A program made the position numbers and the translations under genes. DNA of 64,000 nucleotides from Chondrosia reniformis. Its lineage: Eukaryota > Porifera > Demospongiae > Chondrillida > Chondrillidae. The stretch covers positions 6,134,884-6,198,883 of the forward strand of contig OX359199.1 of the NCBI GenBank assembly GCA_947172415.1, written 5' to 3'. This document shows positions 1-64,000 of the stretch, one piece after another. Positions within the stretch are counted from its first letter, which is position 1; the number at the start of each line of letters is the position of its first letter. Under the pieces are notes generated by a model, which had not been told where the DNA came from, ran no database searches, and saw nothing but the letters and a program-made list of their open reading frames with translations.

Positions 1-1160
1 GTCAGTCGAGGCTTCTCGACTTCATTGGGTCAAACCTGGGTTGTGAATTTGTTTCGACTAAATGTCAGTCGAGGCTTCTCGACTTCATTGGGTCAAACCC
101 GGGTTGTGAATTTGGAGTGACTAAATGTCAGTCGAGGCTTCTCGACTTCATTGGGTCAAACCCGGGTTGTGAATTTGGAGTGACTAAATATCAGTCGAGG
201 CTTCTCGACTTCATTGGGTCAAACCCGGATTGTGAATTTGGAGTGACTAAATGTCAGTCGAGGCTTTTCGATTTCATTCGGTCAAACCCGGGTTGTGAAT
301 TTAGAGTGACTAAATATCAGTCGAGGCTTCTCGACTTCATTGGGTCAAACCCGGATTGTGAATTTGGAGTGACTAAATGTCAGTCGAGGCTTCTCGACTT
401 CATTGGGTCAAACCCGGGTTGCGAATTTGTTTTGACTAAATGTCAGTCGAGGCTTCTCGACTTCATTGGGTCAAACCCGGGTTGTGAATTTGGAGTGACT
501 AAATGTCAGTCGAGGCTTTTCGATTTCATTGGGTCAAACTCGGGTTGTGAATTTGGAGTGACTAAATGTCAGTCGAGGCTTCTTGACTTCATTGGGTCAA
601 ACCCGGGTTGTGAATTTGGAGTGACTAAATGTCAGTCGAGGCTTCTCGACTTCATAAGGTAAAAACCGGGTTGTGAATTTGGAGTGACTAAATGTCAGTC
701 GAGGCTTTTCGATTTCATAAGGTAAAAACCGGGTTGTGAATTTGGAGTGACTAAATGTCAGTCGAGGCTTCTCGACTTCATAAGGTAAAAACCGGGTTGT
801 GAATTTGGAGTGACTAAATGTCAGTCGAGGCTTTTCGACTTCATTCGGTCAAATCCGGGTTGTGAATTTGGAGTGACTAAATGTCAGTCGAGGCTTTTCG
901 ATTTCATTGGGTCAAACCCGGGTTGTGAATTTGGAGTGACTAAATGTCAGTCGAGGCTTCTCGACTTCATTGGGTCAAACCCGGGTTGTGAATTTGGAGT
1001 GACTAAATGTCAGTCGAGGCTTTTCGACTTCATTCGGTCAAACCCGGGTTGTGAATTTGGAGTGACTAAATGTCAGTCGAGGCTTCTCGACTTCATTGGG
1101 TCAAACCCGGGTTGTGAATTTGGAGTGACTAAATGTCAGTCGAGGCTTCTCCGACTTTCT
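1..1160. repeat. 63-bp minisatellite, about 18.5 copies
   Basis: Units start at 1, 64, 127 and every 63 bases up to 1135 without a length change; the last unit decays near 1160. Each unit holds two palindromes: a 6-bp-arm hairpin (GTCGAG, GCTT loop, CTCGAC) and AACCCGGGTT. Variants include 'ttttcgattt' for 'ttctcgactt' (units 5, 9, 12, 15), 'ataaggtaaaaa' in units 11-13, and 'tcagtc' preceded by A in units 4 and 6. As 63 is divisible by 3, one frame stays open through many units (a 21-residue repeat with CQSRLLDFIGSNPGCEF); units 11-13 introduce stops. The array runs off the left edge. I read it as a non-coding satellite; a coding role is possible but unsupported. Confidence 0.95.
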
Positions 1161-1431
1161 TTGTGTAAAACTACAGCAAAAACGGGACCAATTGGACAGT
1201 TTAAGAATTCGAAACAATAAATATATATTAGTTACAAATGAAAGCTTGACTTAATGAATTGCATATTTTCAATAATAATTGTGTTTGCACTGACCACTGC
1301 ATCATATAATAGATAATTAAGTGGCTAGTTTCAGTACATAAGGACACAACCAATGAATAGACAAAGTTTCTTAAGTGAATTGGCAAATGTGACAGGTGTT
1401 TCACTTGACTATGCTTGCCTCCACATGCTAG
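1161..1431. other. unassigned spacer
   Basis: AT-rich sequence between the minisatellite and possible TPR exons. I see no supported gene, RNA or repeat here. Confidence 0.5.
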
Positions 1432-1780
1432 AGAGTCCAAACATCATGCTGATGCTGAAGAGTATTTCAAGACGGCAGTGGAACGGGTGCCAGAGGTACT
1501 TTGCACTACACAAGTCACACACTGTAAACACTAGTGCCATATTTGGCTATAGCAGTATGAAAGAGCCATTATGTGCAGATATCCCTTCCTTTATTTAATT
1601 GTTGCATATTTGGCAATAGCAGTACTTATGTGCAGATATGTTGTGTTCTCTTATTTGTGGTCTTCTCCTGCTCATGCTAATTATGGGGCCTTCCTTCACA
1701 CTTGATGAAGGAAGTATGACAAAGCTGAATGCTATTACAAAGTGGCTTTGCAAATAGATCCAAATGATCAGTTAACTTAA
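1432..1780 (+). CDS. possible terminal exons or remnant of a TPR protein
   Basis: Two short stretches read as tetratricopeptide helices. Bases 1432-1495 follow 'ctag' and end at a possible GT donor, encoding ESKHHADAEEYFKTAVERVP. Bases 1715-1780 follow 'gaag' and encode YDKAECYYKVALQIDPNDQ and two more residues before a TAA. Both carry the Tyr/Ala/Leu spacing and 'IDPND' ending typical of TPR motifs. Phases agree if the two are joined. No upstream exons with a start were found, and nearby frames contain stops. This may be the 3' end of a decayed gene rather than a live one; the call rests on motif resemblance only. Confidence 0.3.
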
Positions 1781-2230
1781 GTGATAACATGAACAAAAAA
1801 AACTTGAAAACTCATCAGTAATCCCATTTTAACCTTTCACAAACGTCTAGTTCTTTTTATGTAATAATGAACTCACTCAGGACAAAATTGTGCATTTACT
1901 ACATATAGAGAGATACACACATTAAATAATGCACCATTGGCATCATATACGTAGCTCCTTTCCATTAATTGTTGGTAGCAGTGGAGGACGTAGCTATTTT
2001 AGGGATGGTTCTCTAGAATTGAGGACTGTTGATAGTTTTACCTTTTATTAACAGTCCATTTAACAGAGTTGCAGCAGTAAATGTACATTAAAGGCTAGTA
2101 TATGAACTTCATATAAGGTGATCGATTTCAAAACTCATTAGGGGTGTTTGTGAGAAGTCTTAATTCCTTCCAAATGAAAATGGTTGAAAATCGTCCAAAG
2201 AGAATTAGGAAAAAGTATCAAGCGTGTTAA
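1781..2230. other. unassigned spacer
   Basis: AT-rich sequence with no convincing exon, RNA or repeat structure. Confidence 0.5.
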
Positions 2231-2910
2231 AAAAAGAAAAAAAGCGTCCGAAGTGTGTTTGGATCCTCAATGGGTTCCCAAACTCTAGTTCAACTATCGC
2301 GATATGCTGACGATAAGGAAAAAAGAGAAAAAACAGCCGCTAGAGTGGGTTTTGAACCCTCCTGCGATAATCGAACGATAATTAGCAAAAAGAAGAGAAA
2401 AAGACCAGTCACGTTAGCCAGCAGACTGCTGTTACCGTCGAGCACCACGAGGAGGTGTGACTTGGATTTTGCTCGACGCAGGGAGTTCACGTTACCATCC
2501 ACAGTGCGAGCCGTCCTTCCATCGCTGGTCGTCTGGGGCCAGGATCGTTGGTAACGCCTAACTGGTGCAGTTTCGGCTTTGGTAGTCACAGAGTGACAGA
2601 ACCGGCCTTATCCCTCCCCGGGTTCCGTTGTATCGATAAATCGATAATTGGTGAGCACATCCCCATGGCACCAACCGATACAGGGCAGCTACGGAACCTA
2701 GACACTGCCAAGCCAACGAGTTCGGACTTACTTCCTTACCCGAGGCTCCACGCTGGCAGGCCTGAATGGTCATGTTAAAATGGACTATTTATATTCAACT
2801 CAGTGTGCAGAAAGAGAAAAAAGAGAGAAAAAACGTTTACCTGTGTAATAGATCCAAATGCTGACTCCCGCGGTGGTAGCGCTTGATACTCGCGTCACTG
2901 GCTACCACTA
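2231..2910. repeat. dispersed repeat, copy 1
   Basis: About 550 bases (2243-2790) are nearly identical to 51430-51980; differences are scattered substitutions and 1-4 bp indels. The element starts after an A-rich run, holds a GA-rich stretch, and ends with a segment (2845-2902) related to 52035-52118 and 55251-55320. On the minus strand, around 2350-2365, the string GGTTCAAAACC resembles a Pol III B box, so a tRNA-derived SINE origin is conceivable but unproven. Weaker similarity continues: 'catggctactggg' near 3156 also occurs at 55424. Open frames inside are short and overlapping, with no recognisable domain. Confidence 0.85.
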
Positions 2911-3446
2911 CAGCTCTGAGTGACTGTAGAAAAACGCCATTAATATACATTGTTATACTCTTGCGACTGTTTTTCTCTTTAAGCTTTAATACTTGTTACA
3001 GTGTCTGCTAATTCATTCATGGCTAACAGACATATAGCTTCATTTTCTTGTAGTTTCTTTACTTGCATACAAAGTGTAAGTTACAAAATCCTCTAGGATA
3101 GCTACAATCAAGTTAAGACGTAAGACCATGAAGTTTGACTACATTCAAACACAGCATGGCTACTGGGCTATAGACCATTATATCCACATTACATGAAAGG
3201 CAAGGCCTTTCATCATTCAAATTCCCTCAAAATGATGTATATTGTGAACATTTGGTTCACATAATCCTCCTAGGATCTCTCCTGAGGATCTGAATGAATT
3301 GTTTACATGTATGTTCACTGCAGGCACATATTACAAAATGGAAACAGAGAATTAGATACAAAATCTGCATTTACAAAGTTTATCCTAGTCAATCATACTT
3401 TACATGCAATAAAAATAAAGTTTGGGCATTGTTTGGTTTTGAAGAG
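2911..3446. other. spacer, probable tail of the dispersed repeat
   Basis: The stretch near 3156-3175 resembles 55424-55445. No gene is supported; the right part is probably 3' untranslated sequence of the minus-strand gene ending at 3447. Confidence 0.4.
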
Positions 3447-4771
3447 TCACATGAATGTAACAATGTCATCCATGTCACATTCACTTGTCAGGGATGATTC
3501 TGTGTTGGAAGAATTGTTTTCTTCATCTTTTACTCTACTTTCTATATGAGGCCCTACATCTTCAGAACTACTACTCCATTGATCCTGCCCTTCAGTCCTG
3601 AGATCATTTGCATCGTGTTCATCTGACATGGCTGGCCTACTATTACTGCCAGAAACATTTTCATGTTTGCTTTGATTTTTAGTTTTCTCGGGCGAGTCAC
3701 TGACCCCTAAGTTACCAAGCTCAGTAGCAATTTCCACATAAAAGCATTCCGTTTCACCTGGTAGGCTCCTTCCACTACTGAGTTCATCAATCTCAGTAAT
3801 CCTGTAGTTTTCTGTGTCAGAATCTTCGCTAGATGCTTCATATACATCCTGTAGCATTTCGAACAAATCATTTGAGCTCTCAGATTGACCATCATCTTGC
3901 CTTCCTCTTGACACTTGATCAATGGCATCCAGATCTATTGGTTTTGAGGCTTTTAACAAAACGGACCACTTCTCCTGTATACCTTTACGACGTTCCTTCA
4001 TTATTCCTGTCACATCAGTATCAGACTCTAAATCTGATCCGGACGAATCAGAACATGTCGAGTAATAAGATGAAAGTGACTGCTCAGCCGAGTGCTCTCC
4101 CAGGCCTTCCCCGCTGGGTACACTGCCTTCAGCCGAACTGAGCTTGCTACTCACCACGCTCTCCTTCTCCCTTCTTGGAGACCTACTGTGACCATACGGT
4201 CTCTCATTTCTTGTCCTTGGGCGCGATCGTTTGCGACCATTGCTTCCTTCTTCTACATTCTTCAGTTCTTCGGATACGCTTGCGTCACTGTTATCATCGT
4301 AGTCAGGAAGGATTAAACTCGAGTGCCGGAGACGCCACTGCTGTCTCTTTTTCCTTCTACGAGATTCAATTTTCTTTCTGCAGCAGCTGTATACGAAAGG
4401 CGACGATACACCTGTAAAATGAAACAAATGGTAAGTACGTCACCGTGATCAAATTCAATATCATAAACAATACCTACATATATCGGCTGGTTATGTAGTA
4501 CAATAGTGGCTGCATGGTATGAATTGTTGAGAATGTGTAATATTTTTGTCTAGCAGGAGACGCCCATAAATAATCGACACACCCATAATCCTTGAGCTTC
4601 TCTGTACTAGCTGTATATGCCGGCTGCACGTATACCTAATGTATTCTCTCTTATAACATATACACATTGCTTGGTATGCTAACCTATTACAGCCACGCAG
4701 CTTATCAGGAAGAGGCCAACAATGATTGCAATGAACCACGGAAGAAAGTCTCCGAACGCGTTATCTGCCAT
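3447..4771 (-). CDS. novel single-pass membrane protein with acidic Ser-rich tail
   Basis: Two exons on the minus strand: 4684-4771 and 3447-4411, joined in phase 1 (acceptor TTTTACAG). Exon 1 starts MADNAFGDFLPW and runs into a hydrophobic segment (FIAIIVGLFLISCVAVIG, about residues 13-30) with no cleavable signal, suggesting a signal anchor. It is followed by two cysteines (YSCCRKK), a strongly basic stretch (KKIESRRRKKRQ) and a long acidic, serine-rich, low-complexity region to the stop; total about 350 residues. The Cys-Cys next to the membrane is a plausible palmitoylation site. I recognise no family. The start lies only 75 bp downstream of the stop of the VWA gene on the same strand. 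Confidence 0.75.
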
Positions 4772-4846
4772 CTTTATCTAATTATGATGTCATCGACCAT
4801 TTAATGCATTCAGATACAATCAAAAGCTACAGTTATAATGAATATG

Positions 4847-7800
4847 TCAATCAGAAATAGTAACTATGGCTTTAACTGGTTTCTTCCCTTCTTTCATAAT
4901 ATTTAAGAAGTCTTGACTGTAATGACCTTCTTGCTCAGGATCTTGGCTGTCGTCAAGGGAAGCGCGACGTTCACAAACCCTTTGAAGGGAATTTTGATTA
5001 ACAAAGAAGAGGATATCTTGTCTCTCCTTTCCAATTGCTGATAGATTCTCGTCTGTCATGTCAAACTCTTGATTGTGCTGAACAAACCAGTCTGTTTTTA
5101 TGCCAAGCTGTTCTTTCTCTGAGAAGGAAATCTCCGGGTTTGCTTTATTCCAATAGACTTCATTGCTCGAGTCTTTAACACCGGTCCCTTTTTTGTTTGT
5201 TGTACAACGCCAGCACAAGAGAACAATTGCATAAATCACTATAGGAACAGAATGAATTACACAAATGAGTAACATTAATCAAATTTCTGTTACAGTACTT
5301 ACCCAGAATTAAAAGGCATAAAAATATGACTACTATAATTGGAACAAGGACCTAATGGGATAAAAAGATAGAGAGATACGTAGTTGACATTCAATTTATG
5401 TGTTATACTCACAGCAACTAGATTGACCCCTACAGCAATGTCCAAGTCTAGAGAGGAAGCATGAATAGTTATTTCATGTACAACTTCTCTAAGCTTAATG
5501 TTCAATGTGCTAGTATGTCGATACAGGAAGTAAATACTACAGCACTAATGTGTGACATACTGGGACTCATAAAATATCAAGAAGAATACAAAGATTCCTA
5601 GGATCAAGAAAAAGACAAAGGGTCACTGGTGAGGGGTGGAATTCCCCAGTAGATGTATAGCATGTAAGAATAATGGTGTATTGATTATACATGTGGATAT
5701 ACCTGCAGGTGGGTAAAGAGCATCATTATCTATGACAAATGGTATTTCTCTCCTGTCAAAGCCATTAAACTGAAATTTGTATGGCTCAGTTGGAATAGTA
5801 TAGTATCCCTCCAAATGGTCAAAATAGCTAGAAGATTCACAATAGTTCACTGTCACTCTCCCCAAGTAGCTACCACTTTCTCCAATTATTTGGAGGAAGC
5901 TAAGAGTTTTCAGAGACAGCATATCCAATTTAGAACTTATTACAAAGACATGACCACTTCTTATTCCTCTTGGATGACGATAATCAAGATATTGAGATAT
6001 GTTATTTTCCACTATCCTAATGGTAAGGTCAAACTCAGTTCTTTGACTGTTTCTTACTATTAGATTGGAGGCATGATCTGAACATATCTTCCATTCCCCG
6101 GCTATGGCTGAATATTTAAAAAACTGTGTGAGTTTCAGTTCTCTCTGCTCCCTAATACTTGTTTCAGGGTCAAGGATTTCCAAATCTACAGGAATAGCCT
6201 CATGCTGCAGGCTGACCGAAATGACGAAATCTTTGGTGAGCAAGGATATTCCTAATACATAGCATTCCAAAGAATCACTGTTAGGGAGAACTGTGTGGGT
6301 GGGTGGCACAGTTAGTATATGGAAAGGCGACAGACTTCTGGTATTGAGGTAATCTATGAGAATCTGAAAGCTGCTTGCATCATATACCACAAGACCATTT
6401 GTTACTTTGGCAATCTCTTGGTACCTGCTAAAGTCATTACTACAGCCTATTCTGGAGAAGAAAAAGTGCACTGACACACCCATTTCATAGGCCACTCCCA
6501 CTACTTCCGGTATGAGGTCGACATCCTTGGCAGGTGAGTCGGTTACCACCATAATGTGACCTCCCCAGGAGCTCACCCCAAGAGCCCTCTGAATACCCCT
6601 GACGCCTCTCTCCGGACAGTCCCCTCCATCATGCTCCTCCAATTCTTGCACATCCTTTAGAAGTTCTTCAATCATACTGGCATTGTACTTCTTCAGAATA
6701 CCTATACCTATAGGTTCAATAATATACAGTCATAAACTAATCATGAACCAGGTTAATGTCTAGACTTACTACAAAGATCAAAAATTGCTGTTACAACTTC
6801 TTCTATAGTTTTGTTTAAGTTATCAAAGTTAGGTATTTGGAACATTTTTCCTTTATTTCCTTGGGCCAATGTCATTATCTCTGCACTGTCTACTTCATCT
6901 CCCACTCCAATAGCATACATGATAACTCCTTCATTGATTGCCCTCCCAACAACTTCATCTACTGGTTGATCAGACTTTCCATCAGTGATGACTACACCAA
7001 TGTGGACCGTGTTTGCACTTATGGTAGTGTCAGCAGTGGCATTAGATGAAAACATTTCAATCATAGTTTCCAAAGCTGCCACTGTATTGGATTCCCCTCC
7101 GACATAGAGTATGCTACCCACAGCTTCAATCAAAGCTTTCTCAAAAGAGTGTTTCTTCAGTTCAATGTTAACGTCAACATAAGTGCCAAACCTAATCACT
7201 CCCACTTTTACTTTATTCATATCTATATCAAAGGATTGGATCAAGTCAACCACAAAATCCCGAATGTACTCAAAATACGATCTGGCAACACTTGAAGAAG
7301 AATCCAGAATAAATACAATATCCAAATTGGGAAATGCTCCTTCAGATTGGCAATATGGCTCTAAAAGAAATATTTGCATGATAGAAATAAAAGTGTGTCG
7401 TTTTAAAAAAGTATTTTTGTATACATTTTACAAAGTGAATCTTTCAAACAGATTTTGCATATCTTACCCAAGTCATTGAAGGTGGAGAATATGTAATGAG
7501 TTGGTAGTCCATTGCTCTCATTAACCAGAGAACGAACTGCATCTTGCACATGCGGTATCTCATCGTCCATGCTCTCTGTATCGTCTACTACTACACCAAG
7601 AGTGTGTTCTCCTAGCTCAATTCCATACAGAACCGCGACATCGTCTTCAGTCAATCCATCGAATATTCTGTCTACATCATCGCTTGTTTGGGACCGTCTG
7701 CGACATAAAAGGTAACCAAAATTAGTTCTTTGAAACGCAAAATCTTTCGATTGCGAGCGATTTAGGGAAGATACGACAAGTTGAAGATCATACCACACCG

Positions 7801-8092
7801 CTCCGATACACGCATTTGCATCTGCAATTGTGATATCGTAAAAGGCTTCGCGAAATCGAACTTCATCAGAAATTTCCAAGTTACGAGAGGGAAACAATGT
7901 TGCAATGATATTATAAGGGTCTGAACCTGTCGGCTGGAACCCTCTTAGCTGGTGTACTTTCTCCCGAACTGCAGTGACTCCATAGGAGTAGGCATCCGTA
8001 AATCGGTCAGGATATTCCTGGCTCTCTGCCAGCTTCTCATGGCATTGGTTTGCTGAAGAAACGCAGACGAGTGTTATAAGCAGAACCAACAT
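4847..8092 (-). CDS. transmembrane receptor-like protein with a VWA domain nested in a hemicentin-type VWA
   Basis: Six exons: 7468-8092, 6770-7360, 5703-6707, 5413-5447, 5303-5351, 4847-5238; 898 residues, all phases consistent. A signal peptide (MLVLLITLVCVSSANQ) is followed by a conserved N-terminal region and the first strands of a hemicentin/VWA7-like VWA (LGVVVDDTESMDDEI; FSTFNDL). Exon 2 (591 nt, phase 1 at both ends) encodes a whole integrin-type VWA with MIDAS motif DSSSS and ITDGKS. Exon 3 resumes the first VWA (GGDCPERGVRGIQRAL; GGHIMVVTDSPAKD) and continues into a beta-rich extracellular region. Exons 5-6 give a transmembrane helix (VLVPIIVVIFLCLLIL onward) and a 120-residue cytosolic tail. 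Skipping exon 2 would leave a 701-residue frame. Role unknown; VWA domains usually bind protein ligands through a metal ion. Confidence 0.85.
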
Positions 8093-8466
8093 CTGAAGTT
8101 AACGTGCTATCGAGTCACTGTTTAGAGCTATACGTATATCCTCCTGCAATAATGGGTGGATCAGATTTCACCTATTTATGGGTGTTCTTGTGGGATTGGA
8201 TTATTACAAGCTATGTAAACAGTTCGATGTCGTAAACAAAATTAGTGAAGATATGCATGGCATGAAGCTCACACTTGGAGTCAGCATTCACAGACATCTA
8301 TAAATCATGTCCAATGGATTAATGAAATTTGTGTAACTGCTTGCAATACAACAATTAATGCCAATTCATGTCTATAAAATTAAAAGGACTCAGGGTCAGT
8401 TTTATATAACCAAGCAATGTCTCTAGATCAATCAGACACTTTCCCTCCACAAAAGCAATGTCTCTA
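8093..8466. other. spacer between the VWA and WDR76 genes
   Basis: It holds the 5' flank of the VWA gene and the 3' flank of WDR76. A 20-bp word (ATCAGACACTTTCCCTCCAC) occurs twice, near 8429 and 8466, the second overlapping the WDR76 stop codon: a small local duplication of the 3' end. Confidence 0.5.
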
Positions 8467-11400
8467 TCAGACACTTTCCCTCCACAAGTAGCATTTTCCA
8501 CTTGAGTTAGTTCCAGCAATCACATTCAGCTTGGGGTGGCTTGCATTGACACAGCAAATGGAGGAAAGACTGTCACTTCTTAGCTGAAATGTTGGTACTG
8601 GGGATATCACTGAATATACTTGTATCTAAGAAAAGGTAAAGAATCATTTACATTAAGGAAGTGAATGTGAGATGGTTAGCTAGTGAAGCTCTAGGGGTAC
8701 GAAAATATATACAAGTAATACATAGATTTGTGTTATGTGTGAATTATCTACAACAAAATATATTATTTGGGAGCTAAAAAATGCAATCCTTGTAGTCTTT
8801 TAAGGAGAATACCTGTAATACATTGAAAAGGGCAGCCATGTATTCCGTGCCATCCTACTTAGCAGTACTCTCTGATATTGTTATAAAAGTGCTCAGGGTG
8901 TTCAAGAAACTAAAAGTATTTTGGTCAAAGGGTGCTGGGCTGTGTCTGGGTAAAGCATATCAATGACTCAATGAGTCTACTCCCTTACCTCTCTGTCCTC
9001 CCTTCCAGGCATCTTGCCAACCATGTAGTGTTCATCACTCTTAGGATCCCACACAGCCCTGAAGTTGGTCAGCCATCTTCCCACCTGGTTGTCATGGTAA
9101 AAGGCCATTACCATGTCCAATGGACCACCAGCAGAAGCACTCTTATACAGTCTAATGCAGTAAATGTGGGATATCAGATATAGTATAGTAGCAGACCCAC
9201 TATAATTGGCACACCGGTAGTCATAGCTTGAAAGTTAAATAGTCAGGTTTAGATAGATAGAACAATGGTTCAGTCGAATGCAAGAAAAACGCACCTTATT
9301 CTGTTATCCAGTGATGTAGTTACGAGATATTTCCCTGACAGAGGAGAATAATATGCTGAAGATACTGATTTGAAGAATTTCATACTTTGCAAGGGTTCGG
9401 GGTTCTTCTTAATGTATCTCAAGTCCCAAGTGTTCACAGAGCTGTTTGGGGAGAACCACAACAACTGAACACATCACAACTGCATCCTAACTACAATTTC
9501 CAAACTGAAATGTGACAAGTTGATTGTTTTGTTACACTATATGTTTATACCTGCAAACATTTCTACTATATTATGTGCTGGTCACTGTGTATTTTTAAAC
9601 TGACTCACCCATTAACACATGCAGTCACAAATATGGACTCCTTCATTGGGTTAAGGTGTATAGTCTTAACTTTTCTATTATACATCTCCCAGACTGACTC
9701 CCTCTTATGACTCCGCACGTCCACAAGCATCACATCACCACCAATACTTGATCCCAAAATCATTCCTCCACTGGAGTCCAGGGACAAGTGTGTGAATCCA
9801 TCATTCAAGTCATGTGGTAATCCATACACCTATGTACATAGGAAAAAGGTATGTACGTACAATACTATCAAAGTGAAAAAACAAGAATATGAGTTAACTT
9901 TTTAAGATTGTCAAACACAAAATGTCGATAGGTTTAAGAAACAGAAACTGCAATTCCAGTCACTCTCCTTCAAATAAGGCAGCCACCTTATACAACGTTT
10001 GACTAAGGGACAATCTCCATAAAGACAACAGTACCTCTATACCTGTCCAAGGTGTCCTCTATATACGTATATCAAGAGTTTATCTATGTATTGCTTATAT
10101 TTACTGTTTCTGGGTCTCCCACCTCATCAAACAGCTCTCTCTCTACATCCATACACTTTATACTGCCATCATAGCTACTTGTGTACAAGACACTACTGGC
10201 ACCAGGAGAGGGTGGAAAAGCCAAACAGGTCAGCCCAGCAACGTGAGGCGAATAGAAGAACACACCCTTCTGACCTTGCTGAGATTCCTGGGACATAAAC
10301 AGTAGAACAAGTGACCAATGAACCACAGTTGATAGGATGCACAACACAGTTTGGCTCATATACATTAGTAACTAATTCTTACCACATCCCATAGACCCAG
10401 TCCCCCGTACTTGTCCCCAGCAGCTACCAGCAGTTTGGAGGTTGTTGGATGGAAGGCGCATGTGGTGATCCTTCCTTGTGTGACTTTGGTGATGTCCTGT
10501 TCTGATAAGGCCAGCTTCTGAAGCTCCTTATCATAATCACTGCAAGCAGGAGAATGGGATACCTTTTAGATCAGACATATAACTCCAACCAGACCATACG
10601 AGTCCCTCACTTATATTTTGCAATATCTACTGCAGAATCTCCTCCCAGAAGACTCAGTGAATTGCAGAATGCCTTTTGATCTTCATTGGATACCTCATTT
10701 GCACATTTTAGTGGTACAGTCCTCTGCCTTACTCTCACCTATAAACCAAACATGAGTACATCAAGAAGTAAATGGTTTACATGTGAATGATCAATTGTAT
10801 GAAAACAGGTTAGAAAAACCACACATGTATCAAGCATTATATATGATGGTTAACAAATTACATTTCCTTAGTATTCAAAAATGAATTAGTTGCAATTTAT
10901 AATTTGAAATGGGCTGAGAGGATGAGGGAGATTCACTAAAGGCATTACCTGCAGTTGGTCCCCTTTGGGATGTGGCCTTTCTGGTACTGGAATACCTTCT
11001 GGGTCCAAATTCCTCAATCTCAATGATTTTCTAGGTGGCAGCACTTCTTTTGGTGTCCTACTGCATGGACATCCAATGTATATACAATAACAAGACCAAA
11101 GTTGCATTCTCAACAAGATAGATATCTACTTACACTGTATCTCTCAAGCCTTGCTGACGAACTGGCTTTGCAGGTTTTTTCATCACGTTCTCAAATTCTT
11201 CTTTGGCCTTAACAGATTACAGATCTTTATTTTACGGTATAGTCTGACTCTGTAAAAGTTAGTCTTACTAATTCCTATTACATGTCTTACTGCCTAGTAA
11301 TCTACAGGGTCTGCAAGTATACTTCTGTATGCAACCTCCTAGTGTAATTGCTTGTGATTCATACTTCAAATATCTTCAGTGATTTCAGAAGTTTTTCGTT

Positions 11401-11581
11401 CTCTTTTATTCTCTTCATTCGTTCCAGTTCATAATTAGACATAACCTACAGAAATGGCCGGTTACCACCCGCCTCTCTTCGGTGATTACATATTGCTCTC
11501 TAGAAACCATACCTCTCGCACTTTCTTTTCTTCGTTGGAGATGGAACGATCTCCTCGGGATGCATTAGGTCGTTTTGACAT
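8467..11581 (-). CDS. WDR76: WD repeat-containing protein 76 homologue
   Basis: Eleven exons: 11513-11581, 11365-11445, 11134-11207, 10949-11060, 10611-10738, 10383-10539, 10123-10287, 9609-9829, 9295-9441, 8989-9151, 8467-8625; 491 residues with every phase closing. The N-terminus has the family signature MSNYELERMKRIKENEKLL and a basic motif PPRKSLRLRNLDPEG, as in WDR76/yeast Cmr1. WD40 blades follow: TTCAFHPTTSKLLVAAGDKY, AFPPSPGASSVLYTSSYDGS, FTHLSLDSSGGMILGSSIGG, IHLNPMKESIFVTACVNGS, WLTNFRAVWDPKSDEHYMVG and a final NASHPKLNVIAGTNSSG blade. The family is nuclear, associates with chromatin and DNA-damage factors, and WDR76 can act as a CUL4-DDB1 substrate receptor. Divergent from FAHD2 with 87 bp between start codons. 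Confidence 0.92.
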
Positions 11582-11668
11582 GATCCTCTAAATTATCTGC
11601 TAATTACGGATGGGTAGTTACCGCCAGGTTTCACGTGCTTCATTAGTGGTTTCCCCTTTGAGAATAAA
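11582..11668. promoter_or_regulatory. compact bidirectional promoter, WDR76/FAHD2
   Basis: Only 87 bp separate the two start codons on opposite strands, so both 5' UTRs and the promoter must lie here or overlap the coding starts. It contains a CACGTG E-box at 11632-11637. No TATA box was recognised. Confidence 0.6.
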
Positions 11669-13142
11669 ATGGCTGCCTTACCTAGGCTACGTTTGGTTCA
11701 GTTTGCAGTGGAAGGCAGACAGCGCATCGGCGCCCTGACTCGTCAAGATGGAGATGTGGTGGATATTTGTGCTGTAGATCCCACAATCCCTTCCTCAATG
11801 AAGGAGCTTCTTAATGGAGGTGATCAATCTTTGTTAGCTGCACAAAAGTTCGTCAGCATTCATAAATAGTTAATATTGAATATTAAAAAGTTGAATTAAA
11901 AATATTCTAAAATCATGTCCCATTGTGCAGGGCATTAGAGAAGGCGCAGGCAGCGAAGAAAAATATATTCCCAAAAGGCAGTTTCGCTTTGAAGGCTCCA
12001 ATTTGTGATCCTCAAAAGGTAATATGCATTGGTATGAACTATGTAGACCACTGCACTGAACAGAACCTGCCAGTTCCTGAAGAGCCAATCATATTTAGCA
12101 AGTTTAGCTCTGCAATCACTGACCCCAATGGACCAGTGCAGTTATCAGAAGAGACTAAAGTAAGTGACAAGTGTTTAAATTGGCAATCATTTGATATGCT
12201 TTTATTGCTATTATAGGAGCTAGATTTTGAGGTTGAGTTAGCCATTGTTATTGGGAAGAGTGGAAAGAAAATTCCAGTAAGTCTATCAATCAGTAATCCC
12301 TTCAGGTTTAAACCAACTAACTGGTGACACTTAAGATTATTGTGAAATACAACCTTTACATTTTCAGTTACTATTTAATGGTAAGCAACTCTTCTCTCCT
12401 TATAAGGAAGCAGAAGCCATGTCCCATGTTGTTGGGTTTACTGTAGCACATGACGTAAGTGCCAGGGATTGGCAGTTGAGGAGAAATGGGGGGCAGTGGT
12501 TAATTGGAAAGACCTTTGACACATTCTGTCCCATTGGCCCAGCCATTGTCACTCGAGGGGCTATATCAGGTAATGGTATCCCTTGTGTTATAAGCAGTTC
12601 ATACCATTTGACTTGCTGTATATCATGAGAGTGTTATACCTTATTATAGATCCTCACAATCTTGGTATCAGATGTAGGCTGAATGGGGAATTGGTCCAAA
12701 ACTCTAATACCAATCAATTAGTTCATAAAACTGAATCACTGATTGCTTTCACTTCACGGTACGTCAAATGTAACCAATTTTTTATGCATTTCTGTTTTAT
12801 ATTAGTATATTTGTTAATTAGATTCATGACCCTGAAGCCGGGTGACTTAATCTTGACTGGTACACCTCCTGGAGTGGGTTGCTTCAGAAAGCCTCCCGTT
12901 TGGCTGAAGGCAAGCAAACTTCCCTTTCTCTCTCTTAGGACAGAATATCAGACTATTGTTAATTGTGTATATTACTGGAATACATTTATGGTTACAGTAT
13001 ACAGTAAATGTGTATTGTAGATGAACAGAGGTAATGAAATAACAGTGTGTCTTCTGTATCTTGTTTTCTTCCATTGCAGAGAGGTGATTCCGTGGAGTGT
13101 GAAATTGATGAAATTGGTGTAATTAGAAATGAAATTGTCTAG
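11669..13142 (+). CDS. FAHD2: fumarylacetoacetate hydrolase domain protein, FAHD2 type
   Basis: Seven exons: 11669-11847, 11931-12159, 12217-12276, 12407-12569, 12650-12758, 12822-12909, 13080-13142; 296 residues, close to the vertebrate FAHD2 length. Family signatures: [30 protein letters not shown], the metal-binding acidic strand [47 protein letters not shown], and the C-terminal [21 protein letters not shown]-fold enzymes are Mg-dependent C-C hydrolases, decarboxylases or tautomerases; FAHD2 proteins are reported as oxaloacetate tautomerases, so this substrate is inferred from family. Intron 1 uses GTTCGT as donor; intron 6 appears to be a GC-AG intron (AAG|GCAAGC at 12910). Confidence 0.92.
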
Positions 13143-13511
13143 CTACACAGTAACTTATGTGAAGTCATTAAACAGTGTACAATAGTGGCAGAAGTTGTTT
13201 CAATGAATAAGGGTTTTACCGTTACAATTACAACAAAATACCTCCGCTTCAGCTAGTAAATTGTAAGCCCCATCGAAAACAGAAAAGGGAAAAGCAGCTA
13301 GCAAGACAAGGCTGGCTAATTCTCAGTTTGTCTGTATAACTAGCTGAAGGCATAGCAGCATAAAATTACCTAGCCCCTGAATCAGGCTTTTGATTGTCTT
13401 TATGACGTCATAAAAGGAGGCGTCATTACAAACTAAAACTAAAGCTTCCTGAATGCCGCCATTTGCAAAAAGGGGCTGCAGCAGGCCTAAATCAGAAAGG
13501 GCGTTGCAGCA
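13143..13511. other. spacer and 5' flank of sulfotransferase copy A
   Basis: The duplicated unit begins near 13430 (AAAGCTTCCTGAATGCCGCC), which recurs upstream of copy B (16434) and, slightly altered, before the insertion upstream of copy C (19911). The part before 13430 is single-copy here, with no gene recognised. Confidence 0.6.
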
Positions 13512-15895
13512 ATGTCTACAAGAAATTTCGGCTGGAAGCAACTTCCAGCTATAGTAGCTGCCGGCTTCCTTATCATTTATTTGTTTGCCGCCTCAAACCA
13601 AAGAATATTCAGTGAGTAACTAACTCGAATATAATAATTGATTGGACACATTTTTGATTTACCTCAGCTACTCTTGATCAACCGTTGAGCAACCTCTCAC
13701 ATCACTTACAAGCTGACTCAACTACGTATAGAAACAAGAACACTACAATTTCGCAGGTACGGGTTTCTCCTTATAAAGGGCTTATAAAGAAGTACTAAGG
13801 TAAAGCGGCCTAATGCGGGACAGTGCCTAAACCGGGACACACAAATTTAATCAAAACGTTTATCCGCTCGATAATTGTCGTTGCTCTGACTTCTTCCACT
13901 TCATTCTTACCTTCGTGATCTGCATATTATGTTACATAATATTAAGGCGGTTAATTCAAAATTCTGGTTAAATGGTTATGGAGAAGGAAACAAAATTAAA
14001 GAAAGCTTAGAGTGGTGTCCTCAGCTATACAGAAGAGCTGAAACATTATGTTATGGTATCCTACAAACAACTTTCTTTGCACGCTCAAAGGGTGTAAGGC
14101 AAACTCTCACTCGGGATAGAAAAACAATGTTGTCTAGAGAGAATGTCTAGAGAAATTGTTAGATGCTGTCAGGTATGTATTGGTCATGCATGCAGAATTA
14201 TGACTCTCTGTAAATCTTGAGTAAATCATTCTTATATACATAAATAATTGTACTTTTCTACAAAACCTGTAGATCCTTGGAAATTAGGGATTATGTGTTG
14301 ATCAAAGCATAGTTGGTTTCACTTTTGGTGTACTGGTTTTGTTTCAAGGCACTTGTTTGCTTGTACTGCAAATAAGCTGAACCATAATATATGGCCATTT
14401 TGGATCAACTTAAACTTGGATTTTAATTTCAATTTTCAGCTCAGAGTCATAATCTGTTAACAGGCCACATGAATGTGTTTAAAACTATATCATTATTGCA
14501 TCATACACATACCTGTCCCGGTTTAGGAATCAATGTGCAAAAATCTAATTTTGGAGGTGTTGCATGCAGTCAGTAATATTTATACTTATATTCTGTAAAC
14601 TCTGTCTTGAATTACGTAGGCTCAGATAATGGAAACATTTTGCAGTCAACATTCTGAAGAATTAACAAATAAACTAATTATTCGACATTTCTACTACAGC
14701 GATAAATTCAAGCTCATATACTGCTATGTTCCTAAAGGTAGGTGGGAGGTAGCCATGAAAAGCTAGCTTGGGAAGTGTGATAATTAGATAATAAATCATT
14801 CACCCTCAATTCCATGATTCATTGATCTACTATATTCTTCATGATATGTGGTGCAGTGGGATGTACTGCTTTGAAAACTACTATGAAAGTCCTTAATGGA
14901 GAGTTACCAGCCAATCAGACAAATTATACCAGAGGCTCAATTCATCGTATGTTAGATTCCAGTAAATTGATTGTATTATCTGAAAAGGAGAGAGAATGGA
15001 GACTTAAGACATACTTTAAGTTCATGTTTGTAAGGGATCCAATTGAACGGATGCTCTCAGCTTATTTTAACAAGGTAAGTTACTTGAGAATTATGTGCGT
15101 TAGTGATAAATTTGGAATCATCGCTTAATTGTTCCTATAAATTATAGTTGGAACATCCACTTTCACCAAGGGTTGACCGTTCAGTGCGAAATGAAGTAGT
15201 AAAGCACCTTTCAAAGCTACTGAATGTACCTGTAAATAATTTTACAAAAACTGCCACTCTGAAAAATGGAAAAACATATAGAGTTATTCCTTTTCAAAAT
15301 TATCTTGAATATTTAACCAAATCCAAGCTTCAGTAAGTCAAATAAATAGCCTGTCCCATTAATAGGGTCTATGCACCTATTCCATTAATTAGGGAAATGG
15401 ACCAGCACTTTACTCCAATGTACCAATTGTGCAATCCCTGTTATGTGAAATATAACTTCTACGGATACTTTGGCAACTTGACACAAGATGTACACACCTT
15501 ACTGGACCTAGTTCATGCTCCTCAGTGGGCCTTCCCACATTCCAACGAACATGCAGATGTCTCTATAAGGGACTTCATGGATGTTTATTTTAAGGACTTA
15601 TCAGTTGAAGAAAGGCAATCATTGAAAGCCAAACTATTCAAGCTTACTGGACATCCATTTGATGTCCTTCCAGATTCAGGGTAAATGCCTAGGGGCGGAG
15701 TGTATAACTATTACATATAGTAACATCTGTGCATAAATACAAACTCTATCACTTTGTTCCACTATTAGTGTATCAAGGGAGTTACTGAAAAGTGCTTTTG
15801 ACATTTATGCAACAGACTATGAGTTCTACAGGAGTCTCTTTCCAGACACTCCTGACTACATAGATAAATACTTTCCTCAACATAACCAGCATTGA
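13512..15895 (+). pseudogene. carbohydrate sulfotransferase, tandem copy A (frame broken in exon 3)
   Basis: Exons: 13512-13611, 13668-13756, 14091-14172, 14620-14737, 14857-15074, 15148-15332, 15393-15680, 15769-15895. Apart from exon 3 it matches copies B and C almost base for base. Exon 3 is 82 nt instead of 81 and reads LSRENV then TAG (about 14147), so the normal splice form stops before the catalytic domain. The downstream exons keep intact PAPS-binding motifs: YCYVPKVGCTALKT (5'-phosphosulfate loop) and FVRDPIERMLSAY (3'-phosphate site). Exon 3 is flanked by phase-0 introns, so skipping it would restore the frame. It is therefore either a recent pseudogene or expressed only as an exon-3-less form. 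Confidence 0.8.
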
Positions 15896-16499
15896 ATATA
15901 TAAAACAATTTATTTTACTTCAAAAAATGTAATTTGACAAATGTTTGCATAAAATATGGTCATTTAAACGTGCAAGTGGCCCATTATATTCAACACTTCC
16001 GCTAGTAGTGGCATGCTCAGTACACTGGAGGTGGTCCCTGGAGTCACTGATGGACTGGTCAGCAGGGCAGAGGAAGAGGTTGTAGAGGATGGTATATAGC
16101 TCTTGAGACTTCAAAGGAGAAAGGATGAAAGGAGAGGCCGCAGTCAGCAAACCAGAGGTCTGCGGCTACACAGAAACAAGAGAGAAGTTGTGACACAAAG
16201 CTGCCCATGAATGATCATAGGATGTGTTATATATACATAGATTACATAGATTCAAAAAAGTATTTCGAGTTTAACAAGTATCTCGAGTTTAAAAACTCGT
16301 GGGGCTGCCACCCCCCGAATTAACTCGCCGCATCGTTGGGCTTTAATATATATATTCTTAATCCTAACGATTGAGGACGCTTAAGTGTCCTGAACTTTAT
16401 AAATAACGATGTAAAAGCTTCGTTAACTAAAGCTTCCTGAATGCCGCCATTTGCAAAAAGGGGCTGCAGCAGACCTAAATCAGAAAGGGCGTTGCAGCA
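15896..16499. other. inter-copy spacer A/B with a TAF9 last-exon fragment
   Basis: On the minus strand, 15998-16155 is a decayed copy of the coding part of the TAF9 terminal exon (compare 23299-23455): [18 protein letters not shown] is kept, then a 'tata' insertion near 16093 shifts frame and the C-terminal end is missing. A spacer containing 'ctcgagtttaaaaactcg' (palindromic) and the start of the next duplicated unit follow. Confidence 0.75.
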
Positions 16500-18885
16500 A
16501 TGTCGAAAAGAAATTTCGGCTGGAAGCAACTTCCAGCTATAGTAGCTGCCGGCTTCCTTATCATTTATTTGTTTGCCGCCTCAAACCAAAGAATATTCAG
16601 TGAGTAACTAACTCGAATATAATAATTGATTGGACACATTTTTGATTTACCTCAGCTACTCTTGATCAACCGTTGAGCAACCTCTCACATCACTTACAAG
16701 CTGACTCAACTACGTATAGAAACAAGAACACTACAATTTCGCAGGTACGGGTTTCTCCTTATAAAGGGCTTATAAAGAAGTACTAAGGTAAAGCGGCCCA
16801 AACCGGGACACACAAATTTAATCAAAACGTTTATCCGCTCGATAATTGTCGTTGCTCTGACTTCTTCCACTTCATTCTTACCTTCGCGATCTGCATATTA
16901 TGTTACATAATATTAAGGCCGTTAATTCAAAATTCTGGTTAAATGGTTATGGAGAAGGAAACAAAGATTAAAGAAAGCTATAGGAGAGATTATTTAAGAC
17001 TTAGAGTGGTGTCCTCAGCTATACAGAAGAGCTGAAACATTATGTTATGGTATCCTACAAACAACTTTGCACGCTCAAAGGGTGTAAGGCAAACTCTCAA
17101 TCAGGGTAGAAAAACAATGTTGTCTAGAGAGGAAGAGAAAGAAATTGTTAGATGCTGTCAGGTATGTATTGGTCATGCATGCAGAATTATGACTCTCTGT
17201 AAATCTTGAGTAAATCATTCTTATATACATAAATAATTGTACTTTTCTACAAAACCTGTAGATCCTTGGAAATCAGGGATTCTGTGTTGATCAAAACATA
17301 GTTGGCTTCACTTTTGGTGTACTGGTTTTGTTTCTATGTCAGACACTTGTTTGCTTGTACTGCAAATAAGCTGAACCATAATATATGGCCATTTTGGATC
17401 AACTTAAACTTGGATTTTAATTTCAAATTTTCAGCTCAGAGTCATAATCTGTTAACAGGCCACATGAATGTGCTTAAAACTATATCATTATCGCATCATA
17501 CACATACCTGTCCCGGTTTAGGAATCAATGTGCAAAAATCTAATTTTGGAGGTGTTGTAGTCAGTAATATTTATACTTATATTCTGTAAACTCTGTCTTG
17601 TATTACGTAGGCTCAGATAATGGAAAAATTTTGCAGTCAACATTCTGAAGAATTAACAAATAAACTAATTAATCGACATTTCTACTACAGCGATAAATTC
17701 AAGCTTGTATACTGCTATGTTCCTAAAGGTAGGTGGGAAGTAGTCATGAAAAGCTAGCTTGGGAAGTGTGATAATTAGATAATAAATCATTCACCCTCAA
17801 TTCCATGATTCATTGATCTACTATATTCTTCATGATATGTGTGCAGTGGGATGTACTGCTTTGAAAACTACTATGAAAGTCCTTAATGGAGAGTTACCAG
17901 CCAATCAGACAAATTATACCAGAGGCTCAATTCATCGTATGTTAGATTCCAGTAAATTGATTGTATTATCTGAAAAGGAGAGAGAATGGAGACTTAAGAC
18001 GTACTTTAAGTTCATGTTTGTAAGGGATCCAATTGAACGGATGCTCTCGGCTTATTTTAACAAGGTAAGTTACTTGAGAATTATGTGCGTTAGTGAAGAA
18101 TTTGGAATCATCGCTTAATTGTTCCTATAAATTATAGTTGGAACATCCACTTTCACCAAGGGTTGACCGTTCAGTGCGAAATGAAGTAGTAAAGCACCTT
18201 TCAAAGCTACTGAATGTACCTGTAAATAATTTTACAAAAACTGCCACTCTGAAAAATGGAAAAACATATAGAGTTATTCCTTTTCAAAATTATCTTGAAT
18301 ATTTAACCAAATCCAAGCTTCAGTAAGTCAAATAAATAGCCTGTCCCATTAATAGGGTCTATGCACCTATTCCATTAATTAGGGAAATGGACCAGCACTT
18401 TACTCCAATGTACCAATTGTGCAATCCCTGTTATGTGAGATATAATTTCTACGGATACTTTGGCAACTTGACACAAGATGTACACACCTTACTGGACCTA
18501 GTTCATGCTCCTCAGTGGGCCTTCCCACATTCCAACGAACATGCAGATGTCTCTGTAAGGGACTTCATGGATGTTTATTTTAAGGACTTATCAGTTGAAG
18601 AAAGGCAATCATTGAAAGCCAAACTATTCAAGCTTACTGGACATCCATTTGATGTCCTTTCAGATTCAGGGTAAATGCCTAGGGACGGAGTGTATAACTA
18701 TTACATATAGTAACATCTGTGCATAAATACAAACTCTATCACTTTGTTCCACTATTAGTGTGTCAAGGGAGTTACTGAAAAGTGCTTTTGACATTTATGC
18801 AACAGACTATGAGTTCTACAGGAGTCTCTTTCCAGACACTCCTGACTACATAGATAAATACTTTCCTCAACATAACCAGCATTGA
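16500..18885 (+). CDS. carbohydrate sulfotransferase, tandem copy B (Sulfotransfer_2 type)
   Basis: Eight exons: 16500-16599, 16656-16744, 17081-17161, 17611-17728, 17847-18064, 18138-18322, 18383-18670, 18759-18885; 401 residues. It starts MSKRNFGWKQLPA and has a type II signal anchor (IVAAGFLIIYLFAA, residues 14-27), a short lumenal stem, then the catalytic domain: YCYVPKVGCTALKT binds the PAPS 5'-phosphosulfate and FVRDPIERMLSAYFNK the 3'-phosphate. The C-terminus has the cysteine-containing 'YQLCNPCYV' and YGYFGNLTQDV segments. This arrangement is typical of Golgi chondroitin/dermatan/HNK-1 sulfotransferases (CHST8-14 group), which move sulfate from PAPS to sugars. The exact acceptor cannot be read. 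Exon 3 is intact, unlike copy A. The acceptor chosen for exon 3 (CTCAAAG) is the only one giving an open frame. Confidence 0.88.
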
Positions 18886-19135
18886 ATATATATAAAACAG
18901 TTTATTTTACTTCAAAAAATGTAATTTGACAAATGTTCGCATAAAATATGGTCATTTAAATGTGCAAGTGGCCCATTATATTCAACACTACCGGTAGTAG
19001 TGGCATGCTCAGTACACTGGAGGTGGTCCCTGGAGTCACTGATAGACCAGTCAGCAGGGCAGAGGAAGAGGTTGTAGAGGATGGTAGCTCTTGAGACTTC
19101 AAAGGAGAAAGGATGAAAGGAGAGGCCGCAGTCAG
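18886..19135. other. spacer B/C, left part, with TAF9 last-exon fragment
   Basis: The minus strand of 19006-19135 repeats the TAF9 terminal exon ([20 protein letters not shown] onward) but ends in an unrelated tail, as in copy A. It is interrupted at 19136 by a transposon-like insertion. Confidence 0.7.
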
Positions 19136-19628
19136 CAGACCTGCCAAGTCTCACGCATCTGGCGTGAGACACACGCATTTGACTGTCATGTCACGCTCAC
19201 ACGCATATCTGTGCCAGATCTCACGCCTTTTCCTGATTCTCACTCACTGTCACACTCACTCTAGTCTAGGTCTTGCAGGACCCCCAGCAGGCAGATCAGC
19301 CATACAGGCTGATGGGGCTATTCCTTGGCTGTGGAGTATATATCTTTAAATTCTTGTCGATGATCTATCCGTATCCCATTTATTACGACTTATAGACTCA
19401 TGATCTAGCAGTAATCCGTAAGCGCAGCGGCGCTTTCTCCTCCATTTTTAATTGATGACGTAATGTATGGTATTAGCCATCTAATGTTAACAGTAAGGGT
19501 AGTGAGGGAAATGTACGCGAGCGTAGCGAGCGAAATTTTTTTTTGAAATCTCACGCATTTTTGGGGGAGTCTCACTCATTTCTTGAGAAAGTCTCACGCA
19601 TGCTCTAAGCCTAGCCTTGGCAGGTCTG
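19136..19628. mobile_element. 493-bp MITE-like DNA transposon
   Basis: Comparison with the copy A flank shows an insertion bounded by perfect 13-bp terminal inverted repeats (CAGACCTGCCAAG at 19136, CTTGGCAGGTCTG ending 19628). The 6-bp sequence AGTCAG lies on both sides (19130-19135 and 19629-19634), consistent with a target-site duplication. Both ends also carry repeated TCTCACGC motifs as subterminal repeats. No transposase is encoded, so it is non-autonomous. The superfamily is uncertain: CAG...CTG ends suit hAT-like elements, but these normally make 8-bp duplications. Confidence 0.82.
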
Positions 19629-19939
19629 AGTCAGCAAACCAGAGGTCTGCAGCTACACAGAAACAAGAGAAATGTTGTGACACAAAGCTGCCCATGAATG
19701 ATCATAGGATGTGTTATATATACACCTATGATTCAAAAAAGTATTTCGAGTTTAATAAATATCTCGAGTTTAAAAACTCGTGGGGCTGCCACCCCCGAAT
19801 TAACTGGCCGCATCGTTGGGCTTTAATATATATATTCGTAATCCTAACGATTGAGGACGCTTAAGTGTCCTGAACTTTATAAATAACGATGGAAAAGCTG
19901 CGTTAAATAAAGCTTCCTGAACGCCGCCATTTGCAAAAA
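19629..19939. other. spacer B/C, middle part
   Basis: Continuation of the duplicated spacer also present at 16150-16460, including the palindromic CTCGAGTTTAAAAACTCG. No gene. Confidence 0.6.
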
Positions 19940-20391
19940 CGATGTATTGACGTATAAATTAAGTGTTACAATAGTTGCGTATGAACCCGTATTATATCAG
20001 AGAGTACGGTAGGCTAGTACCGTAGTTCGGGAAATTTTCGTGTTCGGAAATTTTCGTGGGAAAAATTTTCGTGTTAAAATATTTTCGTGGTCTGGATCGT
20101 ACGAGCGATTGTTGCTGCTGGTACTTCGGACGAAAGTCACCCCTTTGGGTCCGGTAAACCGTCCTTGCGCTGCAGGTATCGCAGTAGAGCCATTTTGGCC
20201 GCGCTCAGCTGTGTTGCGTTTACATATACGTAGATTGTGCAACGTGTTATTATTCGTTGTTAAAAATATTTCGTGTGATAAATTTTCGTGGTTTGAGCCA
20301 ATCACGAAAATATTTTAACAACGAAAATTTCCCGAATTACGGTACTCTCTAATATCTTCCGTAACACACGGAATGGGCAAATTAACAATAT
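19940..20391. mobile_element. insertion with a foldback element (core 19999-20350)
   Basis: This block interrupts the sequence 'ttgcaaaaa/ggggctgcag' that is continuous upstream of copies A and B. Its core begins AGAGAGTACGGTA, reaches GTTCGGGAAATTTTCGTG, and ends with the imperfect inverse (CGAAAATTTCCCGAATTACG then GTACTCTCT). Several 'AAATTTTCGTG' subrepeats lie near both ends. This is typical of a MITE with long degenerate inverted repeats. No coding capacity was recognised, and target-site duplication is unclear because 60 bp of extra sequence flanks the core on the left. Confidence 0.7.
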
Positions 20392-20441
20392 AAGGGGCTG
20401 CAGCAGGCCTAAATCAGAAAAAAGATCCGGGTGTTGCAGCA

Positions 20442-23075
20442 ATGTCTATAAGAAATTTCGGTTGGAAGCAACTTTCAGCTATAGTAGCTGCCGGCTTCCT
20501 TATCATTTATTTGTTTGCCGCCTCAAACCAAAGAATATTCGGTGAGTAACTAACTCGAATATAATAATTGATTGAACACATTTTTGATTTACCTCAGCTA
20601 CTCTTGATCAACCGTTGAGCAACCTCTCATATCACTTACAAGCTGACTCAACTACGTATAGAAACAAGAACACTACAATTTCGCAGGTACGGGTTTCTCC
20701 TTATAAAGAAGTACTAAGGTAAAGCGGCCCAAACCGGGACACACAAATTTAATCAAAACGTTTATCCGCTCGATAATTGTCGTTGCTCTGACTTCTTCCA
20801 CTTCATTCTTACCTTCGGCTTCGCGATCTGCATGTTACATAATATTAAGACGGTTAATTCAAAATTCTGGTTAAATGGTTGTGGAGAAGGAAACAAAATT
20901 AAAGAAAGCTATAGGAGAGATTATTTAAGACTTAGAGTGGTGTCCTCAGTTATACAGAAGAGCTGAAACATTATGTTATGGTATCCTACAAACAACTTTG
21001 CACGCTCAAAGGGTGTAAGGCAAACTCTCAATCAGGGTAGAAAAACAGTGTTGTCTAGAGAGGAAGAGAAAGAAATTGTTAGATGCTGTCAGGTATGTAT
21101 TGGTCATGCATGCAGAATTATGACTCTCTGTAAATCTTGAGTAAATCATTCTTATATACATAAATAATTGTACTTTTCTACAAAACCTGTAGATCCTCGG
21201 AAATCAGGGATTCTGTGTTTATCAAAACATAGTTGGTTTCACTTTTGCTGTACTGGTTTTGTTTCTATGTCAGACACTTGTTTGCTTGTATTGCAAATAA
21301 GCTGAACCATAATATATGACCATTTTGGATCAACTTAAACATGGATTTTAATTTCAATTTTCAGCTCAGAGTCATAATCTGTTAACAGGCCACATGAATG
21401 TGCTTAAAACTATATCATTATCACATCATACACATACCTGTCCCGGTTTAGGAATCAATGCGATTTTGGAGGTGTAATATTTATACTTATATTCTGTAAA
21501 CTCTGTCTTGAATTAGGCCCAGATAATGGAAACATTTTGCAGTCAACATTCTGAAGAATTAACAAATAAACTAATTATTAAACATTTCTACTACAGCGAT
21601 AAATTCAAGCTTGTATACTGCTATGTTCCTAAAGGTAGGTGCATGGGAAGTAGCCATGAAAAGCTAGCTTGGGAAGTGTGATGATTAGATAATGAATCAT
21701 TCACCCTCAATTCCATGATTCATTGATCTACTATCACAGGATCAAATTACAGGTTGCATATGGTGTGAAATCTATTTGAAACTTCTTGAACAGCCAGGTT
21801 TCAAAGGGTGCTCAAGAATGTGCTAACAGATTAATTTCACGGGTTTCAAGTTTTAACAGCCCCCTTTCCGAATTTTATACATACTTTCATACCTTTTGAA
21901 ACCTGGCAGTTCATAGAGTTTCAAATAGGTTTCATGCCTTCTGAAACCTGATATTTGATTCTGTGTATATTCTTCATGATATGTGTGCAGTGGGATGTAC
22001 TGCTTTGAAAACTACTATGAAAGTCCTTAATGGAGAGTTACCAGCCAATCAGACAAATTATACCAGAGGCTCAATTCATCGTATGTTAGATTCCAGTAAA
22101 TTGATTGTATTATCTGAAAAGGAGAGAGAATGGAGACTTAAGACGTACTTTAAGTTCATGTTTGTAAGGGATCCAATTGAACGGATGCTCTCGGCTTATT
22201 TTAACAAGGTAAGTTACTTGAGAATTATGTGCGTTAGTGAAGAATTTGGAATCATCGCTTAATTGTTCCTATAAATTATAGTTGGAACATCCACTTTCAC
22301 CAAGGGTTGACCGTTCAGTGCGAAATGAAGTAGTAAAGCACCTTTCAAAGCTACTGAATGTACCTGTAAATAATTTTACAAAAACTGCCACTCTGAAAAA
22401 TGGAAAAACATATAGAGTTATTCCTTTTCAAAATTATCTTGAATATTTAACCAAATCCAAGCTTCAGTAAGTCAAATAAATAGCCTGTCCCATTAATAGG
22501 GTCTATGCACCTATTCCATTAATTAGGGAAATGGACCAGCACTTTACTCCAATGTACCAATTGTGCAATCCCTGTTATGTGAGATATAACTTCTACGGAT
22601 ACTTTGGCAACTTGACACAAGATGTACACACCTTACTGGACCTAGTTCATGCTCCTCAGTGGGCCTTCCCACATTCCAACGAACATGCAGATGTCTCTGT
22701 AAGGGACTTCATGGATGTTTATTTTAAGGACTTATCAGTTGAAGAAAGGCAATCATTGAAAGCCAAACTATTCAAGCTCACTGGACATCCATTTGATGTC
22801 CTTCCAGATTCAGGGTAAGTAGAAATATCACACTCACTATATATATGCTAGTGACATGTATGTGTACATGCTAGAGACATATATATAAGTGTACATATAG
22901 TAACATCTGTGCATAAATACAAACTCTATCACTTTGTTCCACTATTAGTGTGTCAAGGGAGTTACTGAAAAGTGCTTTTGACATTTATGCAACAGACTAT
23001 GAGTTCTACAGGAGTCTCTTTCCAGACACTCCAGACTACATAGATAAATACTTTCCTCAACATAACCAGCATTGA
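20442..23075 (+). CDS. carbohydrate sulfotransferase, tandem copy C (Sulfotransfer_2 type)
   Basis: Eight exons: 20442-20541, 20598-20686, 21012-21092, 21517-21634, 21991-22208, 22282-22466, 22527-22814, 22949-23075; 401 residues, same architecture as copy B (signal anchor, PKVGCTALKT loop, RDPIERMLSAY site). It differs at a few residues, such as the start MSIRNFGWKQLSA. Intron 4 carries a 231-bp transposon (21735-21965), and intron 7 has a different, AT-rich sequence from the other copies. The gene converges on TAF9, with 95 bp between stop codons. It is probably the ancestral position, because only here is the neighbouring TAF9 exon complete. The sugar acceptor is unknown. Confidence 0.88.
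21735..21965. mobile_element. 231-bp MITE, copy 1 (in sulfotransferase C intron 4)
   Basis: The insertion is absent from the same intron of copies A and B, where the sequence reads 'ctactatattc'. Here TAT is repeated on both sides, a 3-bp target duplication. Termini are inverted: CACAGGATCAAATTACAGGT at the left, and TATTTGATTCTGTG at the right. It is the same family and exactly the same length as 23516-23746. It has no coding capacity. Confidence 0.85.
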
Positions 23076-23170
23076 ATATATATAAAACAGTTTATTTTAC
23101 TTCAAAAAATGTAATTTGACAAATGTATGGTCATTAAATGTGCAAGTAGTACACACAGAGTGTTAAATGA

Positions 23171-25225
23171 TTAATGCATGTCAAGATCTTTAGGAAATGA
23201 TAGCTGTGCGGGTGACAGTGAGCTTCCACTGCCCAGTATATTTGGCATATTCAGTAGATCCTCACTGCCTGCGGTAGACCCTGCACTGCTGACTGCTAGT
23301 AGTGGCATGCTCAGTACACTGGAGGTGGTCCCTGGAGTCACTGATGGGCCGGTCAGCAGGGCAGAGGAAGAGGTTGTGGAGGATGGTAGCTCTTGAGACT
23401 TCAAAGGAGAAAGGATGAAAGGAGAGGCCGCAGTCAGCAAACCAGAGGTCTGCGGCTACACAGAAACAAGAGAGAAGTTGTGACACAAACATGTCATGAA
23501 TGATAGCAGGAGTGACACAGGATCAAATTACAGGTTTCATATGGAATGAAACCTATTTGAAACTCTTGGGAACTGCCAGGTTTCAAAAGACATGAAAGCA
23601 TGATAAACTTGGAAAAGGATCTGGGAAAAACTTGAAACTTGTGAAATTAATCTCCTAGTGCATACTTGTCCACCCTTTGAAACCTGGCCGTTCAAGAAGT
23701 TTCAAATAGGTTTCATTCCATCTAAAACCTGTAATTTGATCCTGTGTGATATGCATAATGGAGTCATATTGGCTAGTGTTATCAGGAAGAAAGTACTGAT
23801 TTCTTTCCTTAAAAAGATGTACCTAATAACCTGTCAGAAAGCCATTAAAACAAAACTGAATTCAGTAATGTTTGTCTGTGATAACTTGTGGTTTGATTAT
23901 CACCTTGATTGAGATCCATGAGGTACATTGTGCAGACCACATTATAGATGTGTAGGCTGGTACTCTATCCTATAAGTTTAGTCAGGCTACATCTGGTGTC
24001 TGTAGATGTTTACCTGAGTGGCAGGATCACTGGATCCCATATTGTGTACAGTGATGTTGGTGCCCAAGGGAGACCTGTATGTTGCATTCAGTGGAATACC
24101 TGGTCCACTCACCTTCACCTAACAACAAGTATCACATCACTACACTGACATCACTACACTGACATCACTACACCGACAAATGGCAGTAGCAGACATACAT
24201 CAGAAGACATGGACACAATGGTGTTGGGGAATTCCCTGACTGACATACATGAGTTTGAGAATTCCTCGGCTAACATATCTGATGGGATTGGGAATTCCCC
24301 AGCTAACATGTATGTCGAGATAGCTCTAACCATATAGAACTGTGTTACTGTTAAAATGCTTATGTTTCAGCTACCTGCTTCTGAGTGGGTTTGACCCTGT
24401 AATTAGGGGCTGTTAGACAGTATCTCTCAGGTGGGAGTCTCACGCCACACCTCTCAGGAACCAGTGGGAGTGGCGTAGCATTCTTCTGCCTTGCAACCTC
24501 CATCAGATACTAGTGACACAGTACACACACTGACACATGTACATGTATATAATAAACTAGTATTTGCATACACACCAAGCTAGCATTTGTGTGTGTAATT
24601 CATGCTTGGGAAGAGAACAGTAAATGTTACAAGGACCAGCAGTTAAATAACAAGACCACGTGGGGAGGATAGCAATGGAATATCAATCAGATTTATATTA
24701 TCAAGAATATGATTGTCTAGAGCATTACTGAATGGTGTACACACTGTCTATTACTCACATCACGAGGTGGAGGTGAAGTGAAGGAATGATCTATTTTGTT
24801 TTTAATTGCCAATTTTACATCAGAAACATCAATCTCCTTCTTCTGAGCGTGCTCGGAATATACCCTGGCATCTTCAAGAACTGAAGTGACATACCCTATG
24901 AAGAGGAACGTTTAGTAGTTTCGTGTAAGGTTACTAACGAAAACTCCTATATTATATCCCAGTGGAACAAAATAATAACTCATCATTCTTATCTACAAAG
25001 GCTGTACTTTATGTGTGCAAGATACATGCTTACCAAAAGTAACAAGTCTAGATAAATATTTCAATTGAATCAATCACTCTTTCGCCTAAATATCACTCAT
25101 CAAGACTTACTGTACGTCACTTCCAGCAGTTGATGTACAACAATCGGGTCATACTCTTTGACTCCCATGTCTTGCAATAAGCCTTCAATGAACGCTGCAT
25201 CTCGCGGACCACTAGAGTCACCCAT
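23171..25225 (-). CDS. TAF9: TFIID/SAGA subunit TAF9
   Basis: Five exons: 25111-25225, 24759-24895, 24375-24509, 24014-24118, 23171-23455; 258 residues (human about 264). Exons 1-2 encode the histone fold: [40 protein letters not shown] and [20 protein letters not shown]. Exon 3 has the diagnostic conserved stretch [15 protein letters not shown]...[16 protein letters not shown]. Exon 5 is a Ser/Thr/Pro-rich tail ([20 protein letters not shown]), as in other TAF9 proteins. TAF9 pairs with TAF6 in TFIID and SAGA for RNA polymerase II initiation. An alternative exon 4 continuation at 23862-23969 is open but unlike TAF9. The last intron carries a 231-bp MITE. The 3' end converges on sulfotransferase C. 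Confidence 0.9.
23516..23746. mobile_element. 231-bp MITE, copy 2 (in TAF9 last intron)
   Basis: Long, nearly perfect terminal inverted repeats of about 45 bp: CACAGGATCAAATTACAGGT onward at the left, and ACCTGTAATTTGATCCTGTG at the right. TGA flanks both ends, a 3-bp target duplication. Same family as 21735-21965 with diverged interior. No coding capacity. Confidence 0.87.
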
Positions 25226-25883
25226 TTTGTTATGGATGTCGCAATACGTAGCCTATCTTAAACCCACTCATATATAGCAGTCTTAGTTAGTTGCTCGTTT
25301 ACCTTTAGATTTTAATTTATTATGTGTTCTTTTATATATATTTGTACTACACACACTAGTATTTACACATTTTAATGATGATTGGGTGTTATGCAATGGA
25401 ATAAAGTAAACTAATTCTTTGATTGAGGTAAACATTTGAAATTAAATAAAGTACAGTGAAGTGAAGGAATGATTTATTTCGCTTTTAATTGGGAATTGGA
25501 ATTCAACACTGCAGTGACCCAGGAATCTTTTGTGAGTCCTTGGCTCCATTATATACGTATACAGTGACTATATTAAACTGCTCAGTAACCATATACCTAT
25601 GAATATATTATACTATCATAATAATGTAAACTGTGTATTCTGTGTTCATTGAGCAGCTAGGGCAACCATGTATTTCATGCCATTCCCTACATTTTGATGT
25701 TTTCTTTATTGCACATATATACGTACGTACAGCAACACATACAGTTACATAAAATTTTATAATGGTACGTACATTAATTGCATATGTATGTACAAAATTA
25801 TATATATAAATATTGGACTCTGAATATATTGCTCTTTTAAACTATAATAGGTTAATTTTAAGCTGATTTCATAGTTTGGCCAT
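25226..25883. other. spacer between TAF9 and the Death-ankyrin gene
   Basis: AT-rich. Bases 25456-25490 (GTGAAGTGAAGGAATGAT onward) repeat part of TAF9 exon 2 (about 24772-24806) with several substitutions, a small exon-fragment duplication. No gene otherwise. Confidence 0.55.
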
Positions 25884-28800
25884 TTAGTCAGAAAGTGCTG
25901 TAATTATTTGTCTATTATGTGTATCTTGGGCAATTGAAATGGCTGTTCTTCCAGCCTACAATAAATACAAGGAAATTATGCTAAAATTATGTACCAAAAA
26001 CACATTTAGTAAAAAACACTACTCTTCAACTTACAAAATCTTTTTCTTTAATGTTAACTTTATATTTGTTTATCAATAAACGGACAATGGATAACTTTTG
26101 CCATAAACAAGCTTGCATCAAAGCAGTTCCACCAAACTGCAAAAATATATCAGAGTTATTCACAAGCTTATTAAAATTTAATCATTATTATACTTAATCT
26201 AAATAAATACAATATGTGCAAAGTCATCCACTTACATTATTTTTCATTTCAAGGCTGAACTTTCTTTCATCAATGAGGTATGACACCATATTTGGATTGT
26301 CAATCTCATTGGTACAAGCGTGAAACAGTACATTGTTACCAAACTTATCCACTTCATGGAGTTTGAATGCAGCAATGAACTTAGGCATTAAATACTTCAG
26401 AATCACTAAGTAACCACTTCCAGCTGCATAATGCAGTACATTCATCCCTTTCTATAAACAGAGTAAATCGATAATACAATAGAATATCTCCATTGGACAG
26501 CTGAAAACCTTCAAATATGAATAAAAATGAAAGTCAAATACATGTATGCTATACTTACATGAGTTCTGTGAAAAATGTTCACATCATAGACTTCTACAAG
26601 TTCCTTAATGAGATTCAGGTTTCCTTCTATGGTGGCAAAAATTAATGGGGTTTGACCCTCCTGTGACCACAAAACAGAATAATGGTTTTACTGAAGATAC
26701 AAAAAATTGTTTGAAAGTAATCCATGCAATATGGAGTTACTCACATTACATTCTTCTTCAAGTCTATCAGTCATTTTGTACTTATCCATCAACAGCTTCA
26801 CTACTGATAGATTGCCATACCAACATGCCTTCATTAGAGGTGTTGCACCATTCTATATGAAAACAGTATATATTATTATTATCATTGATTTAAGTGTACC
26901 ATGTGACATACACACTAGGGCTACTTGGCCCCATGTAGCACTATACAATATATACAATACACCAAAAGATTTATACATGTTTGTATATACATATATACAG
27001 TATGAATTGTATCCTCCCCTGTAAACCTCTTCATTAAAAAAACCCTCATAGATACAGATATACGTGGTCTCATTACTTCTTCAACTGCCCCAGGTCTTAG
27101 TCTAGGCCGACTGTATACCTTCTTGATTTCCAAAAGTCATGCTTCCACCTAGCTTCTAGTTCCATCAAAACCTCTTCCTCGCCAGACACTTTGACCCACC
27201 AGATGTCCTTTCCTTACTTTTTGGTATTTGCACAATAAGCAATAGTATGCTTCTCAATTTGCCTAACATGTAGCAACTTCCTCAAACACCCCAGATTTTC
27301 CTTACATACTTCCCTGCATTTTGTAGGTCTTCCACTTTGCAGGTATCATATGAATTTACCTCACCCCTAGTAACCTTTGCATGCATGTGACTCTCTATAC
27401 TCTTCTTCTCCAACCTCTTGCATTCACCCACTGACTTTGTACATTATCCCTCTATAGGGTATCTCTCAGCAACACTCTGTTCTAGTTGGTTCTTAAGCTT
27501 TATCAAGTCCTCCTTTCTGTTGGTGATTAGCTTTTCAATCTCCTCAATTCTCACTTTAATAGCGGTTATTGCTTCTTCCTCATCTCTAGTTATATTTAGT
27601 ATAGATAGTTTCTATATAGCTCTTCCCTTAGCTTGATGTTCTGCTGTTGTACGACTACTTGGTTGCAAAAAACGCCTTGCATGAAAGTCAGTAAAGACAT
27701 AACACAGAAAAAGCATAGAACGGTAACATGAAGGGTGTGACCAATTCCTGCAGTCCTGACATTGGACCCAGTCTCTTCTGTCCTTTGCAGCAGACTCCTT
27801 GTTCTTCTCGCATATACACCTAATAACATCTGCTTTATTAGGTGTCTTCACTACCAAGCTCCTTTCACTGCCAAGCTCTTATTTCCTTCATCTTTTCCCA
27901 CAACTGTCGAGTGCCTCCCTGGCTGTTGTACTGGCATTAAAAACTCTTTTGCTGGATTTGTCCCTAGGATTTTACCATTTTTAGTTGCTTTGTTGGCATT
28001 TTTTGGAAAATCTCAATTACTTAGGACAAATTATTGAATTATGTATAGTCCTGTATGCATAGCCTTTTGATATTAACTATATGGCATATATAGCGAGAAT
28101 AAACAAGCAATGCAGAAACTTACTTTATTTCTAATGTGAGGATCAAGATGCATCTGCTCAATTAGGTAAGATACTACATCTGGGTTGTCAATATCATTTT
28201 GACATCCATTGTGCATTACTCCTTCACCAAGTTGGTCTCTTTGATGAATTAACTTAGCTAATTCTGGGATTTGAAGCAAGTACTGTAACAAATCAAGACG
28301 TCCACTCCGAGCAGCAAATTCAATTGAATTAATCCCATGCTATATTGAGAGAATTATAAATTACGTACTAGAAAACATTTACATGAACCACTGTATCATC
28401 ACATACTCATATTAATCAATGCAATTTCCTGAAAAAAAACACTTGGATATCCATACCTTCTCTCTATCCAGTATGTTTGTTCTGTATTTTGTGACTAATA
28501 ACTTGATTATTGCAATTTTTCCATCCTCACATGCTCTCAAAAAAGGCGTCATGCCATACTGAGGAAAGTTATAGGATATGTACAATAATTTAATTGTACA
28601 TACTTTACTTAAGACTCTATTGTCTTACATCATTTTTGTTGTTTAACTGTTTACCCATTTTCATATCTTCAATCAGGAAAGAAACAACATCTGGATTATC
28701 TGGTCGATTTCGACAGGCAGTATGCAATAAAGTATCTCCATCTGGAAGCCAAACTATATCTAAGGGATTGATAACTGCTCCAATTGTCCTTTTGAGCATG

Positions 28801-31800
28801 GCTAACTCTCCACTATAAGTATAATCAATTATCATTTTTGCCTATAATAAGAATTAAGGGAAGTGTGCAATAATTTACAGTCAAGTTTTGTTTGATGCCA
28901 TATAATAGGTACCTTGAATGTTGCATTGTGATATGTTAGATATAGAATGAAGCACTTGATACAAGTAATGACAATTAATAAATTCTATGGTATCGCAAAG
29001 TGCAACTTTATAATTAGCTTGTTAATGAACAAAACTTATGCATGTTAACCATATAAAGCACAAGAATATTAATGAAAATTGGGTTAAAATTCTACTGGAT
29101 TTAATTGGAAAGTAGGTTAGAATTAAGTGGACTACACAGCTAAAAAAGGTAATATAAAACTGCTGTTGCCAATAATTCTATATACCCTATCACGGGATAT
29201 TTTTGAGGATAGAAATTTTCACAAATTTTTGAAAAATCCTCAGAATAAATGTACATGATTCTTATTTTTGTGAGTTTATATTTTTATATTTCTTCCATCT
29301 AGAAAAATGGTGGAAAGAAATTTTTGCAATTTGGGGTTAGCTCACAAAAAACAGAAAATTACAGTTTTCACAAAAATATATCCAGCTATACAGTATATAC
29401 TAACAATGCATGTACACATTGTATAACTAACAAAATTAAGCTTGGAAGGTCTTTTAGGGTGTCTTTTGTAGTATCTTTTCATTTGGACACTCCTATGATC
29501 AGCCTGGGCCTTTTTTTTGGCAATTATACAATCCTAACAGACATGGAGAGGAACCAATTAATACATTGTTGAAGGAACAAAATGTAGTTATAATATGGGT
29601 ATATAATAGTTAAATACAGCTAGTTAGAATAAACTAACATGTATCTGTTTCATACAATGAAGTATCAAAGAAGGGTCATCCCAACTTCCATAATTCTTTT
29701 CTTTCTTCTTATGTGATGCAAAATTTACATGTTCATGTATCCTTTGAATTAATGAGAAGATTATAAATGCATTTTCTTCTGGTGTGGTAGTCCTCTTCAT
29801 TTGTAATACCTGTAACATTAAATTGTACATGTGAGAAGAGACTTTTGTAATTCTACACATATATAAATGTGTATGTAATTTACAAATTACCTCAATCTGG
29901 CTAATAACTTTACTGTCAGCAGACATTCTCCACAAACTATACTGAGGTATATTTATGTAAAACACTCCTATTCCAGTAACTGAGATAACCTTCCACAGGG
30001 CTAGACGAAGTAAGTAAGATGGCAAGTGATTCATTAAGGATTCTACATTTTCTTGTGCCATTGAGAAGTACACCAATAGGCAGCCTTCAGTAAGACCTTC
30101 AAATGTGGTGCGTCTCATACGAAGTTCTTCGATTAGGAAATCTTTCAGATCTAAGATCCTCTTTAAAATGGCTGCTTCCTTTTCATCTACCTTAAAGGCT
30201 ACAGTTCCAGAGTTGCCTTGAATAGATCTTATTCTACACCGCAACCTCTTTATAAAGGTACGTAGTGACATTTGTAGTGCCTTTTCATAACGCTTGAGAT
30301 CATCTAATAGTGTTTCTTTGAAAGCAAAATCAATGATTGCTTGTACTACTAAGATGTTAATCCAATCCCATCGTTCCTGCAGGGCTATTATCAACTCTTC
30401 ACAAGAATCTGGAAGTACAACTGAGCTTGAGGTAGAGACTTCTGAATCAGAATCACTATTATCAAGGTAATTTTCTAAAAAGTTTCTAAGGCTTCTAAGT
30501 TGATGTCCTTCTAAATCTCGGATTTGTGCTATCATTTTGGATGCAAGTTTACTAAATTGCTTTTTTACTTTATTAATGACAGGAAAGTAGACTGGTTTCT
30601 TAGGAATGGCTGCTACCTCTTGACTAACACAGAACCTATGTTCATCATTAATGGTATAACTTGCAGCAGTGGGAAGGGATGGAGTAGCAACTGGGATGCT
30701 CTGGTTCCAAGGCTGCATGTTGGAGTCTGTATGGGGGAGTAGGTCAATAGTAAAAAGAAGCCTATACCAGAGTGGAAAGAGTCCCAAAACACTAGATAGT
30801 TAAAAACTGAGTGGAGGATTAATTTCCTATTATAGAGCTTAGGTTATACGTACATACATATATGACTTATAAGTGATGATCAGGTGAACTCTGTGCTTTT
30901 TTAACTATAATTCCATTTAATAGCTAACCATTTTCACCTACAATGTAATAACATATTATGTAGATGTATACGTATATCTAATGTCTGAATAATAAAAAAT
31001 GAAATTTCATTATAATAAGGATAATAGTCTGCACTCCTGCATGTGATATTGAAGGGATGGTGAGCTAACAAGTAAACAACAATTGGAGATATATACTCAC
31101 CCTCGACATTTAGTGTGATTATCATTCTTTCAATATCATCTGCAATAGAACCTTTGTTAACAGATGTGTTCCTCAGTGTCTTTACCAAGTATTCCCAAGT
31201 CGGCTTGATTGTTACATCACTAACTGTCCTTTCGCCAGAGTCAATCCAACTCTTGAAAATTCTACGCATGCAGTTAATTGGATCCACGGCCGAAGGCTGT
31301 GATTCCATCAGAAGAACAGAGTCTTCTTCTCCAAGCAGTGTTCCAATTTCCCTCCATTTATCTGCTAATTTTGGGATATAATCCATTAATCTAATGGTTG
31401 ATGCATGCTGTTGAAGATCTGCATAAATCACATAAATGAATCCATACAATGTAAAAAAAAAAAACATTTTAAAATAAAAGTTAGAAGTAGGAATGGCAGT
31501 GCATGCAACTGTGGCTAGCAAATCTGGAAAAAGTAACAAAACAAGATAGTGCTCATGTGATAAGGCTACAAATACAGCCTGAAGTGGTATACCGACAATA
31601 CACGTCATCAAGTAAATATGGAGGCGATATACCGGTCTGGGCTACGCGAGACTCTAGATGAATAATCACATAGCTATCTCCTGTAATAGCTATTTATTTT
31701 TTAGTCCCCCCACGAAAATTTCTATACTATGTCCATGCCTAGTTTAACTTAAATAAAATAACAAGTAAGTTGAATCGTGGGCACCCCGGACCCGAATTAC

Positions 31801-31963
31801 TTGGACGCTTTGTTGGGAGCTTATATGTAATTTTAACGATTCTAGATCTGACACGTTAGATATCCCCAAAATTATAATCAACGACAGGAAAAGAGACCCT
31901 CTTACATATTAGATATATGCTATAAGTGGTGAACTTACTTCTGTGCTCGACCAAGGCAGCCAT
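25884..31963 (-). CDS. Death domain - helical region - ankyrin repeat protein
   Basis: Twelve exons: 31939-31963, 31101-31418, 29891-30726, 29639-29809, 28629-28841, 28457-28558, 28124-28339, 26745-26852, 26559-26660, 26236-26451, 26035-26136, 25884-25955; 826 residues. Exon 2 encodes a Death-fold domain (IPKLADKWREIGTLLGEE; WEYLVKTLRNTSVN). Exon 3-4 is a mostly helical region with 'EGCLLVYFSMAQENVESLM'. The remaining exons carry ankyrin repeats (DTLLHTACRNRPDNPDVVSF, GMTPFLRACEDGKIAI, ATPLMKACWYGNLSVVKLLM, MNVLHYAAGSGYLVILKYL), joined by phase-0 introns only. The join from exon 4 uses a weak GTTAGT donor at 29638; without it the frame stops at 29624, giving a 454-residue protein lacking ankyrins. 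Death-ankyrin proteins are intracellular signalling adaptors; this one's partners are unknown. Confidence 0.8.
27000..28060 (-). mobile_element. decayed retroelement ORF with PHD-like finger (intronic)
   Basis: This lies inside the intron between ankyrin exons 28124 and 26852. The minus strand near 27740-27850 reads RCICEKNKESAAKDRRDWVQ, CQDCRNWSHPSCYR: the C-x-C...C-x2-C...H-x2-C pattern of a PHD finger. Frameshifted stretches further on read as a charged coiled coil (AIKVRIEEIEKLITNRKEDL). PHD finger plus coiled coil is the make-up of ORF1 proteins in several non-LTR retrotransposons. Stops and frameshifts show it is dead. Its boundaries are estimates; no reverse transcriptase was seen. Confidence 0.45.
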
Positions 31964-32222
31964 AATTCAGAAAGATTCCAGGAAATAAGATGTCTTTCGA
32001 ATATTGCTGCCACGCCCTCTGCCCACGAGGATTTTACCTTAAAATGGGTAGGTAACCAAGTTTAGCATATTCATTAGTGGCTAGCACAAACAACATGACT
32101 AGTGGTCAGTATAGAATATATACACTAATCGAACCCTGAAATAGCTGAAGGGTTGTTTTGAGAGGACAATATTAATGAAGGGAATTGTGATTGCTCTATT
32201 CTTGCTACTGCAACTATAAGCC
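31964..32222. promoter_or_regulatory. divergent intergenic region, Death-ankyrin/FReD
   Basis: Short region between two divergent genes. A plus-strand ATG at 31991 opens a 20-codon reading (MSFEYCCHALCPRGFYLKM) ending at a good GTAGGT donor near 32048. I could not link it in frame to the FReD gene, so it may be a 5' exon of something unresolved or chance. Confidence 0.4.
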
Positions 32223-33223
32223 ATGTTTAGGTATGTACTTTTATTTGTTATACAGAGGACTAGTCATGTGACCCAACCAGGTGGATCCTGTACTGAAACA
32301 AATGAAGGAGACATAGAGTCTGGAGGACACACTCATGTGTGGATCTGTAAAGGAGGAATGTGGACACCTTATCAGTAGGTCCATGCACTACGACATTATT
32401 GACCAGGGACTTCCTGTAACTTCCCTCTGTCCCCCTCCCTTTCAGACTGGTTCCCTCAATTGGAAGCATTCAGGCTGTAGCTGGCTCCTCTTGCAAGGAG
32501 ATACGAGATACACTGGCTAATGACTGCACTAACACACTTCACAGTGGAACATACTGGATCAACATCACTGATCCATGCACTGAACAGGAACAATCTATGC
32601 AGGTATGTATCTACTGCAAATACAAATATGTAAAAAATAATGGTTAGATTTACAACTGCCCAAGCAAAAAAACTAGCTCTTTGCTTCAATTTTAGGTCTA
32701 TTGTGAAATGGGTCTGGATGGTGGAGGATGGACACTGATGTGGAAGCACTCCTATATGGAGGTGGGTGCTCTCAGTGAAGACATGAAGTACTACAGCTCA
32801 CACTATCAGGCCTGCACAGACCTCAACACTGGATGGTGCAGTGTGCCTCGCAAGATTAGATTGAATCCAACAGAGATGGCAATAGCAGCTTACCACAACA
32901 AGAGACTGGTCAACGCTTATAAAGGAATCTACAATGCCAACTTGGACAGACACTGGAGTGGAGGAATACTACTGGATCCAACTCAGCTGGTGGATCACTG
33001 CGGTAGTAGTAATGGAGTAGAACCAGCTCCATACATTGATTCTCAATTAGGAGGAATAGCATTTGATAAGGCTTCACCTACAAGTTTTTATTCAAACTGT
33101 GATACTCTTCAAGGATCCTTGAATAATCCTGGAGAATGTAGATGGGAGAACTGCCTTCTACCTTCATCAATATCATCTAATCAAAGGCATGCTCAAATGA
33201 CAGTCGTCATTTATGTTCGGTGA
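32223..33223 (+). CDS. secreted fibrinogen-related (FReD-like) protein
   Basis: Three exons: 32223-32374, 32446-32602, 32696-33223; 278 residues. The chosen ATG gives a short hydrophobic leader (MFRYVLLFVIQ) and no first intron; alternative frames upstream hit stops. Exon 1 has a small module GGSCTETNEGDIESGG then HTHVWICKGGMW. Exons 2-3 carry the fibrinogen-like N-half: SCKEIRDTLANDCTN, SGTYWINITDPC, VYCEMGLDGGGWTLMWKHSY, with Cys spacing typical of fibrinogen C-terminal/intelectin-like lectins. The second half diverges from canonical FReDs (no clear WWYxxCHxxNLNG) but keeps several cysteines and ends MTVVIYVR. Likely an extracellular lectin-like protein; ligand unknown. Confidence 0.75.
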
Positions 33224-33415
33224 TCATCAAGTACCAGCTTTGATTCCATTGTCGAATATACTACATATACTGCATGGTCAACACATATATTAGTAGTACA
33301 TATTTAATGATGATTTGCAATTGAATGAATTAGTAAAGTAAGTTACAAATTCAAAATTTAGTATTTACAATGATGCGCTATACTGTAGTTTGACACTTTC
33401 ACAGTATTCAAATTG
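33224..33415. other. convergent 3' region of the FReD and PBDC1 genes
   Basis: 192 bp between two converging stop codons; AT-rich, presumably both 3' UTRs. No clear terminator identified. Confidence 0.5.
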
Positions 33416-35465
33416 TTAATTTGATTGGCCTTTCTTGAAATGTCGTGTGTTCAGTCCAGAACGATTTCTAGCAATCTCAATAGCCAAGAACTGTACTCTT
33501 GGAACTATACAAATACAAAATAGAAGGTTGCATCAGAGCATCCATACATGGAAATGACTGTGGAATCAGGAGCAATTGAATTATATACATGTACTATAAT
33601 AAATAAATAGTGAGCAAGTCTTGTATTTATACCCCATTGCCATGGCAACAAGCTGATAATGAGGAAATTATCAACAGCATATAGTGTGAATTGCTGATTA
33701 ATATGATACACCATGTGGATAAGTTCATACAGGAAGTGAAGTAGATCTTATGTATTTGTTTTCTTAGTTACTGGCAATTTCTTTAGTCATAAATCAGATC
33801 TCACGCATTACTTGCTTTTTAGCCATTTCAATCCCAGGCTGCCCAAGTGCCATGGGGTATATATAAATCCTTCACTTAGGACTGCAGCAAAATAAAATTA
33901 CTTGGCCTCGGCTCTGCCTTGGCCTTTTATTATATTTGAGCTATAGTCCTGCCCTCTGGACTATAATTATTACATATTACACAGGATAAACAACTAAATG
34001 TTAATGTAACAAACTGTATACTTGATACTCATAGTTGGTATATTCAGCTTACCTAATGTAGTGTTCTTGTCACTGTATTCCTTTGAAACATCCAACCTAG
34101 ATTTAGTACATCATCAGTGTCACATAGTACCATGGTCTGTGATATATGTTCACCTTAACAATGTACCAAAATTGTAATCTTCTACTTTTCCTTCAAATTT
34201 ATTACAAAATTCTCTCCAAACCTAAGAAAGAAATCACAGTGATACAATTGTCAGCCATTATTATAAAATATAGAGAGATCTTGAGTGTAGAATCATTACT
34301 TGATATTTATGAGCTACTAAACATGAGATATACATACATGTGTAGTTACAAGCATACCTTTTTATTTTCTTCTGATTTGATATCATCCTCAATTATCACA
34401 TCAATCTATGTGAACAAAATTGATATACATACATATATACATGCATAATGCTACGGTATACATATATGACAGACAGCTAATACATTCACATGAGAAGATA
34501 TGTATTTACAATCAGGGTAACCTGATTTCTTAATGGGGACCTTCTTAAAGAAACTCAAATTGCCTATTATTTATAGCAAACAAACATATTAAACTAGTTT
34601 GCCCCTCAATGTTGTATTACCCTCTTGTGAAATTTTCTAAGAAACTCTGACATGGCAAAGTGAGGTCTAACCTTCAGGTTTGCAAACATTTCAGCAAACA
34701 CACTATGTATAGCATCATCTTCTCTGTGATTGTAGAAAGGAAATAATATATTTTATAAAAGCTTACTGGTTATTCTGTATATATCAAAACATTAATTTTG
34801 ATTTCTCTCTCTTCTCTCCCATATTATGTGACTTCTCAATTCAATATTTTGTTAAACTTATCCATTACAGCTTATATATCAGTAAGGACAGTGTAGAAAC
34901 GACAAGGCGGTATTTATTTAAACAGTTTATATTTTCCTATTATTGGATACCTATTAGCAGTATTTAAAGATTTCAATATTATTCTTACTCAGTACTATTG
35001 GAGTAGTTAAACTAACTTGGTTAGTCTGAGTTGAACAGCATCTACTGATTGTATAAGCTAAAATTAGAAGAAAATGTCACAGTTTACATAACATATACAA
35101 AACTTAAAATTAATAATATTGATTCTGATAGCTACAGAGAAGAGCATAGATTAAATACTTAAGTACTTTCATGTGCGTTTCAGCATAGTTCATAGTCTTC
35201 ATAGCCCATGCAAGTTCCAGCTGAGGCTACAGTACAAAACAAAGGATGCTGTACTTTGAATTAACCTGCTGGACTATACATGTGCAGCAGGTTCATGCGA
35301 AAGGCTCACATCGTTAGCGTAGTCATCCGCGCTTCCCGAAAGAGCGTGACCAACTGAAGAAATTTCTGAAATACCCTAAACGTGTAGTATAGCAAATGTC
35401 AGTAAAAAGCCTATATACCAAGCGATGTAAAGTTTTCGTACCAATCCACTAAGATCGAACGCCAT
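33416..35465 (-). CDS. PBDC1: PBDC1 homologue
   Basis: Nine small exons: 35442-35465, 35310-35375, 35167-35226, 35017-35057, 34672-34723, 34358-34405, 34154-34221, 34053-34096, 33416-33504; 163 residues, all phases closing. The joined protein reads through VGHALSGSADDYANDPQLEL, AWAMKTMNYAETHMK, LIQSVDAVQLRLTKEDD, VWREFCNKFEGKVEDYNFGT, VPRVQFLAIEIARNRSGLN, which matches PBDC1 (UPF0368; yeast Ypl225w) end to end. The yeast protein is reported as a ribosome-associated chaperone for nascent eEF1A; a similar role here is inferred. Introns 4 and 5 use GTTAGT and GTTAGA donors. The gene is divergent from beta-TrCP. Confidence 0.9.
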
Positions 35466-35812
35466 TTTACTTTTAGAAGTGTATTCATGATATATGACGT
35501 CATTGCCACTGACCAATAGCGATGAATTCATTTAACAGTGTGCTGAGTCACTCTTTTTGAAGGGATTTCCCTAGTCTTGAAAATCACGCCTCTCAATCCT
35601 TGCTGAGTCATTGTGAGAACATTGAAGTAAGGCGGAACGCAATATAATCGGTGGCCAAGCAAAGCAACTGTACAGTGCAGGTGAAGATATCGAAGAACGT
35701 AGGATCTACTTCATCATATTGTCGACTATAGAATAGAACTTTGGTTATTTGAGAAACATTCAAACTGGATTCATTACATAGAGCTGACAGGTTGCCTTCT
35801 CTGAAGAGAGAA
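35466..35812. promoter_or_regulatory. bidirectional promoter region, PBDC1/beta-TrCP, with CRE and two NF-E2/MARE-like sites
   Basis: 347 bp between the start codons. It contains a perfect palindromic CRE, TGACGTCA, at 35495-35502, a CCAAT at 35513-35517, and two identical TGCTGAGTCA elements at 35541-35550 and 35601-35610, exactly 60 bp apart. TGCTGAGTCA is the core bound by CNC-bZIP/small Maf dimers (NF-E2, NRF family). Occupancy is not known. Confidence 0.6.
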
Positions 35813-38800
35813 ATGGTTAGTCAGGAGAGCGGAATCGAAATGATGGAGACGGAGACGGGAGCGACCAATGTTTACGAGTATGATTTCGAGCAAGGCATTG
35901 ACGAACACCCGGGCGTCCTGGAGAAAATAGAGGATTTACTACACATGTTTGAACGATTGACAACTGGTGACCAAACGGACCTCGTCAAGCGATTAATATC
36001 GCGCATGAACTTTCATCAACACGAACACATATTTTCCCATCTGTTACCAATGTTACAAAGAGACTTTGTGTCGAACTTGGCAGGTACGTTTGTACTTTAT
36101 CCGCCCCTAATTGTCTACAAATTGGCCTCACTAGCGGTCGTGTATGCAGCATATGCTCTTCTCCTATATTGTTTGGCAACATGCCTGAGTTCACTGAATG
36201 TGTATGGGAGTGCAAGATATGTGGCTTGCACAATTTTGTGATAAAGTAGTCTTGCAAGCTAACAGTATTTGAGGGGGTAACATGGTATCTAAATGTGACT
36301 TTTGATAGGTGGCATTTTGAGTAGTAGTTATCACTTTCTTTTATAGTAAATTGTTTCAATTGCATAGTGCATTCAAATCTCTATTCATGCACTTCCTTCT
36401 GCCCAATCAAATCCACTCTGATACTCAAATGCACCACACCTCCTCTATTAATTAACTGTACTAGCCAAGAATGGTGTTAATTTTCACTATAGCTATCTAC
36501 AAAGTTGTAATTTCTGTATCTGTCCTTTGTGTGCCAAAGCCTTCTCATCTCATTCCTACAACCTTCCCTTAATTAAAGAAGTGTCTTAATTATTAGTGAC
36601 ATCACCATGTGGTCACTCAGTAAAATCCCCTTAGATCTGGTGGTATTGCTAACATGTGGGTATGCTACTTAATTTCCCATAACACTTGTAATGGTTAATT
36701 TCACACCTGATTGGTGCTGCCCTGTGATTCTTTCCCTGCTTGGAGTCCAGTATTAGTTTGCCGTGATTATAGGGCTGGTTTTATGACACAGTTTCCTGTG
36801 GAGATCTTCTTTGATCTGTCCTGTACATCCATTTCTTTGCGACTTGTACTTTGTTTTGTATGAACATTCCTCAGCTACTGTAAAAGGAACTGAATCCATT
36901 TAGTGCTCTCCTTTCTGATAAACTTCCTCTGTTATGTTGTACTTAGATTTAGGAATTATGTATTTCAAAAAATGTTTTCTTATAGAAATTTGCTTAAAGT
37001 AAATAATATATAAAGTCAAGCCAAAATGATAACAATAATTCAATGTTTATTAACTTAATCTTGGGGAGAGATTTGTTTAAGTGGTAAATATTTTTCAATT
37101 TTATTTCTTCTTATGTTCCAGATAAAGGATTACAGAGTATTGCGGTCAATATTTTATCTTACTTGGATGCAAAGTCTCTCTGCCAGGCTGAGTTGGTCTG
37201 TAAACGTTGGTACACTGTAATCTCAGAAGGACAGTTGTGGAAGAAGTTGATCCAAAGGAAAGTTAAAGGTGATCAACTCTGGAAAGGGTTGTCAGAGAGA
37301 AGGGGATGGTAAGTGCAAAAGGGTCAGCTTCCTTATAAAGGTCCTCTAGACCGCATGTAGTCCTCAAACATTAAGAATCTCTTTCAGATTCAAACTTTAT
37401 TATACTAAGTATTTATACATGTCCTGCACTGTATACGTATGTATGTATATACACAAGCAGGCATTGATTTATTTATCTTGATTGGAACTGATTGGTGGAG
37501 TAATATGTCCTGTACTGCTGCTTGAGAACTGTTTCATTGTAACAATCATTGGTGATTCTGGGTGTGTTTCACCTACACAGGATCAATTAGCAGAGTCTCT
37601 GTTTCAGAATGTGACACCTGCCCACTTCAACCTCAGCAATTAGTGCTCCTGTACTGTGTGCTTTATTTGTGATATGTAATGTACTGTAATAAAATGTTTA
37701 GCGTTTCTTTAATAGTGTACATCTGTACTTAAAAAGAATTTGTCATACAATACCTTTTAGCCTTTAGCTAGAGGGGAAAGTTGTTGATAATTCTTAGAAT
37801 GTCTACTGTTATGCCAGTTGTCTCAAGAGGTGCGTTTCCAAGCTTGTCTACATCTCCTAGTTTATCTTTGTGTACTTGTATCATTCATGATGTCATCAAG
37901 TACATGTTCACTGCTGCCTTGGTGCATGTGTGTGATCTTGTATTGTGTTTGTGAGGTCATTGTGGATGTATTATGAGGTGATCTCACTTCTGGAGGTGAC
38001 TGGGCTGGTATCCAATGTGCATAGACATGGTGCACCCACCTGTGAATCCTTTTTAAAAATGTAATCAACACTTGGGAGTTTAAGAGAGTTGACAGAAGCG
38101 AGTTAGTAGGGAGTCTAATGATTGCATCTCTTTGAGGGTAATTAGCATAGTCCTAAATACTTGTGTATGTATTCGTATACATTTCATTTGTCATCTACTT
38201 GCAATTTGTCTTTTTATGAACTGAATGTAAATAATTGTGTAGGTACGTATATATGTACATACGTATGTATACTTTATACATTTGATTCAATTTATTAGAA
38301 ACCTACAGACGTACGTACATATACTTAGACTGTTTGCATGATAAGGCTTATACATACGTACCTATGTCTTACTATTTATGCCTGCCTGTGTGCTCAGGGG
38401 GAAGAACCTGTTTGTGCCTTTGAGGCCGGAAGAAGGGGTCACTGCAGAAGCATTCAGACTATTGTATCCACAAGTTATCAGCGACATTAAGGTAGGTGCA
38501 ATGATGTACAGATTATATTATTCATATGGGCATACAGCAGTACAAATGCTTTCTCTACAATGACTGTCTCTTTCCTAAGTGTACGTATGTTGTGTTATGG
38601 TAACAACTTACGATTGAGTTATTAGACATTTTCAAACAGTTCATAGTTGATGTTTGTTTGAACTGTTTAGTCTGTGGACTGTGACCTTCCAGAATGTTCA
38701 GTTAAATATTTGTATAGGTTATCCCGTACCACTAGTAGGATCTGGTTATTCCTTGGCTGGGTACTGCACCTTTAATGCAATTTATTGGCAGGGACCCAGA

Positions 38801-41800
38801 AATGCTTGTACGTATATTCTGCATTTGAAGTATGTAGTATCTATTAAAAATGGCTGATTAATGGCCATGACATTGCTCTAGTAGGTTTGTTCTAGAATTA
38901 CCTTATATGGTAACCATTATTGATGAGTTAGCAAGTACATACAGCATTAGTGTGCAACTTGATTGTCACCTGCTATTGATGGAGTGAAAACCATTTCATC
39001 ATTATTTCAGTATCCGTTTGAGGACTGTAATATGCTAATACAATCGTGTACATATTTCCTAAATGAAGTTGTAAAATGTGAATCATCGATTGCTAGTTTC
39101 CTTTGCTTTATTTTGTGAAAGTACTATAACCAGGTGAGGTAGTTTCTGTTGCAACAATGTACTTGAATGGTATGATGTACGTACATATGTGTATATGCTA
39201 CCTTCAATATCAGTCATACTGTTGTTGAATAATCATTAAGTAGAAGATTCTTCTGTGTACCATTGCCCAATCTTCTCCTCATGTCCACTCACTCACTACC
39301 TGTCACAACCACCTCTGGAGACCCTTTTGGGAAGTCTCAAAGTTGATGTTATTTTTCATTAGAAAATGGAAGAGAATTGGAAGAATGGCAAGCATTCCTT
39401 GAAGAGGATACAGTGTAACAGTGAAAACAGCAAAGGAGTCTACTGCCTTCAGTATGATGATAAGAAGATTGTCAGTGGCCTAAGAGACAATACTATTAAA
39501 GTGAGTTATCTTCATTTGTAGTCTTCTCTATCAGAGAGCAAGAATGACAGAGATGTCTTTGTCCTCCATTTTGTTGCAGATTTGGGACCGTGAGACTCTT
39601 CAGTGCACAAAGATCCTAAAGGGGCATACAGGCTCAGTGCTTTGTCTGCAATACAGTGAACAGGTTATCATCACAGGCTCTTCAGACTCCACTATCAGGT
39701 TAGGCCAGCTAAGATCACTAACAAATGAGCTCACTGGTGACCCTGTGTCAGATCTCAGAAGTACACCAGTACAAACTACCAACTTAAGGAGTTTTTGATA
39801 TCTGTAATAGTATAAAGTTTAAGTTTCATCATCATCACATCATCATGGCATTGCAAAGTTTAAAGTTTTGTTAATGTCAAGTACATTATGTATGTAGGTA
39901 TGCCAAAAGAAAAATTGATAGTACCCTTTTGAGCTCTTTGTTACAATTTTAAAGAGATTACGTATATATACGTAAGTGTATAGATTTTCCTCCCTACTTG
40001 GTCTCCATAGGGTCTGGGACATTGAAACTGGTGAGATGTTGAACACTCTCCTTCACCACTGTGAAGCAGTGCTTCATCTGAGATTCAGTAGTACAACCAT
40101 GGTCACTTGTTCCAAGGTACATTATATTTATGTAAAAGCTGGCTACTCATACGTACGTATGTAAAAGCTGGCTACTCTTGCCTATACCTGTATACATTTG
40201 TATATACTAGGAAAGTAGCTTTAGTGAATGTAGTATGCTACATATTTTCCTTAATCCCGCAGGATCGAACAATTGCTGTGTGGGACATCAAATCTCCAAA
40301 GGAGATTGTTTTGAAGCGAGTTCTTGTTGGTCATAGGGCAGCTGTCAATGTTGTTGATTTTGATGAAAAGTACATAGTCTCTGCTTCGGGAGACAGAACC
40401 ATAAAAGTGAGTGTCACAACCTTCTCTACAAAGAGTCACATACCAAGTGGCTTCCTTGCAATATTTGTTGGTCTATGTACAAATGTACTACCTGCCTACC
40501 TACATATCTGGTACTGTACATTCTATTGCACAATAGATTGTAAGTGAAATATTGTAGTCTTGTTGTATCCTGATTGTCTCAGTCTTAACATACAGTACTT
40601 TCATTATATGCTTCTGAATTCAAATAGGAAGTACATCAATTTACAATGTACCACTTGATGCTTTTTTGAACACTGCAGTATTGCATATATACATATGCCA
40701 TTATAAGATAGAAATTTAACAGTTATACGTACGTACTTAGTAAAGAGTATCTTTTGAAAGCCTACGTGCGTACACGTTGATTACTGTGTGTATACGTGTA
40801 GGTTTGGAGAACTTCAGCATGTGAGTTTGTTCGAACCCTTCATGGTCACAGGAGAGGTATAGCTTGTCTACAGTATAGAGGACAATATGTGGTCAGTGGA
40901 TCATCAGATAATACAATTAGGTAGGTAGTGATGCAGGGATAGCTTGGGAATGCAAAGAATATTGATTACTAAATTGTGCATGCACTTGTGTACGTAGCAA
41001 CTGCCGTTTCTTGAGAAATGTATGTTTTTCAAATTTTGAATATGGTATCCCCTGATGTAGTACATTTACTTTGTAATTGTTGATAGCCAAACCACAACTA
41101 CTTCTCTGTATGTATGTAGAATATGGGACATTGAGTGTGGGGCATGTCTGCGTTTGCTGGAGGGGCACGATGAACTGGTCAGATGTATCAGGTTTGATGA
41201 CAAGAGGATTGTCAGTGGGGCTTATGATGGGTAGGTGATATTACCATGGCAACCGGACCCTGTTAGGATAATGCTGGATGGTGATGGTCTATGTGTACTG
41301 CTTGTTGTGTTTCTCATACTACAGTACTATCAAGGTGTGGGATCTGAAGGCGGCACTGGATCCCCGTACTCCTGCTAGTGGGCTGTGTCAGAGGACTCTA
41401 GTGGTCAGTAACAAACAATCATCTTTAGCCCTAACAGGGTACTTTGTATGTGTGTGTATATGTGCTTATGAGTGTGTGTGTGAGAGAGTGTACATACATA
41501 CGTATGTGTACGTACATATGTACGTTACAACCTTTCCATATTATTTGGTTTAGTCAAATGCATGTTTTCCCTCTGTCAATAGGAGCATACTGGTAGAGTG
41601 TTTAGGCTGCAGTTTGACCATTTCCAAGTAGTCAGTAGTTCCCACGATGACACCATCCTTATTTGGGATTTCCTTGACACGGAGAAGAATCCAGATGTCT
41701 TTGTGACAAACCCGATGGATGTCACCAGTACTACACAGGAGAAGGATCTTTCTGAGAATTCTTCTAAAAATTCAATTTCTAAACTTACCAGTGACCAGTT

Positions 41801-41813
41801 GTCCTCCATTTAA
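35813..41813 (+). CDS. BTRC: beta-TrCP F-box/WD40 SCF substrate receptor
   Basis: Eleven exons: 35813-36083, 37122-37308, 38398-38491, 39363-39500, 39580-39698, 40011-40116, 40263-40406, 40802-40920, 41120-41230, 41325-41403, 41583-41813; 532 residues. The start is the first ATG of the open frame ([11 protein letters not shown]). Order: dimerisation (D) domain ([30 protein letters not shown]), F-box ([20 protein letters not shown]), then seven WD40 blades, e.g. [52 protein letters not shown]. Near-identity to BTRC/FBXW11 in the propeller indicates recognition of DSG phosphodegrons (beta-catenin, IkB-type, NRF2-type substrates) within SCF. The C-terminal Ser-rich tail is lineage-specific. Intron 5 has a GTTAGG donor. 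Confidence 0.96.
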
Positions 41814-42074
41814 TGTGATCCTGTCCCTTCCATACTATTAAATGATACAGACCCCTCTTATTTTGATTTAAGTACATGTTTTCTGTTGATGTTAGTATAG
41901 TTGATGTTAATTGTTTACATTTTGGCATCCTTTATGTAAATGATTATTGTATTATTATAATAATTGTTATAATCAGTGAATCCTTTAAAATTTGTTCACT
42001 TCATTTTGCTGTTTATCACATACGAACAGCAGTGTCACGTGTCATTATATTGTGTAATATTTAATTTTCGTGGC
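41814..42074. other. spacer between beta-TrCP and the Tudor gene
   Basis: AT-rich 3' flank of beta-TrCP; no gene or repeat seen. Confidence 0.5.
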
Positions 42075-42086
42075 TGCGCATGCGCA
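42075..42086. promoter_or_regulatory. NRF1-type palindromic promoter site
   Basis: TGCGCATGCGCA is a perfect match to the nuclear respiratory factor 1 consensus (YGCGCAYGCGCR). It lies 48 bp upstream of the chosen start codon of the Tudor gene in an otherwise AT-rich stretch, a typical core-promoter position. A 16-bp tandem repeat (TACTGCAAAGAATGGC) follows and contains an upstream ATG. Confidence 0.6.
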
Positions 42087-42133
42087 ATAAAGCGTGAGTG
42101 TTTACTGCAAAGAATGGCCTCTTACTGCAAAGA

Positions 42134-45100
42134 ATGGCTGGATTAGGGAAGGTAGGTTTGCAGGGAATCACTTGTTTGCCATTGCCCATATGTCACATTA
42201 CAAAAATTAGCAATTTGCTTTGAACAACAAACTGCAGTAAATAACGTGTGTATGCAATTAATAGATAAATTGGCCACGTTCCGTGCCAGATTCTGTCAAC
42301 ACTCATGGCTTGACGTCACTAGGACCACCTTTTGAAGATGAGAATGCTCTCAGGCTACGAGTGGGGTAAGTGTGCGACTCCTTAGATTACTGGCTATTAC
42401 GAGGTTTTACTACAATTTGGCCCTTTCAGTATTGAAGCACCTGAGTGCATATGAGTATAGTTATGAAGTGACCTATAGTATTTGTACTCATACTTACCGC
42501 CAAACTCATGTACTTGATGTACTCAGTGAGTACATATGTTCTTGTAACGTCTCCTTAGTGATGAGCCATATGCCAAGTCAAGCCCCTTTTTATCTCTGAG
42601 GGGTGGCAATAATGCATTACTACAGCACTCACCCCCTCAGACCCAAAGCCTACCGGTGGAGTTCTCACAAGGTGGAGTATCCCCATCCTCCACGAGTGCC
42701 CCAGTTACTAGCACTGAAGAGGTTAGAGGAGAAACAAAGTAAGGATTTTTGGAGGTCCCTCATCACTCAACCATCTCCTTAATTTGATATACTCACGAAG
42801 ATACCAGCTCTGCCTTATAAGCATACTCAATTCCTCCTTGCTTGTTTAGTGGGTCTGCTAATTTGGACGAGTGGAACCCCATGATGGATGACTTTACCTC
42901 ACCCACATTCAATGTCTACAGCAAGGGTCCAGGGGCTGATCTTCCCAAACCTCAGGCAGAAGACCTTAACCCGTAAGTCCACCTGAAAGATATTGTGCAT
43001 CACCCTTTAGAGGTAACATCTGTGAGCTGACACCATTGGCCTTGCGTTGATGGGAATCCTTCAACTTTGAGAGTGTATTCTGATAGCTCCCTCCCTGTAT
43101 CCATGTTGACTGATTCCACTGTCTTCTTGTTAGTGCTGAGGGATCCTTTGGTTATCTGAAGCAGTCAAGGGAATACAGAGCAAAGTACATGACCAGTAAG
43201 GGTGTGTCTCCTCCTTCTGGCTCCACCCACAATAAAATTGAGGGGGTTACCCTCTATGTTGCCAACATTCCAAGAGAAGTTTCAAAGGTATGTACGTATA
43301 TAGTGTTACCATCCACTTAGTAGTATGCAGACCACAAGAGAAAGCTTTTGGATTCTAATCTTTGCTAAGGGGCAAATCCCAATGATAGCAGTGTTGTAGT
43401 AAATGTACAAATGTTTTCCTCTCAAATGTACAAAAATAATCAACTTATCTACCGTTTCCTTGATCCTGTTGAATCTTTAGGATGGACTGAGAAAACTCTT
43501 TTCAAGAGTTGGTAATGTGCAAAAGATATTTATAGGACAGGATTCTAAGTGGCATGGCAACACAACCTTTGGGTAGGTTCCCTTAATTAAATGTACACCA
43601 ACAATTGAGCCAATGGTATTCTATTCTATTGTTTACAGTGTCATTTGTGTCCCTCTACAGATTTGTGCAATATGGAACCATCAAAGAAGCTGAGAGAGCC
43701 ATACTGGAGTTCAATGGATTTGAGATTGGTGCCTCTACCAAACTAATTGTGAAAATAAAACAAAGTGAGCAAGATAAAAAGAGAAAATCCCAGGACAGAG
43801 ATGAAACTACCTTCTATAACCAGCTTGGAGCTGGAGTTACTTCACCAGGTAGCCGAAACATGGAAGCCTTAGGGGATGACCAGTCCACCAATCAAAAGGT
43901 TCCTTGGATGTCCTTTGATGCACCTGCTGCCCCTTCATCCTCTGTGTCTCAAACGAATTCTCAGCCTCACAACATCGTGCAGCAGGGATCTACACTCCCT
44001 TTGCAGTCACCTACTGCAACTGTGGGATCTGCAGACAAGGAGTACACTCCAACCCAGCCTAGTGCAAGGTCACCATTTTCATCTTTAGCAAACCAATTTG
44101 CCTCTAATAAATCACTAGGGTCTCCCTCATCTCCTAATATGGAAAACCCAGTACCTAATTCTACATCACCTAAAATGCCAGATTTACAGAAGGTTCGAGT
44201 CTGCATCTTCTGTGGTAAGCCTAGTACAAAAAAGTGCTCTGTTTGTAAGACGCCTTACTGCAGCATTGAGTGTCAGACAAAGGACTGGGGGCAGCACTCC
44301 AAAGTCTGCCGGTCCCTAAGTGCTAAGGATAACCAGCAGCCAGCTGCATCAGACTCCAATCAGCCAATTAGGGTATCCACCAATGGTAGCACAGAATTTG
44401 ATGATGACTTTGATATCTCCCTCAGTCATCTCAACTTGGAATCTAGTTCTTTGTCACACCCTGAAGGTGTGGATCCTCAGCCCAACGAGACCTTGCCACG
44501 CCCAGAAGGTGTGGCTCCTCAGCCCAACAAGACCTTGCCACGCCCAGAAGGTGTGGCTCCTCAGCCTAACGAGACCTTGCCACGCCCAGAAGGTGTGACT
44601 CCTCAACCCAACGAGATCTTGCCACGCCCAGAAGGTTGGGCTCCTCAGTCCAACAAGACCTTGCCACGCCCAGAAGGTGTGGCTCCTCAGCCTAACACGA
44701 TACCAGTGCCATCTGCGCCTTCATCTCTGCCTGCAGATGGCCTTACTGACGAGCTGCACAGTTTGTCCATCGGCAGAGGTGATTCTGAGGATTCACTGCC
44801 TTCCATCCAAAACCTACCACTAACCTACTACGTTGAATACAGGTCCTCAAAGACCTTTCCAATTTTCACTTTCTTCTTTGGAGTTGTACAGTGCAAGGAG
44901 ATGATCACACTACCGGTGGAATTAGACAATCTCAAAGCAGCAGGCAATCTCAGAACAGTCAAGAGATGTGAGATTATTCCAAAGCGGACTCTGCTAACAT
45001 TACGGAATTCCAAATTAGTTAGAGTAGAAGTCCGTTCACCAGTTAAAGGTGATACCGTCTCAGTGCAGCTTGCTGATGAAGGTGGGTACATGGAGTGCGG

Positions 45101-48100
45101 AGTGGATAACCTGCTCTGTATCCCTCCAAAGCTTGCCTCCATTCCTCACCTCTGTCAAAAGTTTGTCCTCCACAATGTCTTAATCCTAGAGTACACAGAC
45201 CCAATGGAAGCAAAGGTATTTTTGGAGAGTATTATTAAGGATAAGGTGATTAAGATCACTCAAAAGGGCTCCAATAGCTTTGGCCATATGGTAGAGGTGT
45301 TCCTAAAGGATGGTACTAAGGTGAACGACCTGGTGTCCAATAGCCGATTTGCAGTAGCAGGAATCCCAGTTGCCTCCAAAGAATCGACGCTTCATAAACC
45401 AACAGACAACCCTCATGTTCCACTCACAAGTATGCTGGACTTCCACAAGCCTCCGCTGTGTGGAGAGATTTTTGAGCTATTCCCCACTTTGGTGTATAAT
45501 CCTACTCATCTCTGGGCTCAGGTCAGACACCTCCACTTGGAGAACCTGGCACACCTCATCCGAGACATGACGGCTTACTATTCTCTGATGTCGTCCTATG
45601 GGTACAGGCCACACATTGGAGAGGCAGTGGCTGCACTCTGGGAGAAGGACAACTGTTGGTACAGAGGTGACACCATTAGCCACAATCAGGATGGATCTGT
45701 CTTTATTCGATTCTTTGACTTTGGAAACAAAGAGAATGTACAGCAGCATAACATTCGTAAGTTGGAAAACAAGGCCTTCCTTACCCTGCCTCGCCAAGCT
45801 ATACACTTTCAACTGGCCTACGTGCAGCCAGTGGACAGTATTGGGAAGCATGAGAAGAATATTAATTGGCCAAAAGAGGTGATTGAGGCCATCATTAACA
45901 AGATCCAGAACAAAGTTGTTAAGGCCAAAGTTATTCATTTCACAAAACCGTTCAACTTTTTTATAGAAGCATGGTTGCCAGGTAATGAGAACACTACTTC
46001 CATTAATGAATGGCTGGTGCAATGTGGAATGGCCAGCAAATGTGGTCTCCCGGATAACTTGCGTCCCCTCCCACTCGGTAACGAGGCACTCAAAGGGATT
46101 GGTAGAGCCAGTACTGTACTGAAGTTGGTCCATGGCATCACACCAGGGCAGAGAGGACCTCAGGCGCCAGCAGAATGGTTCCCTTTGAGCAGTAGAGGTT
46201 GCAGTCCTATTTTACCAACTCCTAGTTTTGTACAAGGGACTCCCCCTTCTCTTGGTTCCAAAGATAGTCCACTAGAGCAAAGGAGCTTCATTTCAAACTC
46301 AAACCATGGAACTCAGATTCACCAGTTATCATTGGATAGTCCTAGCTCTCAGATTGTTCAGTCTGTTGGAGCTTTGAATGGCGAAGGATATAGTAGCCAC
46401 AAAGAGACCTCAGAAAACTGGACTCACTCCTCCAATAACCCAAAGCTGAGTGGAGCATCGCCCAAAAAACAGGGTTTAGCAAGTTGGACTCCTAATGATT
46501 ACAGTGAAGGGAACACTATTAAGAATCTTTCCCCTGACATTCGAAGCGAAAAGTCAAAAATACCTTGGACTTCTAACCCAGGACAACAGACCTCCAATCC
46601 GGGTCATAGGTCATCTAACCCAGGACAACAGACCTCCAATCCGGGTCATAGGTCATCTAACCCAGGACAACAGACCTCCAATCCGGGTCATAGGTCATCT
46701 AACCCAGGACAGCAGACCTCCAATCCGGGTCATAGGTCATCTAACCCAGGACAACAGACCTCCAATCCGGGTCATAGGTCATCTAACCCAGGACAGCAGA
46801 CCTCCAATCCGGGTCATAGGTCATCTAACCCAGGACAGCAGACCTCCAATCCGGGTCATAGGTCATCTAACCCAGGACAGCAGACCTCCAATCCGGGTCA
46901 TAGGTCATCTAACCCAGGACAGCAGACCTCCAATCCAGGTCATAGGTCATCTAACCCAGGACGTCAAACTTCAGGCACTGTTCCTGCTCAAAGAAGCCCC
47001 AAGCCTTTGGAGGTTACAGTGAAGAAGGAGCCGATCTTTGATGATTCATGTGAGAGTAGTCAACTGGGAAGTGTATCTGGAAACTCTTCTCAAGTACCCA
47101 CTACTTCAGAAGGAACTGTCTACTACCAATCCCAGCCAGCACTTCAACAGTTGACTGCTACGTCAAGTGAACCTCCGTCTGCTCCCCTTCCTCTGAAGGG
47201 ACAACAAGTGCCTGTGTTAGTGACGCATGTCCACACAACTGAGGACTTTAGTGTGCAAGTTCTGGATGAAGCATCGTTGAAACAACTAAATGACATGTCT
47301 GTGGGGGCTTTAAAGCAATTTGCTGTTACTAAGACTCCTTCTCTGGGTAGCCACTGCATGGCCAACTACCTGGGAGACTACTACAGAGCCAAGGTAATGA
47401 AGGTGATTAGTGCCAGTGAGGTAATTGTCAACTTCATTGATTTTGGTAACACTGAAAGAGTATCGCTAGGTTTGTTGAAGCAGATTGACCCAGGATATTT
47501 GTCACTGCCAGCACTTGCTCTTCACTGTAAGTTGTCCGACATACAGGCTTTAAGACAAGGAGGACTGGAATATTTCAAAAACCTCGTACTAGACCAGCAA
47601 GTGGTGGCAGATGTCAAAGAGGTTCTTCTTAACCAGACAGTGTCTGTCAGCTTGACTCTACCCAACGGGATGGTTGTCAGAGAGCTGCTTGATAAGCAGG
47701 GCTTCTTGTCTTCACCTGGCACAGCTGCAACATCAGTGCAGCCTTTGCTCTCTGAAACACCCAAAAACCAGTTAAACCCATCCAGCAAGGTGATAATAGT
47801 AGAGGTACAGTCTCCTTCCTCCTTCTGGGTACAGTATGGGACTCAGGAAACATTGGATACATTGGTTAAACTAAACGAAGACATCCAATCGTTTGTTGGC
47901 TCAGGGAGTGCTCAACTTCTTCCCCAGTCTGTGCCACCAGGGATTGTCTGCCTTGCATTGTTCCCAGATGATTCCAAGTGGTACAGAGCAGCATTCGTGA
48001 GATACTCCTCTGAGGGCTCAATTGTACGCTTTATAGATTACGGCAACTCAGTAGCTGTCACTCCTGAGAACCTAAGAGCAATTCCTCAGTCTCTGTTGGC

Positions 48101-50234
48101 CACTCCCCCTCAAGCCTTCCATTGTGCAATGGCTGATATTGAGCCTTCCAGCCAGCAGTGGACACAAGGAGCTATTCAGTTCTTGAGTGGTTTCATGGAT
48201 ACACTTCTTACTGTGGTTATGTGTAAACACAGACAAGATATTTACCATATTGATCTTTTGCATCAGTCCGATTCAATGAAGCAATCTCTAATATCAAAAG
48301 GATGGGCTAAGTTGATGTCTGCTTCTGCCTCAGTTAAAGCAGCCACACTTCCATCTGGTCCTTTCAGTGCTCTAGTTATGCATGTCGAGTCACCTGACAG
48401 CATCTGGTTCCAGCTCGATAATGGCGATAACCAAAAGAAGTTGATGAACTTGTACGAGAACTTGTCTGCTTATTGCAAGAACTGTGCACAGGAGAGTGTT
48501 CTGTGGAAAGAAGGGGAATTTTGTGCTGTCCTCAATTCTGAAGATGAAATATGGTACAGAGGACAGATATTGAAAACCTCCTCAAATAATGTCCAGGTAC
48601 GCTTCATTGATTTTGGTATGAGTCACTCCAGCACAGTTCAGCATCTGAGGCCTCTCACTGCCCCCTTGGCAGATTTCCCTTCACAAGCCATCCAAGGGAA
48701 ACTAGCTGAAGTTGTTTCTGTGACTGAGAGTGACATGTGGCCCAAACCTGCGATAGCATTCCTCAACCAAATGATTCTGGAGAAACAAGTGACCGTTTCA
48801 GTCACAAGTAGAAATGGACCTGTCTATGTAGTAAAGATTAAGCTTAAAGATCAACAAGTTGATGAGGCACTCATTAAAGCTGGCCACGCCCTTTATCTTC
48901 CACAAGTTGATCAGTCTATTCCATCTTCTTTCACAAGGCCAAAAGAAGTGTCTCCTTTCCAACCTCTTGTTCCTACTCAAGCCATGAAACCCGCGAAGCA
49001 GAAGGCTTCACCAGAAATACAAGATGCTAAGCATAAGCCAGTGAGAATCTTGTTGAGTGAGTGTAAGTGGGTCCAGCTGCCATCAAGTGAGAGGTTCAAT
49101 GTGTTGGTGTCTCATGTCTTATCAGTGGGAAAGTTTTGGATTCAAGTTGCTGAGAGAGAACACATCTCTGGTCTAATGCAACTAATGGAGGCCATTAGCA
49201 ATCATACCAAGTCACCACAAGTGAGCCCTTACCAGAAGCCTCCTGTTAAGGATGAGCTCTGTCTTGCACTCTTCAGTGAAGATCAGAATTGGTACAGAGC
49301 GTCAGTTATTGATGTTTCTGGCTCTGTAGTCACAGTCCAGTTTGTAGACTTTGGAAACATGGACACTGTATCTCCAGCTTCGCTGCTCAAAATTCCTTCT
49401 AGTCTCCTGTCTCTCCCTATCCAAGCAGTGGAGTGTGCACTAATAGGAGTACCCCAAGCAGAGCATAGCTCTCCCTCGCTCTCTGTAACAAATGCCTTTA
49501 AGAGAGCTACTGATGGACGGTGCCTGGCCTGTGAGGTGTACTCGAGGGATCCCCTTTGTGTTAGTCTGCTTGATCCATCTACCTCAGGTACTTCAGTACG
49601 TGATTCCCTTGTTAGAGCTCAGCTCCTTCCTGTTATTGAGGATAAAGCAATGGTCAAGGTGGAACAAACTAGGCTGCCCATGTCAGATATGACCACAGTG
49701 TTGATATCGCATGCTAATTCCCCCGGAGACTTTTATGTCCAAATCATTACCCAATCGTCCATCAGCAACTTTGAACACTTGACCAGGAAAATGAACGAAT
49801 ACTGTAATGGAAGGCCAAGTGGATCCCCAAGTATTCATTATGGGCAGCTGTTATGTGCCAAGTTTTCTGAGGACCAAATGTGGTATCGTGCTAGAGTGAT
49901 TAGTTTTGTGGATAAATCCACTGCTCTAGTTCAGTTTATTGACTTTGGTAATACAGACATCGTGTCCTTGAATGATGTGATCCCCATCCACCCAGATCTC
50001 ACTCACCTGCCAGGCCAGGCCGCTCACTGCTGTCTGGTGGGGTATGAAGGTGGAGAAGTTGTTGATAAGGGTTTGACATCCAGATTCAGTTCTCAAACTT
50101 CTAATAAACCATTAAATGCTCTCTGCAAAGGATTATCATTCAGAGCAGGAGGGAGTATCAGAAGTGTTGTGGAATTGGTTGACACTACAACATCAAATGA
50201 TGTGAAGATCAGCTCATCCTTAGCAAGTCACTAG
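42134..50234 (+). CDS. RRM-MYND-multi-Tudor protein (TDRD1-like)
   Basis: Seven exons: 42134-42151, 42265-42365, 42559-42738, 42850-42972, 43134-43287, 43481-43572 and a 6.6-kb last exon 43661-50234; 2413 residues. Domains in order: RRM (TLYVANIPREVS; FVQYGTIKEAERAILEFNG, about residues 180-260); MYND finger (CIFCGKPSTKKC...CSIECQTKDWGQHSKVC, about 404-440); a 14-residue repeat RPEGVAPQPNETLP (6 copies); a degenerate then two further Tudor regions; a second, unrelated 14-residue repeat SNPGQQTSNPGHRS (9 copies, 46573-46962); and more extended Tudor domains. Six carry the aromatic/acidic core (FFDFGN, FIDFGN, FIDYGN, FIDFGM, FVDFGN, FIDFGN). Such proteins bind symmetric dimethyl-arginine on PIWI proteins and scaffold piRNA granules. 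The short first exon is inferred. Confidence 0.9.
44462..44702 (+). repeat. 42-bp coding minisatellite
   Basis: Six tandem copies encoding RPEGVAPQPNETLP variants inside the Tudor gene, between the MYND finger and the first Tudor region. Unit lengths stay multiples of 3. Probably a disordered linker. Confidence 0.9.
46570..46965 (+). repeat. 42-bp coding minisatellite, 9 near-identical copies
   Basis: Nine copies of a 42-bp unit encoding SNPGQQTSNPGHRS between Tudor regions. Copies differ almost only by silent changes (caacag/cagcag), suggesting recent expansion or homogenisation. Confidence 0.93.
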
Positions 50235-50896
50235 ACTTCACTCCAATCTACCATTTCTTCATTTATTCACATGCGTACACTTACACTTTGAACTGCAGCT
50301 TCACACGCTAAACACAGTAAGTTGTATTCACTTGTAGCAGTTGTGCACACTCTGTTATGAATTGTTGATGAGTTTATGCATCATTCCTATTCTCATTTCA
50401 ATTTGATTTAAATTGAGAATGAGTCATTAGTGATGCCACATCAGAGGAGTTTGTGATAACTACCTGCTTTGTGTGACTGTGTTACCATACAGCAGTAGGC
50501 TTTAACACAAACTGACAATGTATACTGTAATTAAAATTTCAGCTGCTAATGATAAGTTTTGCAAACAGCTGTAGTGACACCCCTACGAGAGTTAGTTTTA
50601 ATAACAATTTCGCTTAAGTATATAGGTGTCAAAAATAGGAAAGCTTTAAGATCTAAAGCTGATCTTAAAGCATCAATATCATCATCATTGGACTCTGGAT
50701 ACAGGTGTCTCTTACTGACCAAAGTTGTGCATGTATGTACATATTTCATCTCAACAACTCTTTTTCCTATAGGTCAGTGGACTTATGAACCTGCTATCTA
50801 ATACTCAGTTATAATTGTATGCTCATTTATTCATAGATTTGTGTTTGGACACTGCTTTTTGAATGACTGTTTTATCGATTCTTCTTTATTATCAAT
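50235..50896. other. 3' flank of the Tudor gene
   Basis: AT-rich sequence with no supported gene. Confidence 0.5.
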
Positions 50897-51274
50897 TCTT
50901 GTATTTTGATAAGTTAAGTACACATTCCTGCAAGAAATGGCTAATTGACCATATAGGACAACTGTATGGCAGCCATGACATATTATGATGCAAAAAAGGA
51001 GATAGTTGTTACAATAAGTGAAAATGGATGGACAATACGTTTCAGTAGTTAAAATGCAATCATACAAAAACAGCATGGACTATAGATTTAAAACATTTAT
51101 GAAATAATAGTCTCTGTCATAGTTGTGCTCATAAAACTACATTATACAGAAATCCATTCTAATTCTTTCTTCTTCTTTAGAAAATATTTCTTGAAAGCCA
51201 TAAAAGCAAAACCATCAAAGATGGTGAGTCGTATCTCCTTTAATGGACAGTCTTTAGGGTACTGATAGCTCAAA
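50897..51274 (-). pseudogene. duplicated fragment of the RING-macro gene 3' end
   Basis: About 380 bp nearly identical to 55783-56164, covering the 3' flank and most of the last exon of the macrodomain gene (YPKDCPLKEIRLTIFDGFAF; stop included). It breaks off inside the exon at 51274, with no acceptor or upstream exons. It is therefore a non-functional gene fragment lying 4.9 kb from its source. Confidence 0.9.
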
Positions 51275-51420
51275 CACAATTATGGACTCTTCTCTTCGGA
51301 GGACTGATTTCGTATAATTTCTTTCACTTACAAATTTATTAATGTACAATCACATTTGTCTTATCTCTCACGCGATAACTACTTAGCTAGAAATTGATTT
51401 AGTCTCTAACGTTATGAAGA

Positions 51421-52118
51421 AAAAAAAAAGCGTCCCAAGTGTGTTAGGATACGCAATGGGTTCCCAAACTCTAGTTCAACTATCGCGATATGCTGACGAT
51501 AAGGAAAAAAGAGAAAAACAGCCGCTAGAGTGGGTTTTGAACCCTCTTGCTATAATCGAACGATAATCAGCAAAAGAAAGAAGAAGAAAAAGACCAGTCA
51601 CGTTAGCCAGCAGAGACTGCTGTTACCGTCGAGCACCGCGAGGAGGTGTGACTTGGATTTTGCTCGACGCAGGGAGTTCACGTTACCATCCACAATGCGA
51701 GCCGTCCTTCCATCGCTGGTCGTCTGGGGCCAGGATCGTTGGTAACGCCTAACTGGTGCAGTTTCGGCTTTGGTAGTCACAGAGTGACAGAACCGGCCTT
51801 ATCCCTCCCCGGGTTCCGTTGTATCGATAAATCGATAATTGGTGAGCACATCCCCATGGCACCAACCGATACAGGGCAGCTACGGAACCTAGACACTACC
51901 AAGCCAACGAGTTCGGACTTACTCCCTTACCCGAGGCTCCACGCTGGCAGGCCTGAATGGTCACGTTAAAATGGACTATTTATACTCAACTCTGTGTGAT
52001 GAAAGAGAAAAAAGAGAAAAAAACGATTGCCCTCGTAGTCGATCCAACTTTTGGCTTATTTGGTGGTATTGTAGGCTTGCTTCTCGCTTCACTGTACTAC
52101 CGGTTCTCTTATGAATGA
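51421..52118. repeat. dispersed repeat, copy 2
   Basis: Near-identical to 2231-2810. It ends with 52035-52118, an open stretch reading VVDPTFGLFGGIVGLLLASL then seven more residues and a stop. The same segment in related form is at 2845-2902 (frame broken) and 55251 onward. Confidence 0.87.
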
Positions 52119-52150
52119 CCAGATATTAACTTGTATATATACAAAAGTGG

Positions 52151-52329
52151 TATGTTAAGCACCAGCTTAATATATAAACTATAACACTATTATTGTATAA
52201 AATGTTAAGCACCAGCTATACTTGTTATACACTTATCCGTATGTTAAGCACCAGCTTAATATATAAACTATAACACTATTATTGTATAAAATGTTAAGCA
52301 CCAGCCATACTTATTATACAGTTTTCCGT
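52151..52329. repeat. two tandem 89-bp units with TTAAGCACC motif
   Basis: Two copies of an 89-bp AT-rich unit (starts 52151 and 52240), each with ATGTTAAGCACCAGC twice. The TTAAGCACC word is shared with the larger 105-bp array downstream, so these may be a precursor or flank of it. Confidence 0.85.
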
Positions 52330-52899
52330 ATAGTACTCCTTAGCACGGTCGTCGGGCTTTCCAAGTTTGTTTTTCGATGGCTTCGAGATATTAGTCGTTC
52401 TAATGCCAAAGGTTAAATAAACACATTCAAAAAGAAAGAAGAACAATCGGTTTTGGAAGGCGCTTTGCCTGAAGGTGCAGTTAACTTGGACTTGATCGTT
52501 TATGGCGAACTAGGTAATGTGCTCTGCATTAGGGAATGAATCATTAAATATCGAGGTTAGACAGTTCGTTTTAATTCTCTCAGGATAGAAAAGCGTAGAA
52601 TACATTGAAGCGTTGGTTAATCATAGCGACTCACAGCCAGGTTTAGCAGCACGTAGGCCATGCAATGACACAACTCCAATACGCGCTCGCATGTATAAAC
52701 AATATATAGTCCGTATTTTTTGCTTTAAAATAAGACCGTGGATTCATATGCATACAATTTTCCATAATTATATCTTATATGCTGCTCCCATTCTTCATCC
52801 ACATGTACAAGTAGACGATGCTTAACATTCAGTGTACTTTAAGCACCGGAAAGCAAATGGGAACAGTTTGGGTCTGCAACTACTAAACCTACAGATGTA
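52330..52899. other. unassigned stretch between repeats
   Basis: No supported gene. A GGTGCTTAA/TTAAGCACC-like word pair appears near its right end (52816-52852), announcing the array. Confidence 0.5.
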
Positions 52900-55250
52900 T
52901 GATTAGCTGGTGCTTAAGCCAAATAGTAGATTAAGCACCAGGAGGACTATAGGAGCTGCAAGGTGTCATTTCAAGTCACCTCGATTGCATTTTCCAATAG
53001 TACCAGGTTTTCTGGTGCTGAAGACAAAAAGTGGGTTAAGCACCAGTAGGACTATAGGAGCTGCAATGTGTCATTTCAAGTCACCTCGATTGCATTTTCC
53101 AATAGTACAAGGCTTGCCGGTGCTTAAGCCAAAACGTGGGTTAAGCACCAGGAGGCCAATAGGAACTACAAGGTGTCATTTCAAGTCACCTCGATTGCAT
53201 TTTCTAATAGTACCAGGTTTTCTGGTGCTGAAGACAAAAGTGGATTAAGCACCAGGAGGCCTATAGGAGCTGCAAGGTGTCATTTCAAGTCACCTCGATT
53301 GCATTTTCCAATAGTACAAGGCTTGCCGGTGCTTAAGCCAAAACGTGGGTTAAGCACCAGGAGGCCAATAGGAACTACAAGGTGTCATTTCAAGTCACCT
53401 CGATTGCATTTTCCAATAGTACAAGGCTTGCTGGTGCTTAAGCCAAAAAGTGGGTTAAGCACCAGGAGGCATATAGGAACTACAAGGTGTCATTTTAAGT
53501 CACCTCGATTGCATTTTCCAATAGTACCAGGTTTTCTGGTGCTGAAGACAAAAAGTGGATTAAGCACCAGGAGCCCTGTAGGAGCTGCAATGTGACATTT
53601 CAAGTCATCTCGATTGTATATTTCAATAGTACAAGGCTTGCCGGTGCTTAAGCCAAAACGTGGGTTAAGCACCAGGAGGCATATAGGAGCTGCAAGGTGT
53701 CATTTCAAGTCACCTTGATTGCATTTTCCAATAGTACAAGGCTTGCCGGTGCTTAAGCCAAAACGTGGGTTAAGCACCAGGAGGCATATAGGAGCTACAA
53801 TGTGTCATTTCAAGTCACCTCGATTGCATTTTCCAATAGTATCAGGCTAGCCGGTGCTTAAGCCAAAACGTGGGTTAAGCACCAGGAGGCATATAGGAAC
53901 TACAGGCTGTCATTTCAAGTCACCTCGATTGCATTTTCCAATAGTATCAGGCTTGCCAGTGCTTAAGCCAAAAAGTGGATTAAGCACCAGGAGCCCTGTA
54001 GGAGCTGCAATGTGTCATTTCAAGTCATCTCGATTGCATATTTCAATAGTATAAGGCTTGCCGGTGCTTAAACCAAAAAGTGGATTAAGCACCAGGAGGC
54101 ATATAGGAGCTGCAATGTGTCATTTCAAGTCACCTCGATTGCATTTTCCAATAGTATCAGGCTAGCCGGTGCTTAAGCCAAAACGTGGGTTAAGCACCAG
54201 GAGGCATATAGGAACTACAGGCTGTCATTTCAAGTCACCTCGATTGCATTTTCCAATAGTATCAGGCTTGCCAGTGCTTAAGCCAAAAAGTGGATTAAGC
54301 ACCAGGAGCCCTGTAGGAGCTGCAATGTGTCATTTCAAGTCATCTCGATTGCATATTTCAATAGTATAAGGCTTGCCGGTGCTTAAACCAAAAAGTGGAT
54401 TAAGCACCAGGAGACATATAGTAGCTGCAATGTGTCATTTCAAGTCACCTCGATTCCATTTCCCAATAGTATCAGGCTTGCCGGTGCTTAAACCAAAAAG
54501 TGGGTTAAGCACCAGGAAGCCTATAGGAACTACAACGTGTCATTGCAAGTCACCTTGATTGCATTTTCCAATAGTATCAGGCTAGCCGGTGCTTAAGCCA
54601 AAAAGTGAGTTAAGCACCAGGAGACATATAGGAACTACAAGGTGTCATTTCAAGTCACCTCGATTGCATTTTCCAATAGTACCAGGCTTGCCAGTGCTTA
54701 AACCAAAAAGTGGGTTAAGCACCAGGAGCCCTGTAGGAGCTGCAATGTGTCATTTCAAGTCATCTCGATTGCATATTTCAATAGTACAAGGCTTGCCGGC
54801 GCTTAAGCCAAAACGTGGGTTAAGCACCAGGAGGCTTATAGGAGCTGCAATGTGTCATTTCAAGTCACCTCGATTGCATTTTCCAATAGTACCAGGCTTG
54901 CCGGTGCTTAAACCAAAAAGTGGGTTAAGCACCAGGAGCCCTGTAGGAGCTGCAATGTGTCATTTCAAGTCATCTCGATTGCATATTTCAATAGTATCAG
55001 GCTAGCCAGTGCTTAAGCCAAAACATGGGTTAAGCACCAGGAGGCATATAGGAACAACAAGGTGTCATTTCAAGTCACCTCGATTGCATTTTCCAATAGT
55101 ATCAGGCTTGCCGGTGTTTAAGCCAAAACGTGGGTTAAGCACCAGGAGGCATATAGGAGCTACAAGGTGGCATTTCAAGTCACTTCGATTGCATTTTTAA
55201 TAGTACAAGGCTTGCTGGTGCTTAAGCCAAAAATTGGATTAAGCACCACT
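52900..55250. repeat. 105-bp satellite array, about 22 copies
   Basis: Units contain an inverted pair GGTGCTTAA...TTAAGCACC separated by about 13-14 nt, giving a strong potential hairpin in every copy, then CATTTCAAGTCACCTCGATT and 'ttccaatagta'. The period is mostly 105 (a few 104). As 105 is divisible by 3, a 35-residue repeat (LKPKSGLSTRRPIG, CHFKSPRLHFPIV) stays open over long stretches. Blocks of three units repeat with 315-bp spacing: 53854-54168 and 54169-54483 are almost identical, a higher-order repeat. No start, splice context or codon bias supports a protein. Confidence 0.95.
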
Positions 55251-55470
55251 GTAGTTGATCCAACTGCTGGCTTCTTCGGTGGTAGTGTAAGCTTGATACT
55301 CGCGTCACTGGCTTTTCACACCTACTATACTATACATCTGTTGCTTAAGTTAACAACAGCAGATTTGATGTAACCAAAACCTTTACATTTTATCACATTC
55401 TCATGACATATGCAAATATACATGCATGGCTACTGGGAGTATATATAGACCATTTTGTAACTTCCACATG
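55251..55470. repeat. right-hand part of the dispersed repeat
   Basis: It begins exactly where the 105-bp array ends, with a segment reading VVDPTAGFFGGSVSLILASL (compare 52035 and 2845). Further on, 'gcatggctactggg' and 'tatagaccat' match 3155-3180 downstream of repeat copy 1. So this looks like the 3' portion of the same repeat, separated from its 5' portion (51421-52118) by the array. Confidence 0.65.
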
Positions 55471-56028
55471 TACACAATAGTACAGACAACTAGAGGTGTG
55501 TGATGGGTTTGTCTAAGGGGCATGTGATGGGTTTGTCTAAGAGGCGTGTTCTCATTCTTGCTATTAGCTTTTTGGTTTTTGGTGGTTCTGTGCACTGTAG
55601 ATATTATATATAATGGTAACTGTTATTAGTATGTCTTCTACATTTTGGCTATACTATATAGTGGCTAGATGTACTGCTATATATAGTGGATTTAAAATGT
55701 ATGCCCTAGTATACAATACATTCATTTATTTTACATTTGAAGTTCATTTGAAGTTTGTTTCAACTTTTCAATCTTTATTGTTTGATAAGTTAAATACACA
55801 TTCCTGCAAGAAATGGCCAATTGACCATATTGAACAACTGTATGGCAGCCATGACATATTATGATGCAAAAAAGGAGATAGTTGTTACAATAAGTGAAAA
55901 TGGATGTGGAATTGATGGATGATACATTTCAGTTGTTAAAATGCAATCATACAAAAACAGCATGGACTATAGATTTAAAACATTTATGAAATAATAGGCT
56001 CTGTCATAGTTGTACTCATAAAACTACA
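55471..56028. other. 3' flank of RING-macro gene 1
   Basis: 55783 onward is the source or partner of the duplicated fragment at 50897. 'gtgtgatgggtttgtctaag' is imperfectly repeated near 55496-55545. No gene seen. Confidence 0.5.
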
Positions 56029-58481
56029 TTATACAGAAATCCATTCTAATTCTTTCTTCTTCTTTAGAAAATATTTCTTGAAAGCCATAAAAGCAAAACC
56101 ATCAAAGATGGTGAGTCGTATCTCCTTTAATGGACAGTCTTTAGGGTACTGATAGCTCAAACACGCATCAATTAACACCTGTGCCACCACCTAGGCAGAT
56201 TGAAATGCACACAAGTATGATAAATAACACAAAGGCAAAGAAAAGCACTTGTATTGAATGCATAACACTGGAGTATAGAATATGGATAGCTACAGTCACT
56301 GAAGTGTACACTACATAACATTGACTAGCATAACTTAGGACTCACTTTTGTGTCCATGCTATATGCTCCAGCACTAATGGAAGGAATGGCCAGGGCTGAT
56401 ATTTTAAGCTGCAAAGCTTCCTTCAATACATTCTCACATGCTTCCTTTAAAAGTGTAGTTGCAGCCTCTGCCCCATACCTACGAGCGTCAGGCCCCACCA
56501 CACAGATGACATAGTTACAGCTCAGGTTGCCCTCTGCTCCAAAGGCAACAGTTTCAGAAGTGTTTAACTTTTTCTTCTTCCTGATGTAGGCAGAGGACAT
56601 GGTTTGGAGGTAACCATTGCTAGCTCTGTTTATAGCTCCTGCACATCCACCGTCATGAAAGAGGTATGGGTCCACAGGACACACTATGGCATCCACTGTC
56701 TCATTCACAATATCACCTTCCTTCAGCTGTAACGATGGAATGTGACCGTCCTTTGCTGCTATCACTAGAGGGTACAGTTGCCTATATGAATCACTTAAAA
56801 CAGTAAACACGCTATATTGAGTAAAACATTGTATACAGATACACTTGAATTTCTTAGACTGTATATTTCCTATCTAATTTGATGTAGTAGCTTATACAGG
56901 TCCTAATCTTTATCTACAAGGGTTAATGCTCTAAATGTCACATCTAGATTTTGAGCACTAGCTGAATCAAAATTACATGCTTTAATTACATACAGGTTTA
57001 CCAAACATAATCATACTACTTTACTCACTCTATTCTGCTGGGCATCCTTCTTTTACCGCTCAAATGAAGAACACTGCCCACTGCTCTATCATTCCTTCCA
57101 TCTGCTCCATCATTCCTTCCATCTGCTCCATCATTCCTTCCATCTGCTCCATCATCCTCCTCCTCATAATCACTGATGTTTTGAGCAAAAGAAGATGGCA
57201 TTAAGGAGGAACCTCCTGCTGATATACGCTTTCTGGCACGAGGGATTGACCTCTTCCATCCAAAGTACTGAGCAAGATTACGTCCCCAGGAGTGTGGTCG
57301 TCTCTCCTCCTCATGTCCCTGTCCTAGTACTAATGTATATTCCAGGAAAGAGAGTAACATCAAAACTTAACAATTCACTTGTGTATGACAACAATACATA
57401 ATACAGACAGCTAATAAGTAAAGGTTCTACAAGTTATCAAATATATTGTACACGTCCTGGTTAAAAACACTTTACTCAAACACTCTTTTCTAAAATATGA
57501 AGTAGCAAAGGTCCGTACCTTCAATGGGCTCTTCAGTGTGTTTCCTCTCATTCTCCTTTAGATCATTCTCCCTGCTCACGGAGGCCACATTAGCTGCCTC
57601 ATACTGATCCAATCGCTCCTCAAGTAGTACAATTTTCTTCTCACTCACTAACAGCTGCTCCTCCAGGACAGAGTTGCGTTTCTCTACTAGGTCCATCTTC
57701 TCCACCAACATCTCCATGTGGTTTTGGATACACGTGTCCAGGTGGTCCTTCAATTCCTTTCTCTTCAGCTCAAGATGGCACCCAACCCTTTCAAAGGTAC
57801 AGCTTACCGGCTGAAAGGGGCAGCTCTCCAAGTGATCTGACAGCTCACAGCGTGGGAAGGACTTTAGCTCACAAGAGTTGGGACAAACTGTTGGAAACTT
57901 GTTACACACTGAAAAGTGGTCCACTAAGCTGCGTTTAATATGGTACAAAAATGCAAAATATCAGAATATATTCAATGAGAATCAGTATATATGTACTTTT
58001 GTCCAGTTGCCTTCACTTCGCAGTAGGGACACTTTTGAAGTCTACACGGACAGTCCTCTTCAACATGATTGCCTAGCTCTTTCCGTCCTACCTCGCGTCC
58101 GCACCCCAGAGGACACTTTACTTGCACAAACTGACAAGGCCCAACCTCCTGACCCACACTCAAATGTGCTTCGATGTTAGCCAGCGGACCCGTCCACTCG
58201 CACCCGGAACTTCTCAGCTCGCAGTACACCTTCAGATCTCTGGTTCGGTTGCGTTCCTTTCGATTCAGCAACGTATGGGTCACGTCCATCTTGCAGAGAG
58301 GACAAGGCTTGCCTTTCTCTCTCACTTCATTGATACAAGTGAAGCAGAAGTGATTCCCACAACAGCTGGTGAGATGCGGCTCTCTCATCACGAGGAGGCA
58401 GACTGGACACTCTAGCTCGGACGGAGGAGCGTCGAGGAAATCGTAGCTATAACCACCGGAAACCACCCTTTCTAGCGCCAT
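56029..58481 (-). CDS. RING - TRAF zinc finger - coiled coil - macrodomain protein 1
   Basis: Five exons: 57997-58481, 57519-57928, 57029-57323, 56346-56781, 56029-56190; 595 residues. Domains: C3HC4 RING (CPVCLLVMREPHLTSC, GNHFCFTC, CPLC; residues 25-65); TRAF-type zinc fingers (CQFVQVKCPLGCGREVG, CPYCEV, VCPNSCELKSFPRCELSDHL, CTFERVGC; to about 240); coiled coil (VEKMDLVEKRNSVLEEQL onward); a linker with ADGRNDG repeats; then a macrodomain (SLQLKEGDIVNETVDAIV; GGCAGAINRAS; LAIPSISAGAYSMD; IDACLSYQYPKDCP). A normal TRAF would end in MATH; here a macro fold replaces it. Expected role, by inference: ubiquitin ligase directed by ADP-ribose or an ADP-ribosylated partner. The usual catalytic NAAN segment is replaced (IVCPVDPYL), suggesting a reader rather than a hydrolase. 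Its start is 38 bp from the P450 start. Confidence 0.9.
57088..57160 (-). repeat. 21-bp coding repeat in the linker exon
   Basis: About 3.5 copies of a 21-bp unit encoding ADGRNDG within the linker exon of RING-macro gene 1; absent from gene 2. Confidence 0.9.
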
Positions 58482-58519
58482 TTTTCAAGAGTTACATAAC
58501 GTTACTCAATAGGTCAGAG
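58482..58519. promoter_or_regulatory. 38-bp divergent intergenic region, RING-macro 1/P450
   Basis: Only 38 bp separate two divergent start codons. It contains the near-palindrome GTTACATAAC. Each gene's promoter or 5' UTR must overlap the other's transcribed region. Confidence 0.55.
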
Positions 58520-60016
58520 ATGTGGTTCCTTTCTGCTCCCCAATTTTGGATTACCCTGATCCTTATAATGCTGGCAGCAGCATTGCTTTTCAGCAGAGCT
58601 CGAGGTCATCCTACTCGTAAGGAGCCGCCGGGACCCTGGGGTCTACCTCTCCTTGGCTACCTGCCCTTCGTGGGAAGGAAGATGCACCTCAAGCTAACTG
58701 ACCTTGCTAAGAGATACGGCGATGTCTATCAGATTCGACTTGGAAGTCGCAAGATAATTGTAGTGAACGGCCAAAGAGCTATCAAGAATGCGCTGGTAGG
58801 AAAAAACGATTTCGCAGGAAGACCAGATTTTTATTCTTACCGCACATTTAGCAAATCTTCTGGAGAGGGAAATCTTGGAGGTTTTGAAACATATTCACCA
58901 GAATACATGGCTAAAAAACAAGCTTTAGTCAGAATTATTCACTCCTTCACTCATAATCGTCGAGAGGAGCTTGGTAAAGTAGCGCAGGAGGCTCTAGACT
59001 ATCTTGTCGGTGAAATTGAGAAGCGTGATGGCGAGCCCTTTCATCCTGAACCGATCCTGTATCGTACTGTTTCCATTATAATGGGTTATATCTGTTATGG
59101 CAAAGAGTATGATAAGGATTCGCCTCATGTAACTCAGCTACTAAATACAGCCAATAATTTTGGAAAGCTAGTGGCATTTGGCGTTTTGTACGATTACATT
59201 CCTGTCATTGGATTTTTGTTGAAAGACAGACTAAAGAAATTTGAAGAGTTACTGCAGATATTGTCAGAATGTCAGGAAAAAATGGCACCTGCCAGCAAAG
59301 AAGCTCTCTTAAAAACATATGAAGAATCAAAGAAAACTGTGGACAAAGAGGGAAAAGCTTTTATAATTACTGAAGATAATGTTGCAGACATTGCACGCCA
59401 ATTATTTAGTGCTGGTTTTGGACAAATAGCAACAACTCTTGATTGGGCTATAATGTTGATGGCAGTACATCCAGAAGTGCAGCAGAAAGTGCAGAAGGAG
59501 ATTGAGGATGTTGTTGGACTAGGTAGTGAAATCCAGTTTGATGATGAGAAAAGACTTCCTTACACTGTTGCAACTGTTCATGAAGTGTTGCGATACCATT
59601 CAATGGCACCACTGGCAATCACACACTCCACCATCTGTGACACTGAACTAGATGGTTACTTCATTCCAAAAGACACTGCTGTCATTATCAACTTGTACTC
59701 AGTACATAGAGACAGCACTCTATTTCCCAACCCTGATACCTTTGACCCTGACAGATTTATAAAGGAGGACGGTAGCCTGAACAAGGAAGTGATGAATAAT
59801 GTCATACCCTTCAGTTTGGGTCAGAGACGCTGTTTTGCAGAATCTCTCTCTCGCTTGGAGATCTTTGTTTTCTTTGCCTCCCTTCTATCTCGCTGCACCA
59901 TAGAGGAGTCCCCAGATCACCCACTGGACCCCAACAATCACGTGCTGACCTTTGGGCTATCCCTGAACCCCTATAAGGTCATCATTCGATCAAGGACTGA
60001 TGACAAGGAGGATTAA
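58520..60016 (+). CDS. intronless microsomal cytochrome P450
   Basis: Single exon, 498 residues. N-terminal membrane anchor (FWITLILIMLAAALLF), proline-rich hinge (PPGPWGLPLLGYLPFVG), ExxR (EVLR in ATVHEVLRYHS), PERF-type FDPDRF, and heme-binding loop PFSLGQRRCFAES with the Cys ligand. The family consensus ends C-x-G; here it is C-F-A. The I-helix reads SAGFGQIATTLDW where CYP1/2/17-type enzymes have AGxDT: the acid-alcohol pair is replaced by Gly-Gln. Overall it resembles the CYP2 clan (CYP1/17-like). Substrate unknown. It sits between two RING-macro paralogues on the opposite strand. Lack of introns among intron-rich neighbours suggests an old retrocopy or intron loss. Confidence 0.93.
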   Translation: MWFLSAPQFWITLILIMLAAALLFSRARGHPTRKEPPGPWGLPLLGYLPFVGRKMHLKLTDLAKRYGDVYQIRLGSRKIIVVNGQRAIKNALVGKNDFAGRPDFYSYRTFSKSSGEGNLGGFETYSPEYMAKKQALVRIIHSFTHNRREELGKVAQEALDYLVGEIEKRDGEPFHPEPILYRTVSIIMGYICYGKEYDKDSPHVTQLLNTANNFGKLVAFGVLYDYIPVIGFLLKDRLKKFEELLQILSECQEKMAPASKEALLKTYEESKKTVDKEGKAFIITEDNVADIARQLFSAGFGQIATTLDWAIMLMAVHPEVQQKVQKEIEDVVGLGSEIQFDDEKRLPYTVATVHEVLRYHSMAPLAITHSTICDTELDGYFIPKDTAVIINLYSVHRDSTLFPNPDTFDPDRFIKEDGSLNKEVMNNVIPFSLGQRRCFAESLSRLEIFVFFASLLSRCTIEESPDHPLDPNNHVLTFGLSLNPYKVIIRSRTDDKED

Positions 60017-60282
60017 CATTTTCCAGATTAAATTGAAAGGCAGTACTGACATGCATAAACACTAATGATATATTATATTTTGGCACAAACTTTTATTTAC
60101 TATAACTTACATTCCTTGGTATTAATAGAGTATATATCATGCAGAGGTTATATAATACATATGTATACAGAAAAAAATTGATTTATTGCAACCATTCAAA
60201 TTATAAGTAAAGTAAACTTAAAAATATTTGAAATTGTGTACTGTATAAGACCTATGTACAAAGAAATGTACGTAGTTTCAAC
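60017..60282. other. convergent 3' region of P450 and RING-macro 2
   Basis: 266 bp of AT-rich sequence between converging stop codons; presumably two 3' UTRs. Confidence 0.5.
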
Positions 60283-62409
60283 TTAGTCCTTCTGCAAACC
60301 ATCTCTCTTTCCTTTAAAGTACTTCTTAAAAGTGGTAAATATATACTTTTCAAAAATGATAAGTCGTATCTCTTTCAATGGACAGTCTTTGGGGTATTCA
60401 TAGTCCAAACATGTATCAATTAGCACTTTAGCCACAACCTGTCCATACATATACAGATATATTAGATAGAGCAACATCACATCCACTATACAACCTAATT
60501 AATGCAAACAGTTGAACTGCTTCGGTATGAAAATTCACATCTTCCAAAACTTAAGCATATAAGAATACTTACACTGCTATCCATTCCATAATGACCAGCT
60601 GATATAGAAGGTAGTGCTAGTGAGGTCACCTTCAGCTGGATTGCAGACTTCAGCACATTCATGCAAGCCAACCTCAGCAACGACTCTGCCATCTGTAACT
60701 TATACCTGTAGACATTTGGGGCTACCACAGCGATCACATAATTGCACTTGAGGTTCCCCTCCGATCCAAATGCAATCGCGTCACCAGTGCTCACATGCCC
60801 GTGCTCTTTGGCATAAGCAGTTGTGACCTTCTGCAGGTAGCCTCCACTGGCCCTGTTCACCACACCAGCAAGGCCGCCTGTGTGCTTAAGGGTTGTATCT
60901 GTTGATGTGATGATTGCATCAACAACCTCCTCCACAATATTCCCATATTTTAGCTGCAAGCAAGGAACACCACTGCATTGGTTGGCTATCTCAAGAGGTC
61001 TCAAGGAGCTATAAAGGCATACAGTCAATACTGCATGAAATGTGAGAAGATTAACTGGACTGGAGCACGCTCACCTCATCTCATCCTGCCCAAGGTAATC
61101 ATCATCAGTATATCGGTTAGCTTCATCTGAACCCTTACAGTACTTGCTTGATACCTTCTGCTTCTTCAGTCTTGAGTCTGAGCTCCTCATTCCAAAGAAC
61201 TTTGCTACTTGTTTACGTTTTCCTTCCTTAGGTACCTTTAAACTAAGTTCTTTGTCTTCTTCTAATATATGGAAATGGAGAGAAACAACACTCTAAGCAA
61301 TTGACAGAAACTTTAGTACATTTCAAATTGAGCCAGAAGATGCTAGTTCAATCAAAAAGCTACCAAATATACTATATACAGTTTAATTATGGTATATTGC
61401 TTTGCCAACACATAACAGCTTATTTGAGCTGTGAAAGACAAATGCTAAAAATAACCTTCTTTCAGTGTCTCTTCTACAGGACTCTCCTTTAGATCATTCT
61501 CCCTGCTCACGGAGGCCACATTAGCTGCCTCGTACTGATCCAGTCGCTCCTCAAGTAGTACAATTTTCTTCTCACTCACTACTAGCTGCTCCTCCAAGAC
61601 AGAGTTGCGTTTCTCTACTAGGTCCATCTTCTCCACCAACATCTCCATGTGGTTTTGGATACACGTGTCCAGGTGGTCCTTCAATTCCTTTCTCCTCAGC
61701 TCAAGATGGCACCCAACCCTTTCAAAGGTACAGCTTACCGGCTGAAAGGGGCAGCTCTCCAAGTGATCTGACAGCTCACAGCGTGGGAAGGACTTTAGCT
61801 CACAAGAGTTGGGACAAACTGTTGGAAACTTGTTACACACTGAAAAGTGGTCCACTAAGCTGCGTTTAATATGGTACAAAAATGCAAAATATCAGAATAT
61901 ATTCAATGAGAATCAGTATATATGTACTTTTGTCCAGTTGCCTTCACTTCGCAGTAGGGACACTTTTGAAGTCTACACGGACAGTCCTCTTCAACATGAT
62001 TGCCTAGCTCTTTCCGTCCTACCTCGCGTCCGCACCCCAGAGGACACTTTACTTGCACAAACTGACAAGGCCCAACCTCCTGACCCACACTCAAATGTGC
62101 TTCGATGTTGGCCAGCGGACCCGTCCACTCGCACCCGGAACTTCTCAGCTCGCAGTACACCTTCAGATCTCTGGTTCGGTTGCGTTCCTTTCGATTCAGC
62201 AACGTATGGGTCACGTCCATCTTGCAGAGAGGACAAGGCTTGCCTTTCTCTCTCACTTCATTGATACAAGTGAAGCAGAAGTGATTCCCACAACAGCTGG
62301 TGAGATGCGGCTCTCTCATCACGAGGAGGCAGACTGGACACTCTAGCTCGGACGGAGGAGCGTCGAGGAAATCATATCCATAGCCTCCGGATGTACTCTC
62401 TGACGCCAT
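60283..62409 (-). CDS. RING - TRAF zinc finger - coiled coil - macrodomain protein 2
   Basis: Five exons: 61928-62409, 61456-61859, 61075-61261, 60573-61008, 60283-60438; 554 residues. RING, TRAF fingers and coiled coil are nearly identical to gene 1 (only a few changes such as LELRRK for LELKRK). The linker is shorter and different but keeps an aromatic motif (VAKFFG; gene 1 has LAQYFG) next to basic residues. The macrodomain is clearly diverged: LQLKYGNIVEEVVDAIITST, GGLAGVVNRASGGYLQ, GDAIAFGSEGNLKCNYVI, LALPSISAGHYGMD, IDTCLDYEYPKDCPLKEIRL. Intron 2 uses GTTATT as donor, the weakest join. Probable function as for gene 1, with a different ADP-ribose-type ligand or partner. It is divergent from the CSN1 gene. 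Confidence 0.9.
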
Positions 62410-62523
62410 TTTGGCTGAGAATGGTCTGGTTGTGCATTTCCTTCATTTTTAGTTGCGCAAGAATGCCTGAATTATGCGGCTGACTTGCGTTTTTCATGCG
62501 TTTTTGTCAAGTCAAAAGAAAAA
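62410..62523. promoter_or_regulatory. divergent promoter region, RING-macro 2/CSN1
   Basis: 114 bp between divergent start codons; no specific binding site recognised. Confidence 0.5.
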
Positions 62524-64000
62524 ATGGATGCCACTGGACAAGTATATAATTTTTCTGCAATGTGTTTTTGGCCTTTACCTGTTCGCACGTATAGTTTTAT
62601 CTCACTTGTCGTTTTAGGCTGAATACGAGGAGCCGATGCAAGTTGATGATGCGGCTAATCACTTGGAAGAAGCAGCTGTTGAACCTTTTGTGGTGGAAAA
62701 TTCAAACTTTGTAAGCACTAGATGCTTTAAATTTTAGGAATGTCATTTTGCCCCCCTTCCCCCCCCCCCCGGCCCCAAGTTCTGTGCAACTCTGCCTTCA
62801 CCTCTTACTTTTCCAGGTTAACTTTTTGTGCTACTCTACTGACCTAAATAACATTATTATTCAATAATCATACCTAAATCAAAAGATATTTATTGCTAAT
62901 ATGCTGATTGGAGAGGGTGAGAATAATTCGTGTCGTGCGGTTATATTAAGGCCTTTTCACACTGCAAATGGTTAATGCGCATCCAGTTTGCCAGTGTGAA
63001 AAGGCCTTTAGTGATTGCTTTATATTTGCCATTAGTTAGTTCAGAATTATGTTGGCCAAACTAGAAAATATTTATGCAGCAGAATTCAATACCATAGTCT
63101 CCTCCCCCCATATTTGCTTGATAGTAGTTTGAATAGTTAGCATGTGAGGCTTATTAAGGGGGGGGATGTGTGCAATCATATATTCACTCAATGCCTTGCA
63201 GGAGTTGGATACGGTTGTTATGAGTTATGAAGGTTTAGCCAGAGTTCAGAGGCTTCTCTTTGTAGCTGCTCACTGTCCTGTACTAGAAGTGGAAGCTCTA
63301 AAGTAAGTATCCTTGTATGCCGTCACTACAGGTTCACATGAGAGTCATTGTAACTAATGGTGTATTGTCTGGTCTTGTGCAGAATGTGTCTTGCGACTGT
63401 ACAACAGACATACAATACTGGACTGTATGCAAACATACGCAAGCAACTCCAACAATGGTGAGAATACCTGATACATATGTATGTATACTTTAGCTATTCC
63501 CTAAGTTGTGTATTGTTCAAATGACCAAAGGTACTTAATGAAGTGCAATAGACACAACTATATATATGTAACTTGTGGATGTCTGCTAATTTTAGAGTGG
63601 CTGTTGTAATCTCAGTACACACATTTATATGTATACCTGTGTGTATCATGTGTATCACATTTATATGTATACCTGTGTGTATATGTACATACTGTTCTGT
63701 TGTAGTACTCAAGATGTGAGGTTAGGACCAGATTCTGCAGAAGCTGTTGAATTTGTGCAAAGTACAAACAGAAAGGCTGCGATAAGAGTAAGTCAACCTG
63801 TTATCTCCTTGTGTAACCACAACTGTGAGACTTTGTGTGTTTACTATTTCTATTTGTGCTCCAAAGTTTGAAAGGTTAGATGCAGATTTGAAGAGTTACC
63901 GTAGTAACTCACTAAAAGAGAGCATAAGGTGAGTGTTGTACGTATATTGCCTCATATAGTAGTTAGTAGTGGTAGTTATCTTAAGAATTGATGGTACGTG
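62524..64000 (+). CDS. GPS1: COP9 signalosome subunit 1 (partial, runs off the window)
   Basis: Exons seen: 62524-62541, 62618-62710, 63202-63302, 63383-63457, 63706-63787, 63867-63928, followed by a GTGAGT donor; later exons lie beyond 64000. The protein starts MDATGQ, then AEYEEPMQVDDAANHLEEAA, and has the CSN1 N-terminal helical repeats: YEGLARVQRLLFVAAHCPVL, EVEALKMCLATVQQTYNTGL, YANIRKQLQQ, FERLDADLKSYRSNSLKESI. The last matches the conserved 'LD.DLKNYKSNSIKESIRRG' of CSN1/GPS1. CSN1 is a scaffold subunit of the deneddylase that regulates cullin-RING ligases; the PCI domain would lie outside this window. Confidence 0.88.
62948..63008. repeat. 61-bp foldback sequence in CSN1 intron 2
   Basis: Perfect 17-bp inverted arms AAGGCCTTTTCACACTG (62948-62964) and CAGTGTGAAAAGGCCTT (62992-63008), with partial further pairing (GCAAATGG/CCAGTTTGC) around a short loop. 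It resembles a minimal MITE or a stable RNA hairpin. A C-rich run (62757-62775) lies upstream. Confidence 0.85.

Follow-up and report, generated by a model that had tools for sequence, protein, structure and literature searches.

The analysis of a 64,000-nucleotide stretch of the Chondrosia reniformis genome (the window) presented here identifies two minus-strand genes, A and B, that we read, with a probability of roughly 0.6, as encoding real fusions on a single chain, with a head resembling that of TRAF6 (RING, an array of TRAF-type zinc fingers or zf-TRAF, and a coiled coil) joined to a PARP14-kind macrodomain in the place of MATH, forming what would be an ADP-ribose-guided ubiquitin ligase. 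The coiled coil would render such a protein oligomeric, its macrodomains would attach with avidity to a target marked by mono-ADP-ribose, and the RING would recruit an E2 and either ubiquitinate the ADP-ribosylated target or build a signalling chain on it. PARP14-like enzymes could act as the writers of ADP-ribose, and the fusion may take part in stress or antiviral signalling. The protein would then be a one-chain counterpart of a two-protein pair in which DTX3L is the ligase and PARP9 the macro reader, and through it a cell could ubiquitinate anything that has become ADP-ribosylated.

In both genes RING, zf-TRAF, coiled coil, linker and macrodomain follow one another in a single frame. Exon 1 of gene A (61928..62409, minus strand, as for all features given here) holds the ATG, the RING and the first zf-TRAF region, as placed by Pfam and the spliced translation; exon 2 (61456..61859) carries the second zf-TRAF and the coiled coil and ends at a phase-1 intron; exon 3 (61075..61261) encodes a linker, which the model of the relative P0001 shows with low confidence and which is probably disordered there; exon 4 (60573..61008) holds the main part of the macrodomain, with its profile match at C11:6195456-6195788, and exon 5 (60283..60438) the macrodomain end and the stop. 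Gene B is divided in the same way, into exon 1 (57997..58481; ATG, RING, first zf-TRAF region), exon 2 (57519..57928; second zf-TRAF, coiled coil), exon 3 (57029..57329; a linker with a short GADGRND-type repeat), exon 4 (56346..56781; main part of the macrodomain, profile match at C11:6191226-6191561) and exon 5 (56029..56190; macrodomain end and stop). One set of predicted GT-AG joins was taken, chosen to test the earlier model, and the preliminary description of two genes that each stay in one frame with all phases closing holds on this set: A gives 554 and B 597 residues, both closed by a stop, and an alternative tandem acceptor 6 nt further into exon 3 of B (TAG|TACTAG|) yields 595. Intron phases are 2,1,2,0 in A as in B, despite the difference in exon 3 length (A 187 nt, B 301 nt). 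Of a third copy, a fragment made of exon 5 and the adjoining 3' flank is present at 50889..51305, with an exon 5 match at C11:6186043-6186162, and three listed repeats link it to the 3' end of B at 97%, 93% and 84%.

Confidence that head and macrodomain form one chain is strengthened by relatives outside this gene pair. The two genes had been offered as evidence for one another, and both do display the fusion, but they are not two independent proofs because their 5' 0.9 kb are nearly identical; independent support comes from gene C, frames D and E, and the database proteins P0001 and P0081. Gene C lies 171 kb from A and B and has the same domain order, P0001 is a full-length relative of 643 aa on a 2,257-base metagenome contig, and P0081 (1,071 aa) unites a weak RING, zf-TRAF and a canonical Macro in one protein; the combination of RING, zf-TRAF and Macro was thus recovered in other proteins, as the preliminary description had proposed to look for, and its one-chain fusion is borne out. 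By a hand estimate from 35 macro and 115 head matches in the 117 Mb genome, about 0.03 same-strand, ordered head-macro neighbours within 2 kb are expected by chance (0.017 with the coarser counts 20 and 100); those observed are A and B, which are related duplicates, and C. A splicing artefact is held unlikely since gene C repeats the order, P0001 is full-length and P0081 contains head and macro.

The same evidence bears on whether guessed splicing has fused a RING/zf-TRAF gene without MATH to a neighbouring macro gene by mistake, which we regard as highly improbable. The joins in A, B and C, among them the one over the 175-nt intron of C, are all predictions; gene C offers many frame-keeping GT-AG pairs, and P0066, the public call of gene C, covers the macro part only, although its start is a GTG inside the unspliced frame. 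Against a wrong join, P0001 and P0081 each combine head and tail on one chain, the intron phases of A and B agree, and frames D and E read through with no need for splicing. We infer that the P0001 and P0081 proteins are themselves unspliced, P0081 because it shares its source label with P0066 and P0067, whose gene calls start from internal GTG codons and ignore splicing, and P0001 because its contig has only 2,257 bases.

Frame D gives no RING profile at its cut-off and frame E has no in-frame ATG upstream of its RING, while gene F has a macro frame with no RING part on its strand in locus L082. The macro-like domain of D (E up to 0.5) and those of F beyond its first macro have no Pfam match; profile comparison by hhalign, from very few sequences, puts the probabilities at 88 (162 columns) and 78 (146 columns), and at only 8.5 for the two macro-like domain types against each other. 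In the F model the first type (residues 400-599) has the strand and helix order of macrodomains, with pLDDT blocks of 73-93 and a last block of 52, while the second type is modelled at low confidence and its macro identity is tentative; along the PARP14 macro 1-2 tandem, the model aligns over 360 residues at an rmsd of 21 A, the two domains not superposing simultaneously. Strand and helix order at low confidence suggests a KH-like N-terminal domain in the models of C and F, and the second frame of gene C gives no KH profile match. Named relatives include proteins of Dysidea avara (P0046, P0094), corals and fishes; their counts are lower bounds, the 7,997 and 7,994 candidates sharing most words having been scored. 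A protein search whose query was residues 415-597 of B, the macro part alone, brought no matches among 979 candidates and missed P0001, which an alignment search found.

The head is clearly of the TRAF type in its zinc fingers, with zf-TRAF at 78 bits in A and 77.2 bits in B over two stretches each (Pfam cut-off 27). The MATH domain is another matter: Pfam scans of A and B contain no MATH row (E up to 0.05), and none of the genome's 112 matches to PF21355, the TRAF-type MATH profile, lies near the fusion loci, the last one on C11 standing at 1.08 Mb, at least 4.8 Mb away, in a genome-wide search run with PF21355, one of the two MATH models (the other is PF22486). A macrodomain in place of MATH, as first proposed, therefore agrees with the Pfam scans at both loci and the PF21355 search, and by their predicted domains the proteins are TRAF-like in the head and not TRAFs, since the C-terminal MATH (TRAF-C) is absent. 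The RING is less certain, with best profile scores of 23.6 bits in A and 23.5 in B, below the Pfam cut-off of 27.3, a comparable 22.6 bits in P0001, and a displaced RING histidine. Together with frame D, which has no RING profile at cut-off, these scores favour an ADP-ribose-sensing adaptor, in which the head is structural as in scaffolding TRAFs and the macrodomain takes the oligomer to ADP-ribosylated sites, leaving catalysis there to other ligases or kinases. We consider this adaptor role unlikely, if worth keeping in view: the gene C RING stands above its cut-off (35.1 vs 27 bits), and the P0001 model has a head that fits the RING-zinc-finger fragment of TRAF6 (3hcs, 5vo0). In the TRAF6-Ubc13~Ub complex it matches the TRAF6 chain at 2.0 A across 166 columns, which may mean an intact platform for E2 binding. 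Structural placement of the RING part of P0001 comes from Foldseek alone; macrodomains occupy the VIA matches listed.

The macrodomain call of the preliminary description is upheld by sequence in A and B (67.1 and 69.3 bits to the Macro profile, Pfam cut-off 22) and by fold in P0001, where structure comparison finds a macro fold, and fold prediction does not speak against it; the best solved sequence relative of the A domain is PARP14. Excerpts of PMC10221186 describe active macrodomain hydrolases as having Asn or Ser and Gly flanking loop 1 and a hydrophobic-aromatic pair in loop 2. In A, B and P0001 an Asp occupies the position of the catalytic Asn, which departs from this pattern; gene C and P0081 retain the Asn, the Gly and the loop 2 pair and conform to it by sequence. 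A viral macrodomain (Mac1) with the Asn to Asp change keeps ADP-ribose binding at less than 1% activity, so the macrodomains of A, B and P0001 are probably readers rather than erasers, and those of C and P0081, with the hydrolase residues of both loops intact, could read or erase ADP-ribose.

Two other fates of the tail have to be weighed against these residues. The macro fold of A and B may have lost its reader function and been retained as a protein-protein or other-ligand module, as the missing catalytic Asn in A, B and P0001, the Asn that replaces Asp in the GD(I/L) motif of A and P0001, the His in loop 2 of A and the recurrent loss of macrodomain activity in macroPARPs (excerpts of PMC10221186) would allow. 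Yet A, B and P0001 retain loop 1 Gly-Gly and loop 2 S-A-G-x-Y, the GD(I/L) motif of B is compatible with binding, as is Asp for Asn in Mac1, and we judge such a loss to be quite unlikely. A ligase-tethered eraser that strips ADP-ribose off a substrate due for ubiquitination would suit the residues kept by C and P0081 but not A, B and P0001; without the catalytic Asn it is not their shared function unless other chemistry is at work, and we hold it improbable. If the tail is indeed a reader, its natural Asp at the catalytic Asn makes it a counterpart of the engineered macrodomain that binds and is nearly inactive.

The homogenised 5' tract of gene A (61483..62373) and its counterpart in gene B (57552..58442) show 7 differences in 880 nt, with an identical 68-nt intron 1. 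The 5' parts are thus about 99% identical while the macro exons are saturated at synonymous sites (dN 0.41 with no usable dS from the library dN/dS routine, recounted with our own script), a pattern which suggests gene conversion of the 5' parts; that the macro exons are old and constrained is supported. A speculative extension, against which the odds still lie, is that in this lineage a TRAF ligase head was repeatedly coupled to macro modules (A/B/P0001, C/P0081, D/P0071 and E) to give a family of one-chain ADP-ribose sensors acting with expanded PARP14-like writers, in which conversion holds the ligase heads alike and the macro sensors drift apart, in the manner of an innate immune receptor family, corals having reached the coupling independently with a Deltex-type ligase.

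The architecture was at first not recognised as a described one, and the open literature searched holds no description of it among the matches listed, including excerpts of PMC12687431, PMC4245714 and PMC8195603. One-chain coupling of macro and ligase is nevertheless not new as such, because coral P0104 joins Macro to RING-DTC. Ubiquitin/ADP-ribose coupling is itself known in the two chains of DTX3L-PARP9 and in ligases with WWE or zinc-finger domains (excerpts of PMC12687431). If our reading is true, the one-chain TRAF-type version would show that animals put this coupling together on more than one occasion, and it would offer a compact single polypeptide for reconstituting ADP-ribose-dependent ubiquitination.

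Among known systems, TRAF6 shares the RING, the zf-TRAF array and the coiled coil, and the P0001 head superposes on it; the macrodomain replaces MATH in A and B. TRAF7 (WD40) and PDZRN3 (PDZ) are MATH-less RING/zf-TRAF ligases whose head bears an alternative C-terminal module, and none of this kind is known to carry a macrodomain. The macroPARPs PARP14 and PARP9 supply the nearest solved sequence to the A tail, in the macrodomains of PARP14; no PARP catalytic row (PF00644) appears in Pfam scans of A, B, the two frames of C, D, P0001 or P0081, and the nearest to A and B of 43 genome PARP matches (C11:5933649-5934041) has in-frame stops and lies more than 250 kb away. DTX3L-PARP9, in which oligomerisation matters for reading, consists of two chains with the Deltex RING-DTC at a C-terminus (excerpts of PMC10955461), whereas here there is one chain with the TRAF-type head at its N-terminus and no DTC at the locus (no Pfam row in A or B, and a sole genome match at C5:125910-126368). 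A parallel in design comes from the coral Deltex-macro proteins of Stylophora pistillata (P0104, P0119) and Montipora foliosa (P0116, by its listed domains), which likewise unite Macro and Deltex ligase-type domains in one polypeptide; P0119 has no RING row, and P0104 runs RRM-KH-Macro-RING-DTC, with a central macrodomain, a Deltex-type ligase and no zf-TRAF row, in what looks like an independent solution.

The minus-strand genes at 60283-62409 (A) and 56029-58481 (B) each join a TRAF-like head of RING, TRAF-type zinc fingers (zf-TRAF) and coiled coil to a C-terminal macrodomain in one frame, as the preliminary description had proposed. Scripted splicing used GT-AG at every join and closed both frames on a stop, yielding 554 residues for A, as originally given, and 597 for B, whose earlier count of 595 is obtained with an alternative acceptor lying six bases downstream. 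Intron phases are 2,1,2,0 in both genes (intron totals 462 bases in A and 659 in B), and remain equal even though exon 3 differs by 38 codons and aligns poorly. Pfam profiles matched zf-TRAF over two stretches per protein (78 bits in A, 77.2 in B) and Macro at 67.1 and 69.3 bits (cut-off 22), while RING profiles matched both proteins at sub-cut-off scores. The RING loop of A, B and their best-scoring database match, P0001, reads CCGNHFC, with Asn at the usual RING His position; CCGNH(F/Y) occurs in 37 of the 52 proteins matching the loop pattern (134 proteins fetched).

Four lines of sequence evidence independent of the A and B splice sites argue for the fusion: gene C, P0001, a second database protein (P0081), and frames D and E. 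On the same contig, 171 kb distant, gene C carries the RING-zfTRAF-coiled coil head in one frame (L081:4154-3338, minus) and a canonical Macro in its second exon (L081:3162-1142, minus, 112.3 bits), separated by a 175-nt predicted intron of phase 1, as intron 2 of A and B. Many further GT-AG pairs would also keep the frame, and this one was picked because its donor is AAG|GT and its acceptor rich in pyrimidines, so the matching phase counts as agreement rather than proof. An alignment of A, B and C as query returned at least 65 proteins, with P0001 top at 1.6e-165 and the runner-up at 1.3e-68. P0001 (643 aa, zf-TRAF and Macro, encoded on a 2,257-base JGI contig) aligns without gaps across the junctions of exons 1/2 and 4/5; its coding part with stop occupies 1,932 bases, and because the remaining 325 bases fall short of either A/B intron total, P0001 most probably stems from a transcript or from a gene without introns. 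Gene C as query returned at least 69 proteins, among them P0081 (1,071 aa, on a 365,920-base contig; zf-TRAF 68.5 and Macro 101.8 bits; RING 19.2 bits against a cut-off of 27). P0081 is probably an unspliced frame, since it shares its source label with P0066 and P0067, which begin at internal GTG codons in the frames of genes C and F read without splicing, gene F being one with a macro frame. On the A/B chromosome, frame D encodes 1,134 aa and frame E 498 aa, each placing macro-like domains after RING/zf-TRAF and coiled coil; in profile comparison these align along most of their extent with macrodomains of the genome (hhalign probabilities 88 and 78). A database relative of D, P0071, is near-identical (1,018 of 1,088 aligned residues the same).

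Frame-by-frame genome searches, which score best candidates only and so count matches rather than genes, found at least 35 macro, 43 PARP-catalytic, 1 DTC, 115 RING/zf-TRAF head and 112 TRAF-type MATH matches. None of these MATH matches lies near the fusion loci, consistent with the proposal that the macrodomain stands in place of MATH; MATH-bearing head frames are common elsewhere, for example in arrays at C2:9.3-9.4 Mb and C3:6.6-6.7 Mb. Three of four other scanned head frames (L056, L058, L065) have no above-cut-off tail within their frame. In the fourth, at L064:1468-2538 (minus), an N-terminal SH3 (24.5 bits, cut-off 22.9) shares one frame with a RING/zf-TRAF head. The abundance of PARP14-like genes here fits what is described for sponge and placozoan (PMC4245714).

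The two ends of A and B have evolved at different speeds. From A 62373 inward, 7 of the 880 positions compared are mismatched between the 5' tracts, which include the same 68-nt intron sequence, with similarity falling off on either side. Across the macro exons, 25 of 36 same-family fourfold codons differ, and because synonymous sites are saturated (pS 0.77) while pN is 0.31, the tails are old and maintained by selection. Recent equalization of the heads by gene conversion would explain this most simply; the alternative is that a head was recently copied before an old macro tail. A copy of gene B exon 5 and its 3' flank at 50889-51305, where the repeat match stops close to the splice acceptor, shows by similarity that the 3' end was also copied recently; among the listed profile matches, none to a head or to macro exon 4 adjoins this copy.

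An intronless cytochrome P450 gene (58520-60016, plus strand, 302.5 bits) lies between A and B, and may share a promoter with B since their divergent ATGs are only 38 bases apart. Adjoining B, a satellite at 52817-55320 comprises at least 22 overlapping copies of 105-bp units, and its repeat peptide recurs in a frame at L082:3473-3850 (minus). One open frame at 43587-50234 (plus; 2,215 aa, SSNPGQQTSNPGHR repeat) looks by eye like a MYND and multi-Tudor (TDRD1-like) protein.

With the register set by PARP14 alignment, the Asn required for hydrolase activity is Asp in A, B and P0001. According to PMC10221186, activity is marked by Asn/Ser together with Gly in loop 1, and in loop 2 by a hydrophobic residue paired with an aromatic one. 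Since viral Mac1 with Asn-to-Asp at the same place still bound ADP-ribose in the crystal with <1% activity (PMC10499221), the A and B macrodomains are expected to be ADP-ribose readers. This role is less sure for A, because its GD(I/L) motif carries Asn, as in P0001, and loop 2 has His in A alone. In gene C the hydrolase motif is complete; in P0081 loops 1 and 2 retain their residues but the GD(I/L) Asp is absent. TRAF-type heads oligomerise via their coiled coil, and a long helix was modelled at 229-272 of P0001. Such oligomerisation would confer avidity for mono-ADP-ribose, for which DTX3L-PARP9 offers an oligomer-based precedent (PMC10955461). We infer that the fusion may combine ligase activity with ADP-ribose binding, possibly in an immune role.

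The preliminary description did not recognise the architecture as a described one. The open literature searched, as far as its accessible text extends, yielded no description of a TRAF-type head with a macro tail, but the wider idea of a one-chain macro-ligase has precedent, because single chains with macro and Deltex-type domains exist in coral. Stylophora pistillata P0104 (RRM-KH-Macro-RING-DTC) and P0119 contain RRM, KH_DTX3L, Macro and DTC, with RING seen in P0104 and its KH_DTX3L below cut-off, and are apparent one-chain DTX3L-PARP9-like proteins from which the TRAF-type build differs in head and order. Kinase and Macro domains are listed together in P0092, P0097 and P0098, a further macro fusion. 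The A/B head is TRAF-like, but the protein is not a TRAF, as it lacks MATH, nor a Deltex, lacking DTC, nor a macroPARP, lacking a PARP domain; on its domain matches, it is a TRAF-like head with a true macro tail.
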